DNA of 64,000 nucleotides from Salinirussus salinus (lineage in GTDB: Archaea; Halobacteriota; Halobacteria; Halobacteriales; Haloarculaceae): the NCBI RefSeq assembly GCF_009831455.1, contig NZ_WOWO01000002.1, positions 620,001 through 684,000 of the forward strand, written 5' to 3'. Positions 1 through 64,000 of this stretch are shown one piece after another. Position numbers and translations under genes: made by a program. Position 1 is the stretch's first letter, and each line of letters starts with the position of its first letter. The notes beneath the pieces are model-generated. The model had not been told where the DNA came from. It saw only the letters and a list, made by a program, of their open reading frames with translations, and made no database searches.

Positions 1-2
1 AA

Positions 3-71
3 ACCGCATCCGTCGCCGCCAGCGCCCACGAGACGCGCTACGAGCCGGCGTGTGGACAGCCGGGGCGGTAG
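3..71 (+). CDS. 3' end of an unidentified gene, cut by the window edge
   Basis: An open frame runs in from the left edge and ends at TAG (69-71), giving a 22-residue tail ending HETRYEPACGQPGR. Nearly all its codons end in G or C, as in the real genes nearby, and it lies just upstream of and on the same strand as the FAD oxidoreductase. There is too little of it to recognise a family. It could be chance in a high-GC sequence. Confidence 0.35.
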   Translation, partial: TASVAASAHETRYEPACGQPGR

Positions 72-121
72 CCGGGACGGCGGAACGAAAACCCCTTGCC
101 CGGCCTGGCCCGAAAGCGGGC

Positions 122-757
122 ATGGACGAGACTCCGCTCCCGGTCGCGGCCGTCGAGGAAGTCGGCCCCGACACCATCGCCGTCGAGTTCGAATCGCCGC
201 CGGACTTCGAGGCCCGTCCCGGCCAGTTCGTGAAGCTCATCATGGGCGTCGACGGCGAGACCGAGCCCCGATTCTATACCATCTCTTCGCCCGACGTCGC
301 CGGGACCTTCGAAGTAACCGTCGGGATCGACCCCGAGGGAGAGGTGAGCCCGCGCCTGCGTTCGCTCGCTCCCGGGGACGAGGTGACCGTCTCCGGCCCG
401 TTCGGCAACGCCTACTACGAAGGGGAGAGCCGAGTGCTCGTTCTCGCCGGCGGCCCGGGCGTCGGCCCGGCGGTCGGTATCGCCGAACGAGCGCTCGCCG
501 AGGGCAACGGGGCGGCCGTGGTCTACCGCGACGAGGCGCCGGTCCACGAGCAGCGGCTGGCCGCCCTGGCGAGTGAGGGCGCCGACGTCGCTATCCTCGG
601 CCCCGCCGACTCGCTGACGGAGGCAGTCGCCGACGCCCTGACCGACGACACCCAGGTGTTCGTCTACGGCTTCGCGGACTTCCTCGACGACGCCACCTCG
701 GCCATCGAGGCCGCCGGGGGCGACGCCGAGGCCGCGAAAGTCGAGAACTTCGGGTGA
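122..757 (+). CDS. FAD-dependent oxidoreductase of the ferredoxin-NADP reductase family
   Basis: This 211-residue soluble protein is a minimal flavin reductase that would pass electrons between NAD(P)H and a partner. The N-terminal half is an FAD-binding barrel with the flavin motif RFYTIS (about residues 58-63). The C-terminal half begins with the nucleotide-binding loop VLAGGPGVGPAVGI. It has no 2Fe-2S domain, so the redox partner must be a separate protein. ATG at 122 is preferred over the upstream GTG at 50, because the extra residues are Arg/Pro-rich and not like the family. PyrK-like and ferredoxin reductase roles are both possible, and the partner is unknown. Confidence 0.8.
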   Translation: MDETPLPVAAVEEVGPDTIAVEFESPPDFEARPGQFVKLIMGVDGETEPRFYTISSPDVAGTFEVTVGIDPEGEVSPRLRSLAPGDEVTVSGPFGNAYYEGESRVLVLAGGPGVGPAVGIAERALAEGNGAAVVYRDEAPVHEQRLAALASEGADVAILGPADSLTEAVADALTDDTQVFVYGFADFLDDATSAIEAAGGDAEAAKVENFG

Positions 758-761
758 CTAC

Positions 762-767
762 TTTTTT
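762..767 (+). terminator. oligo-T terminator after the FAD oxidoreductase gene
   Basis: A run of six T lies five bases after the stop codon and is followed by G/C-rich inverted repeats. Archaeal RNA polymerase stops at T-runs, so this is the likely 3' end of the transcript. Confidence 0.45.
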
Positions 768-1172
768 GCGCGTCGGGTGCGCTCCCTGCGGTCGCGCACC
801 GCGTGGCGGCGAAGCCGCCACGGCATGCAGGTGCGGGCCGGCGGCCCGCAACTCGCTCGCGGAAAGAACCATAGTGAAAAAAGCCGGACGACTCGCTCCC
901 TATGGTCGCTCGCGTCCGGTGTTCTCCTGAGCACCGCAGGCGAGAACTCGTCAGAGGTTCGCTCTGACGGTGAACCGCCTCGTGCCTCCGGCACTCGGCG
1001 GATGCTCGGTGCAGGCCTGCCCTTCCCCGTCCTCGCGAGCAAAGTGAGTGAGGGCTCGAAAGGGGAGCGTAGCGAGCCTTTCGGCGTCCTCGCGCGGGTC
1101 GCTCCCGCGACCACGCGCTCCCGGCCGGCGCGCATCATCCTCGGTGCTTGACACGAACATTGAACACCGGCG
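768..1172. repeat. palindrome-rich non-coding stretch
   Basis: I find no credible gene here. Open frames on both strands encode Arg/Ser/Pro-rich low-complexity sequence without family features. Instead there is a chain of short inverted repeats. GGTGCGC (776-782) pairs with GCGCACC (794-800). A stem at 802-822 pairs CGTGGCGGC with GCCGCCACG around a GAA loop. GGCTCG (1053-1058) pairs with CGAGCC (1073-1078). Stretches like this occur between genes in many haloarchaea. They could be remnants of small elements or act as transcript ends. Confidence 0.5.
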
Positions 1173-1190
1173 GTGGCGAACCCTGCTGCG

Positions 1191-1532
1191 ATGCAGGCGC
1201 TCGTACACTTCACAGTCGGGGTATTCATGGCGATGGCGGTGTTCCTGTTCGTCGACCTGCCACCGCGACGGGAGTTTCTGCTGACCTTTCTCAGCGGTTT
1301 CTGGGGGATGGGGCCGGACGTCCACTGGGTGTTCCGGGAGTTCGGGGTCGACGCGCTGGCGGACCCCCTCCAGGCGTTTCACCGGACCGCGTTCGCGGAC
1401 CTGTTCTGGTTCCACCGTCTCATCGACTCCCTGGAGACCGGCCGGGAGAATCTGGAAGCGGCCGTCGCGCTCGGCATCTTGCTCGTGCTCGTCGTCGTCT
1501 ACTACCGCTACAACGACTGGACGGCCGCGTGA
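1191..1532 (+). CDS. small two-helix membrane protein, unknown function
   Basis: This protein of about 113 residues has an N-terminal hydrophobic helix (FTVGVFMAMAVFLFVDL), a middle amphipathic segment rich in Phe, Trp and His, and a C-terminal hydrophobic helix (VALGILLVLVVVYY) followed by a polar end. It is therefore likely an integral membrane protein with both ends on the same side. A GTG at 1173 would add six residues; the ATG at 1191 is chosen because the protein then starts close to the first helix. I do not recognise a characterised family. It probably belongs to a haloarchaeal hypothetical family. Confidence 0.6.
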   Translation: MQALVHFTVGVFMAMAVFLFVDLPPRREFLLTFLSGFWGMGPDVHWVFREFGVDALADPLQAFHRTAFADLFWFHRLIDSLETGRENLEAAVALGILLVLVVVYYRYNDWTAA

Positions 1533-1570
1533 GAGCGGGAGCTTTTGCCCCTGGAGACCCTCGTGTCTGT

Positions 1571-1741
1571 ATGTCAGACCAGAGATACGTGTACACCTCG
1601 CACGGGACGACAGCACAGAGCGGGACCGTCGGCGACCTGGAGTCGGTCGTCAACGAGTACGCCCGCGAGGGGTGGCGGCTCCACGAGACCCTCGAGGAGA
1701 ACGGCACGACCATCGGGCTGTTGTTCGAGCGGGAGGTCTGA
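1571..1741 (+). CDS. DUF4177-like small protein
   Basis: A 56-residue protein starting MSDQRYVYTS. The layout is a short strand, a helix containing LESVVNEYAREGWRLHE and a final strand GTTIGLLFEREV. The pattern 'aNEyareGWrLhe ... vlfER' is typical of DUF4177, a family of unknown function found across bacteria and archaea. The gene sits 38 bases after the preceding membrane protein in the same direction and could be co-transcribed. It ends before the convergent thioesterase gene. Confidence 0.65.
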   Translation: MSDQRYVYTSHGTTAQSGTVGDLESVVNEYAREGWRLHETLEENGTTIGLLFEREV

Positions 1742-1788
1742 GCCCGGACGAGCCAGACAGGGCAGACCCGACCCGTCCACCCGGCGCC

Positions 1789-2220
1789 TCACTCGGCCTG
1801 GCCGGCTTCGCTGTCCCAGGGCGTCCCCTCGTTGCTGCCGCCGGTCTTGTAGGTGCCGTGGGCGGTGGCGACGTGTGTCCCCTCCTCGTCGTAGACCTCG
1901 ACCCGCGAGAGCGCGATGCTCCCCCCGAAGCGAACGACGTCGGCCTCGGCGCGCAGGTCGGAAGTGACGGGGGCGAGGTAGTCGATGCGCATGTCGACGG
2001 TCGGCGTCGCCTGGTCGGTCATCGAGATGACCGCCGCGCCGCCGACCGTGTCCGCGAGCGAGTAGGTCGCCCCGCCGTGGGCGATCAGCGTCTCGGTGTT
2101 CGAGGAGTGGTCGGGCGTCATCGGCATCCGGCCGACCGCGTGGCCGTCCGCCGCCTCGACGAGTTCGATGTCGAGGAGGTTCGCGTAGGGCATCCGGTCT
2201 TGCAGGGAGTCCTCACTCAT
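1789..2220 (-). CDS. PaaI-like hotdog-fold thioesterase
   Basis: This 143-residue protein has the PaaI/YdiI hotdog signature. The central helix carries the HGGATYSLADTVGGAA pattern, in which the residues after HGG line the active site, and is followed by strands ending in a Gly-rich tail. Such enzymes hydrolyse acyl-CoA thioesters, here perhaps releasing CoA in the neighbouring methylmalonyl/propionyl-CoA cluster. The ATG at 2220 (MSEDSLQDRM) is used; an upstream ATG would add nine residues. The gene follows the epimerase and mutase in the same direction with short gaps, so a shared operon is likely. The substrate cannot be read from sequence. Confidence 0.85.
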   Translation of the reverse strand: MSEDSLQDRMPYANLLDIELVEAADGHAVGRMPMTPDHSSNTETLIAHGGATYSLADTVGGAAVISMTDQATPTVDMRIDYLAPVTSDLRAEADVVRFGGSIALSRVEVYDEEGTHVATAHGTYKTGGSNEGTPWDSEAGQAE

Positions 2221-2259
2221 CGGAAGCGGTTGCACCGCGGCGCCCAAAAGCCCGCCGGG

Positions 2260-2643
2260 TCAGTGCTGGACGAACTCGACGAGGATCCCGCCGGTGTCCC
2301 CGGGGTGGAGGAAGGCGACGTCGTGGCCCCACGCGCCGGGTCTGGGCTCCTCGTCGATGAGCGCGACGTCGTGTGCGCGGGCCCGGTCGAGGGCCGCCTC
2401 GATGTCGTCGGTCTCCAAGGCGACGTGGTGGATCCCGGGGCCGTTGTCCTCGAGGTACGAGGCGATGGGGCCGTCCTCGAGGGGTTCCAGCAGTTCGAGA
2501 TAGCCCCCACCCACGTCGAGGAAGACGACCTCCATCCCGTCGAAGCGCTCGTCGTGGACGCGGTCGCAGTCCAGCAGGTCGGTGTACAGGTCGGCCAGAC
2601 CGTCGGCGTCCTCGGTCGCGACGCCGGCGTGGTCGAAGTCCAT
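2260..2643 (-). CDS. mce: methylmalonyl-CoA epimerase (VOC family)
   Basis: A 127-residue vicinal-oxygen-chelate protein made of two beta-alpha-beta-beta modules. It starts MDFDHAGVATEDAD, with the first metal-ligand His in FDHAG, and contains the second-module motif GIHHVALETDDIE and the C-terminal metal Glu in ILVEFVQ. This matches methylmalonyl-CoA epimerase, which interconverts (2R)- and (2S)-methylmalonyl-CoA. It lies 63 bases downstream of the mutase large subunit on the same strand, which supports the assignment over a generic glyoxalase. The ATG at 2643 gives the usual family N terminus. Confidence 0.9.
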   Translation of the reverse strand: MDFDHAGVATEDADGLADLYTDLLDCDRVHDERFDGMEVVFLDVGGGYLELLEPLEDGPIASYLEDNGPGIHHVALETDDIEAALDRARAHDVALIDEEPRPGAWGHDVAFLHPGDTGGILVEFVQH

Positions 2644-2706
2644 GCAAGGGGCTGCGGTCGCGGCGGACAAAAAGCCCCGGCGCGAGGGCGGCGCGCCCCC
2701 CGGCGG

Positions 2707-4383
2707 TCACATCCCGGGCTGGTGCTCGCCGAAGACGTCACGCATCGCGTCACAGACCTCTCCGGTCGTCGCGTACGCCTTGACGGCGTCGATGATGTAG
2801 GGCATGAGGTTCTCGTCGCCGCGGGCGGCCTCCCGGAGCGCGTCCAGGCGCTGCTCCACTTCGGCGTCGTCCCGTTCCTCCCGGACGGCGGCGACGTTTT
2901 CCTTCTGGCGCCGTTCCTCCTCCGCGGAGACCTCCTCGATGTCAACCTCCTGTTCCTCGTCGACCTGGTACTTGTTGACGCCGACGATGACCCGCTCCTC
3001 CTCCTCCTGCTCGCGCTGGCGCTCGAAGGCGACGTCCTGGATCTGCCGTTGCACCCACTGGTCTTCGATGGCCTTGCGCATCCCGCCGCGGTCGTCGACC
3101 TCGCGGATGATCTCGAAGGCCTCCTCCTCCAGCTCGTCGGTGAGACTCTCGACGTAGTAACTCCCGCCCAGCGGGTCGATGGTGTCGGCCGCGCCGGACT
3201 CGTGGGCGAGGATCTGCTGGGTGCGCAGGGCCGTCCGGACCGACTCCTCGGTCGGGATCGACAGCGCCTCGTCCTTGCCGTTCGTGTGGAGGCTCTGGGT
3301 CCCGCCCAGAACCGCCGCGAGCGCCTGGTAGGCGACCCGGACGATGTTGTTGTCGACCTGCTGGGCCGTGAGTGTCGAGCCCGCCGTCTGGGTGTGGAAC
3401 TTCAGCTGCTTGGACTTGGGGTTCTCCGCGCCGAACCGCTCCTCCATGATCTGGGCCCACATCCGACGGGCCGCGCGGAACTTCGCGACCTCCTCGAGGA
3501 CGTTGTTGTAGGAGGCGAAGAAAAAGGACAGCTGCGGGGCGAAGTCGTCGACGTCCAGCCCGGCGTCGATGGCAGCCTGGACGTATTCGATCCCGTTGCC
3601 CAGCGTGAAGGCGATCTCCTGGGCCGCGGTCGAGCCGGCCTCGCGGATGTGGTAGCCGGAGATGGAGATGGTGTTGAAGTTCGGCACCTCCTCCGCGCAG
3701 AATTCGAAGATGTCCGTGATGATCCGCATCGACGGACCGGGCGGGTAGATGTAGGTGTTGCGGGCGATGTACTCCTTGAGCACGTCGTTCTGGATCGTGC
3801 CCCGCAGCTCCGAACGGTCGACGCCCTGCTTGTCGCCGACGGCGATGTACATCGCGAGCAACACCGAGGCGGGGGCGTTGATGGTCATCGACGTCGACAC
3901 CTCGTCGAGCGGGATGCCGTCGAAGACCGTCTCCATGTCATCAAGCGAGTCGATGGCGACGCCGGTCTTGCCGACCTCGCCCGCCGACATGGGGTCGTCG
4001 GAGTCGTGGCCCATCTGGGTCGGCAGGTCGAAGGCCGTCGAGAGGCCGGTCTGGCCCTCCTCGATCAGGTAGTTGAACCGCTCGTTGGTCTCGCTCGCGG
4101 TGCCCATGCCGGCGTACTGGCGCATCGTCCACAGCCGACCGCGGTACATCGTCGGGTAGACTCCGCGGGTGTACGGTTCCTCACCCGGGAAACCCAGGTC
4201 CTCCTCGTAGTCGAGGTCAGCGATGTCGGCCGGCGTGTAGAGCGGGTCGACTTCCTGTCCGCCGGTGTCGGTGTCAAAGGTCTCCTTGCGCTCGCCGAAC
4301 CGGTCGAGCACCGGCGAGAGCGTCTCCTCCTCCCAGGCCTCCTTCCCGTCGCGGATGGCCTGGAGGTCGTCCTGGTCGAACAT
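2707..4383 (-). CDS. mcmA1: methylmalonyl-CoA mutase, large (catalytic) subunit
   Basis: This 558-residue protein is the substrate-binding barrel of B12-dependent methylmalonyl-CoA mutase, which converts (R)-methylmalonyl-CoA and succinyl-CoA. The classic segment [18 protein letters not shown] followed by TASETNERF lies at about residues 72-103, and [14 protein letters not shown] follows. It ends without a cobalamin-binding domain, as in archaea where that domain is a separate protein; no such gene is in this window. The epimerase and thioesterase lie downstream in the same direction. The cofactor would come from cobamide synthesis, two genes of which lie at 39-41.5 kb. Confidence 0.95.
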
Positions 4384-4487
4384 GACCCACCCTTCGGCCC
4401 CCGCCCCTTAAATCGTGTCGGGGTGGCCGGTCACGCCGGATGGAACGGTCGAACTCCAGAGGGCGGCAGGACTCTGCGGGTAGCCAG

Positions 4488-5069
4488 TCAGTCACCGGTG
4501 TCGTACTTGTAGGTCGCCTCGTCGGGGTCGATCCCGAAGTCCTCCGGGCCCTCCTGGGGCTCGGTGTCCTCCTCCTCGGGAGTCGCCCCCTTGAACGCCC
4601 GGCGCAGCCGCTGGGGCATCCGGAACCGGTCGACCTCCACCCGCAGCGGCACCGCCCCCGGCGTGACGGTGTCCTGCTTTTTGGTGAGACGCTCGCGGAG
4701 GTGCTCCGGGAGCTGGGCGACGTCGACCCGCTCGAAGCCGAACTGCCGGAGGTAGTCGGGTTCGTCGATGAAGGCGTAGACGACCTCGAACCCATCGTCG
4801 CTCGCCGTCTGGACCAGCCGCTCGACGACGTGGGCTCCCACGCCCTGGCCGCGCCACTCCTCCAGTACCCCGAGGCTGGTCAGCTCGCAGACCTCGCCGT
4901 TCTCGGTCTTGTCCACGCGGACGCGGCCGAACCCGGCCCGTTCGTTCGCCTCCTCGTCGACCGCGATGACGTAGTCCCGGGAGCGGAAGCCGACCTCGTC
5001 GAGCCCCATCTCCTCGATGTGGTCGAGCAACCACGCCTCGTCTCGGTTGCGGGCGTCCCGGACGTACAT
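4488..5069 (-). CDS. GNAT-family N-acetyltransferase
   Basis: A 193-residue protein. Its first 140 residues are a GNAT fold: MYVRDARNRDEAWLLDHI, the strand pair around VIAVDEEANERAGFGRVRV, and the acetyl-CoA loop EEWRGQGVGAHVVERLV (the R/Q-x-x-G-x-G/A motif). The C-terminal 50 residues are acidic and probably disordered. It would transfer an acetyl group to an amine on an unknown small molecule or protein. An open frame extends upstream, but ATG at 5069 matches the usual GNAT start. It is divergent from the acyl-CoA synthetase. An acetyltransferase next to such a ligase may control the ligase's active-site lysine, which is inference only. Confidence 0.85.
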   Translation of the reverse strand: MYVRDARNRDEAWLLDHIEEMGLDEVGFRSRDYVIAVDEEANERAGFGRVRVDKTENGEVCELTSLGVLEEWRGQGVGAHVVERLVQTASDDGFEVVYAFIDEPDYLRQFGFERVDVAQLPEHLRERLTKKQDTVTPGAVPLRVEVDRFRMPQRLRRAFKGATPEEEDTEPQEGPEDFGIDPDEATYKYDTGD

Positions 5070-5210
5070 ACTCCCGCCTTCGACGGCCGCGGTCAAAGGG
5101 TTTCCGGCGTCCCGCAGACCGGTGGCCGGGGCGTGCCCAACGCCGGCCGACCCGCGTGATTGCGGGGGCCGCTCTGCCGGCGGACCGCCGCGGGTGACGC
5201 TCACCTCACA

Positions 5211-5219
5211 CAAATACTT
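5211..5219 (+). promoter_or_regulatory. TATA box for the acyl-CoA synthetase gene
   Basis: An A/T-rich CAAATACTT stands out in G/C-rich DNA about 31 bases before the ATG at 5246. That is the spacing expected for an archaeal TATA box driving a leaderless or nearly leaderless mRNA. Confidence 0.5.
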
Positions 5220-5245
5220 TGAGCCGACTCGTCGTGTGTACACAC

Positions 5246-7243
5246 ATGTCCCAGTCAGACGAGCTCGAAGTGGCCTACGAACCGGACGAGGCGTTCGTCC
5301 GCTCGAGCAACATCTACCAGTTCATGCAGGCACACGGCATCGAAAGCTACGACGAACTCCACCGCCGGAGCGTCGAGGACGTCGAGGGCGTCGAGGATTC
5401 CGGACTGGACTGGTTCTGGGACGACGTCGTCGACCACCTCGGGCTGGAGTTCTACGAGGACTACGACCGGGTGCGCGACGCGAGCGGCGGGCCGCAGTTC
5501 ACCGACTGGTACGTCGGCGGGGAGCTCAACATCGCCCACAACGTCGTCGACCGCCACGCCCGGGTCGACAGCGGCACGCGCAACCACGTCGCCACCATCT
5601 GGGAGGGCGAGGACGGCCAGGTCCGGGAGATGACCTACCACGAACTCCACCGCCAGGCCAACCAGGTCGCGAACTACCTGGAGAGTCGCGGGGTCGGGAC
5701 GGGCGACACCGTCGGGCTCTACATGCCGATGGTCCCGGAAGTCGTCTCCATCATGTACGGCTGTTTCAAGGTCGGTGCCATCGCCGTCCCCATCTTCTCG
5801 GGCTTCGGCGTCGACGCCACCGCCACGCGGATCGCCGACTCCGAACCCTCAGTCCTCTTTACCGGCGACGGCTTCCTCCGGCGTGGCTCCGAGATCCACC
5901 TCAAACAGCAGGCCGACGAGGCCATCGGCGAGGCCGGCCACGTCGAGCACACGGTCGTCTACTCCCGGCTGGGCCACGAGGCGGGCTCCGAGGCCGTCCC
6001 CTGGGCCGACCGCGACGAGTGGTGGGAAGAAGCCATCGCGACACAGGACGACAGCTACGAGACGAAATCGCTGCCCTCGGACCAGGAGTGTATGCTGCTG
6101 TACTCGTCGGGGACCACCGGCAAGCCGAAGGGGATCGTCCACACCCACGCCGGCGGGCTGGTCCAGCCGGCCAAGGAGCTGTACTTCGCGTTCGACCACA
6201 AGCCCGGCGACCGCTTCTTCTGGGTGTCCGACATCGGCTGGATGATGGGGCCCTGGACGCTGATCGGGAATCACGTCTTCGGCGGCACGATCTTCATCTA
6301 CGAGGGGGCGCCGGACTACCCCGAGCCCGACCGGTTCTGGGAGATGATCGACCGCCACAAGCTCTCGGCGTTCGGCGTCTCGCCGACCGCGATCCGCGCG
6401 CTCCGGAAACACGGCACCGAGTGGCTGGAGGGCCACGACCTCTCCTCGCTGCGCCTGCTTGGCTCGACGGGCGAGCCCTGGGACCCCGAGTCCTGGCAGT
6501 GGTTCCTCGACGAGGTCGGCGGCGGCGACACGCCGGTCATGAACATCTCCGGCGGCACGGAGATATTCGGCTGCTTCCTCCAGCCCTCCCCCGTGCACGC
6601 GCTCAAACCCGGCACGCTCGCCGCCCCCGCGCTCGGGATGGACGTCGACATCGTGAACAGACAGGGCGAGTCCGTCGCCGACGCGGGCGAGCGGGGCTAC
6701 CTGGTCTGCAAGTCCTCGGCGCCCTCGATGACGAAGTCGCTGTGGAGCGGCGACGAACGGTACCTCGAGGAGTACTGGAGCACCTTCGAGGACATGTGGA
6801 ACCACGGCGACTGGGCCCGGAAAGACGCCGACGGCTTCTGGTTCCTCGAGGGACGGGCCGACGACGTGCTCAACGTCGCCGGCCGGAAGGTCGGCCCCGC
6901 GGAGGTGGAAGGCGCGCTCATCGAGCACGAGGCCGTCAACGCCGCGGTCGCCGTCGGCGCGCCCGACGACACGACCGGGACCGCCGTCGTCACCTACGTC
7001 ATCCTCAACGAGGGCTACGAACCCTCCGATGAGCTCCGCGAGCGGCTGCGCGACCAGGTCGGCGAGGAACTGGGCAAGCCGTTCCGGCCCCGCGAGGTAC
7101 TCTTCGTCGACGAGTTCCCCGAGACCCAGAGCGGGAAGATCGTCCGCCGGATCATCCAGTCGGTGTACACCGGCGAGGAGGTCGGCGACCTCTCCAGCAT
7201 CGACAACCCCGAGGCCATCGAGGAGATCGAGCGGGCGAGCTGA
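5246..7243 (+). CDS. AMP-forming acyl-CoA synthetase (acetyl/propionyl-CoA synthetase type)
   Basis: This 665-residue ligase activates a short carboxylic acid with ATP and CoA. Its length and acetyl-CoA-synthetase N-terminal region resemble Acs and propionyl-CoA synthetase. The phosphate loop YSSGTTGKPKG is at residues 286-296, the IGWMMGPW segment follows, the core motif RADDVLNVAGRKVGPAEVE is near the hinge, and the catalytic lysine is K631 in TQSGKIVRR, a site commonly regulated by acetylation. It is divergent from the GNAT gene and beside the methylmalonyl-CoA genes, so propionate or acetate is the best guess for substrate. ATG at 5246 fits the upstream TATA box. Confidence 0.85.
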   Translation: MSQSDELEVAYEPDEAFVRSSNIYQFMQAHGIESYDELHRRSVEDVEGVEDSGLDWFWDDVVDHLGLEFYEDYDRVRDASGGPQFTDWYVGGELNIAHNVVDRHARVDSGTRNHVATIWEGEDGQVREMTYHELHRQANQVANYLESRGVGTGDTVGLYMPMVPEVVSIMYGCFKVGAIAVPIFSGFGVDATATRIADSEPSVLFTGDGFLRRGSEIHLKQQADEAIGEAGHVEHTVVYSRLGHEAGSEAVPWADRDEWWEEAIATQDDSYETKSLPSDQECMLLYSSGTTGKPKGIVHTHAGGLVQPAKELYFAFDHKPGDRFFWVSDIGWMMGPWTLIGNHVFGGTIFIYEGAPDYPEPDRFWEMIDRHKLSAFGVSPTAIRALRKHGTEWLEGHDLSSLRLLGSTGEPWDPESWQWFLDEVGGGDTPVMNISGGTEIFGCFLQPSPVHALKPGTLAAPALGMDVDIVNRQGESVADAGERGYLVCKSSAPSMTKSLWSGDERYLEEYWSTFEDMWNHGDWARKDADGFWFLEGRADDVLNVAGRKVGPAEVEGALIEHEAVNAAVAVGAPDDTTGTAVVTYVILNEGYEPSDELRERLRDQVGEELGKPFRPREVLFVDEFPETQSGKIVRRIIQSVYTGEEVGDLSSIDNPEAIEEIERAS

Positions 7244-7244
7244 C

Positions 7245-8594
7245 TCACTCGAGGGCGGCCCCGCAGGCCGGACAGAAGACCGCCCCCGGGTCGTGTGACT
7301 CGCCACACTCCGGGCAGACGTCGTCCGCGGTCGCGCCGGCCGCGTCACCGGCCCCGGCGGCGCCGCCGGCCGTCGCGTCTGTTCCGGCATCGGCCCGTTC
7401 GTCCCCCGAGTCGGCTCCGGGCGACAGCGGGTCTTCGTCGTCGTCGCCGTCGCCCGGGGGCGTGTAGACCCGGGTGTTGCTCACGTCGTCGGTCAGCTCC
7501 GGGTCCCCGGGACCGGTGTCGACGGTCGGCGAGTCCGATTCGTCCGAATCACGGACACCGTCCGTCTCAGTCGGGTCTGCCGTATCCGGGGACGTGTCCG
7601 GCGGGGAACTGGAGGATCCGGAGGAGGCTGACGGGGACGTCGACCCCGTTCCGGATCCCGACCCGGACGTAGACCCGGACCCCGTCGAGGGCCTCGACGG
7701 GGAGGAAGTAGAGGTGGAGCCGGAAGCCGGCCCACCGGCGCCAGTCCTGTCGGTGGTCGGGCGCGCGAAGTCCGGGTACCGCTGGCCGGTCCGGAGCTCC
7801 GACCGCGGGACGTCGGGCTCGCGGACCCGGTCGACCACGCCGGCGAGTGTCTGGACCAGCAGGTAGAGAACCGACAGTCCAACGGGGACAGTGACGGCGG
7901 CGGCGACCGCCGCGGGGAGCGTCGCGCCGGCGACGGTCACGCGCCCGTCGACGAGCCAGACCGCGCCGTCGACGCCGACGGCTCCGGCGACACCCTCGAC
8001 GACGGACACGAGGTAGTCCCGGCGCCCGGCCAGAACCGCGCCCCCGGTGAGCAGGGCGACAGCGAGAGCCAGGAAGCTCAGTCCCGCGGCCGCCGCCAGC
8101 GCCCGCGGCGCGGACAGGGAGAAGACCCGGTAACCGTACGCGACGGTCCGCACGAGCACGAAGAGGGCAGCGAGGACGAGCACGGCGAAGACCGGCCACG
8201 GCGGCCCGGCGAGTGCGACGGTCGCCACGGCGGCCACCGCGAGGAGGACGACCGGCGGAGCCAGCAGCGCCGACGGGTGCCGGTAGCGGTACTGCTGTGC
8301 GATGTTGCCGCTCTCGTTCGTCAGCTGGCCGACCAGCAGCCGGGCCCCGACAGCCGCCGGGACCAGCACCCACGCCAGGAGCGCGACGGCGACCAGACCC
8401 GTCTTCGCGCCGGTCCAGGGCTCGGGCGACAGCGAGACGTTCAGCGCGTCCGCGCCGAAGGTGAGCGCGGCCCCCGAGAGGCCGACCCACAGCGCGTAGA
8501 CGACGAGCGCGAGCAACCCGCCACCGAACAGTCGGGCCTCACCGGCGCCCGCGAGACGGAAGGAGGAGACGAGATCCTCGCGTCGTCCGGCCAT
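7245..8594 (-). CDS. multi-pass membrane protein with C-terminal zinc ribbon
   Basis: A 449-residue protein. About 260 N-terminal residues form several hydrophobic helices (for example LFGGGLLALVVYALWVGL and PAAVAAAVTVPVGLSVLYLLV). A Ser/Thr/Gly/Asp-rich low-complexity linker of about 140 residues follows. The protein ends in one zinc ribbon with two CxxC pairs, in CPECGE and CPACGA. The zinc ribbon is probably cytoplasmic. I do not know the function. It begins one base after the stop of the zinc-ribbon/FHA protein, so the two are surely co-transcribed and may form a membrane complex. Confidence 0.75.
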   Translation of the reverse strand: MAGRREDLVSSFRLAGAGEARLFGGGLLALVVYALWVGLSGAALTFGADALNVSLSPEPWTGAKTGLVAVALLAWVLVPAAVGARLLVGQLTNESGNIAQQYRYRHPSALLAPPVVLLAVAAVATVALAGPPWPVFAVLVLAALFVLVRTVAYGYRVFSLSAPRALAAAAGLSFLALAVALLTGGAVLAGRRDYLVSVVEGVAGAVGVDGAVWLVDGRVTVAGATLPAAVAAAVTVPVGLSVLYLLVQTLAGVVDRVREPDVPRSELRTGQRYPDFARPTTDRTGAGGPASGSTSTSSPSRPSTGSGSTSGSGSGTGSTSPSASSGSSSSPPDTSPDTADPTETDGVRDSDESDSPTVDTGPGDPELTDDVSNTRVYTPPGDGDDDEDPLSPGADSGDERADAGTDATAGGAAGAGDAAGATADDVCPECGESHDPGAVFCPACGAALE

Positions 8595-8595
8595 A

Positions 8596-10338
8596 TCAGG
8601 GGCGCCCGACGCGGAGCGTGACCACGCCGGAGAGGCCGAGTTCGTCGCCGGGGCCGATGGGCCGGCGGTCGCCTTTCTCCATGCGCTGGCCGTTCACGGC
8701 CGTCGGGTTGTCGCCGAGGTCGACGACGTAGAACTGGCCGTTCTCGCGGACGAAGCGGACGTGCTCGCGGTGGACGCGGACGGCCTCGTCCTCGTCGCCG
8801 TCGGTGTCGATGATGATCCGCCGGACCTGGCGGCCCACGGCGTCGCCGTCCGCGACGCGGACTTCGCGCCCGCGGGCGCTGAGCGTCAGCACCTCGGGTG
8901 CGGGCTCGGCGTCCCCGGCTCCCGACTCCCCGCCACTCTCCGCCGCGTCGTCGCCACCGGACCGGTGCGGCTCGAGGTGCTCGCCACAGGAGGCACAGTA
9001 GACGGCCCCCTCGTCGACTTCGGCGCCACACTCGGGGCACTCGGTCAGCGGCTCGGGTTCGGACCCGGTCTCGGTCAGGTCCGCGCCACAGGAGGCACAG
9101 AAGTTGTCGTCGGCCGCGACCTCCGCACCGCAGTCGGGACAGGCCTGCTGTTCCTCTTCGGCCTCGTCCTCCCGCGGAAGCTGGGAGACGTCGGCGCCAC
9201 ACTCGGGGCAGAAGCTGGCGTCGGCGGTCACCTCCGCGTCACACTCCGGACAGGCGAGCACCTCCGCGGAGTCGGTTTCTCCGGTATCGTCCTCGTCTTT
9301 TTCGGCGTCGGCCTCCGCAGCCTCGGCCGTCTCTGCCGTGTCGGCCTCTCCCGCGTCGGCCTCCGTTGCCTCCGCTGTGTCCGCCTCCGCAGTCCCCGCT
9401 ACCCCTGACTCCGCGGGCTCCCCTTCCGGCCCAGGTGACCCCTCTGCTCCCTCCGCCTTCTCCGCTGTCCCGGCCGGGTCTGAGGCGGCCTCGCCCGCGA
9501 CGCCGCTGTCGGCCTCCTCGCCCGCGACGCCGCTGTCGGCCTCCTCGCCCGCGACGCCGCTGTCGGCCTCCTCGCCCGCGACGCCGCTGTCGGCCTCCCC
9601 GTCCGCTCCCGTCGGCTCAGCGGGCTCTTCCGGCGACCCTTCCTCCTCCAGGGTAGGCGCCTCGTCCGAATCCGGTTCCTCTCTTAGGTCCGGTTCCTCG
9701 TCAGCGACCGCTTCCTCGTCCCCGGCGGGCTCGTCGTCCCCGCCCGGTTCGTCTTCCACAACTGGCTCGTCGTCGGCTGAGTCACCGCTTTCGTCGTCTT
9801 CGTCGGCGGCGTCTTCGGTGTCGGCCGCTTCGTCTGCGTCCGCGTCGGGGGCGTCCGGGTCCGCGCCGGCCAGCCCCTCATCGTCGCCGAGCAGCGGGCC
9901 GTCGGCTTCCGGTGAGTCATCGTCACCGAGGAGTCCGTCGTCGGACGAGCCTTCCTCCCCGAGTGGAGCGTCGTCGTCGAACGGGTCGTCGCCGAGGGGG
10001 CCACCCGCAGCCCCGTCGTCCGGCTCGTCCTGGCCCAGCGACCCGCTCTCGCCTGCCGGAGCCGCGTCCGCCCCGGCGAGAGGGGACTCCTCCTCGGACG
10101 GCCCGGATCCGCCCACGGGAGCGTCGCTCCCGTCGGCGTCGGGCGCGCCCTCGACATCGCCGCCGGCGTCGGCACTGTCTCCGTCGGCCCCGTCCTCGAC
10201 AACCGGGTCGCCATCCTCGTCGCCCTCGTGTCGCCACTCCCCACAGTCGGGATTGGTGCACCAGCCGCCAGCGGCGGTTGGGTCGAACTGCTCTCCGCAA
10301 ACCGGACACTCGACTGTCGAACCCGTGCCTTCGCTCAT
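8596..10338 (-). CDS. acidic multi-zinc-ribbon protein with C-terminal FHA domain
   Basis: This 580-residue cytoplasmic protein starts with a zinc-binding motif (CPVCGE, Cys 11 and 14, then WCTNPDCGEW). About 330 residues of Asp/Glu/Ala/Gly low complexity follow, including four exact 9-residue repeats (residues about 248-283). Three more zinc ribbons lie between about residues 361 and 456. The last 100 residues are a forkhead-associated domain with the HREHVRF and NPTAVNGQRM landmarks. FHA domains bind phosphothreonine peptides, so signalling or scaffolding is likely. ATG at 10338 begins directly before the first ribbon and is preferred over the ATG 57 bases upstream. The membrane partner is one base downstream. 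Confidence 0.8.
   Translation of the reverse strand: MSEGTGSTVECPVCGEQFDPTAAGGWCTNPDCGEWRHEGDEDGDPVVEDGADGDSADAGGDVEGAPDADGSDAPVGGSGPSEEESPLAGADAAPAGESGSLGQDEPDDGAAGGPLGDDPFDDDAPLGEEGSSDDGLLGDDDSPEADGPLLGDDEGLAGADPDAPDADADEAADTEDAADEDDESGDSADDEPVVEDEPGGDDEPAGDEEAVADEEPDLREEPDSDEAPTLEEEGSPEEPAEPTGADGEADSGVAGEEADSGVAGEEADSGVAGEEADSGVAGEAASDPAGTAEKAEGAEGSPGPEGEPAESGVAGTAEADTAEATEADAGEADTAETAEAAEADAEKDEDDTGETDSAEVLACPECDAEVTADASFCPECGADVSQLPREDEAEEEQQACPDCGAEVAADDNFCASCGADLTETGSEPEPLTECPECGAEVDEGAVYCASCGEHLEPHRSGGDDAAESGGESGAGDAEPAPEVLTLSARGREVRVADGDAVGRQVRRIIIDTDGDEDEAVRVHREHVRFVRENGQFYVVDLGDNPTAVNGQRMEKGDRRPIGPGDELGLSGVVTLRVGRP
9491..9598 (-). repeat. four tandem 27-bp repeats inside the FHA gene
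   Basis: Four consecutive 27-base units (9491-9517, 9518-9544, 9545-9571, 9572-9598) appear identical by eye. They encode four copies of the nonapeptide EEADSGVAG in the acidic linker. Exact DNA identity points to recent slippage or unequal crossing over, so copy number may vary between strains. Confidence 0.85.
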
Positions 10339-10381
10339 GCTGTGAGATGTTCGTAACCGACGCAAAAATCTGTCGCCCGTT

Positions 10382-10531
10382 TCAGATCTCGTCACCGGCG
10401 TGGAACAGCGTCAGCTCCTCGGCCTCGTAGATATTGATCAGCTCGTTGACAATCTCGTCGTAGGATTCGTCCTCTACCCGCAGCGAGTCGAGGCGCTGAA
10501 CGGTGTCCTCGTCTATCTCGATCGTGGCCAT
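10382..10531 (-). CDS. small antitoxin-like DNA-binding protein (VapB/DUF7557-like)
   Basis: A 49-residue protein starting MATIEIDEDTVQRLDSLRVE. It has a beta strand followed by helices (DESYDEIVNELINIYEAEEL), the layout of haloarchaeal VapB-like or ribbon-helix-helix antitoxins and regulators. It lies between leuB and the FHA gene in the same orientation. No toxin (PIN-domain) gene is adjacent, so it is either an orphan antitoxin or a regulator. Translation is clean from ATG to TGA, and third codon positions are mostly G or C. The DUF number is from memory and tentative. Confidence 0.6.
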   Translation of the reverse strand: MATIEIDEDTVQRLDSLRVEDESYDEIVNELINIYEAEELTLFHAGDEI

Positions 10532-10619
10532 ACCCGGCGTTCGCCGGCGACGGATATAAGCCCAGCGGGGGCAGCGGGGGGATTCCCGGTGCCGGCGCGA
10601 GCGGCCGAACTCACACAGC

Positions 10620-11600
10620 CTACAGCCGGTCGAGAACCGCCGCCGTCACGTCCTCGGTGCCGGCGTCGCCGCCCAGGTCCGGGGTGTGTGGTCCCTCGGC
10701 GAGCGTCGCCTCCACGGCCTCACGCAGGCGAGCGGCCTCGTCGGGGTACTCGAGGTGCTCGAGCAGCATCGCCGCCGAGAACAGCATCGCTGCGGGATTG
10801 GCGACCCCCTGGCCGGCGATGTCGGGCGCGGAACCGTGGACCGGCTCGAACAGGGCGTTCTCGTGTCCGATGTTGGCGCTCGGCAGCAGGCCGAGCCCGC
10901 CGACCAGCCCGGCCGCCAGGTCCGAGAGCATGTCGCCAGCGAGGTTGGGACAGACCACAACGCCGTAGTCCTCGGGATGGATGATGAGGTGCATCGCCAG
11001 CGCGTCCATCAGGGCGGTGTCGTAGTCCGCATCCCGCTCTTCCGCGACCCGCTCTGCGGTCTCCAGAAAGAGCCCGTCGGTCTCGCGCATGACGTTTGCC
11101 TTGTGCGCGACCGTCACGTCGTCGTAGCCGTTGCGCTGCGCGTAGCGGAAGCCGTACTCCGCGATCTCCCGTGAGGCCTCCTCGGTGACGACGCGGGTCA
11201 GCGTCCGAACCCCCTCGGTGATCTCGGACTCGATCCCCGAGTAGACCCCCTCGGTGTTCTCCCGGATAAAGACCAGGTCGGTCTCGGGCTTCACGGCGTC
11301 CAGTCCCGGGTACGCCCGGGCCGGGCGGACGTTGGCGAACGAGCCGACGACCTCCCGCAGCGGGAGGATGACGTCGGCGGCCGTCTCGCCGACCGCGCCG
11401 AACAGCGTCGCGTCGGCCTCCTCGGCGACCGCCCGCGTCTCCGCGGGCAGGGCCTCGCCGGTCTCTTCCAGCGTGGCGTCGCCGGCCTCGGCGTGGACGA
11501 ACTCCAGGTCGACGGGCAGCGCCTCCAGGACCTCGACGGCCGCCGGCGTCACTTCCCGCCCGATCCCGTCGCCCGGGATGACCGCGATCTCGTGAGTCAT
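10620..11600 (-). CDS. leuB: 3-isopropylmalate dehydrogenase
   Basis: This 326-residue enzyme oxidises and decarboxylates 3-isopropylmalate with NAD in leucine synthesis. It starts [17 protein letters not shown], has the substrate arginine region [12 protein letters not shown], the kinase-like [12 protein letters not shown] loop, and the C-terminal cofactor segment [18 protein letters not shown]. Isocitrate and homoisocitrate dehydrogenases are close relatives; the short length and linked leu genes favour LeuB. ATG at 11600 is the conserved family start. In other haloarchaea I recall leuB directly after leuD; here leuD is about 7 kb away, beyond a secretion cluster. The CBS gene diverges upstream. 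Confidence 0.9.
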
Positions 11601-11754
11601 GCCCCGACCTGTGCCCGGCGGGCGCATGGGGGTTTCGGTCGCGCTGCCGGAGCGTTCTGCGGGCCGGGCGACCGGCACCCCGAAGGCGGACGACTGCCCG
11701 GGTCTGTGAGGATCGACCGTTAAGCATTAGCAGGGCACCTGCGAGAGTCAATCC

Positions 11755-12159
11755 ATGGACGACATCTTCGTCGCGAGCCTGATGTCAAACGGCGTCGTCT
11801 CGGTGACCAGCGACACGCTCGTGGAGGACGCTGCCCAGCGACTCCGCGAGAAGGAGGTCGGGTCGCTGGTCGTCGTGGACGACGAGGGGCGGCTCGAGGG
11901 GATCCTGACGAGCACGGACTTCGTCGCGATCGTCGCCAAGAGCCGGCCGAAAGCCGACACGACTGTCGAGCGCTACATGACCGAGAAGGTTGTCACCGTC
12001 GGCCCCCAGGACCCGATCCGCGACGCCGCGGACGCGATGATAACCTACGGGATCAACCACCTCCCCGTCGTCGACGGCGACGACACCGTCATCGGGATGC
12101 TCTCCTCGACGGACCTCACCGCCTACCTCTCCGGCGTCCAGGAGCCCTCGCCCGCGTGA
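11755..12159 (+). CDS. stand-alone tandem CBS-domain protein
   Basis: A 134-residue protein made almost wholly of two CBS motifs (about residues 8-62 and 72-128), with the characteristic endings GILTSTDF and GMLSSTDL. Paired CBS domains form a disc that binds adenosine nucleotides such as AMP, ATP or S-adenosylmethionine and regulates a partner. No partner domain is fused, so the target is unknown. It diverges from leuB. An A/T-rich TTAAGCA at about 11720-11726 is placed as a TATA box for a short-leader mRNA. Confidence 0.85.
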   Translation: MDDIFVASLMSNGVVSVTSDTLVEDAAQRLREKEVGSLVVVDDEGRLEGILTSTDFVAIVAKSRPKADTTVERYMTEKVVTVGPQDPIRDAADAMITYGINHLPVVDGDDTVIGMLSSTDLTAYLSGVQEPSPA

Positions 12160-12223
12160 AGACGGTGCGCCGCGTTCCGGTCCCGCGGTCGGTCACCGGG
12201 GTCGGCCCCGGCGCGCGAACACC

Positions 12224-13066
12224 TCACACGGGGTCGGCGACGAACGTGACCGCCTCGACGGCGTCGGGCGGGACATCCTCGACGCCCGTGGTGTCGACTT
12301 CGACGACCACGTGTACGACCCCGCCGGGCTGGAGACCCTCGGCCGCGACGCTCGTGAGGTCGCGCTGGCGCGGGCCGCGGACCCCCGCGTCCACCCACGT
12401 CGGGAAGCCGAGCACGCCGGGCGCGGTGCCGTCGACGTCGACGGACAGGTCGACCGCCGTGTCGCCGTCGTTGACCACGAGGAAGGCCACGCGGTCGCCG
12501 GCACCCGGGTTCGGAAACCGCCCGTCGGCGGTCTCGCCGACGTAGGTCAGCGCGTTCATGTTGAGGTCCTCCAGGCGGAGCCCCCGGAGTGTGCCGCCGT
12601 CGTCGGCCAGGACGTGCTCGGAGTCGAGCACATCCGGGTCGTCGACCTCCAGGCGGATGCTCGTCTCGCCGCTCGGGGCCCCGCTCTCCTCCCGGTCGTC
12701 ATCGCGGTCGCCGTCATCGCGGTCCTCGTCCCGGTCGTCGTCCGGGCTGTCTCCGTCGTCAGTCTCGTCGCGGTCCTCGTCTTCTCCGTCGTGATCGTCG
12801 CCGTCGTCCTCGCCGCCCGAACTCCCCTCGTCGTCCCCGGGGTCGTCGGGCTGCTGACCGTCGGAGTCGTCGCCCCCCTCGCCTTCCTGGTCCTGGAGGC
12901 CGACCGACGACTCGAAGCCCTCAGAAGAAGGCGTTCGGACGCCGACGGGAATCCAGTTCTCGGGGTTCCTCGCGTTCCCGACGCCGAATGCTCCGGAGCC
13001 GAGAAACGTCCCGCTACCCGTCAGGAGCGTGCCGGCACCGATGACGAAGTTCCGGCGGGACGTCAT
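12224..13066 (-). CDS. Tat-signal secreted protein with acidic linker and DUF1102-like beta domain
   Basis: A 280-residue protein beginning with a twin-arginine signal (SRRNFVIGAG, then a hydrophobic stretch to GSGAF). A roughly 85-residue Asp/Glu/Gly/Arg-rich linker follows. The C-terminal beta-rich domain has VAFLVVNDGDTAVDLSVDVD, the same pattern as NDGSDAVDFSID in the plus-strand neighbour at 13296. The acidic linker suits an extracellular protein in high salt. It is transcribed divergently from the DUF1102 pair across a shared inverted-repeat promoter, so it is probably a co-regulated minor subunit or anchor of the same surface structure. That role is inference. Confidence 0.7.
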   Translation of the reverse strand: MTSRRNFVIGAGTLLTGSGTFLGSGAFGVGNARNPENWIPVGVRTPSSEGFESSVGLQDQEGEGGDDSDGQQPDDPGDDEGSSGGEDDGDDHDGEDEDRDETDDGDSPDDDRDEDRDDGDRDDDREESGAPSGETSIRLEVDDPDVLDSEHVLADDGGTLRGLRLEDLNMNALTYVGETADGRFPNPGAGDRVAFLVVNDGDTAVDLSVDVDGTAPGVLGFPTWVDAGVRGPRQRDLTSVAAEGLQPGGVVHVVVEVDTTGVEDVPPDAVEAVTFVADPV

Positions 13067-13102
13067 GAGGTCTCTTCACTCGCTGAAAAAGAGCGGTAAG
13101 GT

Positions 13103-13243
13103 CTTTGTTCTGACCTGCTTGAAGATGGTATGGCTGTGCTTGAAGCGACGAGAGGGCGAAATCCCGGTGCGCTCGCTGGCCTCAAGCAGGGCTTGAAAAC
13201 CGGAAATATGCCGTGAAAACGCTTCAAGCAGGTCAATACAAAG
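13103..13243. promoter_or_regulatory. divergent promoter with near-perfect 22-bp inverted repeat
   Basis: Between the divergent secreted-protein genes, the arm at 13103-13124 and the arm at 13222-13243 are reverse complements at 20 of 22 positions. The inner 14 bases (TGACCTGCTTGAAG and its complement) are exact. Each arm points outward toward a gene start, about 37 bases from the ATG at 13066 and about 53 bases from the ATG at 13296. TGCTTGAA recurs at 13137-13144, and one-mismatch variants lie at 13181-13197. This looks like a shared activator or repressor site used by both promoters. Confidence 0.65.
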
Positions 13244-13295
13244 TGGTTGGGGTTCTAAGGTACTCCTACCGCAACACAAGCGGAGATTACCACCA

Positions 13296-13781
13296 ATGAA
13301 GCTCACAAGACGAAACGCGTTGATCGGACTTGGATCGCTGGTCGCAGGCAGCGGTGCGCTCGTGGGCACGGGCGCGTTCAGTAGTGTTGAGGCAGATCGG
13401 ACTGTCTCTATCGGAACCACGGGCGATAACAGTGCTCTCCTCGGTTTCACTACTGGCCCGAACAGCTACAATGGAGTGAGTATCGACGGGGGTGGTAGTA
13501 CCACTCCGACGATCAGTATTAACACGAATTCGCTCAACGACGAGGCGACTACCAGATTCAACGGCGTACTCACCGTCACCAACGACGGTTCCGACGCGGT
13601 CGATTTCAGCATCGACGGGACGCCGTCGGGAGTGACATTCTACGACGAGAACGACGACGACCTCACGGGAACATCCGTCACACTTGACGCAAGCGGGGAC
13701 CCGGATCAGGATCTCGACCTCGAGATAAATACCAGGACCGCAACCGAGGGCGATACCAAAGTCACCTTCCTGGCAGAATGA
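13296..13781 (+). CDS. secreted DUF1102-like protein, copy 1
   Basis: A 161-residue protein with an N-terminal twin-arginine signal (TRRNALIGLGSLVAGSGAL), then GTGAFSSVEADRTVSI and a beta-rich, Asp/Thr/Ser/Gly-rich mature part. It has no membrane anchor or lipobox. A Shine-Dalgarno GGAG at 13282-13285 sits 10 bases before ATG 13296. The stop overlaps the next gene in ATGA, implying coupled translation. AFSSVEADR after the signal resembles the YFSD-type start of TasA/camelysin proteins, so a fibre or surface subunit is plausible but unproven. G+C is clearly lower than in flanking metabolic genes. Confidence 0.8.
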   Translation: MKLTRRNALIGLGSLVAGSGALVGTGAFSSVEADRTVSIGTTGDNSALLGFTTGPNSYNGVSIDGGGSTTPTISINTNSLNDEATTRFNGVLTVTNDGSDAVDFSIDGTPSGVTFYDENDDDLTGTSVTLDASGDPDQDLDLEINTRTATEGDTKVTFLAE

Positions 13782-14272
13782 GGGTCACTCGCAGGAACGC
13801 ATTGATCGGGCTCGGCTCACTCGTCGCAGGCAGCGGTGCGCTCATGGGCACGGGCGCCTTCAGTAGTGTGGAGGCAGACCGGACTGTCTCTATCGGAGTC
13901 GAAAGCGACAGTAGCGCGTTACTGGGCCTCTCGGTGGACGGGAGCTACGCTGGCCTCGCAAACGGTAACAGCGGCGGTAACACCGTCCAATTGAACGTGA
14001 CGCAGCTCAATGATAACGCCGTCACCAGATTCAACAACGGGTTCACGATAACGAACAACGGTAGCAATCCGGTAGACGTCAGTGTGAGTAACGTCCCGAA
14101 CGCTCTCTCTTTCGAGTATTCAGACGGAAGCGGAGGGACGACTGCCCTGTCAAGCTCCTCTGTGAATCTGACCGCTTCCGGCGACTCTCAAGCCTTCGAC
14201 GTTGTTGTTGACCTCAGGAACAATTCTGTCCCTTCCGATAAGGACATCACTATTTCCGCTAATTCCAGCTGA
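13778..14272 (+). CDS. secreted DUF1102-like protein, copy 2
   Basis: A 164-residue paralogue of the preceding protein. The first 40 residues differ at only 3 positions (MRVTRRNALIGLGSLVAGSG..., then GAFSSVEADRTVSIG), while the mature domains have diverged strongly. The mature part is Asn/Ser/Gly-rich with many N-x-S/T sites (for example NVTQL and NNGSN), suggesting N-glycosylation and a surface location. It starts inside the stop of copy 1 (ATGA overlap at 13778-13781), so the two are made together. A 60-base sample (14041-14100) has 30 G+C. Confidence 0.8.
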   Translation: MRVTRRNALIGLGSLVAGSGALMGTGAFSSVEADRTVSIGVESDSSALLGLSVDGSYAGLANGNSGGNTVQLNVTQLNDNAVTRFNNGFTITNNGSNPVDVSVSNVPNALSFEYSDGSGGTTALSSSSVNLTASGDSQAFDVVVDLRNNSVPSDKDITISANSS

Positions 14273-14356
14273 GGCGATAGCCGCCCGCTTACTCTGGCAA
14301 GCCTGAACTCGGGGAGGTTCCAAGCAACAAAGCCCAGCCTGTCCTCGCCCAGACTC

Positions 14357-15157
14357 CTACGTTGTATCCTCCACGGTTTCCGAATTGGTGTTACCGTCGG
14401 TGTCGAACGCCGTGACCTGGAGTTTGTAGGTCGTGTTCGCCTTGATCGTGTATCCCGACTCGGGTGGGACCTCTACGGCCGGGTTTCCTTTGGGGCTGTA
14501 CCTGTCTCCCGGTGGATTCGTCACTTCGCGATAGCCAACGACTGTTCCACCCGTCCCACTCTCGACGACCTCGAATTCGATTCTGTCCAAGTCGTTGTCA
14601 CCGTCATCGTCTCGGATGTCGACATTCTTGACTTCGAAGACGTTACTGTTGCCCTGGTTGTTCGCCGTGAACTCGTTGTCTTTGGCAGGCTTTTGGATCC
14701 GGATCGGTCCTTTGATCCGGCCGGACTGAACCTCAACCGAGCCGGAGGTATCGAGCGAAAACCCCGCGCCGGTCGCGCTCACAGTGTATGTAACTGTACC
14801 GTTTACCGAACTTTCGATATCCACGCTCTGTCTCTTCCCTGGGTCCAGCGTCAGCGTCACGAAACACCCGCTGCCGCCCTCGTTGTCATAGAGGGTTCCA
14901 TCCCCGCAGTTGTCTAAGGCGACGGTGATGTTGACGGAGTTATTCAAATTGTTCGTGAATTCGACCATGGGCTTACGGTCATTCCTTTTAACAGGGCCTT
15001 GGCCGACTATCCCGAGCAACGCATTGGAGTCGCTGGCAACGTCTATGCTCACGCCACGGTCTGCTGCAACTTCCGAAAACGCACCACTCTGATAGAGCGC
15101 ACCGCTCCCGATGGCGAGCGAACCGAGTCCGGCCAGGAAGCGTCTGCGGTCGACCAT
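14357..15157 (-). CDS. larger Tat-signal secreted protein with DUF1102-like N-terminal domain
   Basis: A 266-residue protein with a strong twin-arginine signal (DRRRFLAGLGSLAIGSGAL) followed by SGAFSEVAADRGVSI, the same junction as in the two smaller paralogues. The first beta domain (to about residue 150) has a pair of cysteines (DNCGDG and SGCFVT) that may form a disulfide. A second domain with an acidic DDDGDNDLDRIEF loop and a fibronectin-like end follows (TTYKLQVTAFDTDGNTNSE). ATG at 15157 starts two codons before the RR motif. It converges on the paralogue pair and diverges from the signal peptidase. A 60-base sample (14581-14640) has 29 G+C. Confidence 0.75.
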   Translation of the reverse strand: MVDRRRFLAGLGSLAIGSGALYQSGAFSEVAADRGVSIDVASDSNALLGIVGQGPVKRNDRKPMVEFTNNLNNSVNITVALDNCGDGTLYDNEGGSGCFVTLTLDPGKRQSVDIESSVNGTVTYTVSATGAGFSLDTSGSVEVQSGRIKGPIRIQKPAKDNEFTANNQGNSNVFEVKNVDIRDDDGDNDLDRIEFEVVESGTGGTVVGYREVTNPPGDRYSPKGNPAVEVPPESGYTIKANTTYKLQVTAFDTDGNTNSETVEDTT

Positions 15158-15225
15158 GTGTGTTCGTGATTCCGACGGAGCGGCCCCCGAGTGCCCGTCA
15201 GCTCTCCTTATGCTTACCTTACCGG

Positions 15226-15285
15226 TCAAGCAATAAAAACGGCTCCACTCGCTTCAGAGAGCGAAAAGCTCCACGAAACATATAC
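15226..15285. promoter_or_regulatory. divergent promoter region with TCAAGCA core and TATA box
   Basis: Between the minus-strand secreted gene (start 15157) and the signal peptidase, the core TCAAGCA at 15226-15232 matches the centre of the inverted repeat at 13.1-13.2 kb. ACATATAC (15278-15285) is a good TATA box whose expected start site (near 15307) lies just before ATG 15315. A/T-rich CAATAAAAAC beside the core could be the TATA element of the minus-strand gene. Confidence 0.5.
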
Positions 15286-15314
15286 GCGTCTGACCGAGTA
15301 GTGTGATACAGCGA

Positions 15315-16469
15315 ATGGGGGCTGGAACGTACGCGCGGTACGCGCTCGGGGGAGTCGTGGTGGTCCTCCTGCTCGCACTCCTGCTCGGCCAGCTGCTGGG
15401 CCAGCCGCTGCTGCTGACGTACGTCCAGACCGACAGCATGTCCCCGACCATCGAGCCCGGGGACGGCTACATCGTCCTCCCGAGTTCGGTCACCGGCGGC
15501 GTGAGCGAGGGCGACATCGTGCTCTACGAGGCCCAGGAGTTCGACGGGGGTGGGCTGACGACCCACCGGGTGGTCGGGGAGACCGATGAGGGGTACATCA
15601 CCAAGGGGGACAACAACCCCTTCACCGACCAGGACGGCGGCGAGCCCCCGGTCCAGGAGGGGCAGGTCGTCGGCGTCGCCCTCCAGGTCGGCGGCGGCCC
15701 CGTCACCATCCCCTGGCTCGGCGTGCTCGTCACGACAGTCCGCGGGCTGGTGACCGCCGTCGTGGGCGCACTGCTGGGTATCGTGGGCCTCGAAGCCGCC
15801 GGCGGGGGCGCGGTCGGCATCGTCGCCATCGTGGCGGGGCTCCTGATGCTGCTGGCGAGCGTGTTGCTGAGCGGGCAGCGCCCATCGCGGAGCTACAACC
15901 GGCGCCGGGGGTCGTTCGTCCTCCGTGGGGAGGTGCTCACGGTCCTGTTCGTGCTCGCGGTGCTCGTCCCCGCGAACGCGTCGATGGTGATCCCCGGCGG
16001 CACCGCGGAGTACACCGTCATCAGTTCGGAGAACCCCGCCGAAGACGACGCCGTCCGGCCCGGCGGGACGCTGGAGCTGCGCTACACCGTCCAGAACAGC
16101 GGGTTCGTCCCCCTGCACGCGGTCGTCGAGCCCGCGAGCAGCGGCGTGCGGGTCGACCAGCGGCAGCTCTCGGTCCCATTCCAGGGCAGCGCGTCGACGG
16201 GAGTCGAGCTACAGATCCCCGAGCAACCCGGCACCTACGCCCGCTACGTCCACGAACACCGGTATCTGGGGATCCTGCCGGGCCCGTGGATCGCGACGCT
16301 TCACCGGGTCCACCCGCTCGTGGCGCTCGGGGTGATCAACGTCGTCATCGCGGCGGTCGTCGCAGCGGTCACGCTCTACACCGTGGGGACCGGGCGGGTC
16401 CGGCTGCGCTCGCGGGCCCGCGAGGAGTCCGCCGGCAACAGGCTCCGGGACGCCCTGCGGCGGGAGTGA
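15315..16469 (+). CDS. signal peptidase I (S26B, SipW-like) with extra extracytoplasmic domain
   Basis: A 384-residue membrane protease. The first 130 residues are the archaeal/ER-type catalytic core: one transmembrane helix, Ser41 in TDSMSPTIEPGD, His84 in TTHRVV and Asp99 in KGDNN, a Ser-His-Asp set as in SipW. Two or three more helices follow (about 135-185 and 205-222). An outside beta domain of about 100 residues (GGTLELRYTVQNSGFVPLHAVV) and a final helix (333-355) complete it. It sits among four putative substrates and is likely their dedicated peptidase. ATG 15315 fits the TATA box better than GTG 15303. Confidence 0.88.
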   Translation: MGAGTYARYALGGVVVVLLLALLLGQLLGQPLLLTYVQTDSMSPTIEPGDGYIVLPSSVTGGVSEGDIVLYEAQEFDGGGLTTHRVVGETDEGYITKGDNNPFTDQDGGEPPVQEGQVVGVALQVGGGPVTIPWLGVLVTTVRGLVTAVVGALLGIVGLEAAGGGAVGIVAIVAGLLMLLASVLLSGQRPSRSYNRRRGSFVLRGEVLTVLFVLAVLVPANASMVIPGGTAEYTVISSENPAEDDAVRPGGTLELRYTVQNSGFVPLHAVVEPASSGVRVDQRQLSVPFQGSASTGVELQIPEQPGTYARYVHEHRYLGILPGPWIATLHRVHPLVALGVINVVIAAVVAAVTLYTVGTGRVRLRSRAREESAGNRLRDALRRE

Positions 16470-16557
16470 ACCGGGCGGCGGCGAGGGGAACGGGTCGCGA
16501 CGTGAGTGGGACAGACGGGGCGGGAGCGAGCCGCTGGCTGGCGTGTCTCACCGGGGT

Positions 16558-17916
16558 TCACTCCCGGCTGTCGTCCCCGGTGTCTTCCGTCCCGCCGGAC
16601 CAGAGGTCGTCTCCCGCAGCCTCATCGTCCTCCTCGGGCCACTCGAAGGCGTCCGCGTCGTCGCCCCTGTCGGCACCCTCCGTGTCACCGAACCCATCGT
16701 CGTCGAAGAGGGACTCGACGTCGGGCGCTTCCGTGCCGCCTCCGAAGGCGTCCCCGCCGTTCCCGGCCGCCTCGACCTCGGGGAACGACCCGTCGTCCTC
16801 GAAGTCGAAGCCGCCGAACAGCCAGCTGTGGACCGCGGAGGTCGAGGGGGCGTAGACGTAGGCGACGTCCTCCCGGCCCCGGAGGACGTAGAAGGCGTTG
16901 TCGTCCTCGATGACGCGGTTGTTAGTGTCGATCGCGAGGTCGACCAGCCCGGAGAGACTGCTGACTTTGACGACAGTCTGGTACTGGTCGATACCGGGGA
17001 TCTCCCCGCGGGTGATCCAGTCGTTGAACTGCTTGCGCTTCTCCGCCAGCAGACACCGTTCGCGCTCGGCCTCGCTCAGCTCGATCAGGTCCCGCCGGGA
17101 GGCGTAGGCGAGGCCGGCGAGGCCCAGGAGTCCGGCGAGGAGCCCGACCGGCGCGCCGACCCGCGTCAGCAGCGGGGGCTGGACGGCCTCCCGGACCGTG
17201 TCCGTCCGCAACGGCGTGCCCGCTGCTACCGTCTGTGCCCCGTCCACGCGGTAGGTGGGGGGCCGGACCACCAGCGGGAGGGAACTCTCGTGCTCGCGGG
17301 AGAGGTCCTGGCCCGCGACGGAGCCGTTCACCGACGTCCGCGCTCTGACGACCACCTGGACGTCGCCGACCTGCGCGCCGAGGTCGGACTCCACCCGGAA
17401 GATCCGCCGGGCGACGCGGGTGGTGTTGACCGAGAGCGACACCTCGTGTGCCTCCCCGGGCGCGAGCGACCCGGAGGTCTCGGAGGCCAGCGGCCGGACG
17501 TCACGCCAGAGGGTCTCGCCGTCCTCGTTCACCGCGCGGACGAGAAGCCGCGCCTCCGTCCGGGCGGTCACCTCGGGGTCCCGGTCCCCGTCCTCCCCGC
17601 TGAGGTCGTAGGCGTACGTGTAGTTCGCGTCGAGAACCGGCATCAGGCGCATGTAGTACAGCGGGCGCTCGCGCACGGTCTCGCCCTCCGACCAGACGGT
17701 GCTGTCGTTGCGCACCAGCGCACTGTGCTCGAACTCCGTCGACTCGTTCAGCGATGACACCACCACCTCCTCGGTCTCGTACTCGGTGCTGGCGTGGGCG
17801 CCGTAAGTGCCGACGCCCGCCAGGAGCGTCAGAACCACCAGCCCCACGACGACCGCGGGGAACCAGTCGCTGACCAGCCGGCGGAGCCGCAGCGTGAGGG
17901 GGATCTCGTCGTTCAT
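16558..17916 (-). CDS. DUF5305-like membrane protein
   Basis: A 452-residue protein with one N-terminal helix (WFPAVVVGLVVLTLLAGVG), an outside beta-rich domain of about 200 residues carrying several N-x-S/T sites (NESTEF, NDSTVW, NTTRV), a second helix (GAPVGLLAGLLGLAGLAYA) and a cytoplasmic part ending in a long acidic tail. This layout and the sequence match what I recall of DUF5305, which is found beside signal peptidases in haloarchaea. It converges with the signal peptidase and may anchor, assemble or sense the secreted beta proteins. No enzyme motif is visible. Confidence 0.75.
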   Translation of the reverse strand: MNDEIPLTLRLRRLVSDWFPAVVVGLVVLTLLAGVGTYGAHASTEYETEEVVVSSLNESTEFEHSALVRNDSTVWSEGETVRERPLYYMRLMPVLDANYTYAYDLSGEDGDRDPEVTARTEARLLVRAVNEDGETLWRDVRPLASETSGSLAPGEAHEVSLSVNTTRVARRIFRVESDLGAQVGDVQVVVRARTSVNGSVAGQDLSREHESSLPLVVRPPTYRVDGAQTVAAGTPLRTDTVREAVQPPLLTRVGAPVGLLAGLLGLAGLAYASRRDLIELSEAERERCLLAEKRKQFNDWITRGEIPGIDQYQTVVKVSSLSGLVDLAIDTNNRVIEDDNAFYVLRGREDVAYVYAPSTSAVHSWLFGGFDFEDDGSFPEVEAAGNGGDAFGGGTEAPDVESLFDDDGFGDTEGADRGDDADAFEWPEEDDEAAGDDLWSGGTEDTGDDSRE

Positions 17917-17965
17917 ATTCGGATGCGGTCATGTCCGGAATCGCGGCCCGGTCCGGGACTCCGGG

Positions 17966-18496
17966 TCACTCCAGCTCCGGTGGCCGTTCCGTCCGGCCGA
18001 GTTTCGTCTGTCGGTTCCGGTACACGTGGACGGCGGCGGAGACGGCGAAAGCGGCGACCACGAGCCCGGCCCAGACGATGTCGGGGGCCGAGACCGGCAC
18101 GAGGTCGAACCACGCAAAGGCGAGCACGGCGCCGCCGATCCCCGAGAGCCAGAGGTAGTACACTCCCCACGGGACCGACTCCTCGGGCACGATGTCCATG
18201 TAGACGTTGAGGCGCTCGGCGGCCGGCGTCAGCTCGACCTGGTCGTCCCACTCGATGATCCCTGCCTCCTCCATCGCCGGGAGGTGGGTCTGCTGGAGGG
18301 AGGTGTAGGTTCGCTTGCGCTCGCTCGAAGTTACCTCGTCGACGGACTTGTCGTGCTCCCAGGCCGCGACCTGTTCGGCCAGGTCCGACAGCGTCACTGG
18401 CTCGTCCCGGTGCTTGCAGTAGTGGAGCGCGTAGCGGCGCCGGTGGTTGCTCAGCAGCTCGAAGGTCTCGTCGCGGTTCACCTGTCTCTCCCCCAT
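17966..18496 (-). CDS. membrane-anchored winged-helix protein (DUF7344-like)
   Basis: A 176-residue protein. The first 95 residues are a winged-helix domain (ETFELLSNHRRRYALHYC, then TLSDLAEQVAAWE and the wing near GIIEWDDQVELT). Two transmembrane helices follow (VYYLWLSGIGGAVLAFAWF and WAGLVVAAFAVSAAVHVY). HTH proteins of this layout, called DUF7344 as I recall, are common beside secretion and surface loci in haloarchaea. It lies 49 bases upstream of the DUF5305-like gene in the same direction and could be the cluster's regulator, acting on the inverted-repeat promoter. That link is inference. Confidence 0.75.
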   Translation of the reverse strand: MGERQVNRDETFELLSNHRRRYALHYCKHRDEPVTLSDLAEQVAAWEHDKSVDEVTSSERKRTYTSLQQTHLPAMEEAGIIEWDDQVELTPAAERLNVYMDIVPEESVPWGVYYLWLSGIGGAVLAFAWFDLVPVSAPDIVWAGLVVAAFAVSAAVHVYRNRQTKLGRTERPPELE

Positions 18497-18604
18497 CTAG
18501 TTCCGTTCAGTGAACCGTTGTAATCTTCTCCTAATCAACGTTTGGTTCGGATCGGCACCCGCTAGTCTGCGGCGTGACGAGCGCTGAACGGGGGTAAAAG
18601 CGTC

Positions 18605-19231
18605 CTACTCGGGGCTCCCGACGTAGGGGAGTCCGGCAGCGGTCTCCTCGATAGCGTTCTGATTCGACTTCATCAGCGCCGTCGTGTCCCAGATGCCGTC
18701 GACGAGTGCCTTGCGCTGGCCCTCGTTGACGGTGACGCCGACTTCCTGTCCGCCGTACGAGACAGTCTCCGCGTCGATGTCGATCTCGATCTCGCCGTCG
18801 GGGTTGTCCTCGACCCACTGCTGGAGGTCGTTTATCGTCTCGTGGTCGGCGGTGACCGTGGGGATGCCCAGCGCCAGACAGTTTCCCGCGAATATCTCGG
18901 CGAAGCCCTCACCCACGAGCGCGTCGATGCCCCAGCGCATCAGCGCCTGCGGGGCGTGCTCGCGAGAGGAACCACAGCCGAAGTTGTTGTTGACCACCAT
19001 GATGGAGGCGTCCTGGAACCGGTCCTCGTTCATCGGGTGGTCCTTGGGGTTGTCCTCGTCATCGAACCGCTGGTCGAAGAAGGCGAACTCCCCGAGGCCG
19101 TCGAAGGTGACGACCTTCATGAACCGCGCCGGGATGACCTGGTCGGTGTCGATGTCGTTCCCGCGGATGGGGATGCCCGTCCCGGAGACGTCCGTCACTT
19201 CGGGGATCTCGACCTCGTCCTCGCCCGTCAT
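18605..19231 (-). CDS. leuD: 3-isopropylmalate dehydratase, small subunit
   Basis: A 208-residue swivel subunit of isopropylmalate isomerase, which with LeuC interconverts 2- and 3-isopropylmalate. It has [15 protein letters not shown] near the N terminus and the substrate loop [16 protein letters not shown]. Its start overlaps the leuC stop by four bases (ATGA), so it is translationally coupled to its partner. It is the last gene of the minus-strand leuA-ilvBNC-orf-leuCD run. Next downstream is the membrane-anchored HTH gene rather than leuB. Confidence 0.95.
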
Positions 19232-20649
19232 ACGTTCACCACCGCCTCCAGTTCTCGCACGTCAGTCACTTCCCCGGTGATCGCCGCGGCTGCGACCATC
19301 TGGGGGTTCATCAGGACGGTGCGGCCGTCCTTGCTCCCCTGCCGGCCGACAAAGTTCCGGTTGGAGGAGGAGGCACAGGCCTCGTCACCCTCCAGCTGGT
19401 CCTCGTTCATGCCGAGACACATCGAACAGCCGGCGTTGCGCCAGTCGAAGCCGGCTTTCTCGAAGACGTTCTTCAGGCCTTCCTCTTTGGCGGCCTGCTG
19501 GACGCGCTGGCTGCCGGGGACGACCATCGCGCGCACGTCGTCGTGGACCTCGCGGCCCTCGACAATACTGGCCGCGCGGCGCAGGTCCGGCAGGCGGGCG
19601 TTCGTACACGACCCGAGGAAGGCCACGTCTATCCCGTAGCCCTCCATCGTGTCGCCGGGTTCGACGCGCATGTGTTCCTGTGCGCGCCGGGCGGTGTCCT
19701 GCTTGTCCTCGGGCAGGTCCTCGGGTGCCGGGATCGGGTCCGTGATGCCGACCCCCTGTCCGGGTGTGGTTCCCCAGGTGACCACTGGTTCGAGGTCGCC
19801 GGCGTCGATGGTGACCACGTCGTCGTACTCGGCGTCCCCGTCGCTGCGGACCGACTCCCAGTAGGGCTTGAGGCGGTCGAACTCCCCGGGGTTCTCCTGG
19901 AAGTAGTCGGTCTCTTCGAGCCACTCGAAGGTGGTCTCGTCGGGGTTGACGTAGCCCGCTCGGGCGCCGCCCTCGATGGACATGTTGCAGATGCTCATCC
20001 GCCCCTCCATCCCGAGGTCCTCGATGGCCTCGCCGGCGTACTCGTAGACGTACCCGACGCCGCCCTCGGTGCCCAGGCGGCGGATGATCTCGAGGATGAT
20101 GTCCTTTGCCTCGACGCCCTCCTGCAACCGGCCGTCGACCTGGATCTTCCGGACCTTCTGTTTGTCCATGGCGATGGTCTGTGTCGCCAGCACGTCTCGG
20201 ATCTGTGAGGTCCCGATGCCGAACGCGAGCGCGCCGAAGGCGCCGTGGGTCGAGGTGTGGGAGTCGCCACAGACGATGGTCTTGCCGGGCTGGGTCAGGC
20301 CCTGCTCCGGGCCGACGACGTGGACGATCCCCTGGTCCCCGGTCGTCGGGTCCAGGAAGTCGATGCCCGCGTCGCGGACGTTCTCCTCCAGTTCGGCCAT
20401 CATCTCTTCGGCCGCGTCGTCGCTGTAGGGCCGGGACTGGTCGGCGGTCGGGACGATGTGGTCGACGGTCGCCAGCGTCAGGTCCGGGCGCGCGACATCG
20501 ATGTCACGCTCCCGCAACATTCCGAACGCCTGCGGGCTGGTCACCTCGTGGATGAGGTGCAGCCCGACGAACAGCTGGTCCTGGCCGTTTGGCAGCGTCG
20601 TTACCTTGTGCTTCTCCCAGACCTTGTCGTACAGCGTGTTCCGGCTCAT
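19228..20649 (-). CDS. leuC: 3-isopropylmalate dehydratase, large subunit
   Basis: A 473-residue aconitase-type subunit that binds a 4Fe-4S cluster. The three cluster ligands are visible as Cys348 (LGSCTNAR), Cys408 and Cys411 ([10 protein letters not shown]). The active-site segment [14 protein letters not shown] lies at about 127-139. Length and motifs match bacterial and haloarchaeal LeuC. It follows the small conserved ORF at 20646 with a four-base overlap and overlaps leuD by four bases, so the three are a tightly coupled unit. Homoaconitase is the alternative within the family, but the ilv/leu context argues for leucine synthesis. Confidence 0.95.
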
Positions 20650-20864
20650 ACAGTACCGTCGCGCCCTTCGGTGCCGCGCTCGAAGGTGCGCGTCGTGGCC
20701 TCGTCTTCCTCGGTGTCGTGTGTCACGTCCGCCATCGTCTCGTCGTCCGGCTCGCCGCGCTGGTCTTCCCCACCGTCGGCCACGACCGCCCCCCGCTGGA
20801 AGCGGAAGCCGAAGGCCTCCTGGGTGTGGGGGTGCGTGTGGTCGACGTCCTGCATCTCAGTCAT
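20646..20864 (-). CDS. small acidic protein between ilvC and leuC, unknown function
   Basis: A 72-residue, very acidic protein with a His-rich start ([21 protein letters not shown]). It overlaps the ilvC stop by eight bases and the leuC start by four, so it is certainly part of the operon. From memory, an uncharacterised small ORF occupies the same place in other haloarchaeal ilv/leu operons, which suggests a pathway-linked role such as subunit assembly or metal handling. No domain is recognisable. It looks mostly disordered after residue 25. Confidence 0.7.
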
Positions 20865-21876
20865 CGGCTGGCACCTCCTCCTCCGCCTGTTCGTCCCAGG
20901 CGAACAGCTCCCGCAGCCGGTCGCCCACCTGCTCGATCTGATGGGACTGCTCGGCGCCGCGGTACTGGCGGTAGGCGGGCCGGTGGGCCTGGTTTTCGTT
21001 GATCCACTCGCGGGCGAACTCACCGGACTGAACGCCCTCGAGGATCTCCTGCATCCCCTCGCGGTCGATGACCTCCTCGCCGCGGGTCAGACCACCGTAC
21101 TCCGCGGTATCGGAGACGGAGTTCCACATCCCCATGTGCCCACCCTCGTACATCAGGTCGACGATGAGCTTGAGCTCGTTGAGACACTCGAAGTAGGCCA
21201 TCTCCGGGGCGTAGCCGGCGTCGACCAGCGTCTCGAAGCCAGCCTTCACCATCTCGGTCACGCCGCCACAGAGCACCGCCTGCTCGCCGAACAGGTCGGT
21301 CTCGGTCTCCTCCTGGAAGGAGGTCTCGATGACGCCCGCCCGGGTGCAGCCGATGGCCTTCGCGTAGGCCAGCCCCTCGGCGTGGGCCTCGCCGGTGGCG
21401 TCCTGGTAGACCGCGAGCAGGCCGGGGACGCCCTCGCCCCGCTTGTAGGTCCGCCGGACCAGGTGACCCGGTGACTTGGGCGCGACCATCGTCACGTCGA
21501 CATCCTCGGGGGGCTCGATCTGGCCGTAGTGGATGTTGAACCCGTGGGCGAACTGCAGCGTGTCGCCGGCGTCCATCCCCTCGCGGATGTCCTCGTAGAC
21601 TGCAGGCTGGACGGTGTCGGGAACCAGCATCACGACGCGGTCGGCCGCCGCGGCGGCGTTGGCCGGCGTCGCCACCTCCAGGCCGTCGGTCTCGGCTTCC
21701 TGCCGGGAGGCCGAGGACTTCCGGAGGCCGACGACCACGTCCACGCCGGAGTCGTCGAGGTTCTGGGCGTGGGCGTGGCCCTGGCTGCCGTAGCCGAGCA
21801 CGGCGACCGTCTCGTCCTGTACTGTCGATACGTCCGCGTCGTCGTCGTAGTAGACCTCGGTGTCGAATTCAGTCAT
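20857..21876 (-). CDS. ilvC: ketol-acid reductoisomerase
   Basis: A 339-residue class I enzyme that isomerises and reduces acetolactate or acetohydroxybutyrate for valine and isoleucine. The NAD(P)-binding fold is at [15 protein letters not shown] (about 26-40). The knotted C-terminal domain carries the metal-binding [20 protein letters not shown] segment. It starts eight bases inside the end of ilvN and ends eight bases inside the next small ORF. ATG at 21876 gives an acidic N-terminal extension of about 25 residues, which is usual in halophiles. Confidence 0.95.
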
Positions 21877-22528
21877 CGTCTGCCTCCGTGGTTGCCACCT
21901 GCGATTCCGTGGGCGCCTTGTTGGGCTGTTTGACCTGGGCTGTCGGGGCCTCCCCGCGGGCCAGGGCGGCGTAGCCCGTCCGCACCAGCTCGCGGATGCC
22001 GAACTGCTCGTAGGCGTCGACCGCGTCGTCGATCTTCTGTTCGTCGCCGGTGATCTGGACCGTGATCGTGCGCGGCCCGGCGTCCAGCGTCGTCCCGTCG
22101 TACATGTCGGTGATGGCGTTGACCTCGTCGGGCCGGTCGCCGTTGACCTTCAGGATGACCAGTTCGCGCTGGACCGCCTCGTCGTCCAGCTCGCGGACCG
22201 AGACGACGGGAATCCGCTTCTCCAGCTGTTTTTTCGCCTGGTCGATCCCCGGCCGGGGCTCCTCGATGACGATCGTCATCCGCGCGAGGTCGTCGTCGAT
22301 GGTCGCCCCCACGGTCAGCGACTCGATGTTGAACTGCCGGCGGCTGAACAGCCCGGAGATCTCGGCGAGCACGCCGGGTTCGTGTTTCACGAGCGCCGAG
22401 AGCACCGTCCGCTCGGGGGGGTGTTCGGCCTCGGCCTCGGGGTCGATGCGGATGCCGTCCTCGTTGCGCCGGCCCTCGGGCAGCTGTCGAGCGTCGGGCC
22501 CGGGGCCGGGGAGTTCGCCCTGTGTCAT
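21869..22528 (-). CDS. ilvN: acetolactate synthase, regulatory small subunit
   Basis: A 219-residue protein with an ACT domain (about 40-115; [27 protein letters not shown]) and the C-terminal domain found in IlvN/IlvH ([11 protein letters not shown], then [16 protein letters not shown]). It binds branched-chain amino acids, usually valine, and confers feedback inhibition on IlvB. ATG at 22528 overlaps the ilvB stop (ATGA). The N-terminal 38 residues and the tail after the second domain are acidic, low-complexity extensions. The longer upstream open frame lies inside ilvB and is not used. Confidence 0.93.
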
Positions 22529-24339
22529 AGTTGCTCCAGGTGGTCCTCGTTCAGCGCGAAGCGCGCGTTGTTGCCCCCGCTGGGCACCATCGGGTAGACG
22601 TTCTCGGCCGGGTCGATGACCGCGTCGATCACCGAGGGGCCGTCGTACTCGCGGGCCTCCTGAATGGTCTCCTCGACCTCGTCGTAGGACTCGATGCGCA
22701 GCCCCTGGGCGCCGTAGGCCTCCGCGAGCTTGTCGAACTGCGGGACCCAGGGGTATTCGGAGGCCATCCGCCGCCCCTCGTAGAAGCCGTCCTGCCACTG
22801 GCGGACCATCCCGACCGCCTCGTTGTTCAGCACGACGATGGTGATGTTCAGGTTCTCCCGGACTGCGACGGTCAGCTCCTGGCCGGTCATCAGGAAGGAG
22901 CCGTCGCCGTCGAAGGCCACCACCTCCCGGTCGGGTGCGGCCAGCTTCGCGCCGATCGCCGCCGGCACCGCGTAGCCCATCGTCCCCAGCCCGTGGGAGG
23001 TGACCCACGTGCGGGGCTCGGTCCAGGTCCAGTACTGCCAGGCCCACATCTGGTGCTGGCCCACGCCCGCCGCGACGACCGTGTCCGCCGGCGTCAGTTC
23101 GTCGTATTTCTCGACGACGTACTGTGGTTTGAGGGGGTCGTCCTCCGGCGTCTCGTAGTCCATCGGGTACTCCTCCTTCCAGGTCTGGCACTGCTCGAGC
23201 CACTCGTCGGTGTCGGGCGAGGCGGGCATGGCCTCGGCCAGCTGGTCGAGCACCGCCGCCGCGTCGCCCAGAAGCGGGTAGTCCGCCTCGATGTTCTTGC
23301 TGATCTCCGCGGGGTCGATATCGACGTGGATGACGTCGGCGTCGGGCGCGAAGGTGCGCACGTCGCCGGTCAGGCGGTCGTCGAAGCGGGTGCCCACGGC
23401 GAGCAGGCAGTCCGTCAGCGAGACCGCCAGGTTGGCGTAGCCGGTGCCGTGCATCCCCGCGATCTCCAGCGAGAGGTCGTGGGTCTCCGGGAACGCCCCC
23501 GTCCCGGGCATCGTCGTGATCACCGGGACCTCGTGCTCGGTGGCGAACTCCCGGAGTTCCTCACTTGCCTCGGCTTTGATCACGCCGCCGCCGGCCAGGA
23601 TCACCGGCCGGTCCGCGTCGGCAAGCACCTCCGCAGCCGTCGCCACGTTCTCGGGTTCGGCGCGCTCGGGGGGCTGGTAGGTATCGGGCGTCTCGGGCAG
23701 CCCGGGCTCGGCGTCGGTCTCGCCCTGGGTGACGTCCTTGGGCAGGTCCACCAGCGTCGGCCCCTGCCGGCCGTCGTTGGCAAGCGCCCACGCCGTGCCG
23801 ACGTCGGTCCCGACCGCGTCGGAGTCGTCGGCGAAGGTGTTGTACTTCGTGATCGGCTGGGTGACGCCGATGGTGTCGGTCTCCTGGAAGGCGTCGTTGC
23901 CGACGAAGTCCGTCGGGACCTGGCCGGTCAGCGCGACCAGCGGGTCCGAGTCCATGCTGGCGTCGGCTAACCCCGTGACGAGGTTGGTCGCGCCCGGCCC
24001 CGAGGTGGCCATGCAGACGCCGGGGTCGCCGGTGACGATCCCGTAGGCGTCGGCGGCGTGAGCCGCGCCCTGCTCGTGGGCCATCGTGACGTGGGTCATC
24101 TCGTCGCTGCGGTACAGCGCGTCGTAGACGGGCATGATCGCCCCGCCCTGGACGCCGAAGAGGTACTCGACGCCCGCGTTCTCCAGCGCCCGGACGACCG
24201 CGTCCGCGCCGGTCGCTTCGGGCTCCTGCTCCCGTTCGCCGTCCGCTGGTGGCTCCGCGTCTGTCTCTGCTTCGGCCTCGGCTCCGGCGGCCTCGGCGTC
24301 CTGTTCGTCTTCCTTGGGGACGGACGCTCGCTCGCTCAT
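22525..24339 (-). CDS. ilvB: acetolactate synthase, catalytic large subunit
   Basis: A 604-residue thiamine-diphosphate enzyme making acetolactate or acetohydroxybutyrate. After an acidic N-terminal extension of about 45 residues it shows GVEYLFGVQGGAIMPVYDAL with the thiamine-activating Glu in THVTMAHEQGAAHAADAY. The C-terminal GDGSFLMTGQELTVAVRENLN is the metal/diphosphate motif. A Shine-Dalgarno GGAGG lies just before ATG 24339, so the mRNA has a leader. A 12-codon mini-ORF overlaps the start. The ilvN start overlaps the stop. Confidence 0.95.
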   Translation of the reverse strand: MSERASVPKEDEQDAEAAGAEAEAETDAEPPADGEREQEPEATGADAVVRALENAGVEYLFGVQGGAIMPVYDALYRSDEMTHVTMAHEQGAAHAADAYGIVTGDPGVCMATSGPGATNLVTGLADASMDSDPLVALTGQVPTDFVGNDAFQETDTIGVTQPITKYNTFADDSDAVGTDVGTAWALANDGRQGPTLVDLPKDVTQGETDAEPGLPETPDTYQPPERAEPENVATAAEVLADADRPVILAGGGVIKAEASEELREFATEHEVPVITTMPGTGAFPETHDLSLEIAGMHGTGYANLAVSLTDCLLAVGTRFDDRLTGDVRTFAPDADVIHVDIDPAEISKNIEADYPLLGDAAAVLDQLAEAMPASPDTDEWLEQCQTWKEEYPMDYETPEDDPLKPQYVVEKYDELTPADTVVAAGVGQHQMWAWQYWTWTEPRTWVTSHGLGTMGYAVPAAIGAKLAAPDREVVAFDGDGSFLMTGQELTVAVRENLNITIVVLNNEAVGMVRQWQDGFYEGRRMASEYPWVPQFDKLAEAYGAQGLRIESYDEVEETIQEAREYDGPSVIDAVIDPAENVYPMVPSGGNNARFALNEDHLEQL

Positions 24340-24371
24340 CGGCGCCCCTCCGCTGTGTGTGTATACTGCAT
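24336..24371 (-). promoter_or_regulatory. mini-ORF in the ilvB leader, overlapping its start
   Basis: ATG at 24371 opens an 11-residue frame (MQYTHTAEGRR) whose TGA overlaps the ilvB ATG in ATGA. Translation through it would deliver ribosomes to ilvB. It contains no Leu, Val or Ile, so it is not a classical attenuator peptide. The rest of the 24372-24637 gap holds no gene I can support. TTATTACG on the minus strand near 24520-24527 is a possible distant promoter giving a leader of about 150 nt. Confidence 0.35.
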
Positions 24372-24637
24372 GGTGACTACGACCTGGTTGTCGGCGATAC
24401 GGACCGGTGAAGAAGGGTGATGCGGGGCTACAGCGCCCCTACGATACCCGCGAGGCTGGCGGCGCGGCGGACCGCGGGTCCAGCCTCGAGTGTCATCAGT
24501 ACGACCGTCAGTCAGGCCCGCGTAATAAGCGTTGCGCGATCCCCGGGCGGCTCCGGCCGCGCCGCGGAGCGCACAGCGCGGGCTGGTCGCCAGCGGCTGG
24601 TGGCCGGTCGCTGCGGGCTCGGAAACGGGCATCGGCC

Positions 24638-25868
24638 CTACGCCCGGACCTCCTCTTCGACCTGCTCGACGCCGACCTCGCGGGCGAACTTCTCCAGTTC
24701 GTCCATCGTGACCCGCTGGGCCTCCGCGCCGAAGTCCTTCACCCGGCGGGTGACCTCCCGGACCTCGTCGTCGGTCGGGTCGTAGCCGGCCTCCTGCAGG
24801 CGCTCGCGGACGGAGTGCTGGCCGGTGTGTTTTCCGAGTACGAGTTCCCGCTCGGCGCCGACCATCTCCGGCGTCATTACGCCGGGCTCGAAGGTGTCGG
24901 AGTTCTCGATGACCCCGGCGGCGTGGATCCCGCTTTCATGCGAGAAGGCGTTGTCGCCGACGACGGGCTTGTTGCCCGGCACCGGGACGTCGCTTTTCTC
25001 CTCGATGACCCGCGAGACCTCCGCGATCGCGGTCGTGTCGACCCCGGTGTCGACGTTGTACAGCGACTCCAGTGCCATCACGACCTCCTCGTAGGCCGCG
25101 TTACCGGCCCGCTCGCCGATCCCGTTGATCGACACCTGGGACTGGGCCGCGCCGGCCTCGTAGCCCGCCAGGGCGTTGGCCGCCGCCAGCCCGAAGTCGT
25201 CGTGGGTGTGGACGTCCACGCGGGCATCGACAGCCGCGTCGACGACCTTCTCGACCAGCTTCGCGAAGCGGGTCGGCGTCGCCACTCCCACCGTGTCGGG
25301 GATGTTGAGCCAGTCCGCGCCCGCCCGCGTGGTCGCCTCCACGATGTCGAGCAGGTACTCCTCGCTGGTCCGGGTCGCGTCCATGGGCGAGAACATGCAC
25401 TCGACGCCGGCTTCCTTCACGCGCTCGACGGACTCGACGGCACGCTCGCGCACCTGCTCGCGGGTGGCGTGCATCGAGTCCTCGATCTGGACGTCGCTGG
25501 TGGACACGAAGACGTGTACCAGGTCGACGCCCGAGTCGAGCGCGGCCTCGATATCCTCGTCGACAACGCGGGCCAGCCCACAGACCGTGGTGTGGCTGGC
25601 AGCGGCGATGTCGCGTACTGCCTCGAACTCCGCGTCGCTGTTGACGGGGAACCCGGCCTCGATGACGTGGGTCCCCATCCCGTCCAGCAGCGCGGCTATC
25701 TCCCGTTTGTCCTCGTACGAGAATGACGTTCGCGGCGTCTGTTCACCGTCGCGCAGCGTGGTGTCGAAAACCCGTGCGTCCTGTATCTCGGACGTGCTAT
25801 CCAGAGTGCCCTGGAAGAACTCGATCCGCCGGGGTTCCCGACGTGCCCTCTGTATTGGACATAAGCAT
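24638..25868 (-). pseudogene. leuA: 2-isopropylmalate synthase, with an apparent one-base frameshift near the start
   Basis: From 25678 down, this is a clear LeuA/citramalate-synthase barrel (GTHVIEAGFPVNS, HTHDDFGLAAANAL, SINGIGERAGNAAYEEV). The catalytic FDTTLRDGEQTP lies upstream of the first in-frame ATG, in a frame that has no ATG, GTG or TTG before its upstream stop. The expected start (MSNTEGTSG, ATG at 25862 or 25868) is one frame off. Removing one base from the run of four G at 25831-25834 joins the two. Length would be about 410 residues, without a C-terminal regulatory domain. A sequencing error is quite possible; otherwise the enzyme is broken. Confidence 0.75.
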
Positions 25869-25889
25869 CTGGTACGAGGGCGACCTTCC

Positions 25890-25898
25890 TATATAAAT
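25890..25898 (-). promoter_or_regulatory. TATA box for leuA
   Basis: The minus strand reads ATTTATATA here, a near-consensus archaeal TATA box. Its spacing predicts a transcript starting at about 25867, that is, at the ATG (25868), so leuA would be leaderless. Its presence supports the upstream start and thus the frameshift reading. Confidence 0.65.
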
Positions 25899-26050
25899 CT
25901 GTCTGGCTGATGGCGGGCGTGTCAACACCCCACAGGGAGCGGTGACGGGAACGGGACAGCGGCGGGTGACGCTCCGGACGGGGGTGGAGGTGCCGGGGAA
26001 TGGGCGGTGACCGCCGGGGGGTTTTTGCCCCTCGCTGCCGAGGTGAGCGC

Positions 26051-26353
26051 ATGAGCGATTTCGACGGGCTCGACCTCCAGTCGGTCGAGGACGAACTGGA
26101 CACCGACGAGGACGGGGCGGGCGCCGGGCGGGTGGTGCTCGGCGCCCTCGATGGGACCACCCCGCCGGAGGAGTGGGTGGAGGCGGTCGGGTCGGGGTCG
26201 GTCCTCGTGCTCGATGTCGAGGGCGACCTGAACGAACTCGCGGCCGGGTTCGCCCGCCAGGTCAAGGAAGCCGGCGGGGAACTGATGCACTTCCGGGGCT
26301 TTCTGGTCGTCACGCCACCCGAGGTCGATATCGACGCCACCCGGCTGGACTGA
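26051..26353 (+). CDS. small acidic haloarchaeal protein, possibly DUF5779
   Basis: A 100-residue acidic protein starting MSDFDGLDLQSVEDELD. The core has alternating strands and helices (VLVLDVEGDLNELAAGFARQV, then LMHFRGFLVVTPPEVDID). It looks like the haloarchaeal family I recall as DUF5779; the number is uncertain and the function unknown. A purine-rich GAGGTGA (26040-26046) just before the ATG is a good ribosome-binding site. The next gene follows in the same direction after 93 bases. Confidence 0.65.
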   Translation: MSDFDGLDLQSVEDELDTDEDGAGAGRVVLGALDGTTPPEEWVEAVGSGSVLVLDVEGDLNELAAGFARQVKEAGGELMHFRGFLVVTPPEVDIDATRLD

Positions 26354-26446
26354 CCGGGCGACTCGACGGCCACCGGCGGAGCGGGTGCGGTCGGTGCCGG
26401 CGCGTTTGGTGCCCCATTTTTGCGCGGCCGGCCCGTAGGCGCATCT

Positions 26447-27136
26447 ATGCCCATGAAAGGCTCCGGTCCGGCGACCGGCTGGCGGGAGATCGACCGCTTC
26501 GAGAACGGGGCGCGCGGCGCGGGCTGGATCGCCCACCCCGACGAGCGGATGCAGCGAGCCAGCCACGCACTCGCCACCGACGAGGGCGTCTACGTGGTCG
26601 ACCCCGTAGACGCCGAGGGTATCGACGACCTCCTGACCGAGTTCGGCGAGGTCGCCGGCGTGGTGGTCCTGCTGGACCGCCACAAGCGCGACGCGGCGGC
26701 CGTCGCCCGCCGCCACGACGTCCCCGTCTACGTCCCGGACGTGATGGCCGGCATCACCGACGACCTGGACGCGGAGACGACCGTTGTCCGCCACGACCTC
26801 GGCGGGTCGGGCTTTGCCGTCCACGGGATCATCGACAACCCGCTCTGGAGCGAGGCGGCCCTCTACAACGAGGACGACGGGACGCTGGTCGTCCCGGAGG
26901 CGCTTGGCACGTGCAGCTACTTCCTGGCCGGCGACGAACGGCTCGGCGTCCACCCGGCGCTCCGGATGACACCGCCGAAGCGACTGCGGCGGTTCGGCGC
27001 CGAGCGCCTCCTCGTCGGCCACGGCGAGGGGGTTCTCGAAGATGCCGCGTCGGCTATCGAAGACGCCGTCTCGGGCGCTCGCAGCCGTGCACCGCGCCTG
27101 TACGCTCAGACGCTCCGGTCGTTTCTGCCGGTCTGA
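26447..27136 (+). CDS. metallo-beta-lactamase-fold-like protein lacking the metal motif
   Basis: A 229-residue protein laid out like a short metallo-beta-lactamase-fold hydrolase: an opening strand pair, a segment (VVVLLDRHKRDAAAVARRHDVPVYVPD) where the HxHxDH motif should be, and an ending LRRFGAERLLVGHGEGVLEDA that resembles the usual 'LkxLdpdxllpGHG'. Only the first His and a shifted Asp remain from the metal site, so it is unlikely to be an active zinc hydrolase. The start is ATG 26447, with an alternative at 26453. It may be a binding or structural protein. Confidence 0.6.
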   Translation: MPMKGSGPATGWREIDRFENGARGAGWIAHPDERMQRASHALATDEGVYVVDPVDAEGIDDLLTEFGEVAGVVVLLDRHKRDAAAVARRHDVPVYVPDVMAGITDDLDAETTVVRHDLGGSGFAVHGIIDNPLWSEAALYNEDDGTLVVPEALGTCSYFLAGDERLGVHPALRMTPPKRLRRFGAERLLVGHGEGVLEDAASAIEDAVSGARSRAPRLYAQTLRSFLPV

Positions 27137-27174
27137 AAGGAGTCAGGCGGCGGAGCTGGCGGCAGAGGCGGTGC

Positions 27175-27735
27175 TCAGCCGTCGGTCGGGGCTTTCGGCT
27201 CCCGGTCCGGCTCGACCTCCTCGCGGAGCCGCCGCACCCACTTCAGCTGTGCGTCAAGCAAGTCGGCAGTGAGTTCGACCAGCTCCAGCCGGTAGCTCTC
27301 GTGGGGCGGCACCTCCTCGCGGTGCATCGTCGCGACGTCGAGCCACTCGTTGCGCGCCTCGTGGAACTGGTCCTCGAGGTGGGCGAGTTCCGCGGCTTGC
27401 TCGTCGGCGGGGAGGTGATGGAGGAAGCCGAGCTTGACCAGGAAATGCGGGCGGTGGGAGGGGTCGTCGACCGCCGCGACCGGCTTGCGCAGCAGCGTCT
27501 GCAGCCGGTCGCGGCCCCGCTCGGTGAGCGCGCACGTACCGGCCTCGGCAGTGTAGGCCTCGGTCACGTGGCCCCGGTCGCGCAGGCGGGCGAGCGTCGG
27601 GTCCAGCCTGCCCCGCCCGACGAACTGGTGGCGCCCGAAGTTGTGGTTGAACCGCTCCTGGAGGTCGGCGGCGGAGGCGTCACGCTCCGCGAGCAGACCG
27701 AGCACGCCGAGTTCGATGACGGAATCCCGTTGCAT
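27175..27735 (-). CDS. PadR-family transcriptional regulator
   Basis: A 186-residue protein beginning MQRDSVIELGVLGLLAER, the usual PadR start. A winged helix follows (DLQERFNHNFGRHQFVGRGRLDPTLARLRDRGHV, then wing TAEAGTCALTERGRDRL). The C-terminal helical half (about 95-186) would form the PadR-type coiled-coil dimer or ligand pocket. It converges with the degenerate MBL-like gene and diverges from the gene at 27887; regulation of one of these or of itself is the default guess. The ATG at 27735 is preferred over the longer upstream frame. Confidence 0.8.
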   Translation of the reverse strand: MQRDSVIELGVLGLLAERDASAADLQERFNHNFGRHQFVGRGRLDPTLARLRDRGHVTEAYTAEAGTCALTERGRDRLQTLLRKPVAAVDDPSHRPHFLVKLGFLHHLPADEQAAELAHLEDQFHEARNEWLDVATMHREEVPPHESYRLELVELTADLLDAQLKWVRRLREEVEPDREPKAPTDG

Positions 27736-27886
27736 GGGGCTCTGTGAACTGTTCACACGGCAGTACCAAGAGACTGTCGCCGGCCGAGGTTGGGGACACA
27801 GTTCACCGCGGTGCCGGAACACACCCGGTCCGCCCGGAGGGGAGACCGGGTCGGCGATTGAAGTAGCTCCCACCCCAACCACGACC

Positions 27887-28303
27887 GTGTACTACCTGAC
27901 CCAGGGGCTCCAGCGAACGCTGCTGCGACTGGCCAGGGAGGCCGAACCCGACTCGACGACGATCTCCCTGTCGGTCACGCGAGCCGGTGAGTTCGAGACG
28001 GACACCGGGCTGGACCCGGAGACGCCCGTGTTCACTCACTTCTACATGCCCGGAGCCGGCGGCTCGGTCAGCGCGGTCTTCGGTGTCGACCTCGGCACGC
28101 CCGTCGGCCAGACCGAGGGGCGGTTCGTCTCACACCCGGACGGCAGCATGGGCGTCTCGAAGCTCGACGACCTCCACGAGGTCGTGTTCGTGGCAGTTCC
28201 GCCGTGGGACGAGGACTCCTTCGGCGCCTTCGACCGGCGCGGGGCCCGGAAGGAAGTCACCGTCATCGACGCCGAGCCGCCGGCCGAGGAACCGGGGCTG
28301 TAG
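27887..28303 (+). CDS. conserved-looking haloarchaeal protein, unknown function
   Basis: A 138-residue acidic soluble protein starting with GTG (VYYLTQGLQRTLLRLAREAEPD). It has mixed strands and helices (ISLSVTRAGEFETDTGL, VFTHFYMPGAGGSVSAVFGVDL, LHEVVFVAVPPWDEDSFGAF) and no signal peptide or membrane helix. I do not recognise a family. The codon pattern is that of a real gene. It diverges from the PadR regulator, so it could be the regulator's target. The GTG start is inferred from where the recognisable fold begins. Confidence 0.55.
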   Translation: MYYLTQGLQRTLLRLAREAEPDSTTISLSVTRAGEFETDTGLDPETPVFTHFYMPGAGGSVSAVFGVDLGTPVGQTEGRFVSHPDGSMGVSKLDDLHEVVFVAVPPWDEDSFGAFDRRGARKEVTVIDAEPPAEEPGL

Positions 28304-28329
28304 GCCCGCCGGCGCTGTCCGCGGACTGG

Positions 28330-28539
28330 CTACTCCAGGTATCCCAGGTCCCGCAGTTGCGTGGCGATCTCCTCGAACTCTGCCTCGCTGAGCTGTCCCT
28401 CCTGCTGGTGTTTGATGACGATACTCCGGAGGAGAAACCGGACGAGGTCGCTCGTGCTCTGGAAGCTGGTCCCCTCGATCGTCTCCTCGACGCGGTCGGC
28501 CAGGTCCCGGGGGATGGAGACCGTCGTGTACTCGGCCAT
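28330..28539 (-). CDS. CopG-like ribbon-helix-helix protein
   Basis: A 69-residue protein with a beta strand (EYTTVSIPRDLADRVEETI) and two helices (STSDLVRFLLRSIVIKHQQ), the ribbon-helix-helix DNA-binding fold, plus a short C-terminal helix. Such proteins bind operators as dimers, often repressing their own gene or serving as antitoxins. No toxin gene is adjacent. ATG at 28539 starts at the fold. It lies downstream of the photolyase gene in the same direction with a gap of about 60 bases. Confidence 0.8.
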   Translation of the reverse strand: MAEYTTVSIPRDLADRVEETIEGTSFQSTSDLVRFLLRSIVIKHQQEGQLSEAEFEEIATQLRDLGYLE

Positions 28540-28600
28540 ACGCCGACCTTGCCGGCGGCGGGGATAGGCGTTGTGTCCCGGCCGGCAAACCGACCCGGGC

Positions 28601-30265
28601 TCAGAAGGCTGTGAGGTCGGTCTGTGTCCCGGATTCCGGCTCCGTGCCGTACTTGTCCGCGATCGCCCTCGCGCCGGCCACCCCCTGCGAGAGCGAGGCA
28701 CGCTTGGCGACCTCCTCGTCGGCGAGTCGGGCCGCAGCGTCTGCCTTCACGTCCTCGTACCGGCGCCAGAACCGCTCTTTCGCCGCTTCGTATTCGACGA
28801 CCGGGCGCGGATAGTCCGCGTCCGGGCCCTCGCCGATGCTGACGCCACACGCCGCTTGCACGTTCGGGGGTGTCTTCTCGGGCTGGGGCAGATGTTCTGG
28901 CGGAAGCCCCTCGAGTTCCGGCACCCACCGGCGGATCCACTCCCCCTCGGGGTCCTGGTCTCGCACCTGCTTTCGGGGGTTGTACAGCCGGAGAGTCGGC
29001 TTCCCGACCAGTCCGGCCTGAGACTGCCACTGCGTGTAGTTGATCGCCGCGTCCGAGTCGATGAGGTGGTGGTGGTACCAGTCGGCGCCGACCTCCCACG
29101 GCTGCTGGAGCAGGTGGAAGTAGGCGCTCGCGGCCATCGCCCGCATCCGGAAGTTGAGCCAGCCAGTCTCGCGGAGACACCGCATCGCCGCGTCGACCAT
29201 CGGATATCCCGTCCGCCCCTCCTTCCAGGCCGCCACCAGGTCCGGGTCGTGGGTATCGCGGTTGAACCCCTCCAGTTCCGGATTCACCGCCGTGTCAAGC
29301 CACCCCGGCCAGTCCTCGAGTTTCTGGTTGTAGTGGCGGTTCCAGAACAGGCGCGACGTGAACATCTCCCGCCCGCGGCCCGGCTCGGCGTGTTCCTGCA
29401 CGTACTGGTAGACCTGTCGGGTCGAGAGACAGCCAAAGCGGATGTACGGGGAGAGGCCGCTACAGCCCTCGCGAGCGTCGAGCGGTGACGAGATGTTCCC
29501 GGGGTAATCCTCCAACCGTCCGACGAACGTCTCCAGCTTCTCCCGGGCGACGGTCGTCCCCCCATCCGGGACCCGTGATTTCTCCGGGTCGGTGCCGTAC
29601 CAGGTTTCGACGTCCTCGACAGTGACCCCCGTGTCGGTGCTTGTCAGGACGGTCCCTTCGAGCGACGGCTCGTACTGGTCGTCCTCGAACCACGCTTCGA
29701 CGTGGTCGCTCCACCCGTCCCGCGTCCGTTCGACCCCCCGGCGGAGGCCGTCACCCGACACGAACCGGACGCCGAGGTCTGCCGCCGCCCGGTCGCGCTT
29801 GAGTCCGTAGCGCCCGGTCGGCGTCCGCGAGGCGAATACCGTCCAGCCGGCGTTACTGAACGCGTCCAGGACCGGGACCGGGTCACCGTGGGCGTAGGTG
29901 AGGCCGGCGTTGCCGGCACTGGCGGTGTCGTAGCGGTCGTCCAGGTCGAACAGGCACTCGTGAAGGAACCGAACCCGGGCGTCACAGGCCAGCCCGTCGT
30001 CACCGTAGAACCCGGGGTCGAACACGAACAGCGGGAGAACGACGTCGGCGTCGTTCGTCGCCGCGGTGACGGCCGGGTGGTCACGTATCCGGAGGGCTTC
30101 CCGGTGCCAGACCACGGCTCCCGACACCTCGCTTCCGGCCACAGACCCGGTGTTGTCGCGTTCCACGCACTCCCGTGGTGGGGGAACTGCCGTCGGGACC
30201 GGCGAGTCGGGCTGGCCGTCGGTCACGGGGTGGTCTAGGCCGTGTAACAGGAAAAGCCGTCGCAT
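28601..30265 (-). CDS. cryptochrome/photolyase-family protein
   Basis: A protein of about 554 residues with an N-terminal antenna-type Rossmann domain (AVVWHREALRIRDHPAVTAA, where HRRDLR is usual) and a C-terminal FAD domain: LFWNRHYNQKLEDWPG, GYPMVDAAMRCLRETGWLNFRMR, DSDAAINYTQWQSQAG and YNPRKQVRDQDP. The family repairs UV dimers in DNA using light or acts as a blue-light sensor, both relevant to sunlit brines. Strong FAD-site conservation suggests an active flavoprotein; class (CPD, 6-4 or cryptochrome) cannot be read safely. The start is uncertain: ATG 30265 or a GTG within 200 bases downstream. Confidence 0.85.
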   Translation of the reverse strand: MRRLFLLHGLDHPVTDGQPDSPVPTAVPPPRECVERDNTGSVAGSEVSGAVVWHREALRIRDHPAVTAATNDADVVLPLFVFDPGFYGDDGLACDARVRFLHECLFDLDDRYDTASAGNAGLTYAHGDPVPVLDAFSNAGWTVFASRTPTGRYGLKRDRAAADLGVRFVSGDGLRRGVERTRDGWSDHVEAWFEDDQYEPSLEGTVLTSTDTGVTVEDVETWYGTDPEKSRVPDGGTTVAREKLETFVGRLEDYPGNISSPLDAREGCSGLSPYIRFGCLSTRQVYQYVQEHAEPGRGREMFTSRLFWNRHYNQKLEDWPGWLDTAVNPELEGFNRDTHDPDLVAAWKEGRTGYPMVDAAMRCLRETGWLNFRMRAMAASAYFHLLQQPWEVGADWYHHHLIDSDAAINYTQWQSQAGLVGKPTLRLYNPRKQVRDQDPEGEWIRRWVPELEGLPPEHLPQPEKTPPNVQAACGVSIGEGPDADYPRPVVEYEAAKERFWRRYEDVKADAAARLADEEVAKRASLSQGVAGARAIADKYGTEPESGTQTDLTAF

Positions 30266-30348
30266 CCGGGCATCCGCGCGTGGACATCGAGTGCAGCGCT
30301 GCCCCCTTCTGTTCCGGTCTCGGTCGGTCGCGGCCTGTGTGGCTCCAC

Positions 30349-30510
30349 TCAGGGGGAGTCGGTCTCGGGTTCGACCTGCCACCGGTCCGCGAACATCTGC
30401 GGGCAGGGATTGGTGTTTCCGGGTGAGAAGGTACGGGGAGCGTCCTGTGTGCCGAACCGTCTGCTCGTGGTTCGGGGCTGGGGGTCTGTCGTGGGGTGTG
30501 TTGTGCTCAT
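30349..30510 (-). CDS. candidate 53-residue protein in a strand-skewed gap
   Basis: ATG at 30510 opens a clean frame starting MSTTHPTTDPQPR and containing FSPGNTNPCPQMFADRW before an acidic end. It sits in a gap of about 425 bases between the photolyase and peptidase genes, in DNA that is strikingly G/T-rich on the plus strand. The protein is Thr/Pro-rich at first, then has one Cys and an aromatic segment; no domain is recognised. TTTATTAA on the minus strand near 30620-30627 may be the promoter. Codon bias is weaker than in neighbouring genes. Confidence 0.4.
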   Translation of the reverse strand: MSTTHPTTDPQPRTTSRRFGTQDAPRTFSPGNTNPCPQMFADRWQVEPETDSP

Positions 30511-30691
30511 GTGGTGGGTGTCGGAGTGTGGTCGGGGCGCGATACGGGTAGTTAGGGCGGGGATACCGGACGTACGTCGCCTACCACGAGCATCGTATGC
30601 TACCCGAATGTCCCATCCTTAATAAATGTTCATGATCTTGGGCGGTGGGGCGTGGAAAGCCGAGACTCCACCTGACAGGGACCGTCGGCGG

Positions 30692-31867
30692 CTACACGAC
30701 GAGTCGTTCCTCGTAGTCGGTCAGGTTCTCGTGGCCGTCCTCGGTGACGACGACGATGTCCTCAATGCGGACGCCGCCGACGGCGGGGTCGTACAGCCCC
30801 GGCTCGACGGTCACGACGTGGCCCGGTCGGAGTTCGCCGCCGTCGGGCGCGAGCCGCGGGAGTTCGTGGACGTCCAGCCCGACGCCGTGACCCGTGCTGT
30901 GGATGAAGCCGGTCTCCGCGGTCTCGTCGCTGCGCAGCGTCGGCAGGCCGGCCCCTTCGTAGACGTCACAGACGGCGTCGTGGACCGCAGCCCCGGTCGC
31001 GCCCGGTTCGACCGCGTCCAGGGCTGCCTGCTTCGCCTCGGCGGTGAGTTCGTACCACTCCCGGACAGTCTCGTCCGGCGTCCCGGCACAGAAGGTGCGG
31101 GTCATATCGGCGTGGTACTTGGTGGCCTTGGACTGGGGGAAGATGTCGATAATGACCGGCTCGCCGGCCTCCAGTGGCCCGCTTCCTCGGTCGTGGGGGT
31201 CCGCGGCGTCGGCCCCGCAGGCGACGATCGTCTCGTCCAGCGCACAGCCGTGCCGCAACAGCTCCACCTCGATGGCTTCCTTGACGCGCTCGCTAGTGAG
31301 AACCTCCCCGTCCCGTACCAGCTGGCCGTCGCCGTCGACGTCGGCACCGGCGACCAGCTCCTCGGCCCGGCGCATCGCAGCCTCGTTCGCCCGCTGTGCC
31401 TCCCGGACGTGCTCGACCTCCCCGTCAGTTTTCGTCGCCCGGATCTCGGTGACGACCCCGCTCCCTTCGGCGGTCACGTCAACCCCCTGCTCGCGGAGGC
31501 CGTCGGCTGTCCGGAGCGGGAACCGCGGCGGCGTCACGACTGAGCCGACGCCGTGTGCGTCCAGAAACGCCGCGAGCACGCGGTCCCGTGCCTCCTCGGG
31601 CCCGTGGGCCTCGGCGAGGTCGCCGTAGCCGTAGTCGACGTCACGTTCGATGGACTCGGCGCGCGCCTCCCTCTTCGCCCGGCCGTACTCCAGGCTGCGG
31701 GCGAAGAGGAGATGCACCGAGCCGTCGTACAGCGTCACGAACGGGTCCGGGGCGTCGAACCCCGACAGGTAGTACTGGTCGGAGTCGGTCGAATCGGCGT
31801 CGATCAGGTAGCCGTCGACGCCGGCCTCCTCGAGAAAGGCGTCCAGCCGCGAGAGGTCGGGATCCAT
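30692..31867 (-). CDS. Xaa-Pro aminopeptidase/dipeptidase (M24 family)
   Basis: A 391-residue protein with the creatinase-like N-terminal domain (about 1-135) and a pita-bread metallopeptidase domain. Metal ligands are in place: PVIIDIFPQ and DMTRTFCAG (two Asp), [13 protein letters not shown] (His), VVTVEPGLY (Glu) and [10 protein letters not shown] (Glu). It would remove N-terminal residues next to proline in the cytoplasm. ATG 31867 gives [21 protein letters not shown]. It diverges from the HxlR regulator. Confidence 0.9.
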
Positions 31868-31963
31868 ACCCGCCCCAACGGCCCAGGGGTACAAATGACG
31901 TGCTGTCGACCCGGCGGAAACGTCACCAGAACGTACATTATCCCACAGGCCGCTGTGACAGCC

Positions 31964-32353
31964 ATGGCGGGACCACCCTCCGAACCCGACGGGGCCTCCC
32001 CGACACTGCCCGGTGGCTATGAGGGCGGCCACCCTGCGCGCAACGTCTTCAACCTCCTCGGGCGAGCACACGCGATGTCCGTGCTGTTCTACCTGGTCAA
32101 ATCCGAACGGGAACGGTGGCGGTTCAACGAACTCGAGGAGGCGCTGGGGGCCTCCCCGAACACCCTCTCGAAACGCCTCGACGAACTCGAAGAGGCGGGG
32201 TTCCTCGAACGCATCTCGTACGACGAGATCCCCCCGCGCGTCGAGTACGAGGCGACGCGGAAGGCGCGTGAGCTCGACCCGGTGCTCAAGGAACTGCGCG
32301 CCTGGGCCGACGAGCACGGCCTGGAAACCGGACTGAAGACTCCGGCCGAGTAG
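31964..32353 (+). CDS. HxlR-family winged-helix regulator
   Basis: A 129-residue protein with a winged-helix core: NVFNLLGRAHAMSVLFYLV, RWRFNELEEALGASPNTLSKRLDELEEAGFLERI, the wing at PPRVEYEAT, and a final helix LDPVLKELRAWADEHG. This is the HxlR/ArsR-type dimeric repressor fold. An A/T-rich TACATTATC at about 31934-31942 sits about 26 bases before the ATG, predicting a leaderless mRNA. It is directly upstream of, and in the same direction as, the ABC-2 exporter and may regulate it. Confidence 0.85.
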   Translation: MAGPPSEPDGASPTLPGGYEGGHPARNVFNLLGRAHAMSVLFYLVKSERERWRFNELEEALGASPNTLSKRLDELEEAGFLERISYDEIPPRVEYEATRKARELDPVLKELRAWADEHGLETGLKTPAE

Positions 32354-32435
32354 AGTACGGCTGCCTTACCCCTCTCTCAGATGCCGTCGTCCGTTACTTC
32401 ATCTTCCGGTAGCCACTACTATCAACGGGACTGAA

Positions 32436-32444
32436 CATATAAAC
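32436..32444 (+). promoter_or_regulatory. TATA box for the ABC exporter operon
   Basis: CATATAAAC is a good archaeal TATA box, 29 bases before the ATG at 32473, so the mRNA would begin within a few bases of the start codon. It shows the exporter has its own promoter separate from that of the HxlR gene. Confidence 0.65.
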
Positions 32445-32472
32445 AGTAATAGAGCTTGGGTCAAGACACCCG

Positions 32473-33465
32473 ATGACCGAGTACGCTATCGACGCCAGCG
32501 GGATCGAGCTGACCTACAGCGACGGGACGGAGGCAGTCCGTGGGGTCGACCTCCAGGTCCCCAGCGGGGAGTTTTACGGGTTCCTGGGGCCGAACGGTGC
32601 GGGGAAGACGACGACGATCAAGACACTGGCGACGCTGCTGGCGCCGACCGCCGGGGAGATCCGGGTCAACGGCTTCGACGTCGTCTCGGAGTCCCGGAAG
32701 GTGCGGGAGTCGATCGGCTACATGGCCCAGGAGACGAGTGTTGACGAGGAGCTGACCGCCCGCGAGAACATCCGCTTTGCCTGTGAGTCGTACGGCGTCC
32801 CGCGGGGCGACAGAGCCGGCCGGATAGACGACCTGCTCGACCTCGTGGACCTCCAGGACGTCGCGGACAAGCGGGCCGACGACTTCTCCGGCGGCATGAA
32901 AAAGCGGCTGGACGCGGCGACGGCCCTGGTCCACGAACCGCCGCTGGTCTTCCTCGACGAGCCGACCACGGGGCTGGACCCGAAGGCCCGCAACCGGCTG
33001 TGGGACTACTTCCGGGAGATCAACGACGACGGGACGACCATCTTCCTCACCACACAGTACCTGGAGGAGGCAGACCAGCTCTGTGAACGGATCGGCGTCG
33101 TCCTCGACGGACAGATCGTCGCCTCCGGGTCGCCGTCGGGGCTGAAACGCCGGGTCGGCGGGGAGATCCTCGACGTGAACATCGCGGACGGCGACAGCGA
33201 GCGGGCCGCGGAGATCGCCAGCCGTGCCGACCTCTTCGAGCCCGACGCGACCGTGGAGGTGACCGAGGACGGAGTCACGGTCACGTCACAGCACGCCCGC
33301 CAGGCCGGGACCGACCTGCTCGTCGCGCTCCGGGACGCCGGCATCGACGTCACGGGGTTCAACGTCCGTGCGCCGACACTCGACGACGTCTTCCTCGCGA
33401 TAACCGGCGAACACGTCGAGCACGAGACGTCAACCGACGAGACCGAACTGGAGGTGTCCCCGTGA
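32473..33465 (+). CDS. ABC transporter ATP-binding protein (DrrA-like)
   Basis: A 330-residue ATPase of the multidrug/daunorubicin exporter class. Walker A GPNGAGKT is at 39-46, the signature FSGGMKKR at 138-145, and Walker B LVFLDEPTTGLD at about 158-169. The C-terminal 100 residues form the regulatory extension typical of DrrA (KRRVGGEILDVNIADGD, then APTLDDVFLAITGE). It powers the permease encoded next, overlapping by four bases. The substrate is unknown; drugs, lipids or toxic metabolites are typical. Confidence 0.92.
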   Translation: MTEYAIDASGIELTYSDGTEAVRGVDLQVPSGEFYGFLGPNGAGKTTTIKTLATLLAPTAGEIRVNGFDVVSESRKVRESIGYMAQETSVDEELTARENIRFACESYGVPRGDRAGRIDDLLDLVDLQDVADKRADDFSGGMKKRLDAATALVHEPPLVFLDEPTTGLDPKARNRLWDYFREINDDGTTIFLTTQYLEEADQLCERIGVVLDGQIVASGSPSGLKRRVGGEILDVNIADGDSERAAEIASRADLFEPDATVEVTEDGVTVTSQHARQAGTDLLVALRDAGIDVTGFNVRAPTLDDVFLAITGEHVEHETSTDETELEVSP

Positions 33466-34355
33466 GCACCCCGACGACCGACGGGGCTGAGGCGTCCGAA
33501 GGCGGTGCGACCGCCGACCGCTCCCGGAACAGCTACCTCGGGGAGGTGTGGGTGAACTTCAAGCGCTGGAACCTCAAGGCCGTCAGGAACCCGTTCGTCC
33601 TGATCGTCTCCCTGGTCCAGCCAGTGATCTTCCTCGTCCTCTTCACGCAGGTGTTCGGCAACGTCGCCGGGGGTGCGATCGGCGGACCGGGCGGCGGCGG
33701 CCCGAGTTACGAGACCTATCTCGTGCCGGCGATCGCAGTCCAGGTCGCGATCGCGGCGGCCGCCACCTCGGGGGTCGGACTGGTCAACGACATCGAGAAC
33801 GGGATGTTCGAGAAGGTGCTGGTCAGCCCGATGAGCCGGTCGGCGGTCTTTCTCGGCAAGACTGCTGCCGAACTGCTCCGGATCGCCACCCAGATCGGTA
33901 TCATCCTGGGTCTCGGCGTCCTGCTGGGCGCGGAGGTCGGAACCGGTATCGTCGGTGCCGTCGGGATCGTCGCCGTCGGGGTCGTCTTCTCCCTGTGGTT
34001 CGTCGGCTTCTCCAACGCGCTTGCCGTACTCACCAAAGACCAGGAGTCGACGATCATCGGCGCGAACCTCCTGCAGTTTCCGCTCCTTTTCCTCTCGTCG
34101 GCGTTTCTCCCGCTGGAGGTGCTACCGGAGTGGATCCAAACCGTCGCGGCTGTCAATCCGGTGACCTACGGCGTCGACGCCGCACGGTCACTGATGTTGA
34201 ACGCGGACGCGGCGAGCGTGTTCAGTGCGAGCGGGTTCGGCACCGTTGGTAACGCTGTCGTCCCGGCTATGGCTGTATTGCTCGTGCTGGCTCTGGTGTT
34301 CGGCGGTGTCGCCGTCGCGATGATCCGCCGGGCCTCAAGTTCGAAAGTGCAGTGA
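33462..34355 (+). CDS. ABC-2 type permease
   Basis: A 297-residue membrane protein with six predicted helices, starting GTG in a GTGA overlap with the ATPase stop. After a soluble N terminus come [19 protein letters not shown], a large outside loop with [19 protein letters not shown], and [22 protein letters not shown], the family segment that contacts the ATPase. [21 protein letters not shown] near the fifth helix is also typical of ABC-2 exporters. With the preceding ATPase it forms one exporter. Confidence 0.9.
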
Positions 34356-34404
34356 CTGGCCCCGCGTCCGGTACCCTCTTTTGCGGTCCCGCCGACGTGC
34401 CGGT

Positions 34405-35703
34405 ATGGACGTCACCATCGCGGAGTCGACGGTCGGCGGCCGCGCGCAGGCGCCGCCGTCGAAGAGCTACACCCACCGGGCGGTCCTCGCCGCGGGCTAC
34501 GCCGACGGGGCGACGGTCCGTGGGCCGCTGGTCAGCGCCGACACCCGGGCGACGATGCGCGCCGTCGAGGCCTTCGGCGGGAGAGTCGACATCAGGGAGC
34601 GCGAGGACGGGGCCGCGGTGCTCGAGGTCGACGGATTCGGCGGCCGCCCCGAAGTGCCAGCGGACGTCATCGACTGCGCGAACAGCGGGACGACGATCCG
34701 CCTCACGACGGCCGCAGCGGCACTGGCCGACGGGCTGACCGTCCTCACCGGCGACGGCTCGCTCCGCTCCCGCCCGCAGGGACCGCTCCTGCGGGCCATC
34801 GAACAGGTCGGCGGCCGTGCGGAGAGCACGAGGGGTAACGGGCAGGCCCCGCTCGTGGTCGGCGGACCGATACACGGTGGGAGCGCCGCGGTCCCGGGTG
34901 ACGTCTCCTCGCAGTTCATCACCGCCCTGCTGATGGCGGGTGCGGTCACCGAAGCGGGAGTGGATATCACGCTCCAGACCGAACTCAAGTCCGCCCCGTA
35001 CGTGGACATCACTATCGAGGTGCTCGACGCGTTCGGGGTGCGAGCCCGCGAGACCGGCCGGGGATTTTCGGTCGGCGGGGGACAGACCTACGGCCCCGGC
35101 GACGGCTACGACGTGCCAGGCGACTTCTCCTCGGCCTCGTATCTCCTCGCCGCGGGCGCGGTGGCTGGCGTGGACGGCGTGACGGTCACCGCCGCCTACC
35201 CGAGTGCGCAGGGCGACCAGGCCATCGTCGAGGTGCTGGACCGGCTGGGGGCCGACATATCGTGGGACCGGGACGCTGGCGAACTCACCGTCACGGAGAG
35301 TGCGCTCGACGGTATCGAGGTCAGTGTCGCCGACACGCCGGACCTGCTCCCGACCATCGCAGTGCTGGGGGCAGTCGCCGGCGGGACGACCCGGATCGTC
35401 GACGCCGAGCACGTCCGCTACAAGGAGACCGACCGGGTGTCTGCGATGGCGGAGGCGCTGGAACGGATGGGAGCGAGCGTCGAGGAGGAGCAGGACTCGC
35501 TGGCCGTCCACGGCGCCGAGTCGACGCTTCGTGGGGCGACCGTCGACGGGCGCGGTGACCACCGGATCATCATGGCGCTGTCGGTCGCTGGACTGGTCGC
35601 CGAGGGGGAGACGACGGTCCGCGGTGCCGACGACGTGGACGTCTCCTTTCCGGACTTCTTCGACGTGCTGGCGGAGCTCGGTGCCGACCTGCAACGGGAG
35701 TGA
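34405..35703 (+). CDS. aroA: 3-phosphoshikimate 1-carboxyvinyltransferase (EPSP synthase)
   Basis: A 432-residue enzyme of the shikimate pathway that adds the enolpyruvyl group of PEP to shikimate 3-phosphate. The N terminus has the substrate lysine motif [10 protein letters not shown] (usually PGSKSxTxRA). [16 protein letters not shown] carries the LxNSGT(T/A)xR signature, [10 protein letters not shown] the PEP arginine loop, and [15 protein letters not shown] the second family signature. Length and motifs are complete. It follows the exporter after 49 bases in the same direction and has no other aro genes beside it here. Confidence 0.95.
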
Positions 35704-35852
35704 GCAGCGCAGCGGAGGGGCGAGCAGGTGGCCCGGGGCGGACGCGAGACGGCGGGCCACGCAACCGCAGCCCGTCCCGCGGTGACTCGTCAGCGCACGC
35801 CCAGGCCTGCTCCCGGCCTCCGGTTTGAAGCTTCGGGTGCGGGTCGCGCAAG

Positions 35853-35860
35853 TTTAAGTT
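35853..35860 (+). promoter_or_regulatory. TATA box for the acyl-CoA dehydrogenase gene
   Basis: TTTAAGTT lies about 27 bases before the ATG at 35884. The spacing predicts a transcript that begins at the start codon. Confidence 0.55.
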
Positions 35861-35883
35861 CCGACGGCCGCCACGTTGGGGGT

Positions 35884-37026
35884 ATGCTAGACCTGTCCGA
35901 GGAACAGCGCTTGCTCGTCGACGAGACACAGCGGCTGGCCGAAAACGAGTTCGCCGACCGCGCGTTCACCTGGGAGGGTGAGGGCTACCCCGAGGAGAAC
36001 ATCGAACTGCTCGCCGACCGCGGCTTCCTGGGGATCAACCTCCCGACCGAGTACGGCGGCGGCGGGATGAGCGAGTTCGACGTCGCCCTCCAGATCGAGA
36101 CCATCGGGCGGGTCTGTCCTGACACCGCAGCCGCGATCTACGGCCAGTCGATGGTCGCCCCGCGCGCTATCGACATGTTCGGCTCCGAGTGGGCCAAAGA
36201 GCACTACCTGCCGAAGGTGACGAGCGGAGAACTGTCGGTCGCGATCGGGATCTCCGAGCCCGAAGCCGGCAGCGATTCCCGGAACATGACCACGACCGTC
36301 GAGGAGGCCGACGACGGCGAACTCTACCTCAACGGCGAGAAGACGTGGGTCTCGAACGTCCCCGAATCCGATGCGGCAGTCATCTGGGCGAAGTTCCCCG
36401 AGGGGCTGGGGACCGTGATCATGGAGTTCGACCAGCCGGGCGTCGAGATCCACCAGCACCACACCAACATGCACGGCGAGACCCAGACCCAGTTCTACAT
36501 GGAGGACGTCCACGTCCCCGAGGAGCGGGTGCTCGTCCGCGGGCCGGAGGCGCTGAAACAGCAGCTCAAGGCGCTGAACTGGGAGCGCTGTGGCAGTTCG
36601 ATGCTCGCCAATTCCATCAGCCTGAACGCTTTCGACAAGGCCATCGAGTACGCACAGCAACGCGAGCAGTTCGACCAGCCCATCGGCGACTTTCAGGGGA
36701 TCCGCTGGAAGGTCGCCGACATGGCAAAACAGATCGAGGGGGCGCGCACGCTCACCTACCGGGCGGCGCTCAGCGGCGGAGGCGAGGACGACGCTCCCGA
36801 CCGGCTCGCGGCCTCGCTGGCGAAACTCTCCACCAGCGAGACCGTCGAACGCGTCGTCAGCGAGGCGCTGCAGATCCACGGCGCGAACGGCTACCAGCAG
36901 GGCCACCCCCTCGAGTACCTCTACCGGCTGGCCCGCGGTCGCCGGATCGCCGCGGGCACCGACGAGATCATGAAAAACAACATCGCCGACGTCGTCTTCG
37001 AAGAGGGGCTCCCGCGGACGCTGTAG
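35884..37026 (+). CDS. acyl-CoA dehydrogenase
   Basis: A 380-residue FAD flavoprotein oxidising an acyl-CoA thioester. It has the N-terminal helical domain, the flavin/substrate motif GISEPEAGSDSRNMTTTVEE, the middle beta domain and C-terminal helices with the dimer FAD motif ALQIHGANGYQQGHPLEYLYR. The usual catalytic Glu of YEGT is replaced (AAGT, Ala357). Glu234 in NWERCG aligns with the alternative base position used by isovaleryl- and long-chain enzymes, so activity is still likely. This may indicate a branched or longer acyl substrate. Confidence 0.9.
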   Translation: MLDLSEEQRLLVDETQRLAENEFADRAFTWEGEGYPEENIELLADRGFLGINLPTEYGGGGMSEFDVALQIETIGRVCPDTAAAIYGQSMVAPRAIDMFGSEWAKEHYLPKVTSGELSVAIGISEPEAGSDSRNMTTTVEEADDGELYLNGEKTWVSNVPESDAAVIWAKFPEGLGTVIMEFDQPGVEIHQHHTNMHGETQTQFYMEDVHVPEERVLVRGPEALKQQLKALNWERCGSSMLANSISLNAFDKAIEYAQQREQFDQPIGDFQGIRWKVADMAKQIEGARTLTYRAALSGGGEDDAPDRLAASLAKLSTSETVERVVSEALQIHGANGYQQGHPLEYLYRLARGRRIAAGTDEIMKNNIADVVFEEGLPRTL

Positions 37027-37126
37027 GGACTCCCCGGACGGTGCTGGCAGCCCACAGTCGGGTTCCGGAGGTCGACCCCCGAAGGCAAAAGGACTATAAC
37101 AGCCAGCAGGTAACCCCCAAACAGCG

Positions 37127-37399
37127 ATGGTGACCACAGTACCGCTGCAGATCCCAGGTGTCCCAGGGGGCCCGGAGTTGCTGATCATTTTGCTGATCGC
37201 CGTGTTGCTGTTCGGGGCGAACAAGATCCCCAAACTCGCACGGTCCTCGGGTGAAGCGATAGGTGAATTCCAGAAGGGGCGGCAGGAAGTCGAGGAAGAG
37301 CTCCAGGATATGAAAGAGGGCGGGAGCGACTCGTCGGACGAGGAGAGCGAAGACACGCTCGACCTCGAGGAGGAGTCGACGTCCTCGAGCGGCTCCTGA
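37127..37399 (+). CDS. tatA: twin-arginine translocase subunit TatA
   Basis: A 90-residue protein with one N-terminal membrane helix (ELLIILLIAVLLFGA), the hinge FGANKIPKLARS and an amphipathic helix (GEAIGEFQKGRQEVEEEL), then an acidic tail. This is the TatA/TatE layout; many copies form the pore that exports folded proteins. Haloarchaea send most exported proteins by Tat, including the RR-signal proteins at 12-15 kb. A possible TATA box ACTATAAC lies at 37093-37100. No tatC is nearby. Confidence 0.93.
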   Translation: MVTTVPLQIPGVPGGPELLIILLIAVLLFGANKIPKLARSSGEAIGEFQKGRQEVEEELQDMKEGGSDSSDEESEDTLDLEEESTSSSGS

Positions 37400-37520
37400 C
37401 GGCGTTCCGAACGCGACTCGCGAGGAGGCGGTGTTCTCGGACGGAGCCTTCTGTCTCTTGCAGTGTTGCTCTCGAGATGTCCGCCCTGCCCCGCTGAGTG
37501 TCGCCCCGGAGGTCGGCGTC

Positions 37521-38309
37521 TCAGTTCCGCACGCGCACGACGCCCGACTGAAAGACCTCCTGGTTCGGAATGATGTACTCCTCGCCGTCGGATTCGACCC
37601 GCGTGACGAAGACGTCGACCTCCTGGACGATCCCACGCCGGTCGTCGATCCGGACCTCGTCGCCGATGGCGTAGGGCTCGGTCAGGAGGAGATAAATGCC
37701 GGCGGCGGCGGCCGCGAGCAGGTGCCGGAAGGCGAGCCCACCCAGAAAGACGAGCCCGAAGGCGAAGGCACCGAGCAGGATCAGGAGGGCGTCGGTCGAG
37801 ACGCCGACCTGTGCGAGCGCGACCAGCGCCGCCACGTAGAAGATGCTGTACTTGACGAGGTCGCCGAGGAAGGCCACCTCCGGAAGTTTCACCGAGCGGA
37901 GCCGCTCGCTGACGGCGAGCTCGGCCCGGTAACCGGCCGTGACCCCGACGATGACCGCGAGTGCGGCGATCAGCAGCCGGGGGAGATAGCTCGTGACCCG
38001 GGTCCAGAACAGCTGGATGTCGAGCAGCTGCACGACGTTGAGCGCGAGGACGATCGCGAGGACGTAGACGAACACCGCCACCAGCGAGGCGATCAGTCCG
38101 ACCGTCGAGAAGCCGACCGCCCGGACGGTCCGTTCGAGCGGCGTTCCCTCGACGGCGTCCGCGAAGCTGCTGTCGGTCAGGGCCCCGCGAGTCCACCGCC
38201 AGGCGAGGTATGCGGCGACCAGTCCGACCACCAGGATGGCGATCGAGAAGGCGAAGGCGGCCTCCTCGGAGAAGAGACGGCGGACGAACCGCGGCAGGTC
38301 GACCTGCAT
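37521..38309 (-). CDS. small-conductance mechanosensitive channel (MscS family)
   Basis: A 262-residue membrane protein with four predicted helices (FSIAILVVGLVAAYLAW, TVGLIASLVAVFVYVLAIVLAL, LLIAALAVIVGVTAGY, IFYVAALVALAQVGV), followed by the pore-lining helix ILLGAFAFGLVFLGGLAF and a beta domain ending EYIIPNQEVFQSGVVRV. MscS channels open on membrane tension to release osmolytes after a drop in salinity. It is a short version without a large cytoplasmic cage. Its ATG shares its first base with the dacZ stop, so it is translationally coupled to the c-di-AMP synthase. Confidence 0.9.
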   Translation of the reverse strand: MQVDLPRFVRRLFSEEAAFAFSIAILVVGLVAAYLAWRWTRGALTDSSFADAVEGTPLERTVRAVGFSTVGLIASLVAVFVYVLAIVLALNVVQLLDIQLFWTRVTSYLPRLLIAALAVIVGVTAGYRAELAVSERLRSVKLPEVAFLGDLVKYSIFYVAALVALAQVGVSTDALLILLGAFAFGLVFLGGLAFRHLLAAAAAGIYLLLTEPYAIGDEVRIDDRRGIVQEVDVFVTRVESDGEEYIIPNQEVFQSGVVRVRN

Positions 38310-39124
38310 CAGTACTCCTCCGGGTCGAGCTCGATGACCAACTCACCGCCCTTGAACGCCCGGACCATCCCGTCGGATTCGGAGAGCACGATCGCGATGG
38401 CGTTGGTGTCACGGGTGATGGCACCGGCGGCCATGTGGCGGGCACCGAGTCCTTTGGGGATGTCGACGCCCTCGGCGGAGGGCTCCAGGTAGCGGTACGC
38501 GGAGACGATCTTCCCGGAATCGGAGATGACGAAGGCGCCGTCCAGCCGGGAGAACTCCTTCAGCATCACGTTCACGATCGGGTCGCCGACGTGGACGTGG
38601 GACTTCTCGAAGGGGTTGTACGACAGCGGTCGCGACTTGTTCATCACCTTGCCGGCGTCCCCGACCACGAACAGCGCCCCGACCTGCTTGCCCTTCTGAC
38701 CCTTCTTGCCGAGTTCGATACAGACCTCGAAGACGTCCCGGACGACGTCGGGTTCGGGCCGGGAGTTGACGAAGAGGTCGTAGACGCCGGTGGGGGAGTA
38801 CTGGTCGGCCCGGACCCGAACGACCGTGTCCATCCCGTCGCCGAACATCGAGGTCGCGCACGCGACGGTGTCACCCTCGTCGAGCAGGCCCTGCTGTGCG
38901 GCCCCTTCCAGCCCGAACCGCAGGCGGCCGCCCACGTCGGTGAACTCCAGGGGGAGCTCGACGAACGTCTCGGCGTCCACCGCGTTTTCCTGTCCGACGA
39001 CGATGACCGGCAGGTCGGCGTCGTCGGCCGCGAAGGCGTCGTATGTGCCGGCGCTCGGTGAGAAGAGGAGGACCGCGTCGATGTCGGCCACGACATCGTC
39101 GACCAGGTCGTCGAGGGCGCTCAT
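38309..39124 (-). CDS. dacZ: diadenylate cyclase DacZ
   Basis: A 271-residue cytoplasmic enzyme making cyclic di-AMP from two ATP. The DAC domain occupies the C-terminal half, with DGA (195-197) in RLDGAFVISDSGKI and GARH (227-230) before MAAGAITRDTNA, the two catalytic motifs (DGA and RHR type; here RHM). The N-terminal half is the archaeal DacZ-specific domain. In Haloferax volcanii, DacZ is the known c-di-AMP synthase and its product affects osmotic balance. Overlap with the mscS-like gene strongly suggests a shared osmotic function. Confidence 0.93.
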   Translation of the reverse strand: MSALDDLVDDVVADIDAVLLFSPSAGTYDAFAADDADLPVIVVGQENAVDAETFVELPLEFTDVGGRLRFGLEGAAQQGLLDEGDTVACATSMFGDGMDTVVRVRADQYSPTGVYDLFVNSRPEPDVVRDVFEVCIELGKKGQKGKQVGALFVVGDAGKVMNKSRPLSYNPFEKSHVHVGDPIVNVMLKEFSRLDGAFVISDSGKIVSAYRYLEPSAEGVDIPKGLGARHMAAGAITRDTNAIAIVLSESDGMVRAFKGGELVIELDPEEY

Positions 39125-39188
39125 TGTCGTTTCAACTCAGTAGACAGGAAAAAAGGTTGTGGCAGGGCCTCTCCCCGTCAGTCCTCCG

Positions 39189-40535
39189 TCAGACGCCGGA
39201 GGCTCGTGCGGACTCGACCAGCGCGTCGAAGACGCCGCTGTTGACATGCGTATGACAGTACGTGCCGAGCGTCCGTCCCGCCAGCAGGCCGTCGCCGTCC
39301 CCGGTGAGCCCGTCGCCGCGGCGGGTCTCGAAGGCCAGCCGGGCGTCCCGGTCGAGGGTCGCCGAGGAGTAGTGAAACTCGTGGCCGCGCACCCGCTCGC
39401 CCGCGTTCGCGACCGGGGAGTCGTGGGTGGCCTCGAGCTCCGCGTGGTCCAGCGCCTGGTACCGGTCGTGCATCCGCACCTCCGCCGGGAGGATGCCGGC
39501 CATCGGTGCCGTCTCGCCGTCCGCGGTCGTCAGCGAGCGACACAGCGCCATGAAGCCGCCGCACTCGCCGTAGACCGGCACCCCCTCGGCGGCCCGTTCG
39601 GCGACCGCCGCGAGGGTGGCGCTGTCGGCCAGCGCCTGGAGGTGGAGTTCCGGGTACCCGCCCGGGAGGTAGACAGCGTCGACGTCGCCGAGCGGGTCAC
39701 CCGCAAGCGGCGAGACCGTCACCACGTTTCCCAGCTCGCGCAACCGCTCGACGACCGCGGGGTACAGGAAGGCGAAGGCCTCGTCGCGGGCGACCGCCAC
39801 GGTGGGGGTGGTGGTCGCGGCATCCGAGGGATCGCCGCCGTGCCCGGCCGTCGGACACGCAGTGTCTTCGAGTCCCGGCGGCTCGCTCGCGAGCGCGAGG
39901 AGCCGGTCGGCCCGGATCCCCTCGGCGGCCGCCGTCAGCGCCTCCCGGTCGACCGGGGCCTGCTCGCCCATGTGGAGCCCGAGGTGCCGGTCGGGGATCT
40001 CGAGGCGGTCGTCCGGTGGAACCCGACCGAGGTACTCCAGGGAATCGGGCAGGGCCTCCCTGACCCCCTCGGCGTGGCGCCCGCCGCCCGCTCGCTGCGC
40101 GATGACGCCCGCCACCTCGACTTCCCGGCCGACCCGCCGGGCGTACTCCCGGAATCCGAGCGCCGTGGCGGCGACGCTCTCCATCCCCGCGGCGGCGTCG
40201 ACCACCAGGACGACCGGCAACTCCAGTGCCTCGGCGACTGCCGCGGTGCTGGAGACGTCCCCGTCGTACAGCCCCATGACCCCCTCGACGATGCAGACAT
40301 CGCCCTCCCCGCGGGCGTAGTTGCACCGGAGCCCCGCCTCGCCCTCCAGCCACAGGTCCAGCGTCCGCGAGGGCTTGTCGGCGACGACCCGGTGGTGGCT
40401 CGGGTCGATGAAGTCGGGGCCGGCCTTGGCCGGCTGGACCTCCCGGCCGGCCTCCCGGAGCGCCTCGATGACTGCCAGCGTGGCGACTGTCTTGCCAACC
40501 CCCGAGGCCGTTCCGCCGACCACGACGCCCTTCAC
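39189..40535 (-). CDS. cbiA: cobyrinic acid a,c-diamide synthase
   Basis: A 448-residue ATP-dependent amidotransferase of cobamide synthesis that amidates the a and c side chains. The N-terminal P-loop domain starts VKGVVVGGTASGVGKTVATLA, and the PAKAGPDFIDPSHH segment is diagnostic for CbiA. The C-terminal class I glutaminase-like domain has the nucleophile in VYGECGGFMALC and the His in RGHEFHYS. The start is GTG at 40535, directly before the P-loop strand. It follows cobT by 13 bases in the same operon. B12 is needed by the methylmalonyl-CoA mutase. Confidence 0.93.
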   Translation of the reverse strand: MKGVVVGGTASGVGKTVATLAVIEALREAGREVQPAKAGPDFIDPSHHRVVADKPSRTLDLWLEGEAGLRCNYARGEGDVCIVEGVMGLYDGDVSSTAAVAEALELPVVLVVDAAAGMESVAATALGFREYARRVGREVEVAGVIAQRAGGGRHAEGVREALPDSLEYLGRVPPDDRLEIPDRHLGLHMGEQAPVDREALTAAAEGIRADRLLALASEPPGLEDTACPTAGHGGDPSDAATTTPTVAVARDEAFAFLYPAVVERLRELGNVVTVSPLAGDPLGDVDAVYLPGGYPELHLQALADSATLAAVAERAAEGVPVYGECGGFMALCRSLTTADGETAPMAGILPAEVRMHDRYQALDHAELEATHDSPVANAGERVRGHEFHYSSATLDRDARLAFETRRGDGLTGDGDGLLAGRTLGTYCHTHVNSGVFDALVESARASGV

Positions 40536-40548
40536 GGGTCGCCCCCCA

Positions 40549-41547
40549 TCACGGCTCCCCTTCCTCGACGAGGCGACCGTACACCTCGGTGAACGAGTCC
40601 CTGACCTCGGCCATCGGAACCCCCGCCCGCCGGGCGAGCGCGAGTGCACCGCCCATCCCGACACCCTCCTTCGCCTCGCCGGCAGCGAAGGGCGCCATCC
40701 CGGGATGGCCCTCGGTGTCGAATCCGGGGTCGGTGGCCGTGACGGTCACGTCGAGCGCGTCGGCCGTCGCCGCGAGGTCAGCGGTGTCGTCCCCGGCGAC
40801 GTAGCTGGTGGTCGCCAGGCTCAGCCGGCGGTCGACCCCGTCGTGGCGCAACATCGCGGCGACGGCGAGCATCTGCGTCCCGCCGGCGAGCGTGACGGCT
40901 GTGTCGGTCTCGAGGCCGCCGCGGGCGAGACCGGCCGCGGTCGCCAGTACCGGGTCGCCCATCCGCCGGACTGCCCGCTTCGGCCGGCCGGCCGCCCCGC
41001 CGGGCTCGAGTCCCGACGCGTCGAGCCCTTCGGCGACGACCTCGCGTTTCTGCTGGATGGGGTTGTCGGGCAGCGAGGAGGAGACCGCGTCGGGCTCACC
41101 GAGCGCCCGCAACACGCCCATCGCGGTCGTCGTCCCGCCGGGGACAGATTCGGCGACGAACAGCTCGTCCTCGTGGAGTTTCCGGCCGAACTGCCGGGCT
41201 GCCTCGTAGGCCCCGGGCGCCGTCGGGACCGGGTCGGCCTCGCGGATATCGTCGCCCCGGCGCGCGCCGACGGTCACGGTGCCGGCGGCGGTCGGCTCCG
41301 CGAGGCCGCCGTCGACGACCGTGACGTCGAACCCGAGAGTCTCGCGGACCGCCCTGGTGACCGCCGCGGGGGTCGGGCAGCCGCTCGGGCTGACCGGGAC
41401 GACTGGGGCACGCACCGGCTGACCGTAGGTGAGGATCTCGGCGTCGGCTGCCGGCGTGTGCGTCCGCAGGTCGGGGTCGGCACCGGCCGCGCTCAGGCCG
41501 GGGATGGCCGCGGTGTCGGTCGAGCCGGCGACCAGCAGGAATCGCAT
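40549..41547 (-). CDS. cobT: archaeal CobT-like nicotinate-nucleotide phosphoribosyltransferase (UPF0284)
   Basis: A 332-residue protein of the archaeal CobT/UPF0284 family, which activates the lower-ligand base of cobamides by transfer of a phosphoribosyl group. Recognisable parts are the Gly-rich [33 protein letters not shown], and [16 protein letters not shown], plus the late [15 protein letters not shown]. The function is assigned by family and supported by cbiA lying 13 bases downstream. The N-terminal 45 residues are more variable. Confidence 0.88.
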
Positions 41548-41635
41548 TGCGCCCCGTTCGGAGCGGACTTACCTCAATGCCGCGGTCGGCTGCGGGGTCG
41601 GGGTAGCCGGTCCGGCCGGTCCGCGGGCACCCCCG

Positions 41636-42691
41636 TCAGGCGACCACACCGATGACGACCGCCGTGAGCACGAGGTTGGCGAAGGCAGCCACGAGCAGGA
41701 CCTTCCAGCCGACCCCGAGCACCTGGTCGATCCGGAGCCGGGGGAAGGAGGCCCGCGCCCACTGGGTGAACAGGAAAAAGGCCCAGATCTTGAGGACGAA
41801 CCAGACGGGCCCCGGCAGCAGCGGGCCGGCGGGGCCGCCGAGAAAGAGGGTCGTCGCCAACGCCCCGGCGAGGAAGATGTGGACGAACTCCGCCGCGTAG
41901 ACCAGCGCGAAGTAGACGCCGCCGTACTCGGTCTGGTAGCCGGCGACGATCTCCTGGGCGGCCTCGGGGGTGTCGAAGGGGTTGCGCCCGACCTCGGCGA
42001 GCGCGGCCGCGACGAAGAGCACGAACCCGAGGGGGTCGACGAAGGCGAACCACGAGGGAACGGTGAGGCCGGCGACAGTCACGAGTGGCTCGGCCTGCGC
42101 GGCGACGACCGCGCTCGGCCGGAGCGAGCCCGCAAGCAGCACCGCGGCCGCACCGGCCAGCACCAGCGGGATCTCGTAGGCGATAGTGCTCGCGATCGCC
42201 CGGAGCCCGCCGAGCATGGCGTACTTGTTGTTCGAGGCGTAGCCGGCCATCGCGATGGCGAGTGCGGATAGCGACGCGACCGCGAAGGCGAAGGCGATCC
42301 CGATGTCGGGGTCGGCGAGCTGGATCTCGACGCCGCCGAGCGAACCCATGGGGATGACCGCAAAGCCAAGCAGGGCGGAGGTCATCATCAGCAGGGGCGC
42401 GATGTCCCAGGCCGGGCGGTCGGCACCCTCCGGCACCACGAGCTCCTTGGAGAGCAGCCGGACGGCGTCGGCGACGATGATCAGTACGCCGCCGGGCCCG
42501 TGTCTGTTCGGGCCGACCTTCTCCCAGAAGGCGGCGAGGACCTTCCGTTTCGCCCAGACGACGACGGCGGCGTTCCCGACGACGAAGGTCCCGACGATGG
42601 TCGCCGCGAGGAGGGCCCCGGCGACCGCCGCACCCGGTCCCGAGCCGAACAGCCCCGCGAGCGCCTCCGGAAGCAGCGTCACCGGCGCCAC
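41636..42691 (-). CDS. nuoH: NADH dehydrogenase-like subunit H (NuoH), isolated copy
   Basis: A 351-residue membrane protein with about eight helices, the quinone-site subunit of complex I and related enzymes. Conserved segments are present: AKRKVLAAFWEKVGPNRHGPGG, ADAVRLLSKELVVPEGAD, and EVGRNPFDTPEAAQEIVAGYQTEYGG written here in parts (RNPFDTPEA, then TEYGG), including the acidic quinone-channel residues. None of the other nuo genes is adjacent; neighbours are azlD and cobT. It may be a duplicate of the operon copy, part of another membrane complex, or a relocated essential gene. Confidence 0.85.
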   Translation of the reverse strand: MAPVTLLPEALAGLFGSGPGAAVAGALLAATIVGTFVVGNAAVVVWAKRKVLAAFWEKVGPNRHGPGGVLIIVADAVRLLSKELVVPEGADRPAWDIAPLLMMTSALLGFAVIPMGSLGGVEIQLADPDIGIAFAFAVASLSALAIAMAGYASNNKYAMLGGLRAIASTIAYEIPLVLAGAAAVLLAGSLRPSAVVAAQAEPLVTVAGLTVPSWFAFVDPLGFVLFVAAALAEVGRNPFDTPEAAQEIVAGYQTEYGGVYFALVYAAEFVHIFLAGALATTLFLGGPAGPLLPGPVWFVLKIWAFFLFTQWARASFPRLRIDQVLGVGWKVLLVAAFANLVLTAVVIGVVA

Positions 42692-42787
42692 CCCCCAGTC
42701 AGTTCTACCCGGTCGCGAACGTGGACTGTCATCGCCCGGATCTACTCGGGGGCGGGGACTGAGCCTGCTGCCGCGGATGCGCGGCGG

Positions 42788-42797
42788 GTTTATAAGG
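42788..42797 (-). promoter_or_regulatory. TATA box upstream of nuoH
   Basis: The minus strand reads CCTTATAAAC, an A/T-rich island in G/C-rich DNA of the 143-base gap before nuoH. It predicts a start near 42765 and a leader of about 75 bases. The element marks nuoH as the first gene of its own transcript, not part of azlCD. Confidence 0.5.
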
Positions 42798-42834
42798 ATC
42801 GTCCGCGCAACCTTCGGCCTCCTCGACGCGGGTC

Positions 42835-43161
42835 CTACAGGAACCCGAGCCCCATCAGCACGGCCAGACCGACGACGATGGTCGCGAGGATGTTCTCGGT
42901 GTACCAGGCGACGAGTGCCGCGGCACCCCCGGCGACGAGGCGTCCGTTCCCGGCCACGACGACGGTCCCGTCGGGAGCGAGGATGGCGGGCACCACCAGC
43001 GCCGAGAGGACCGCCGCGGGCACCATCCCCAGCGCCGTCTCGACCCGGGCCGGGACCGTCCCGAGATACTCGAACAGGAACAGAAACGAGGCCCGCAGCG
43101 CGTAGGTTCCGACGCCGGCGAGGGCGACCGCGGCCCAGACGGTCGCGTCGGGTGCGGTCAC
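42835..43161 (-). CDS. azlD: AzlD-family branched-chain amino acid exporter subunit
   Basis: A 108-residue protein with four hydrophobic helices (VWAAVALAGVGTYALRASFLFL, PAAVLSALVVPAILA, AGGAAALVAWYTENILATI, VVGLAVLMGLGFL). The small four-helix layout and the TYALRASF segment are typical of AzlD. It starts at GTG 43161 in a GTGA overlap with the azlC stop, so the two are made together. AzlCD pairs export branched-chain amino acids or analogues in bacteria; here they may relieve excess valine or leucine. Confidence 0.85.
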   Translation of the reverse strand: MTAPDATVWAAVALAGVGTYALRASFLFLFEYLGTVPARVETALGMVPAAVLSALVVPAILAPDGTVVVAGNGRLVAGGAAALVAWYTENILATIVVGLAVLMGLGFL

Positions 43162-43874
43162 TCCGGCACCTCCGCCGGGGCGCCGACCCCGGCCCACACG
43201 GCCACGCCCGTCCCGACCGCGACGCCAGCCAGCGCGCCCGCGAGCAGGCCGAGATTGAAGGGGAGCGCGACCCCAGCGGTCGCCACCCCGCCCCCGACCA
43301 CCGCCGCGGTGGCGGTGGCGCGGTTTTTCGCCGCCGCGGGCACGAGCAACGCGAGGAAGGTCAGCGGGACGGCGAAGCGAAGCGGCAGCCACGCCGGCAC
43401 CCGCGCGCCGGCGACCGCGCCGACGACGGTACAGACCTGCCAGACCGCCCACAGCGGCGCCGCCGTCCCCAGGAAGTACCACCGCCTGCGGGTGACACCC
43501 TCCATCCCCTCGGCGTACCGGGTCACCGCCAGCGCGAAGGCCTGGTCGGTGAGGACGTAGGCCATCAGCCCGCGCCACCGCGAGTCCTCCTCCACGAAGT
43601 GAGGGGCCAGCGACGCCGAGTACATCACCAGCCGGGAGTTGATGATCAGCGCGGTCCCGACGACGACCAGCAACGCCCCGTCCCCGCCCAGCAACTCGAT
43701 CATGGCCAGCTGGGAGGCGCCGGCGAAGACCACGACCGAGAGCGCAGCGGCCTGCAGGACCGACAGCCCGGCACCCACCGCTGCGGCCCCCGCCACCAGC
43801 CCGAAGGGGACCACGCCGACCATCACCGGCGTCGTCGCGGCGAGTCCGGCACGGAAGTCCTCCCGTCGACTCAT
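43158..43874 (-). CDS. azlC: AzlC-family branched-chain amino acid exporter subunit
   Basis: A 238-residue membrane protein with about seven helices, starting MSRREDFRAGLAATTPVMVGVVPFGLVAG, the classic AzlC opening. SVVVFAGASQLAMIELL and INSRLVMYSASLAPHF follow and are the most conserved parts of the family. ATG at 43874 places the usual short basic N terminus before the first helix. With AzlD it forms an exporter for branched-chain amino acids. It is downstream of the acyl-CoA synthetase in the same direction. Confidence 0.9.
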   Translation of the reverse strand: MSRREDFRAGLAATTPVMVGVVPFGLVAGAAAVGAGLSVLQAAALSVVVFAGASQLAMIELLGGDGALLVVVGTALIINSRLVMYSASLAPHFVEEDSRWRGLMAYVLTDQAFALAVTRYAEGMEGVTRRRWYFLGTAAPLWAVWQVCTVVGAVAGARVPAWLPLRFAVPLTFLALLVPAAAKNRATATAAVVGGGVATAGVALPFNLGLLAGALAGVAVGTGVAVWAGVGAPAEVPE

Positions 43875-43959
43875 CGGGCCGGCTTTGAGGGCGGGGGGGC
43901 ACACCCTTTGCGGTTCGCGGGCGCGGCCTCCGGCACCCGCCGTGTGCAGGGTGGGACGC

Positions 43960-45612
43960 TCAGTCCCGCAGGTCCTCCCGGCGGACCTTGCCGGTCGCCG
44001 TCTTCGGCAGCTCGTCGACGAACTCGATCTCGCGGGGGTACTCGTAGGCCGCGAGCCGGTTGCGGACGTGCGACCGGAGTTCCTCGCGGAGGGCGTCGTC
44101 GGGCTCGCCCTGCACCACGACGAACGCCTTGGGCACCTCGCCGCGTTCCTCGTCGGGCACCCCCACGACGCCGGCGTCGGCGACGGCCTCGTGGTCTGCC
44201 AGGTGTTCCTCGATCTCCTCGGGGCCGATCCGGTACCCCGCCGAGATGATGACGTCGTCCTTGCGCGATTTGAACGAGAAGTAGCCGTCCTCGTCGACGG
44301 TGCCGAGGTCCTCGGTGAGCAGCCAGCCGTTCCGGACCTTTTCGGCGGTCTTCTCGGGCTTGCCGAGATACTCCTTGAAGCAGACCGGGTTGCCCTCGTA
44401 GCGGACGGCGAGCTCCCCGACCTCGCCCGGGTCGACGGTCGGCTCGGCGGTCTCGGGGTCGACGACCGCCACCTCGTGGCCCGGCCCCGCCAGTCCCATC
44501 TTCCCCTCGCGGAACTGCGCCAGCGCGGTACAGTGACCGACCAGCATGTTCGCCTCCGTCTGGCCGTACCCCTCGTGTACCGCCGCGCCCTCGAAGACCT
44601 CGCTCGCCCAGTTGACGATGTCCAGTCCCAGCGACTCGCCGCCGCTGGGGACCACCCGCACCGATGAGACGTCCCGGTCCGGCGGGTCGACCCGGGCCAT
44701 CATCCGCAGCCCCGTCGGCGGCGCGAAGAAGTTGGTCACCTCGTACTCCTCCAGCAGGCGGTAGGCTTCGTGGGGGTCGAACTCACCGCCGGCGTACGCG
44801 AGCACCGGCTGGCCGTAGAAGAGGCCGGGCATCACCACGTCGAACAGCGAGGCGATCCACGCCCACTCCGCGGGCGTCCAGTAGACGTCGTCGTCGGTCA
44901 TCTCGAGGTTACAGAAGGTGGTCAGAAAGAGCGGGAGATGGCCCAAAAGCACCCGGTGTGCGTGGCGGACGCCCTTCGGGTCGCCGGTCGTCCCGGAGGT
45001 GTAGATGAGCAGCCCGTCGTCCTCGGCGTCGGTCTCGGCGACCTCCCGGCCGGCGGCGGCGCCCTCGATGGCCTCCCAGAGGTCGGTCTCGCCCTCGTGG
45101 GGGTCCGCGACGTCGACGGTGAGGACCGTCTCCAGAGCATCGAGGTCACCGCGGACGTACCGGAGGGTGTCGGCGTTCGCGGCGTCGACGACGCAGGCGA
45201 CGGCGTCCGCGTCGTCCAGCCGGTAGGAGAGGCCGTCGACTCCGAACAGGGTACTCAGGGGGATCGAGACCGCCCCCAGTTTCCAGCATGCGACGTGGGC
45301 CAGCACCGTCTCGGGCTTCTGGCCGACGTTGACGCCGACGCGGTCGCCCCGGCCCACGCCCTGTGCGGCCAGGTGGTTCGCCAGCCGGTCGGTGTACTCG
45401 CCGAGCTCGCCGAAGGTCAGCGTCCGCTCGCGGCCGCCGGCCTCCTCGGCGTACAGGGCAACCGCCTCGGGTGTCTCCTCGGCCCACCGCTCGCAGACGT
45501 AGTCGGCCATGTTGAACTGGTCGGGGACCTCCCACTCGAAGGCCTCCCGGAGTTCGCCGTAGCTGTCCCACTCCTGCTCGTGGAAGTGGTACGCGTCGAG
45601 TCGCTCGACCAT
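43960..45612 (-). CDS. acyl-CoA synthetase (medium-chain type)
   Basis: A 550-residue AMP-forming ligase. The phosphate loop YTSGTTGDPKG is at 204-214; GYGQTEANMLVG is the substrate/adenylate motif; FKSRKDDVIISAGYRIGPEEIEE is at the hinge; and the catalytic Lys is in TATGKVRRE near residue 543. It is shorter than the Acs-type enzyme at 5.2 kb and resembles medium-chain or benzoate-type acyl-CoA synthetases. The substrate is unknown. It diverges from the REC-PAS histidine kinase. Confidence 0.88.
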   Translation of the reverse strand: MVERLDAYHFHEQEWDSYGELREAFEWEVPDQFNMADYVCERWAEETPEAVALYAEEAGGRERTLTFGELGEYTDRLANHLAAQGVGRGDRVGVNVGQKPETVLAHVACWKLGAVSIPLSTLFGVDGLSYRLDDADAVACVVDAANADTLRYVRGDLDALETVLTVDVADPHEGETDLWEAIEGAAAGREVAETDAEDDGLLIYTSGTTGDPKGVRHAHRVLLGHLPLFLTTFCNLEMTDDDVYWTPAEWAWIASLFDVVMPGLFYGQPVLAYAGGEFDPHEAYRLLEEYEVTNFFAPPTGLRMMARVDPPDRDVSSVRVVPSGGESLGLDIVNWASEVFEGAAVHEGYGQTEANMLVGHCTALAQFREGKMGLAGPGHEVAVVDPETAEPTVDPGEVGELAVRYEGNPVCFKEYLGKPEKTAEKVRNGWLLTEDLGTVDEDGYFSFKSRKDDVIISAGYRIGPEEIEEHLADHEAVADAGVVGVPDEERGEVPKAFVVVQGEPDDALREELRSHVRNRLAAYEYPREIEFVDELPKTATGKVRREDLRD

Positions 45613-45702
45613 GCCGGGCGTTCACAGGGGCCGACCAAAAAGGTAGAGGCGAGCCGGCGAGACGGCGGTCACTTACTTGTAGCTCGGGACCGGTTCTGGC
45701 GT

Positions 45703-48615
45703 ATGAGCGAGCGGGGTGAGGCGATCCGGGTTCTCCACGTCGACGACGACCCGGGACTGGTAGACGTGGCCGCCACCTTCCTCGAACGCGAGGACGACCG
45801 GATCACGGTCCGGAGCGCGACCAGCGCCGCCGACGGGCTGGCGGTCCTGGAGGCCCACGAGGTCGATTGCGTCGTCTCCGACTACGAGATGCCGGGACAG
45901 GACGGGATCGACTTCCTCGAGGCCGTCCGCGAGACCGACCCCGACCTCCCCTTCATTCTCTACACCGGGAAGGGGAGCGAGGAGGTCGCGAGCGAGGCCG
46001 TCTCGGCAGGCGTGACCGACTACATGCAGAAGGAGACCGGGACCGACCAGTACGCCGTCCTGGCCAACCGGGTCGCCAACAGCGTCGAGCAGTACCGCGC
46101 CGAGCAGGAGGCCGAGCGGACCCGCAGGCGGCTGGAGGAACTCTCCGAGAGCACGACGGACTGCCTGTGGATGTTCGACCGGGACTGGGAGGAGCTGCTT
46201 TTCATCTCGGGCTACGAGGAGGTGTGGGAGCGGCCGGAGTCGGCCATCAGGGAAGACCCGAAGGACTTCCTGAACGGCGTCCACCCCGACGACCGCGAGT
46301 TTGTCAGTGCAGCTATGGATCGCCTCTCCGATGGGGAGTCGATCGACATCGAGTACCGGATCCTGCGCGGCGGCGGCGAGCAGGGGGCCGTCTGGGTGAA
46401 AGGCGAACCGGTGTTCGAGGACGGCGACGTCGTACGGGTCGTCGGGTTCACCCGGGACATCACCGAGCGGCGGGAGCAGTCACGGCGGCTGGAGACGCTG
46501 ATCAGCAACCTCCCGGGGATCGCCTACCGGGCCCGCAACGAGCCCGGCTGGCCCATGGAGGTCGTCAGAGGCGAGTGCGAGGAGCTCACGGGGTACACCG
46601 CGGAGGCGGTCGAGAGCGGAGCGGTCAGCTGGGGAGGCGACGTGCTCCACCCGGACGACCGCGAGCGGATCTGGGACACTGTACAGGGCTTCCTCGAAGA
46701 GGACCGCCCCTTCGAGGTGACCTACCGGATCCGGACCGAAGAGGGGGAGACGAAGTGGATGTGGGAGCGGGGCCGGCTGGTCGACGCCGAACTGGAGGAT
46801 GAACCGGTACTGGAGGGGTTCATCACGGACATCACCGAACGCAGGCGACGCGAGCAGGAGCTGCGCCGGTACGAAGCCTACCTCGAGGAGTCGACCGACA
46901 TCATCACCGTGCTCGACGACGACGGCACGATCAAGTACCAGAGCCCCGCAGTCACCCGGTTGCTCGGATACGGACAGGAGGAACTGGTCGGCGAGAACGG
47001 CTTCGACTTCATCCACCCCGACGACGTGGAGGAACTCCTCGCGCACTTCGAGGACCTCCTCTCGGACCCGGGCGCGACGACCACCGTCGAGTGCCGGTTC
47101 CGGACGGCCGACGGCGACTGGGTCTGGCTCGAGGTCCACGGCAAAAACCAGCTCGGGAACGAGGCGATAGAGGGGGTCGTGACGAACAACCGCGTCATCA
47201 CCGAGCGCAAGGAGCGCGAGCAGGACCTCGAGCGGACGAACGCGCTGCTCTCGACGCTTGTGGAGACGCTCCCGGTGGGCGTCCTCGCCGAAGACGGGTC
47301 CCGGAACGTGCTGGCGGTCAACGAGCGCCTGCTCGAGCTGTTCGGCATAGCGGGGTCGCCAGCGGAGACGGTCGGAGCGGACTGTGAGCGGCTGGCCCGG
47401 GAAGTCAGCGACGTGTTCGCGGACCCGGAGGAGTTCGTCGCGCGCATCGACCGGCTGGTCGACACCCGCGAGTCCGTCCGGGGCGAGGAGCTCCACCTCC
47501 GGGACGGCCGGACCTTCGCGCGCAGCCACGAGCCGATCGAACTCCCGGAGGGTGAGGGTCACCTGTGGGTCTACCGCGAGATCACCGAGCGGAGAGACCG
47601 GGAGCGGCGGCTCCGCGAGACGACCTCGCGGCTCGAGGCTCTGTTCGAGCAGTCCCCGGACATGATCAACGTCCACGACACGGAAGGGAACATCATCGAC
47701 CCGAACCCGCGGCTCGTCGAGAAGACGGGCTACGACCGGGAGGAACTCGCCGGGATGAAAGTCTGGGAACTCGACCAGACACTCGACCGCGATGCGGCAC
47801 GGGACTTCTGGGCGGGGATGGACCACGGCGACCGCGAACGCCTAGAGGGGGTCTACCGCCGGCGCGACGGCTCCACCTTCCCCGTCGAGGTCCACATCAG
47901 GCGGCTCGAACTGAACGGCGACGACCGCTTCATCGCGATCAGCCGTGAAACCACCGAACGCAAGGAGCGCGAACGGGAACTCAGCAGGCAAAACGAGCGT
48001 CTCGAGGAGTTCGCGAGCGTCGTCAGCCACGACCTCCGGAACCCGCTGAACGTGGCCCAGGGCCGCCTGGAACTGCTCGCCGAGGAGTGTGACAGCGAGC
48101 ACGCCGAGCCGGCGAGAGAAGCCCTCGAGCGGATGGGCCGGATCATCGAGGACGTACTCTGGCTCGCCCGCGAGGGGAAAGACATCGGCACGACCGGGAC
48201 TGTCGACCTCCGGGAGGCGGTCGGGTCGGCGTGGGAGATGGCGGCCGCCGACGGGGCCGAACTGGTCGTCGACCTGACCGGCTCGCCCGCGGTGGACGCT
48301 GACGGGGACCGGCTTGGACAGCTCCTCGAGAACCTCTTCCGTAACTCGGTCGAACACGCCGGCGAAGACGTGACCGTCACGGCCGGCGAGTCAGAGGGCG
48401 GGTTCTACGTCGAGGACGACGGCCCCGGGATCCCCGAAGCGGAGCGCGAGGACGTCTTCGACGCCGGCTACACGACGAGCCAGGAGGGGACCGGGTTCGG
48501 GCTCAGCATCGTCGAGCGGATCGCCGAGGCCCACGGCTGGGAGGTCGAGGTCACGGAGAGTCCGTCGGGGGGCGCCCGCTTCGAGGTCACCGGCGTCGAG
48601 TTCGTCGACGAGTAG
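45703..48615 (+). CDS. REC-PAS(x5) sensor histidine kinase, cytoplasmic
   Basis: A 970-residue protein without membrane helices. An N-terminal receiver domain (1-125) has the acidic pocket HVDDD and phospho-acceptor Asp60 in VVSDYEMPG. About five PAS modules follow, each ending in an 'ITERR' type linker (for example near 255, 385, 505, 640, 755). The kinase core has His776 in SHDLRNPLN and a C-terminal ATPase with DDGPGIP and GTGFGLSIVERI. It is a hybrid kinase with the receiver placed first, probably integrating redox or small-molecule signals. A CTTACTT about 25 bases upstream suggests a leaderless mRNA. Confidence 0.92.
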   Translation: MSERGEAIRVLHVDDDPGLVDVAATFLEREDDRITVRSATSAADGLAVLEAHEVDCVVSDYEMPGQDGIDFLEAVRETDPDLPFILYTGKGSEEVASEAVSAGVTDYMQKETGTDQYAVLANRVANSVEQYRAEQEAERTRRRLEELSESTTDCLWMFDRDWEELLFISGYEEVWERPESAIREDPKDFLNGVHPDDREFVSAAMDRLSDGESIDIEYRILRGGGEQGAVWVKGEPVFEDGDVVRVVGFTRDITERREQSRRLETLISNLPGIAYRARNEPGWPMEVVRGECEELTGYTAEAVESGAVSWGGDVLHPDDRERIWDTVQGFLEEDRPFEVTYRIRTEEGETKWMWERGRLVDAELEDEPVLEGFITDITERRRREQELRRYEAYLEESTDIITVLDDDGTIKYQSPAVTRLLGYGQEELVGENGFDFIHPDDVEELLAHFEDLLSDPGATTTVECRFRTADGDWVWLEVHGKNQLGNEAIEGVVTNNRVITERKEREQDLERTNALLSTLVETLPVGVLAEDGSRNVLAVNERLLELFGIAGSPAETVGADCERLAREVSDVFADPEEFVARIDRLVDTRESVRGEELHLRDGRTFARSHEPIELPEGEGHLWVYREITERRDRERRLRETTSRLEALFEQSPDMINVHDTEGNIIDPNPRLVEKTGYDREELAGMKVWELDQTLDRDAARDFWAGMDHGDRERLEGVYRRRDGSTFPVEVHIRRLELNGDDRFIAISRETTERKERERELSRQNERLEEFASVVSHDLRNPLNVAQGRLELLAEECDSEHAEPAREALERMGRIIEDVLWLAREGKDIGTTGTVDLREAVGSAWEMAAADGAELVVDLTGSPAVDADGDRLGQLLENLFRNSVEHAGEDVTVTAGESEGGFYVEDDGPGIPEAEREDVFDAGYTTSQEGTGFGLSIVERIAEAHGWEVEVTESPSGGARFEVTGVEFVDE

Positions 48616-48735
48616 CCGCCGCGGGGCTCGCCCCTCGCCGCGCCGGTGGTCGCCCCGGGTCCCCCGCCGTCGTGTCGGCGGCCACCCTCCACCACGGAGG
48701 CAAGGTGTTTGTCACCGGGCCACGAACGGGCCACC

Positions 48736-49509
48736 ATGGATTTTGTCCGACCCGAAGAGGAGGCTGCGGCCGTCCGCGACGCGGTCAGCCGACCGAAGTT
48801 CCTGGACGCGACGACGCTCACGGTGGGCTTCCGGACGGACCCGGACGCAGTCGAGCGGGTGCTCCCGCCGGGACTCGAGCCGGCCGACCGGCCACTCGCC
48901 CGCGCCGAGGTGGTCAGCGTGGGCCGGTCGAACTGCGTCGGCCCGTTCGACGGCGGCGGGCTGTACGTCCGTGCCAGACACGGCGACCGCGAGGGTGCGT
49001 ACTGCCTCTCGATGCCGATGTCGACCGACGCGGCCGTGCGCTGGGGACGGGAGACCCTCGGCGAGCCCAAAAAGCGGGCCGAGGTGACACTCGACCGGGC
49101 GGACGAGGGCGCCCGCGGCACGGTACGTCGGCGCGGCGAGCGGCTGGTCGACATCGACGCCAGGCTGACCGAGTCACAGGAGCCCCGGTCCGGCGAGACG
49201 ACCGTCTTCCACTACAAGTACCTGCCGGCAGCCAGCGGCGAGGGGTTCCACGGCGACCCCGCGCTGGTGGCCGTGACCCTAGAGAGCGAGCAGACGAGCG
49301 CCGAGCGAGGGAGTGCCGACCTCTCGCTGGGGTCGACCGCCCACGACCCGCTCGGGTCGCTCCCGGTCGAGTCGGTCCGGGGCGCGACCTGCGCCGAGAC
49401 CGACATCGCGCTCTCGGCCGAAGAGATTGCGACCGTCGACCCCGAGGCATTCGAGCCCTACGCCTTCGGTGTCGGGATGGACGACTGGCTCGCGCTCGCG
49501 AACGACTGA
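48736..49509 (+). CDS. acetoacetate decarboxylase-family protein
   Basis: A 257-residue protein of the acetoacetate decarboxylase superfamily. It has the N-terminal segment with LPPGLEPADRPLARAEV and, centrally, WGRETLGEPKKRAEVTL, where the family's Schiff-base lysine pair (often GYPKK) is found. Many members act on other keto acids or aldol substrates, so the exact reaction is open. ATG at 48736 starts MDFVRPEEE. It follows the histidine kinase in the same direction after 120 bases. Confidence 0.8.
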   Translation: MDFVRPEEEAAAVRDAVSRPKFLDATTLTVGFRTDPDAVERVLPPGLEPADRPLARAEVVSVGRSNCVGPFDGGGLYVRARHGDREGAYCLSMPMSTDAAVRWGRETLGEPKKRAEVTLDRADEGARGTVRRRGERLVDIDARLTESQEPRSGETTVFHYKYLPAASGEGFHGDPALVAVTLESEQTSAERGSADLSLGSTAHDPLGSLPVESVRGATCAETDIALSAEEIATVDPEAFEPYAFGVGMDDWLALAND

Positions 49510-49572
49510 CTCTCCGCGCGAGACCAGAGAGAATGTGCGCGGAAGCGACTCTCACGTCCGTTCGAGCCGGTA

Positions 49573-49657
49573 TGCGCGGGGGGAGATTTGAACTCCCGGA
49601 CTTCTACAAGACAGCGTCCTAAGCGCTGCGCCTTTGGCCTGGCTCGGCTACCCGCGC
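49573..49657 (-). tRNA. tRNA-Leu, anticodon UAG
   Basis: An 85-base cloverleaf on the minus strand. The acceptor arm GCGCGGG (5') pairs with CCCGCGC (3'), with discriminator A at 49573. The anticodon stem CAGCG/CGCTG encloses the loop CTTAGGA, giving anticodon TAG (UAG), which reads CUA and other CUN leucine codons. A long variable arm of class II is present, and the T arm contains GTTCAAAT. CCA is not encoded, and I see no intron. Confidence 0.95.
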
Positions 49658-49720
49658 GCACTCCACTCTGCACGCCCCATCGAAAAAACCGCTACGCTTG
49701 GCACCGTCGGGGACACCGGG

Positions 49721-49730
49721 CTTATTATTC
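49721..49730 (+). promoter_or_regulatory. TATA box for the short TFB-like gene
   Basis: CTTATTATTC sits about 29 bases before ATG 49755, in the gap between the tRNA and this gene. It is placed for a transcript starting within a few bases of the start codon. Confidence 0.6.
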
Positions 49731-49754
49731 CTGACGGGCGTACGTGTGTCCGGG

Positions 49755-50063
49755 ATGTACCGAGCGAGCGACGAGCGGGAAAACGCCGACTGGCTGGCCG
49801 ACCTGGAGACGGCGGCCGACCGGCTGGAGCTGGGCTCTGACGCCCGCTCGCGGGCTGCCGACGTCTTCCTCTCCTCGGTCCCCGAGAGCGACCGCTCGAA
49901 GCCCGCGCGGCTGGCCGCGGCGCTGTATGTCGGCGCCCTCGCCGCCGGCGATCAGCGCTCCCAGTCCGCGGTCGCGGAGGCGGTGGGCGTCTCCCGGCTG
50001 TCGGTCCAGAACCACTGGAAGGGGATGCTGGAGGCTGCGGGGCTGGACGCACCGGACTGGTAG
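49755..50063 (+). CDS. short TFB-like protein with one cyclin repeat
   Basis: A 102-residue protein whose core (SRAADVFLSSVPESDRSKPARLAAALYVGALAAGD in parts, then SQSAVAEAVGVSRLSVQNHWKGML) matches the second cyclin-like repeat of archaeal TFIIB (TFB), including its helix-turn-helix. Normal TFBs are about 300 residues with a zinc ribbon, B-finger and two cyclin repeats; all but one repeat are missing. It cannot replace TFB and may instead bind DNA or compete at promoters. The leaderless promoter suggests it is expressed. Confidence 0.75.
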   Translation: MYRASDERENADWLADLETAADRLELGSDARSRAADVFLSSVPESDRSKPARLAAALYVGALAAGDQRSQSAVAEAVGVSRLSVQNHWKGMLEAAGLDAPDW

Positions 50064-50109
50064 ACGGGACGAACTGGGAGGATGGGAGCGGTCGCGGGTC
50101 GGACTGCGG

Positions 50110-50610
50110 TCAGTCGTCGTGGCCGGCCTCCACCTGGCGGCCGTCGCGCCCGGGGGTGACGTTGCCGTGTTCGTCGATCTCCCCGCGGACGATCCGCGTC
50201 GAGGAGATGATGTCGCCGTCCTCGGCCTCGACGTGGTCGACGACCTCGATGTCGAGGGGGTCGTCGCCGTTCTCCTGGCGGAGTTCGTTGATCCGCCGGC
50301 CGCCGGCCTCGGTCTCGGGGGAGACGATCAGGACGTCGAACTGCGGTTCGGTCGCGATCCCGGTGGGCTCGGTGAGCTTCCGGACCTCGTACTCGCGGCC
50401 GTATTCGGCGGCGAAGTCGGCCAGTTCTGTCTTCAAGACCTCCAGGCGGTCCTCGAAGGGGCGGACAGGACGGGCCTCGTCGCGGGTCTGTCCCGCGAGT
50501 TCGTCGCTGGTCAGCCCTACCGTCACGTCACCGAGTTCGAACGCGCGGTCGAACAGCTTCCGGTGACCGTCGTGTATCGGGTCGAACGTCCCACCCAGCG
50601 CGACCTTCAT
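50110..50610 (-). CDS. coaD: archaeal phosphopantetheine adenylyltransferase
   Basis: A 166-residue nucleotidyltransferase of coenzyme A synthesis that joins 4'-phosphopantetheine and ATP to dephospho-CoA. The N terminus MKVALGGTFDPIHDGHRKL has the (T/H)xGH motif, and the C-terminal ISSTRIVRGEID has the ISSTxxR motif. The archaeal form, distinct from bacterial CoaD, is found in most archaea. An upstream ATG would add four residues; ATG at 50610 begins directly at the motif. Confidence 0.93.
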   Translation of the reverse strand: MKVALGGTFDPIHDGHRKLFDRAFELGDVTVGLTSDELAGQTRDEARPVRPFEDRLEVLKTELADFAAEYGREYEVRKLTEPTGIATEPQFDVLIVSPETEAGGRRINELRQENGDDPLDIEVVDHVEAEDGDIISSTRIVRGEIDEHGNVTPGRDGRQVEAGHDD

Positions 50611-50704
50611 ACCCCCAGCCACGACACCTCTCCTGTTAGTTGTGTCGACTTGTGTCGTGGGAGCGTCCCCCGGAAGCCCCGGGCGACCGGTCCCCCGCCG
50701 ACGG

Positions 50705-51196
50705 TCAGTCGTCGCCGCGCTCGACGGTGATCGTCACCGGCGTATCCTCCTCTTCGTCGTTCTCGTCGAGATACTGGTCGAGATTGAAGACCGCGTTGAG
50801 CTGGTCCTGAACGTCCTCGACGACCTCGCTGACGAGCTCGCTCGGTGCGATCGCGGCGTACTCGTAGGGGTTGTTGCCCGCCCCGTCGCTCTCGCGTTTC
50901 CGGCGGTCGACCAGCCCGTCCTCGTGGAGCCCCGCGAGGGCCTCGCGGACGGTGCTCGGATACAGACCCGTCTCCTCGGCCACCTCCTCGCTGGTGCTGT
51001 CCGGATGTGTGCGCAGGGTGACGTAGATCCGGGCCCGCGTCTCCGTGTCGAGCACCCACGACAGCAGCTCGACGACCCCCTCGTCGAACTGCTCGGCCGC
51101 CCGGTCGGCCCCCCGCTCGATGCGGTCGCGGACGTCACCGCCGGTCGTGTCGACCCCCTCCCGTCGCTTCCCGTCGGACGTGTCGTCTTGAGACAT
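50705..51196 (-). CDS. winged-helix transcriptional regulator
   Basis: A 163-residue protein with an acidic N terminus, then a winged helix (ELLSWVLDTETRARIYVTL, STSEEVAEETGLYPSTVREALAGLHEDGLVDRRKR) and a C-terminal helix (SELVSEVVEDVQDQLNAVFNLDQYL) likely used for dimerisation. Haloarchaea have many such ArsR/TrmB-like regulators. It lies between coaD and gshA in the same direction; a link to thiol or CoA metabolism is conceivable but unsupported. Confidence 0.78.
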   Translation of the reverse strand: MSQDDTSDGKRREGVDTTGGDVRDRIERGADRAAEQFDEGVVELLSWVLDTETRARIYVTLRTHPDSTSEEVAEETGLYPSTVREALAGLHEDGLVDRRKRESDGAGNNPYEYAAIAPSELVSEVVEDVQDQLNAVFNLDQYLDENDEEEDTPVTITVERGDD

Positions 51197-51275
51197 GGGT
51201 CGGTACCCGGGAGAAAGCGACTGGCTGTGAAAAATCCTTGGCCGCCCCCCTTCGCCCGGGATTCCCCGGGGAATA

Positions 51276-52367
51276 TCAGCCCCCGCGCTCCAGGCGGAGT
51301 GCTTCACACAGCGCGTCCTCTCCCTCCTGCTCGCGCAGCCGGCGCTGGCGGGCGGCTCCGCTCTCGGCCTCGTAGTACTCCAGCAGTGCCGGCACGTCGA
51401 GCCGGTCGGCCTCGCGGGCGACCAGGTCGCCGAGGTCGACGACCGTCGCCATGTCCTTGTCAAGCAGCGCGGTCTCCCGGCCGTGGCGGATGGCCCGCCA
51501 CTTGTTCTCGTCGAGCAGTTCCCGGCGGTAGGTCCGGCCGGTCTCGCCGTCCTCGTAGCGCTCACAGAGGTCGAGGACCAGGGCGTGGGCGTACTCGACG
51601 AGTGCCATCACCCGCTCCGGGTCGGCCTGGCCGTCCGGCGCGCGCACCTCGACGGTCCCCAGCCCGGAGTGGGGACGCACGTCGTACCACAGCTCGCCGC
51701 GGTCCCGGACGGAGTCGGTCGAAAGCATCGTCCGCTCCAGCCGGTCGAACTCCTCGTAGGAGTCGAAGGCCGTCGGCATCCCCGTGTTGGGGAGGTTCTC
51801 GAAGACGGTCGCGCGGGCCGACTGCAGCCCCGTGTCGACCCCACACCAGTACGGCGAGTTGACCGACAGCGCGAGCATCACCGGGAGGTGCCAGCGGGCC
51901 TGGTTTGCCACCCAGACGGCCTTGTCGGCGTCGTCGACCCCGACGTGAACGTGCAGCCCGGCCGTCGTGTTGCGGTGCTGGGGGTACTGGATCCGGTCCA
52001 GTTGCGAGCGGTAGCGGGGCTTTTCGGCGTGTTCCAGCTCGCGCCACTTCGCGAGGGGGTGCAGCCCCGCTGCCGCGACCCCGTAGCCGTGCTCGCGGGC
52101 GTGGTCGACGAGTGCGTCCCGGACGGCGAGCAGTTGCTCGCGGGCCCCGCCCAGGTCGTCGATCGTCGGGGTCTGGGTCTCGATGACGCACTTGAACAGC
52201 TCGTGGTCGAGCCGGCCGTCGAGGATCTCCGGCGGGTCGGACTCGTAGACGAGCGTGTCCGTCCCCGAGGTGGGTCGGCCGTCGCCGTCGACGACGTAGA
52301 ACTCCTCCTCGATGCCGAGCGTACCCAGTCGCGTGAAGTTGGCTGCGTCGCCGCGCTCCGAGGCCAT
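51276..52367 (-). CDS. gshA: glutamate-cysteine ligase
   Basis: A 363-residue ligase making gamma-glutamylcysteine, the main low-molecular-weight thiol of haloarchaea, from Glu, Cys and ATP. It starts with [14 protein letters not shown], the family's metal/ATP motif, and has [32 protein letters not shown] and the C-terminal [15 protein letters not shown]. It belongs to the GCS2/YbdK group, which in Halobacterium is the known GshA. ATG at 52367 gives a short polar N terminus. Confidence 0.93.
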
Positions 52368-52450
52368 CTCTCTCCCGCCTTGTTCTCCGGCCGGCTAAAT
52401 AGTTCCCCTTCCCCCACTGTAACCCCGCGCCAGCGAGGCCGCCGGCCGAT

Positions 52451-53137
52451 TCACTCCTCGCGGTAGACGCCGGGCTCGAGAAACCGGTCGGAGGCGCGCT
52501 CGCGGTTGCGCGCTGCCAGCCGACCCCACTCGGCCAGCCCCTCCCGGACGGTCGCCGCGTCGAGTCCGGCGGTTTCGGCCAGGGCAGCCAGGTCTCTGGG
52601 GCTCCGCAGGTCGAGGTGGCTGCGCGGGTCGACGCTGGCCACGAATGGCGTGTCGTACTGCTCGAGGATGTCGGCCAGCCGGCGGAGCCGCTCGATGGCC
52701 CGCACGCGGCTGCCGCCCCGCTCGGTCACCAGCGGGCGCAGGGACAGTTCCACGCGGACGCCGTTCTCGGCGGCCTTCCGGGCGAGCACGTGGTCGAACT
52801 CCCCCTCGCGGGTCGGGTGGGCCAGCACGTCGACCGCGGGCTGTTCGACCGCGAAGCGGTTGATCGCGGGGTCGCCGCCGTGGACGGCCACTACCGTGTG
52901 CCGGTCGCGGTGGTTGCCGACGAAGCCGCTGGCCCGCGAGGGGTCCGCCGCCCGGACCTCGACGCCGGGCACCACGTCCACGCCGTAGGTCTCCGCGACC
53001 GCGTCGGGGTCGTAGGATGCGGGACTGTCGCCGTGGTTCCTGACGACGACCCCCTCGTAGCCGTATTCGCTGGCGGTCATCGCCAGCCGGGCGACGGTCG
53101 CCTCGCCGTCGGGGTGGGCGTGGACCGCCTCGTACAT
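52451..53137 (-). CDS. rnp3: RNase P protein subunit Rpp30
   Basis: A 228-residue TIM-barrel protein of the PHP/Rpp30 group, a protein subunit of archaeal RNase P that matures tRNA 5' ends. It starts MYEAVHAHPDGEATVARLAM. VVVAVHGGDPAINRFAVEQPAVDVLAHP, read in parts, is the diagnostic central strand region, and VRVELSLRPLV follows. Its start shares a base with the stop of the upstream COG1325 gene, so the two are co-translated, as is usual in archaea. Confidence 0.93.
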   Translation of the reverse strand: MYEAVHAHPDGEATVARLAMTASEYGYEGVVVRNHGDSPASYDPDAVAETYGVDVVPGVEVRAADPSRASGFVGNHRDRHTVVAVHGGDPAINRFAVEQPAVDVLAHPTREGEFDHVLARKAAENGVRVELSLRPLVTERGGSRVRAIERLRRLADILEQYDTPFVASVDPRSHLDLRSPRDLAALAETAGLDAATVREGLAEWGRLAARNRERASDRFLEPGVYREE

Positions 53138-53568
53138 CAGACCGCCTCCAGGTACTCCCGGGTGTTCTCGACCGCTGCCTCCCGGTTTGCCGGGTAAGCT
53201 TCGACCTTCGCCCGGAAGGTGATCCCGTCGCCGAAGCGCACCTCGCCGTTGAAGGCCGCCTGCTTGTCGAAGGTCAGGAAAAAGGCACAGTTCTCGTTGA
53301 CCCGCTCGTCGAGTTCCGCCTCGAGCCGGCGGCGGTCCTCGTCGGGCAGGTCCTCGAGGTTCTCCAGAACCGTCCGCATCCCGTCGGCGTTCTCGACGCG
53401 GGCCGAGAGGACCAGGATGCGGTCGCCGTGGTGGCCCTCCGACTCCGCGCGGTCGAGTTCGACGTCCTCGGGCAGGAAGGTCTCCAGCGCCGACGCGACC
53501 CGTTTCTCGTCCTCCGTCACGTAGCAGAAGGCGCGGAGGTCGACGTAGTGAAACGGGACGCTGGCCAT
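53137..53568 (-). CDS. RNA-binding protein of the COG1325 family
   Basis: A 143-residue protein, usually annotated as an exosome-linked or RNA-binding protein and nearly always next to rnp3 in archaea. It has VPFHYVDLRAFCYVTEDEKRVASAL at the N terminus, GHHGDRILVLSARVENADGM in the middle and FFLTFDKQAAFNGEVRFGDG later. It probably helps RNA processing. The overlap with rnp3 (one shared base at 53137) supports a functional link. Its exact role is not established. Confidence 0.88.
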   Translation of the reverse strand: MASVPFHYVDLRAFCYVTEDEKRVASALETFLPEDVELDRAESEGHHGDRILVLSARVENADGMRTVLENLEDLPDEDRRRLEAELDERVNENCAFFLTFDKQAAFNGEVRFGDGITFRAKVEAYPANREAAVENTREYLEAV

Positions 53569-53571
53569 CCC

Positions 53572-53772
53572 CTACTCCTCGTCGTCCGGGTCGCCGTCAG
53601 CGGCCTCCAGGGCGTCCTCGGGCACGCCCTGTTCGGTGCCGTCCTCGAAGCTGACGTTGTACGTCTGGTCGCCGAACATGTTCTCGATGACGTCGGTGAC
53701 GGTGCCGGCCTGGCCGTCGTGGTCGCTGTGCTCGTCGTGCAGGATGACCTCGTCGTCCTCCTCGAATGTCAT
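53572..53772 (-). CDS. DUF1918-like small KOW-type protein
   Basis: A 66-residue acidic protein starting MTFEEDDEVILHDEHSDHDGQAGTV. The DxVxLHDxxxxxDGQxGTVTxV pattern is a small SH3-like barrel resembling KOW or DUF1918 proteins, followed by a strand YNVSFEDGTEQGV and an acidic tail. It could bind RNA or protein. Its stop is three bases before the COG1325 start in the same direction, so it is probably the first gene of the rnp3 operon. Confidence 0.7.
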   Translation of the reverse strand: MTFEEDDEVILHDEHSDHDGQAGTVTDVIENMFGDQTYNVSFEDGTEQGVPEDALEAADGDPDDEE

Positions 53773-53904
53773 ACCCCGCGGTAGACGACCGGCCATCAAA
53801 AAGGGACTGATCCGCCCCGGGAGGGCGGTCGAGCCGTCTGTGGTCCGGGGCCCCGGACGGGTGCGGCAGGCCCACGGAACGCGGACCCGGTGGCCACGAG
53901 CGGG

Positions 53905-54726
53905 TCAGGGGTGTGACTCGCCCTCGCGCTCGTCGGCCCGCATCCGCCGCAGCGCCGCCCGCGCGTTGCTCGCGTCGTAGCCGTACAGCACCGCCTCGCC
54001 GTACTCCCCCGCCACTTCGGTCGCGTGGATCAGGTCGTCGACGTCGACGTTGACGGCGTAGAGTTCGATGCTGAACGGGGTCTCGAGCCGGTCGACGAAC
54101 CCGCTGGCGATGGTCTCCAGCCAGTAGGTCGTCCCGTAGGCCGTGTCGTACAGCGGGACGACGAACTCGTCGACGTGAGCCGCGAGCGCGTCCGGGTCGA
54201 TGCCGCTGCGCGACTCCAGGTGGCCCGGATAGGGGTCCGGGTACAGCGTGAGATAGAGGTCGCCGGGGACCAGCTCGCGCGCCTCGGCGACGAACTCCTC
54301 GATGACGGCCTCGCGCCAGACTTCCCGGTCGTCGTGGGGGCTGTCGGCGAACCGTTCCTCGCAGCGCTCACACCGGCAGTAGCCCTCCCGCGGGAACCCC
54401 ACGTCATCCAGGCGGACATCTTCGTGGGCCTCGGCTGCGCTTGCAACCATCTCGAGAACTCCCTCACGGTAGGGCTCGTAGGTCGGGCAGATGTAGTCCC
54501 AGTCGAAGTAGGGTTGCTCCCGGGTCGCGGGCTCGCCCGCCTCGTTCCGGGCGACGATGCTGGGGTCGCCCTCGGCGGCGGCGTTGTCCCCGAAGGCGGA
54601 TATCATGTTGACCGCGCCGTCGACCGGCTCGGTCGCCCGGCCGGTGACGTCTTTCATCTCGTAGAATCCGCGGTCGAACTCGGGCCAGGAGAGTTCCTGC
54701 TCGTTGCGGGTGACGACGCCGTACAT
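53905..54726 (-). CDS. glycoside-hydrolase-like TIM-barrel protein, unknown function
   Basis: A 273-residue soluble protein starting MYGVVTRNEQELSWPEFDRG. It has features of putative glycoside-hydrolase-type barrels: DYICPTYEPYREGVLEMVASA, RLDDVGFPREGYCRCERCEERF (two CxxC pairs, possibly metal binding), and YLTLYPDPYPGHLESRSGIDPDALA. The Asp-Asp pair in RLDDVGFP is a candidate catalytic site. No signal peptide is present, so it would act inside the cell. I do not know a substrate or a characterised relative. Confidence 0.6.
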   Translation of the reverse strand: MYGVVTRNEQELSWPEFDRGFYEMKDVTGRATEPVDGAVNMISAFGDNAAAEGDPSIVARNEAGEPATREQPYFDWDYICPTYEPYREGVLEMVASAAEAHEDVRLDDVGFPREGYCRCERCEERFADSPHDDREVWREAVIEEFVAEARELVPGDLYLTLYPDPYPGHLESRSGIDPDALAAHVDEFVVPLYDTAYGTTYWLETIASGFVDRLETPFSIELYAVNVDVDDLIHATEVAGEYGEAVLYGYDASNARAALRRMRADEREGESHP

Positions 54727-54792
54727 ACACGGTCGCGGGGACCGAGAAAGGTAAGCGGTTCGAGTGCGGTACGCCTGACTCCCCCTCTCCAG

Positions 54793-54870
54793 TCAGTCCT
54801 GAATGACCAGCTTGTAGACGAGGGCGAGCGCCACGAGGGCGACTGCAAGGACTGCCAATTTGCGTGACAT
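54793..54870 (-). CDS. 25-residue single-helix membrane microprotein
   Basis: ATG at 54870 opens a 26-codon frame encoding MSRKLAVLAVALVALALV plus a short YKLVIQD end: a basic start, one hydrophobic helix and a polar end. That is the layout of a membrane microprotein. It is alone between two minus-strand genes. I have a memory of similar tiny proteins annotated in other haloarchaea. Function unknown; it may regulate a membrane complex. Confidence 0.55.
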   Translation of the reverse strand: MSRKLAVLAVALVALALVYKLVIQD

Positions 54871-54963
54871 CACGTAAACAGACGTGGGACCCCGTAATAG
54901 TAGTTCGGGTCGACTCGCTGGCTGCGAGAAACCGCCTCTCCGTCCCGGGATCCCCGCGAGCGC

Positions 54964-55593
54964 TCAGGCGATGTCCCGGCTGGTGTCGATCGCGACCTCC
55001 TCGACGAGGTCGAGTTTGATGACGTCTGCCGGCGCCCGGCCGCCCCGGAACTTCGGGACCGCCAGCCTGTTTTCGACCTCGTCGCTCGCGGTGCTCGTCT
55101 GCAGCCTGAACACCACGTCCGCGAAGTGCTCGGTCGTGTCCCGTGCCGGCGGAACCGACCGCCCCTCCAGACAGTGGAGGACTGCGAGGCTGTTGGTGTT
55201 GAAACAGTGGTTCTGGAGGTCGTTCATGAAGGAGCGAAACCGGGAGTGGGGCTCCTGTTTCTCCAGCACGTCGAGCGGGTCGATGATGAGATTCGAACTC
55301 TGGGGGAGTGCGCTCACGAGCTTGCCGGCGTTGTCCAGCGGGGCCTCCCCGGAGACGTACCGGACCGTCGGGTCGCCGGTTCTGGCGGGCGTGTTCTCGA
55401 TGCTGTCCGAGACCGCCGAGGCCGTCCGGTTCAGCGACAGCCACAGGGTCCCGCGGGTGGCGGTGAGTTCGTAGAGGAACAGCTCGGCCTGGCTGGCGGG
55501 TTCGGCCGCCAGCGCGACCACGCTCCCGGCCGGCAGCCCCCCGCCGAGCTTCCGGTCGAGCACGTCGATACCCGTCCGCAGCCGGCTGGCCAT
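54964..55593 (-). CDS. RAD55/KaiC-like ATPase-fold protein with degenerate Walker A
   Basis: A 209-residue RecA-fold protein starting RLRTGIDVLDRKLGGGLPAGSVV, the standard RAD55/KaiC opening. The expected P-loop is replaced by ALAAEPASQAELF, lacking the GKT/S lysine and threonine. The Walker B strand SSNLIIDPLDVLE is kept. It probably no longer hydrolyses ATP and acts by protein binding. Haloarchaea carry several such degenerate members near signalling genes. The MinD-like ATPase lies upstream on the same strand. Confidence 0.75.
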   Translation of the reverse strand: MASRLRTGIDVLDRKLGGGLPAGSVVALAAEPASQAELFLYELTATRGTLWLSLNRTASAVSDSIENTPARTGDPTVRYVSGEAPLDNAGKLVSALPQSSNLIIDPLDVLEKQEPHSRFRSFMNDLQNHCFNTNSLAVLHCLEGRSVPPARDTTEHFADVVFRLQTSTASDEVENRLAVPKFRGGRAPADVIKLDLVEEVAIDTSRDIA

Positions 55594-55799
55594 ACTGTCG
55601 GTCTCTAGTCCAGGCCGTCTGTTAAAGATTCCGCCTCTCACGGCCGCCGGCGGGCGATCTCGACACGAAACCGGCCGTCCGTCTCCCCCACGAGCGCGCC
55701 GGCGTCAGCCGCGCGGCAGCCGTCCGGCAGCCACACGGCTGACACGCTCCGGTCGGCCGGCCGGACCGACCCCGGCCTGGCAGCCGGCGCGCGCCGGAG

Positions 55800-56423
55800 C
55801 TATCGGGCTCGCGGGAACAGCGCGTCGGCGAGGCGCGCGTACGCCGCGCGGGTCCGCGGGTCCGCAAGCGGGGACGACGCCTCGGGGACCCTGGTCAGCA
55901 CCGGCGGGAATTCCCCGCCAGAGACATCCGCGACGCCGTCGTCGCCGGCGAGTCGGACCGCCGCCCCCGACGGGGTCGCTCCCACCCCGCGGACGAGCCG
56001 GACCGTCTTCCGCGCGTCCTCGACGCTCTGTGGCCGGTCTGTCGTCACCACCAGCGCCCGGTCACACGCACGCAGCGGCGCGGCCGCGTACCCGCCGCAG
56101 CCTGGCGGGCAGTCGACCAGCACCGGTCCCGGCCAGCGCCGGGCACGGGCGAGTGCGGCCCCGGGCCGGTCAGGACGGCCCGCCGGGACGACGGCGACGC
56201 CGGGCAGGTCGGTCGGCCGGTGGACGACCCGGTCGAGGTCGCCTCCGCGGAGCGCGTCCGTCGACGGCTCCGGAGGGAGGCCGACCAGCCGCCGGAGGTC
56301 GGGAACTTCCGGGTCGGCCCCGACGACCAGCGGCGACACACCGCGGCCTGCGAGCGCCCGGGCGAGCCCGACGGCGGTCGTCGTCTTCCCACAGCCACCC
56401 TTGCCTCCGGCGACGGCGAGCAT
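55800..56423 (-). CDS. MinD/ParA-like ATPase
   Basis: A 207-residue deviant-Walker-A ATPase: [24 protein letters not shown] at the N terminus with the signature lysine in [14 protein letters not shown] as switch II, and [17 protein letters not shown] later. It lacks an obvious C-terminal membrane-targeting helix. Such proteins position cell-division, motility or chromosome machinery in archaea. It diverges from pyrB. The about 205-base gap to the next gene holds no gene I can support. Confidence 0.82.
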
Positions 56424-56495
56424 GGGGTCGGTGGCTGCCCCATCCCGGGTAAAACTCCGGGGGATTCAAGAGCGTCCGAACCGGGATTCAGGGCG

Positions 56496-57401
56496 ATGGA
56501 CCACAACCACCTCATCAGCGCGAAGGGGCTCTCCCGGGCGGACATCGAGGCCGTCCTCGACCGCGCGGGCGAGGTCGCCGCCGACCCGGGGGCGGCGGCC
56601 GACCGCCACGAGGGGGCGCTGCTCGGGCTGATGTTCTTCGAGCCCAGCACGCGCACGAAGATGAGTTTCGCCGCCGCGATGAAGCGGCTGGGCGGGGACA
56701 TCGTGGACATGGGTCCGGTCGGCTCCTCGAGCGTCAAGAAAGGCGAGAGCCTCGCCGACACCGTCCGGGTCGTCGAGGGCTACGCCGACGCGCTCGTGAT
56801 GCGCCACCCCAGCGAGGGGTCGGCCAAGATGGCAAGCGAGTTCGTCGACGTGCCCCTGATAAACGCCGGCGACGGGGCCGGCCAGCACCCCACCCAGACC
56901 CTGCTGGACCTGTACACCATCCGCGAGTCGGCGGGGCTGGACGACCTGACTATCGGGATCATGGGCGACCTGAAGTACGGCCGGACGGTCCACTCGCTGG
57001 CCTACGCCCTGACCAACTTCGACACCCGCCAGCACTTCATCAGTCCCGAGAGCCTCAAACTCCCCCGGAACGTCCGCTACGACCTCCACGAGGCCGGGTC
57101 GGGGGTGAAAGAGCACACCGACCTCGAGGGGATCCTGCCGAGCCTGGACGTCCTGTACGTCACCCGGATCCAGCGCGAGCGGTTCCCCGACGAGTCCGAG
57201 TACCGGCAGGTCGCCGGGGAGTACCAGATCGACACCGACACGCTCGCGGACGCCCGCGAGGACCTCCGGGTCATGCACCCGCTTCCGCGGGTCGACGAGA
57301 TCGACCACGAGATCGACGAGACCGACCACGCCCGGTACTTCCAGCAGGCTCACAACGGCGTGCCGGTGCGGATGGCCCTGCTCGACCTGATGCTAGACTG
57401 A
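56496..57401 (+). CDS. pyrB: aspartate carbamoyltransferase, catalytic subunit
   Basis: A 301-residue enzyme forming carbamoyl-aspartate in pyrimidine synthesis. It has the carbamoyl-phosphate motif [20 protein letters not shown], the aspartate-binding [31 protein letters not shown], and [16 protein letters not shown]. The late [10 protein letters not shown] loop is also complete. It is followed after two bases by pyrI, giving the two-subunit feedback-regulated enzyme. ATG at 56496 gives [13 protein letters not shown], the family start. Confidence 0.96.
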
Positions 57402-57403
57402 CC

Positions 57404-57865
57404 ATGGGAAACGACAAACAGCTCCGCGTCAGCAAGATCGAGAACGGCACCGTTATCGACCACATCGCCGGCGGCCAGGCGCTGAACGTACTCGCCATCC
57501 TGGGTATCGACGGCACTGCGGGGGAGGTGGTCTCGATCGGGATGAACGTCCCCTCCGAGCGGCTGGGCCGGAAGGACGTCGTCAAGGTCGAGGGTCGGGA
57601 ACTCTCACAGAGCGAGCTCGACGTCCTCTCGCTTATCGCCCCCGACGCCACGATCAACATCATCCGCGACTACGACGTCGTCGAGAAACACGTCGTCCAC
57701 CGCCCGGACAGCGTCACCGGCGTGCTCCAGTGTCCCAACCACAACTGCATCTCCACCGAGGACGAGCCCGTCGAGTCGAAGTTCGCCGTCACCGACGACG
57801 GCGTCCGCTGTGAGTACTGCGACACCATCATCCGCGAGGACCTGGCCGCTCACATTCTGGTCTGA
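57404..57865 (+). CDS. pyrI: aspartate carbamoyltransferase, regulatory subunit
   Basis: A 153-residue subunit binding nucleotides (inhibition by CTP, activation by ATP) and joining PyrB trimers. The nucleotide-binding half starts LRVSKIENGTVIDHI. The zinc half has the four cysteines in CPNHNC and CEYC. It begins two bases after the pyrB stop. Its last 16 bases overlap the 3' end of the convergent PAS kinase gene. Confidence 0.96.
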   Translation: MGNDKQLRVSKIENGTVIDHIAGGQALNVLAILGIDGTAGEVVSIGMNVPSERLGRKDVVKVEGRELSQSELDVLSLIAPDATINIIRDYDVVEKHVVHRPDSVTGVLQCPNHNCISTEDEPVESKFAVTDDGVRCEYCDTIIREDLAAHILV

Positions 57866-59274
57866 GCCGACGGGAGCCGGACCGTGACCACGGTCCCGCC
57901 CTGCTCGGGGCTGTCGATGGTCAACTGCCCGTCGTTCCACTCGACACACCACTTCGCCACCCAGAGCCCGAGCCCGCTCGTGTGACGGAGGGCGCGCTCC
58001 TGGCCCGACAGCGCCTCCAGCTCCGCGTCCGGGATCCCGGGGCCGTCGTCGGCGATGCGGACCACCGTCTCTCGTCCATCCGGCTCGACGCTGACCGTCA
58101 CTGTTCGGTCCTCGGGGTCGGTCGCCCCGTCGGCGTCGTCACCCCCTCCGTGTGCCACGGCGTTTTCGAGCAGGTTCTCGACGGCGAGGTCGACCATCTC
58201 GTCTGCCCGGGCCGGGCAGTTCCCCGGCGCGTCGAACTCTACCGTCGCGCCGGGGTAAGTCTCCCTGACCGCCTCGCACTGCTGGCGGACGAGGCCTGTC
58301 ACGTTCCGGGTCGTCGCGTCCCCCTCGAGCTGTTCGAGACGCCGGTCGAGCGCCCGGGCGGTGTCCCCGAACTCGACGAGGCGGCGGCCTTTCTCGCGGA
58401 CCACGTCCACCCTGGAGTCGTCGATCCCGTACTCCTCGACGAGCCCCTCCAGGCGCATGAGCACGACGTTGAGGTCGTTGCGGAGGTTGTGCCGGAGCAC
58501 GCGGTTGAGCACGGAGAGGCGCTGCTCGCGCCGTTTCCGGTCGGTGATGTCGCGGATGACCCCGAGCGTGCCGGCGAACTCGCCGTCCTCGCCGGGGAGC
58601 AAGGCGAGATGGAGGTCACAGGGGATAGTGTCGCCGTAGGCAGTCCGGATCTCGACCTCGCAGCGCCGGCTCCCCTCCGGGTCGTTCGCGACGAGGTCCT
58701 CGATCAGCCCCAGGCTGGTCTCGATGTCCTCCTCGTCCAGCAGCATCGTGACGGGAGCGCCGACAAGCTCCTCGCGGCTGTACCCGATGTCGAACTTCCG
58801 GACCGCCACCTCGTTGACCCACGTGATCTGCCCGTCCGGGTCGAGCGTGTAGACCCCGTCGTGAATGTTCGTCAGGATCGTCTCGTACAGCTCCAGAGAG
58901 TCCCGGCGACGCTTGCGGTCGGTGATATCCCGAACCGTACAGACCAGTCTGTCCCCCTCGGTCCGGGTCAGCGAGAGCTCCTGGTGGAACGTCGACCCGT
59001 CCCGTCGGCGGCCCACGGCTTCCCCGCGCCAGCTTCCGGTCTCCCGGACCTGCGGGAGGACATCGGACTCGAGGCGCTCCCGTTCGGCGTCTTCGTACAG
59101 CCCATGCCAGCTTCGGCCGACCAGGTCCGCCGGGTCCTCGTAGCCGTACAGCTCCGCGTGGGGTCGGTTGACGTACTGGTAGATTCCTTCCTCGAGAACC
59201 GCCACGCCGTCCATCGTCGCCTCCAGCGCGCGGGCCAGCGCCGGGTCTTCCCCGGTCGCTTCCGGTCCACTCAT
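57850..59274 (-). CDS. PAS-PAS sensor histidine kinase, cytoplasmic
   Basis: A 474-residue kinase without membrane helices. Two PAS modules (about 15-120 and 130-245) end in DITDRKRR linkers. The dimerisation helix has His262 in RHNLRNDLNV, the H-box typical of haloarchaeal kinases, and the ATPase has DDGPGIP and TSGLGLWVAKW. No receiver domain is fused, and no regulator gene is adjacent. ATG 59274 is used over an upstream ATG whose peptide lacks features. The tail overlaps pyrI by 16 bases. Confidence 0.9.
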   Translation of the reverse strand: MSGPEATGEDPALARALEATMDGVAVLEEGIYQYVNRPHAELYGYEDPADLVGRSWHGLYEDAERERLESDVLPQVRETGSWRGEAVGRRRDGSTFHQELSLTRTEGDRLVCTVRDITDRKRRRDSLELYETILTNIHDGVYTLDPDGQITWVNEVAVRKFDIGYSREELVGAPVTMLLDEEDIETSLGLIEDLVANDPEGSRRCEVEIRTAYGDTIPCDLHLALLPGEDGEFAGTLGVIRDITDRKRREQRLSVLNRVLRHNLRNDLNVVLMRLEGLVEEYGIDDSRVDVVREKGRRLVEFGDTARALDRRLEQLEGDATTRNVTGLVRQQCEAVRETYPGATVEFDAPGNCPARADEMVDLAVENLLENAVAHGGGDDADGATDPEDRTVTVSVEPDGRETVVRIADDGPGIPDAELEALSGQERALRHTSGLGLWVAKWCVEWNDGQLTIDSPEQGGTVVTVRLPSAQTRM

Positions 59275-59369
59275 CGCAGGGTATCGAGCTATACCCCACA
59301 CGGGTTGAAAAAGGTACCCGCTGGTCGCCATCGCCCCGCTGCCGGGCCCGCAAACAGTAAATCCGAGCC

Positions 59370-60131
59370 GTGACGACCCCCCACGTGCGCTATCACGTCA
59401 TCTCGAACGACGACCGCCGCCGCGAGACCGCGGTCGAAACACTCGAGGGTGCGGGATTCGAGGTCGTCGAGGAGTACGACCCCGAGTCGGTCGTCGTCAC
59501 CCTCGGCGGGGACGGGACGATCCTCTACGCCGCGCGGACGTTCAGGGAGCCGACACTGTTGCCGGTGCGGACCGCCGGCTCGGCCGGGCTGCGGACCGAA
59601 CTCGACGACGACCGGCTGGTCGAGGCCGTCGGGGCCATCGAGGCCGGCGCGTACACCACGACCGAGCACCGCAAGCTCGCAGCCTACCGCGACGGCGAGG
59701 AACTGCGTGGTTCCTTCGGCGCGCTCAACGAGGTGAGTCTCCACCACGGCTCCCCCCTGATGGCCGCCGTCTTCGCCGTCAGGGTCCGCGATGGAGGGCG
59801 GGAGGTGTTCGAGCGCGTCGTCGGCGACGGGGTACTCGTCGCGACCCCCTTCGGCTCGACCGGCTACTACCGGTCGGTCACCGGCGGGACCTTCACCGAC
59901 GGGCTGGGGCTCGCGTTCAACAACGTCCACGCTCCCGCCGACGTGCCCGACCAGGTCGGCCTGTCCGCCGGGGCCGCCGTCGAGTTCGAGGTCGTCGAGT
60001 CTACCCACGCCTCCGACGCCGTCCTGACGCGGGACAACGCCCCGGAGACCGTCGACCTCGCCGTCGGCGAGCCCGTCACGGTTCGCTACTCGGACCGGCG
60101 GGTGTCGATGGTTTCCGTGGACGGACGGTGA
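59370..60131 (+). CDS. nadK: NAD kinase
   Basis: A 253-residue enzyme phosphorylating NAD to NADP. The first half has VVVTLGGDGTILYAAR with the GGDG motif at 46-49. The second half has GALNEVSLHHGSPLMA (NE motif) and the Gly-rich DGVLVATPFGSTGYYRSVTGG, which binds NAD. The start is GTG at 59370 or a second GTG 15 bases later. It diverges from the PAS kinase. Confidence 0.92.
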   Translation: MTTPHVRYHVISNDDRRRETAVETLEGAGFEVVEEYDPESVVVTLGGDGTILYAARTFREPTLLPVRTAGSAGLRTELDDDRLVEAVGAIEAGAYTTTEHRKLAAYRDGEELRGSFGALNEVSLHHGSPLMAAVFAVRVRDGGREVFERVVGDGVLVATPFGSTGYYRSVTGGTFTDGLGLAFNNVHAPADVPDQVGLSAGAAVEFEVVESTHASDAVLTRDNAPETVDLAVGEPVTVRYSDRRVSMVSVDGR

Positions 60132-60159
60132 GCGCGGCCGGAGGAGATAGCGGCCGCCG

Positions 60160-61182
60160 TTACAGTTCGTCGGCCAGCTCGTCGGCGTCGATGTCGGCCT
60201 CCTCGAGGGCTTCCTCGAGGTCGCCGCCACCGCCGCCCATGCCGCCCATGCCACCCATCATGCCGGGCATGCCCATGCCGCCGCCAAGCTCCTCCTGGAC
60301 GATGATCCGGTCGACCTCGAGTAACTGGGTGAGCTGCTGGGCGATCTGTTGTTTGCCCATCATCCACTGCTGGTTCATCGTCAGCTGCGGGGTGGCCTCG
60401 ATGTACAGCGTCTCCTTCTCGACCTCGACGGTCTCGTACTCGGGGCCGCCCTCGTCCTCGTCGCCGCCTTCGCCTTCCTCGTCCTCCGCGTCGGCCTCCT
60501 CCTCGTCGGGCTCGACGATCTGCTCTTCCTCGACGGTGTCGGTCTGGAACCAGACCTCGAGCTCCATGTCCAGCAGCATCTCGATGAGCCCCTGGGCCTT
60601 GGCCTCGCGGTCCTCGACTTCCCCGACGACCTCGTACTCGTACTCGATGTCCTCGCCGGCCAGCGGGTGGTTGAAGTCGACGCGCGCACGGCCGCCGATG
60701 ATCGTCTCGACGAAGCCCTGCTGGCCGTCGACCTGGACCTGCGCGCCGGGGTAGCGGTCGTCCTCGGGGATCTTGTCCTTGCTGACCGTCCGGACCTCCT
60801 CGTCGTCGTACTCGCCGAAGGCCTCGCTGGCGGGGACGACGACCTCGCCGGCCTCGCCGACCTCCTTGCCGACGATGTCGGCCTCGACGGAGTCGAAGAT
60901 GTGGCCCTCGCCGAGCACGATCGTCCGCGGGCCGAACTCCTGGTCGGCCTCGACCTCCGCCTCCTCGGCGACCTCGGCGTCGGTGGTGTCGACCAGCCGG
61001 CCGTCCTCGACGGTCCGGGCGGTGTAGTCGAGCCTGATGAAGTCGCCGTGCTGGAGCCCCTCGGGTTCGGCCTCCTCGGTGTCCTCGGCCTCGTCGCTCT
61101 CTACTTCCGCGTCGGCGTCCTCGGGTGTCTCGTCCGGTTCCTCGGCCGCCTCGGCCTCCTCGGACTCGGGGTCGTCGCTCAT
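60160..61182 (-). CDS. FKBP-type peptidyl-prolyl isomerase (SlyD-like) with Met/Gly-rich tail
   Basis: A 340-residue protein. A highly acidic N terminus (1-42) precedes an FKBP domain with IRLDYTARTVEDGRLVDTTDAE and the SlyD-type insert, then ARVDFNHPLAGEDIEYEYEV. It is followed by an acidic linker, a C-terminal strand-helix region and GMGMPGMMGGMGGMGG, a Met/Gly-rich stretch that could bind metal or hydrophobic clients. It probably catalyses proline isomerisation and acts as a chaperone in the cytoplasm. ATG 61182 is the only well-placed start. Confidence 0.9.
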   Translation of the reverse strand: MSDDPESEEAEAAEEPDETPEDADAEVESDEAEDTEEAEPEGLQHGDFIRLDYTARTVEDGRLVDTTDAEVAEEAEVEADQEFGPRTIVLGEGHIFDSVEADIVGKEVGEAGEVVVPASEAFGEYDDEEVRTVSKDKIPEDDRYPGAQVQVDGQQGFVETIIGGRARVDFNHPLAGEDIEYEYEVVGEVEDREAKAQGLIEMLLDMELEVWFQTDTVEEEQIVEPDEEEADAEDEEGEGGDEDEGGPEYETVEVEKETLYIEATPQLTMNQQWMMGKQQIAQQLTQLLEVDRIIVQEELGGGMGMPGMMGGMGGMGGGGGDLEEALEEADIDADELADEL

Positions 61183-61293
61183 ACTTCCCGGTCAGTCGTT
61201 GCACTCTTAAGGACACCGCTTCGGGCCGCGCCTCCCCTCGGCAAGCCGGGGTCGACCACCGGTGTTTAGCCGCTCCGCCCCCTCCGCCCGGTC

Positions 61294-61884
61294 ATGTACG
61301 AGGTCGAACTGAAGGTCCGTGCCGACCACGGTGCCGTCCGCGACCGGCTCGACGCGCTCGGGGCGACCCGCGTCGGACGGGTCCGCCAGGTCGACACCTA
61401 CTACGACGCCCCCCACCGCGATTTCGCAGAGACCGACGAGGCGCTGCGGGTCCGCGAGGAGACCGCTGTGGCCGGCGGGAGCGGCGAGCGGCGAGACCGG
61501 GACGACGGGACCGAGACGCGACTCACCTACAAGGGCCCGCTGGTCGAGCGCGAGTCCAAGACCCGCGAGGAGGCCGAGACCGCCGTCGCGGACGCGGACG
61601 CGATGCGAGCGGTCCTCGACGGGCTGGGGTTCGAGCCGGCCGCCACGGTCGAAAAGGAGCGCGAGCGCTACCGGGCCGAGGGCTACACCGTCACGCTCGA
61701 CGCCGTCGACGGCCTCGGGGAGTTCGTCGAGGTCGAGACCGAGGTCCCCGGGGAGGCCGGGGTCGAGGCCGCCCGGGAGGGTGCGACGGCGCTGCTGGAG
61801 CGACTCGGGCTGGACCCGAAAGCGGGGATCCGGACCTCCTACCTGGGGTTGCTTCTCGGGGCAGGCGAGGAGCCCGGCGCGTGA
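61294..61884 (+). CDS. cyaB: CYTH-domain protein, class IV adenylate cyclase-like
   Basis: A 196-residue protein starting MYEVELKVRADH with the ExExK motif (EVELK) of the CYTH superfamily. The tunnel residues continue in QVDTYYDAPHRDFAETDEALRVR and in TYKGPLVERESKTREEAE. Most archaeal CyaB-like proteins are thought to hydrolyse triphosphates or thiamine triphosphate rather than make cAMP. It converges with the FKBP gene across a gap of about 110 bases and precedes the S-adenosylmethionine synthetase in the same direction. Confidence 0.88.
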   Translation: MYEVELKVRADHGAVRDRLDALGATRVGRVRQVDTYYDAPHRDFAETDEALRVREETAVAGGSGERRDRDDGTETRLTYKGPLVERESKTREEAETAVADADAMRAVLDGLGFEPAATVEKERERYRAEGYTVTLDAVDGLGEFVEVETEVPGEAGVEAAREGATALLERLGLDPKAGIRTSYLGLLLGAGEEPGA

Positions 61885-61966
61885 CCGGCCAGCCGCCCGG
61901 AAACGGCGTGCTCGGCGGTACGGACTCCGTAAGCTATAGACCGGGTGGTTTCGAACGGGGGAGACG

Positions 61967-63169
61967 ATGACCGAGCGGAACATCCACGTCGAGCCCGCCG
62001 CGGGGCAGGCCGTCGCCGACCAGGAGATCGAGATCGTCGAGCGCAAGGGGGTGGGCCACCCCGACTCGGTCTGTGACGGGGTCGCCGAGAGCGTCTCGCG
62101 GGCGCTCGCGCGGACCTATCTCGACCGCTTCGGCACCGTCCTCCACTTCAACACCGACGAGACCCAGCTCGTCGCGGGCACCGCCGCGCCCGCCTTCGGC
62201 GGCGGCGAGGTACTCGAACCCATCTACCTGCTGGTCGTCGGCCGCGCGACGAAGCAGTACCGGGGCGAGCGGATCCCCGCCGAGTCCATCGCCCTGGAGA
62301 CGGCCCGCGAGTACCTCGACGAGACGCTCCCCCACCTCGACGTCGGCTCGGACGTGGTCGTCGACGTGGACCTGGGGGAGGGCAGCGGCGACCTCCAGAA
62401 CGTCTTCGGCGAGGACGACGCCGTTCCGATGGCCAACGACACCAGCTACGGCGTGGGCCACGCCCCGCTGACCGAGACCGAGCAGGTCGTCTACAACACC
62501 GAGCGCCGCCTGGTCACCGAGTACGCCGCCGACAACCCCGAGGTCGGTCAGGACGTGAAGGTGATGGGCAAACGCGAGGGCGACCACGTCGACGTCACCG
62601 TCGCCGTCGCGATGGTCGACGAGCACGTCGAGGACATGGCCGCCTACCGCCGTGCGGTCGACGGCGTCAACGAGTACGTCCGGGACCTCGCGGGCGAGTA
62701 CACCGACCGCGACGTGACGATCCACGTCAACACCGCCGACGACTACGAGGAGGGGTCGGTCTACCTCACCACCACGGGGACCAGCGCCGAGCAGGGCGAC
62801 GACGGCTCGGTCGGCCGGGGCAACCGCGCCAACGGCCTCATCACCCCCAACCGCCCGATGAGCATGGAGGCCACCAGCGGCAAGAACCCCGTCAACCACA
62901 TCGGCAAGATCTACAACCTCCTCTCCACCGAGATCGCCCAGGCCGCCGTCGAGGAGGTCGAGGGGATCCGCCAGCTCCAGGTCCGGCTGCTCAGCCAGAT
63001 CGGCGAGCCCATCGACCAGCCACACGTCGCCGACGCCGAACTCGTCACCGAGGAGGGCGTGGACGTGGCCGACGTCCGCCCCGACGTCGCGGCAGCCATC
63101 GACCGCGAACTCGCCGACGTGACGTCGGTCACCGAGCGGGTCATCGAGGGCGACCTCTCCACCTTCTGA
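61967..63169 (+). CDS. mat: archaeal-type S-adenosylmethionine synthetase
   Basis: A 400-residue enzyme forming S-adenosylmethionine from ATP and methionine. It is the archaeal type, distinct from bacterial Met[18 protein letters not shown] near the N terminus, [36 protein letters not shown], and late [28 protein letters not shown], read in parts. Length is normal. A purine-rich GGGGGAG just before ATG 61967 is a good ribosome-binding site. It is downstream of cyaB by about 80 bases. Confidence 0.95.
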
Positions 63170-63170
63170 A

Positions 63171-63629
63171 CTACAGGCCCGCGAGCGTCCCCGCCATCCG
63201 CTCCCAGTGGCTCCCCTTCCAGAAGTGCTGGCCGCAGTCGACACACCGCCAGACGCGAAATCCCTCGGAGTCGGAACTGGCAGCTACCGGCGCGTACCCC
63301 GGGGTCGGCTCGCCGGCAGGCACCCGCTCCAGTACTCCGTTACAGGAGCCACAGCGGGTCGGTTCGTCGGGAACGGAGAGGTCGAGCCCCTGCCCGGCCA
63401 GTTCCGCGAGCTGGTCCTCGACGTCGCGTTCGGTCAGCAGGAAACTCCCGGAACCGCGGGCGGCAAGGCCGCGGTCCCGTGTGACGAGCCGCCTGTTCTC
63501 GCGGTCGGCCAGCCCGAGGACCGCGTCGTCGGCCTCGACCCCCTCCTCCAGCGCGTAGGCGGTGTCGTGGCCCGCAAAACGGAGATAGGTGGTGAGCGTG
63601 CCGAGCATCGCGTCCGTCAGCAGGCGCAT
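63171..63629 (-). CDS. Mut7-C RNase-like protein with zinc ribbon
   Basis: A 152-residue protein. A PIN-like nuclease fold comes first (MRLLTDAMLGTLTTYLRFAG, GVEADDAVLGLADRENRRLVTRDRGLA) with the acidic residues of a metal site. A C-terminal zinc ribbon follows (CGSCNG and WRCVDCGQHFWKGSHW). The Mut7-C family is believed to act on RNA; activity is not confirmed. Its ATG is one base after the stop of the PolX-like gene, so the two are co-transcribed. It converges with mat across one base. Confidence 0.85.
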   Translation of the reverse strand: MRLLTDAMLGTLTTYLRFAGHDTAYALEEGVEADDAVLGLADRENRRLVTRDRGLAARGSGSFLLTERDVEDQLAELAGQGLDLSVPDEPTRCGSCNGVLERVPAGEPTPGYAPVAASSDSEGFRVWRCVDCGQHFWKGSHWERMAGTLAGL

Positions 63630-63630
63630 G

Positions 63631-64000
63631 TCAGCCGAGGAAGTCCCGGACACCGTCGGCGTCCCGCGCGTTGAGCACCTGGTCGGCTTCAGCCCACCCC
63701 CGGCGAGCCGTGTGGACGCCGTAGCGCAGGTAGCCGTACTCGTCGGGGTGGTGGGCGTCCGTGTTGACGGCGACGGTCGCACCCGCGTCGACGGCCGCCC
63801 GAACCATGCTCCCGCCCAGGTCCAGCCGGTGGGGATTGGCGTTGACCTCGAGGGCTGTCCCGGTCTCCGCGGCGACTGCGGCCAGCCGGTCGACGTCGAC
63901 GTCCATCCCGGCCCGCTCGTTGAGTCGGCGGCCCGTCGGGTGACCGACGACGTCGACCGCGGGGTGTTCGCAGGCCGCGACCAGCCGGTCGGTGCCGTCT
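63631..64000 (-). CDS. C-terminal part of a PHP-domain protein, probably DNA polymerase X (cut by window edge)
   Basis: The open frame continues past the right edge (HPAVDVVGHPTGRRLNERAG, then LEVNANPHRLDLGGSMVRAAVDAGATVAVNTDAH in parts). This is the C-terminal half of a PHP phosphoesterase domain with the metal-binding GHP, NANP and NTDAHHP motifs, as in bacterial and archaeal DNA polymerase X. The tail after the last strand is short. The polymerase part would lie beyond 64000. Histidinol-phosphatase or other PHP proteins are the alternative. Confidence 0.8.
   Translation of the reverse strand, partial: DGTDRLVAACEHPAVDVVGHPTGRRLNERAGMDVDVDRLAAVAAETGTALEVNANPHRLDLGGSMVRAAVDAGATVAVNTDAHHPDEYGYLRYGVHTARRGWAEADQVLNARDADGVRDFLG

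Follow-up and report, generated by a model that had tools for sequence, protein, structure and literature searches.

A probable Tat-fimbriae (tafi) locus of divergent sequence in the haloarchaeon Salinirussus salinus

Seven genes form one conserved module

Which surface structure would be built by a group of adjacent haloarchaeal genes for secreted proteins, a signal peptidase and two further membrane proteins? The locus lies in a 64,000-nucleotide stretch of Salinirussus salinus DNA, hereafter the window, and a first-pass annotation had read seven of its genes as one functional module, a fibre system equivalent to that of TasA in Bacillus with its own peptidase. We found the seven genes to be one real, conserved module and, very probably, a divergent Tat-fimbriae (tafi) locus that builds thin surface fibres. 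The earlier reading had the kind of system right, but that kind already has a name: it has been published as tafi, with NCBIfam models and a solved pilus, and what is new is this cluster within it.

All seven open reading frames were recovered from the list of frames of the 64-kb window, at or near the positions first assigned to them. The sole coordinate correction concerned the third twin-arginine (RR) protein, on the minus strand, whose start was moved to 15157 (M-V-D-R-R-R).

12224..13066, minus strand: acidic Tat-signal secreted protein (open reading frame; acidic linker and divergent Taf-type beta domain)
13296..13781, plus strand: tafi pilin-like subunit 1 (TafE 96.5 bits; PDB 9p0a_C, E = 2.9e-17)
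13778..14272, plus strand: tafi pilin-like subunit 2, tandem paralogue (TafE 95.5 bits; 9p0a_C, E = 9e-15)
14357..15157, minus strand: larger Taf-type subunit (TafE 46 bits, TafA 37, TafC 26)
15303..16469, plus strand: archaeal type I signal peptidase (TIGR02228, 55.9 bits; alternative ATG at 15315)
16558..17916, minus strand: DUF5305 membrane protein (PF17231, 162 bits)
17966..18496, minus strand: DUF7344 winged helix with two membrane helices (PF24035, 107 bits)

The start of the 13778 gene overlaps the stop of the 13296 gene by 4 nt. Twin-arginine signals were plain by sequence in all four secreted proteins (12224, 13296, 13778 and 14357), as first described, and the two membrane proteins beside the peptidase likewise proved to be the DUF5305-like protein and the membrane-anchored winged helix that had been recognized there. 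The GAFSxVxADRxVSI junction ascribed to the group was present in the 13296, 13778 and 14357 products but not in that of 12224, which has the Tat signal and GAF without ADRxVSI. Six of the eight TafE-profile matches found in the whole genome at E ≤ 1 adjoin the two peptidases with an outer domain, and the gene set recurs in haloarchaea; the clustering is therefore beyond chance.

The secreted subunits are homologous to a solved pilus

The mature profile of the 13778 family aligned over its entire mature length with chain C of PDB entry 9p0a (E = 2e-27), the solved Tafi pilus from Natrinema sp. J7-2; the two pilins also matched this chain singly. Against the NCBIfam models TafA (NF052520), TafC (NF052521), TafE (NF052522) and TafF (NF052523), the best scores were 96.5 bits for TafE (cut-off 155), 40 for TafA (190) and 32 for TafC (410), TafF matched none of the cluster proteins, and no cluster protein reached any of the four equivalog cut-offs. 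Taf subunit roles are therefore not transferable to the cluster proteins. The missed cut-offs do not bar 13296 and 13778 from tafi, since the Natrinema relatives of the 9p0a pilin, at 70 to 78 bits for TafE and 56 for TafA, also fall below them.

The two remaining secreted proteins are more elaborate. The 14357 product consists of a Taf signal and N-terminal domain followed by a C-terminal beta domain; its N-terminal part matched 9p0a_C (E = 3.8e-5), a full-length relative (241 bits) lies within a cluster of Natronorubrum thiooxidans (L160), and we regard the protein as a candidate tip or adapter subunit. For the 12224 product, the TafE match was confined to the signal region (17 bits) and a weak full-length relative (37 bits) stands beside Taf genes at another locus (L139). 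Its mature part holds 72 acidic vs. 15 basic residues, and it is possibly a tip, adapter or spacer subunit. The DUF1102-like label initially given to secreted proteins of the cluster had to be given up: in Pfam no secreted cluster protein scored above cut-off, and relatives from tafi clusters likewise had no DUF1102 match. A genome search with PF06510 was also negative, but taken alone it is a weak test, as it gave the family in no genome whatever.

AlphaFold2 predicts a beta-sandwich for the mature 13778 product (pLDDT 83); the core is modelled with confidence and the N-terminal strand, residues 8–14, is loose. This agrees with the beta-rich character noted for the secreted subunits. Polymerization through an N-terminal donor strand has been described for TasA (PMC9674648). 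In the pilin family, residues 1–18 are the best conserved (0.65 vs. a mean of 0.36 for the windows beyond), which could partly reflect recognition by the peptidase instead of a donor-strand role; elsewhere the family is divergent, with a mean column identity of ~20%. This strong divergence outside the N-terminal segment, as well as the extra beta domain of 14357 and the acidic linker of 12224, would suit separate surface or matrix proteins that have the Tat signal and the peptidase in common and form no joint fibre. We consider such an arrangement very unlikely, as both small subunits have a homologue in the chain of a solved pilus, and in the profile search the match runs along the whole mature part. 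Their genes are also tandem and overlapping, and across loci such genes are found with a single peptidase gene plus DUF5305 and DUF7344.

The TasA-type genes lie elsewhere in the genome

Searched with Foldseek, the 13778 model matched FimA, the Tafi pilus, the Pyrobaculum bundling pilin and the Sulfolobus thread with modest E-values (3e-3 to 1e-2). The first-pass annotation had proposed a fold comparison with TasA and the archaeal bundling pilin, and the outcome was divided: the Pyrobaculum bundling pilus 7ueg was matched with a probability of 0.98 (0.84 for the second match listed alongside), but TasA was absent among the 50 best fold matches. The likeness to Pyrobaculum bundling pili is one of a similar beta-sandwich, and there was no sequence match at E ≤ 10.

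The match to 7ueg, itself related to TasA, bears on whether the cluster could be a biofilm fibre operon of the TasA/camelysin family with a SipW-type peptidase. The window and the Bacillus TasA/TapA/SipW system do follow one logic, in which a signal peptidase of its own accompanies secreted fibre subunits of beta-sandwich type, and the window peptidase has a weak similarity to SipW (29 bits). We nevertheless hold this reading to be very unlikely. Membership by sequence was not supported: searches with Pfam and NCBIfam gave no match to TIGR04088 or PF12389 (Peptidase_M73) among the window proteins, the window subunits have no match to the families of the Bacillus system, and the Taf pilins carry the ADRxVSI segment in place of its SipW-type signal motif. 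With the SipW model NF046067 the window peptidase scored 28.7 of the 190 bits needed, whereas a peptidase on contig 3 of the same genome is far nearer (73 bits). The latter belongs to a SipW/TasA-type cluster (L013, 4219-12166) with three proteins above the TIGR04088 cut-off, one of them with a VWA domain, a PF12389 match below its cut-off, further RR-signal proteins and DUF7344-like genes nearby. As TIGR04088 proteins and a SipW-like peptidase occur there, the TasA/camelysin label fits that locus, and the window cluster is better described as tafi.

Contig 4 holds another tafi cluster, a compact one in which each of the five kinds of gene is represented (L012, 7952-12461):

7952-8419, contig 4: TafC-like subunit
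8416-9063, contig 4: DUF7344
from 9330, contig 4: TafE-like subunit
10051-11202, contig 4: peptidase
frame ending at 12461, contig 4: DUF5305

A single archaeal genome hence has three fibre-type loci, two of them tafi and one, set apart, of the SipW/TasA type, and every locus includes a peptidase. The possibility that the contig 4 peptidase is a recent duplicate of the window peptidase was rejected, the two falling in separate clades.

The module extends beyond the published tafi models

According to a paper that cites the original description (PMC12687288), TafA, TafC, TafE and TafF belong to Tat-fimbriae, surface structures of haloarchaea whose components leave the cell through the Tat system. 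The survey of gene neighbourhoods in other haloarchaea, proposed with the original reading, supported one module. We found 266 peptidase relatives from named genomes, kept 80 and counted the 65 loci with full flanks; when contigs of genomes were searched, a single-protein query gave no peptidase relatives and an alignment query succeeded. DUF5305 was present at 61 of the 65 loci, DUF7344 at 59 and Taf-like subunits at 60, with ~3.2 such subunits per locus. By their titles, the peptidase relatives came from haloarchaea or archaeal MAGs, the one exception being a MAG labelled Mollicutes that has the haloarchaeal cluster.

In the clusters where TafA exceeds its cut-off (L073–L080), the peptidase with the outer domain occurs again alongside DUF7344 and DUF5305, and in one of these (L075) TafA, TafC, TafE and TafF are each above cut-off. 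Within the family sample, the peptidase occurred together with a TafA-type protein in 43 genomes and alone in 5, TafA occurred alone in none, and 12 genomes had neither (P = 4e-9, Fisher's test, ignoring kinship). Across the class sample, the outer-domain peptidase query matched 232 of 294 genomes while TafA was above cut-off in 22, so the tafi module extends well past the sequences accepted by its equivalog models. At the Natrinema loci of 9p0a-pilin relatives, the order is pilin, long subunit, peptidase and DUF5305, with DUF7344 nearby.

Compared with haloarchaeal tafi, the window thus has homologous RR-signal pilins and the same genes for the outer-domain peptidase, DUF5305 and DUF7344. It differs in that none of its proteins passes the TafA, TafC, TafE or TafF equivalog cut-offs, the pilins are two in tandem, one subunit, of the 14357 type, has an additional beta domain and another an acidic linker, and the gene order is not the same, DUF7344 and DUF5305 standing together on the minus strand.

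The signal peptidase carries an outer beta domain

The peptidase scored above the cut-off of TIGR02228 (51.85 bits), which makes it an archaeal type I signal peptidase. The prediction of a Ser-His-Asp enzyme with an added outside domain was borne out: Ser45, His88, Asp103 and Asp109 are invariant in 40 relatives, either Asp103 or Asp109 being the catalytic aspartate, and residues 233-322 form an extra outside beta domain ahead of the last membrane helix. Hydropathy and arginine-rich loops suggest that the chain begins with a helix and the outside catalytic domain, continues with two helices, an inside loop and another helix leading to the outside beta domain, and ends in a helix and an inside tail. 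In Foldseek searches with the AlphaFold2 model, the catalytic part matched human SEC11A/C. The peptidase model also gave many matches to MSP/PapD-like domains with probabilities up to 1.00 and E-values of 1e-3 to 2e-2, among them 3q48, 5ghu and 4ay0 and the named chaperones CupB2, YadV and Caf1M. The search output did not print the aligned residues, and these matches probably belong to residues 233-322. Searched in isolation, the outer domain gave weak or marginal Pfam matches to Cep192_D3, ASH and HYDIN, consistent with an MSP/PapD-like fold. Profile matches of the outer domain to designed, WD-repeat and armadillo proteins in the PDB were discarded as composition artefacts, and profile-profile comparison found the outer domain, DUF5305 and the pilins to be mutually unrelated.

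The outer domain thus probably shares its fold with PapD-like pilus chaperones and MSP/ASH domains, at marginal sequence similarity, but unlike the chaperones it is fused to a signal peptidase of the archaeal membrane, and a chaperone role would be an idea drawn from the models. A peptidase with such a probable outer domain suggests that signal-peptide removal may be tied to fibre assembly, a link that is testable. A bolder and, in our judgement, improbable version would make the tafi peptidase a fused processing and chaperone machine, whose outer domain takes over each freshly cut pilin and holds the pilin's empty groove until a further donor strand can fill it. If true, one polypeptide would cover the tasks of signal peptidase and PapD-type chaperone, which are divided in chaperone-usher pili.

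Besides the window peptidase, the genome has at least three further candidate type I signal peptidases, among them a plain SEC11-like frame (C3:144838) that has no outer domain. That the 15303 peptidase processes the precursors of its own cluster is suggested by their co-location only.

Just before the outer domain, after membrane helix 4, the peptidase has an AxA-M stretch (ANASM, residues 224-228; window positions 15972-15986). Most relatives have ATAAM at this site and the Met is invariant. By its letters the stretch resembles a signal-peptidase cut site, and self-processing of the peptidase is conceivable.

A possible route of assembly and its control

Taken together, these parts would allow the following route. 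The four RR-signal proteins would leave the cell folded, through the Tat pathway, and the dedicated membrane signal peptidase (15303) would cleave them directly in front of the conserved FSSVEADRTVSI segment. Once free, the N-terminal strand could enter the groove of the adjacent beta-sandwich subunit by donor-strand exchange, with the tandem pilins 13296 and 13778 polymerizing into a thin surface fibre and the 14357 and 12224 products perhaps forming its tip, an adapter or an anchor. At the membrane, the fibre may be held or nucleated as it grows by DUF5305 and probably also by the outer beta domain of the peptidase, and the membrane-bound DUF7344 winged helix may turn the cluster genes on and off.

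The DUF5305 protein is laid out as a helix, an outside beta domain, a helix and a conserved inside domain. The DUF7344 gene, separated from it by 49 nt, is probably the first in a transcript running on into DUF5305 and probably encodes a regulator. Our literature search found no text on DUF5305 and none on the Natrinema pilus; the conserved co-location shows where the functions of DUF5305 and DUF7344 should be sought.

The divergent promoter region of the subunit genes contains a 22-bp repeat:

13103..13124, minus strand: candidate promoter/operator element CTTCAAGCAGGTCANNACAAAG, upstream of 12224-13066
13222..13243, plus strand: second exact copy of CTTCAAGCAGGTCANNACAAAG, candidate promoter/operator element upstream of 13296

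The two copies have the same orientation relative to the transcription of 12224 (minus) and 13296 (plus). They are the only ones in the 3.37-Mb genome, where every other site differs from the element at three positions or more. All three exact copies of CTTCAAGCA in the 64-kb window fall in the 12224/13296 intergenic region. A scan for bacterial promoters was set aside as uninformative for archaeal promoters.

Genomic setting

Together with a CBS-domain gene, the cluster parts leuD (18605-19231) from leuB (10620-11597), the whole spanning 10620-19231. In twelve sampled relatives leuD and leuB lie within 100 bp of each other; other relatives have different genes in the gap, such as chemotaxis-transducer-like, exchanger-like and response-regulator-like frames. 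The site looks like an insertion hot spot within the leu operon.

A viral origin of the cluster was considered and dropped, the searches giving five weak generic peptidase matches in viral contigs and none in PHROGs. The G+C content is 0.61–0.65 at window positions 12001-16000 vs. ~0.69 in the surroundings, which is in line with either a recent transfer or subunits rich in Asn, Thr and Ser.
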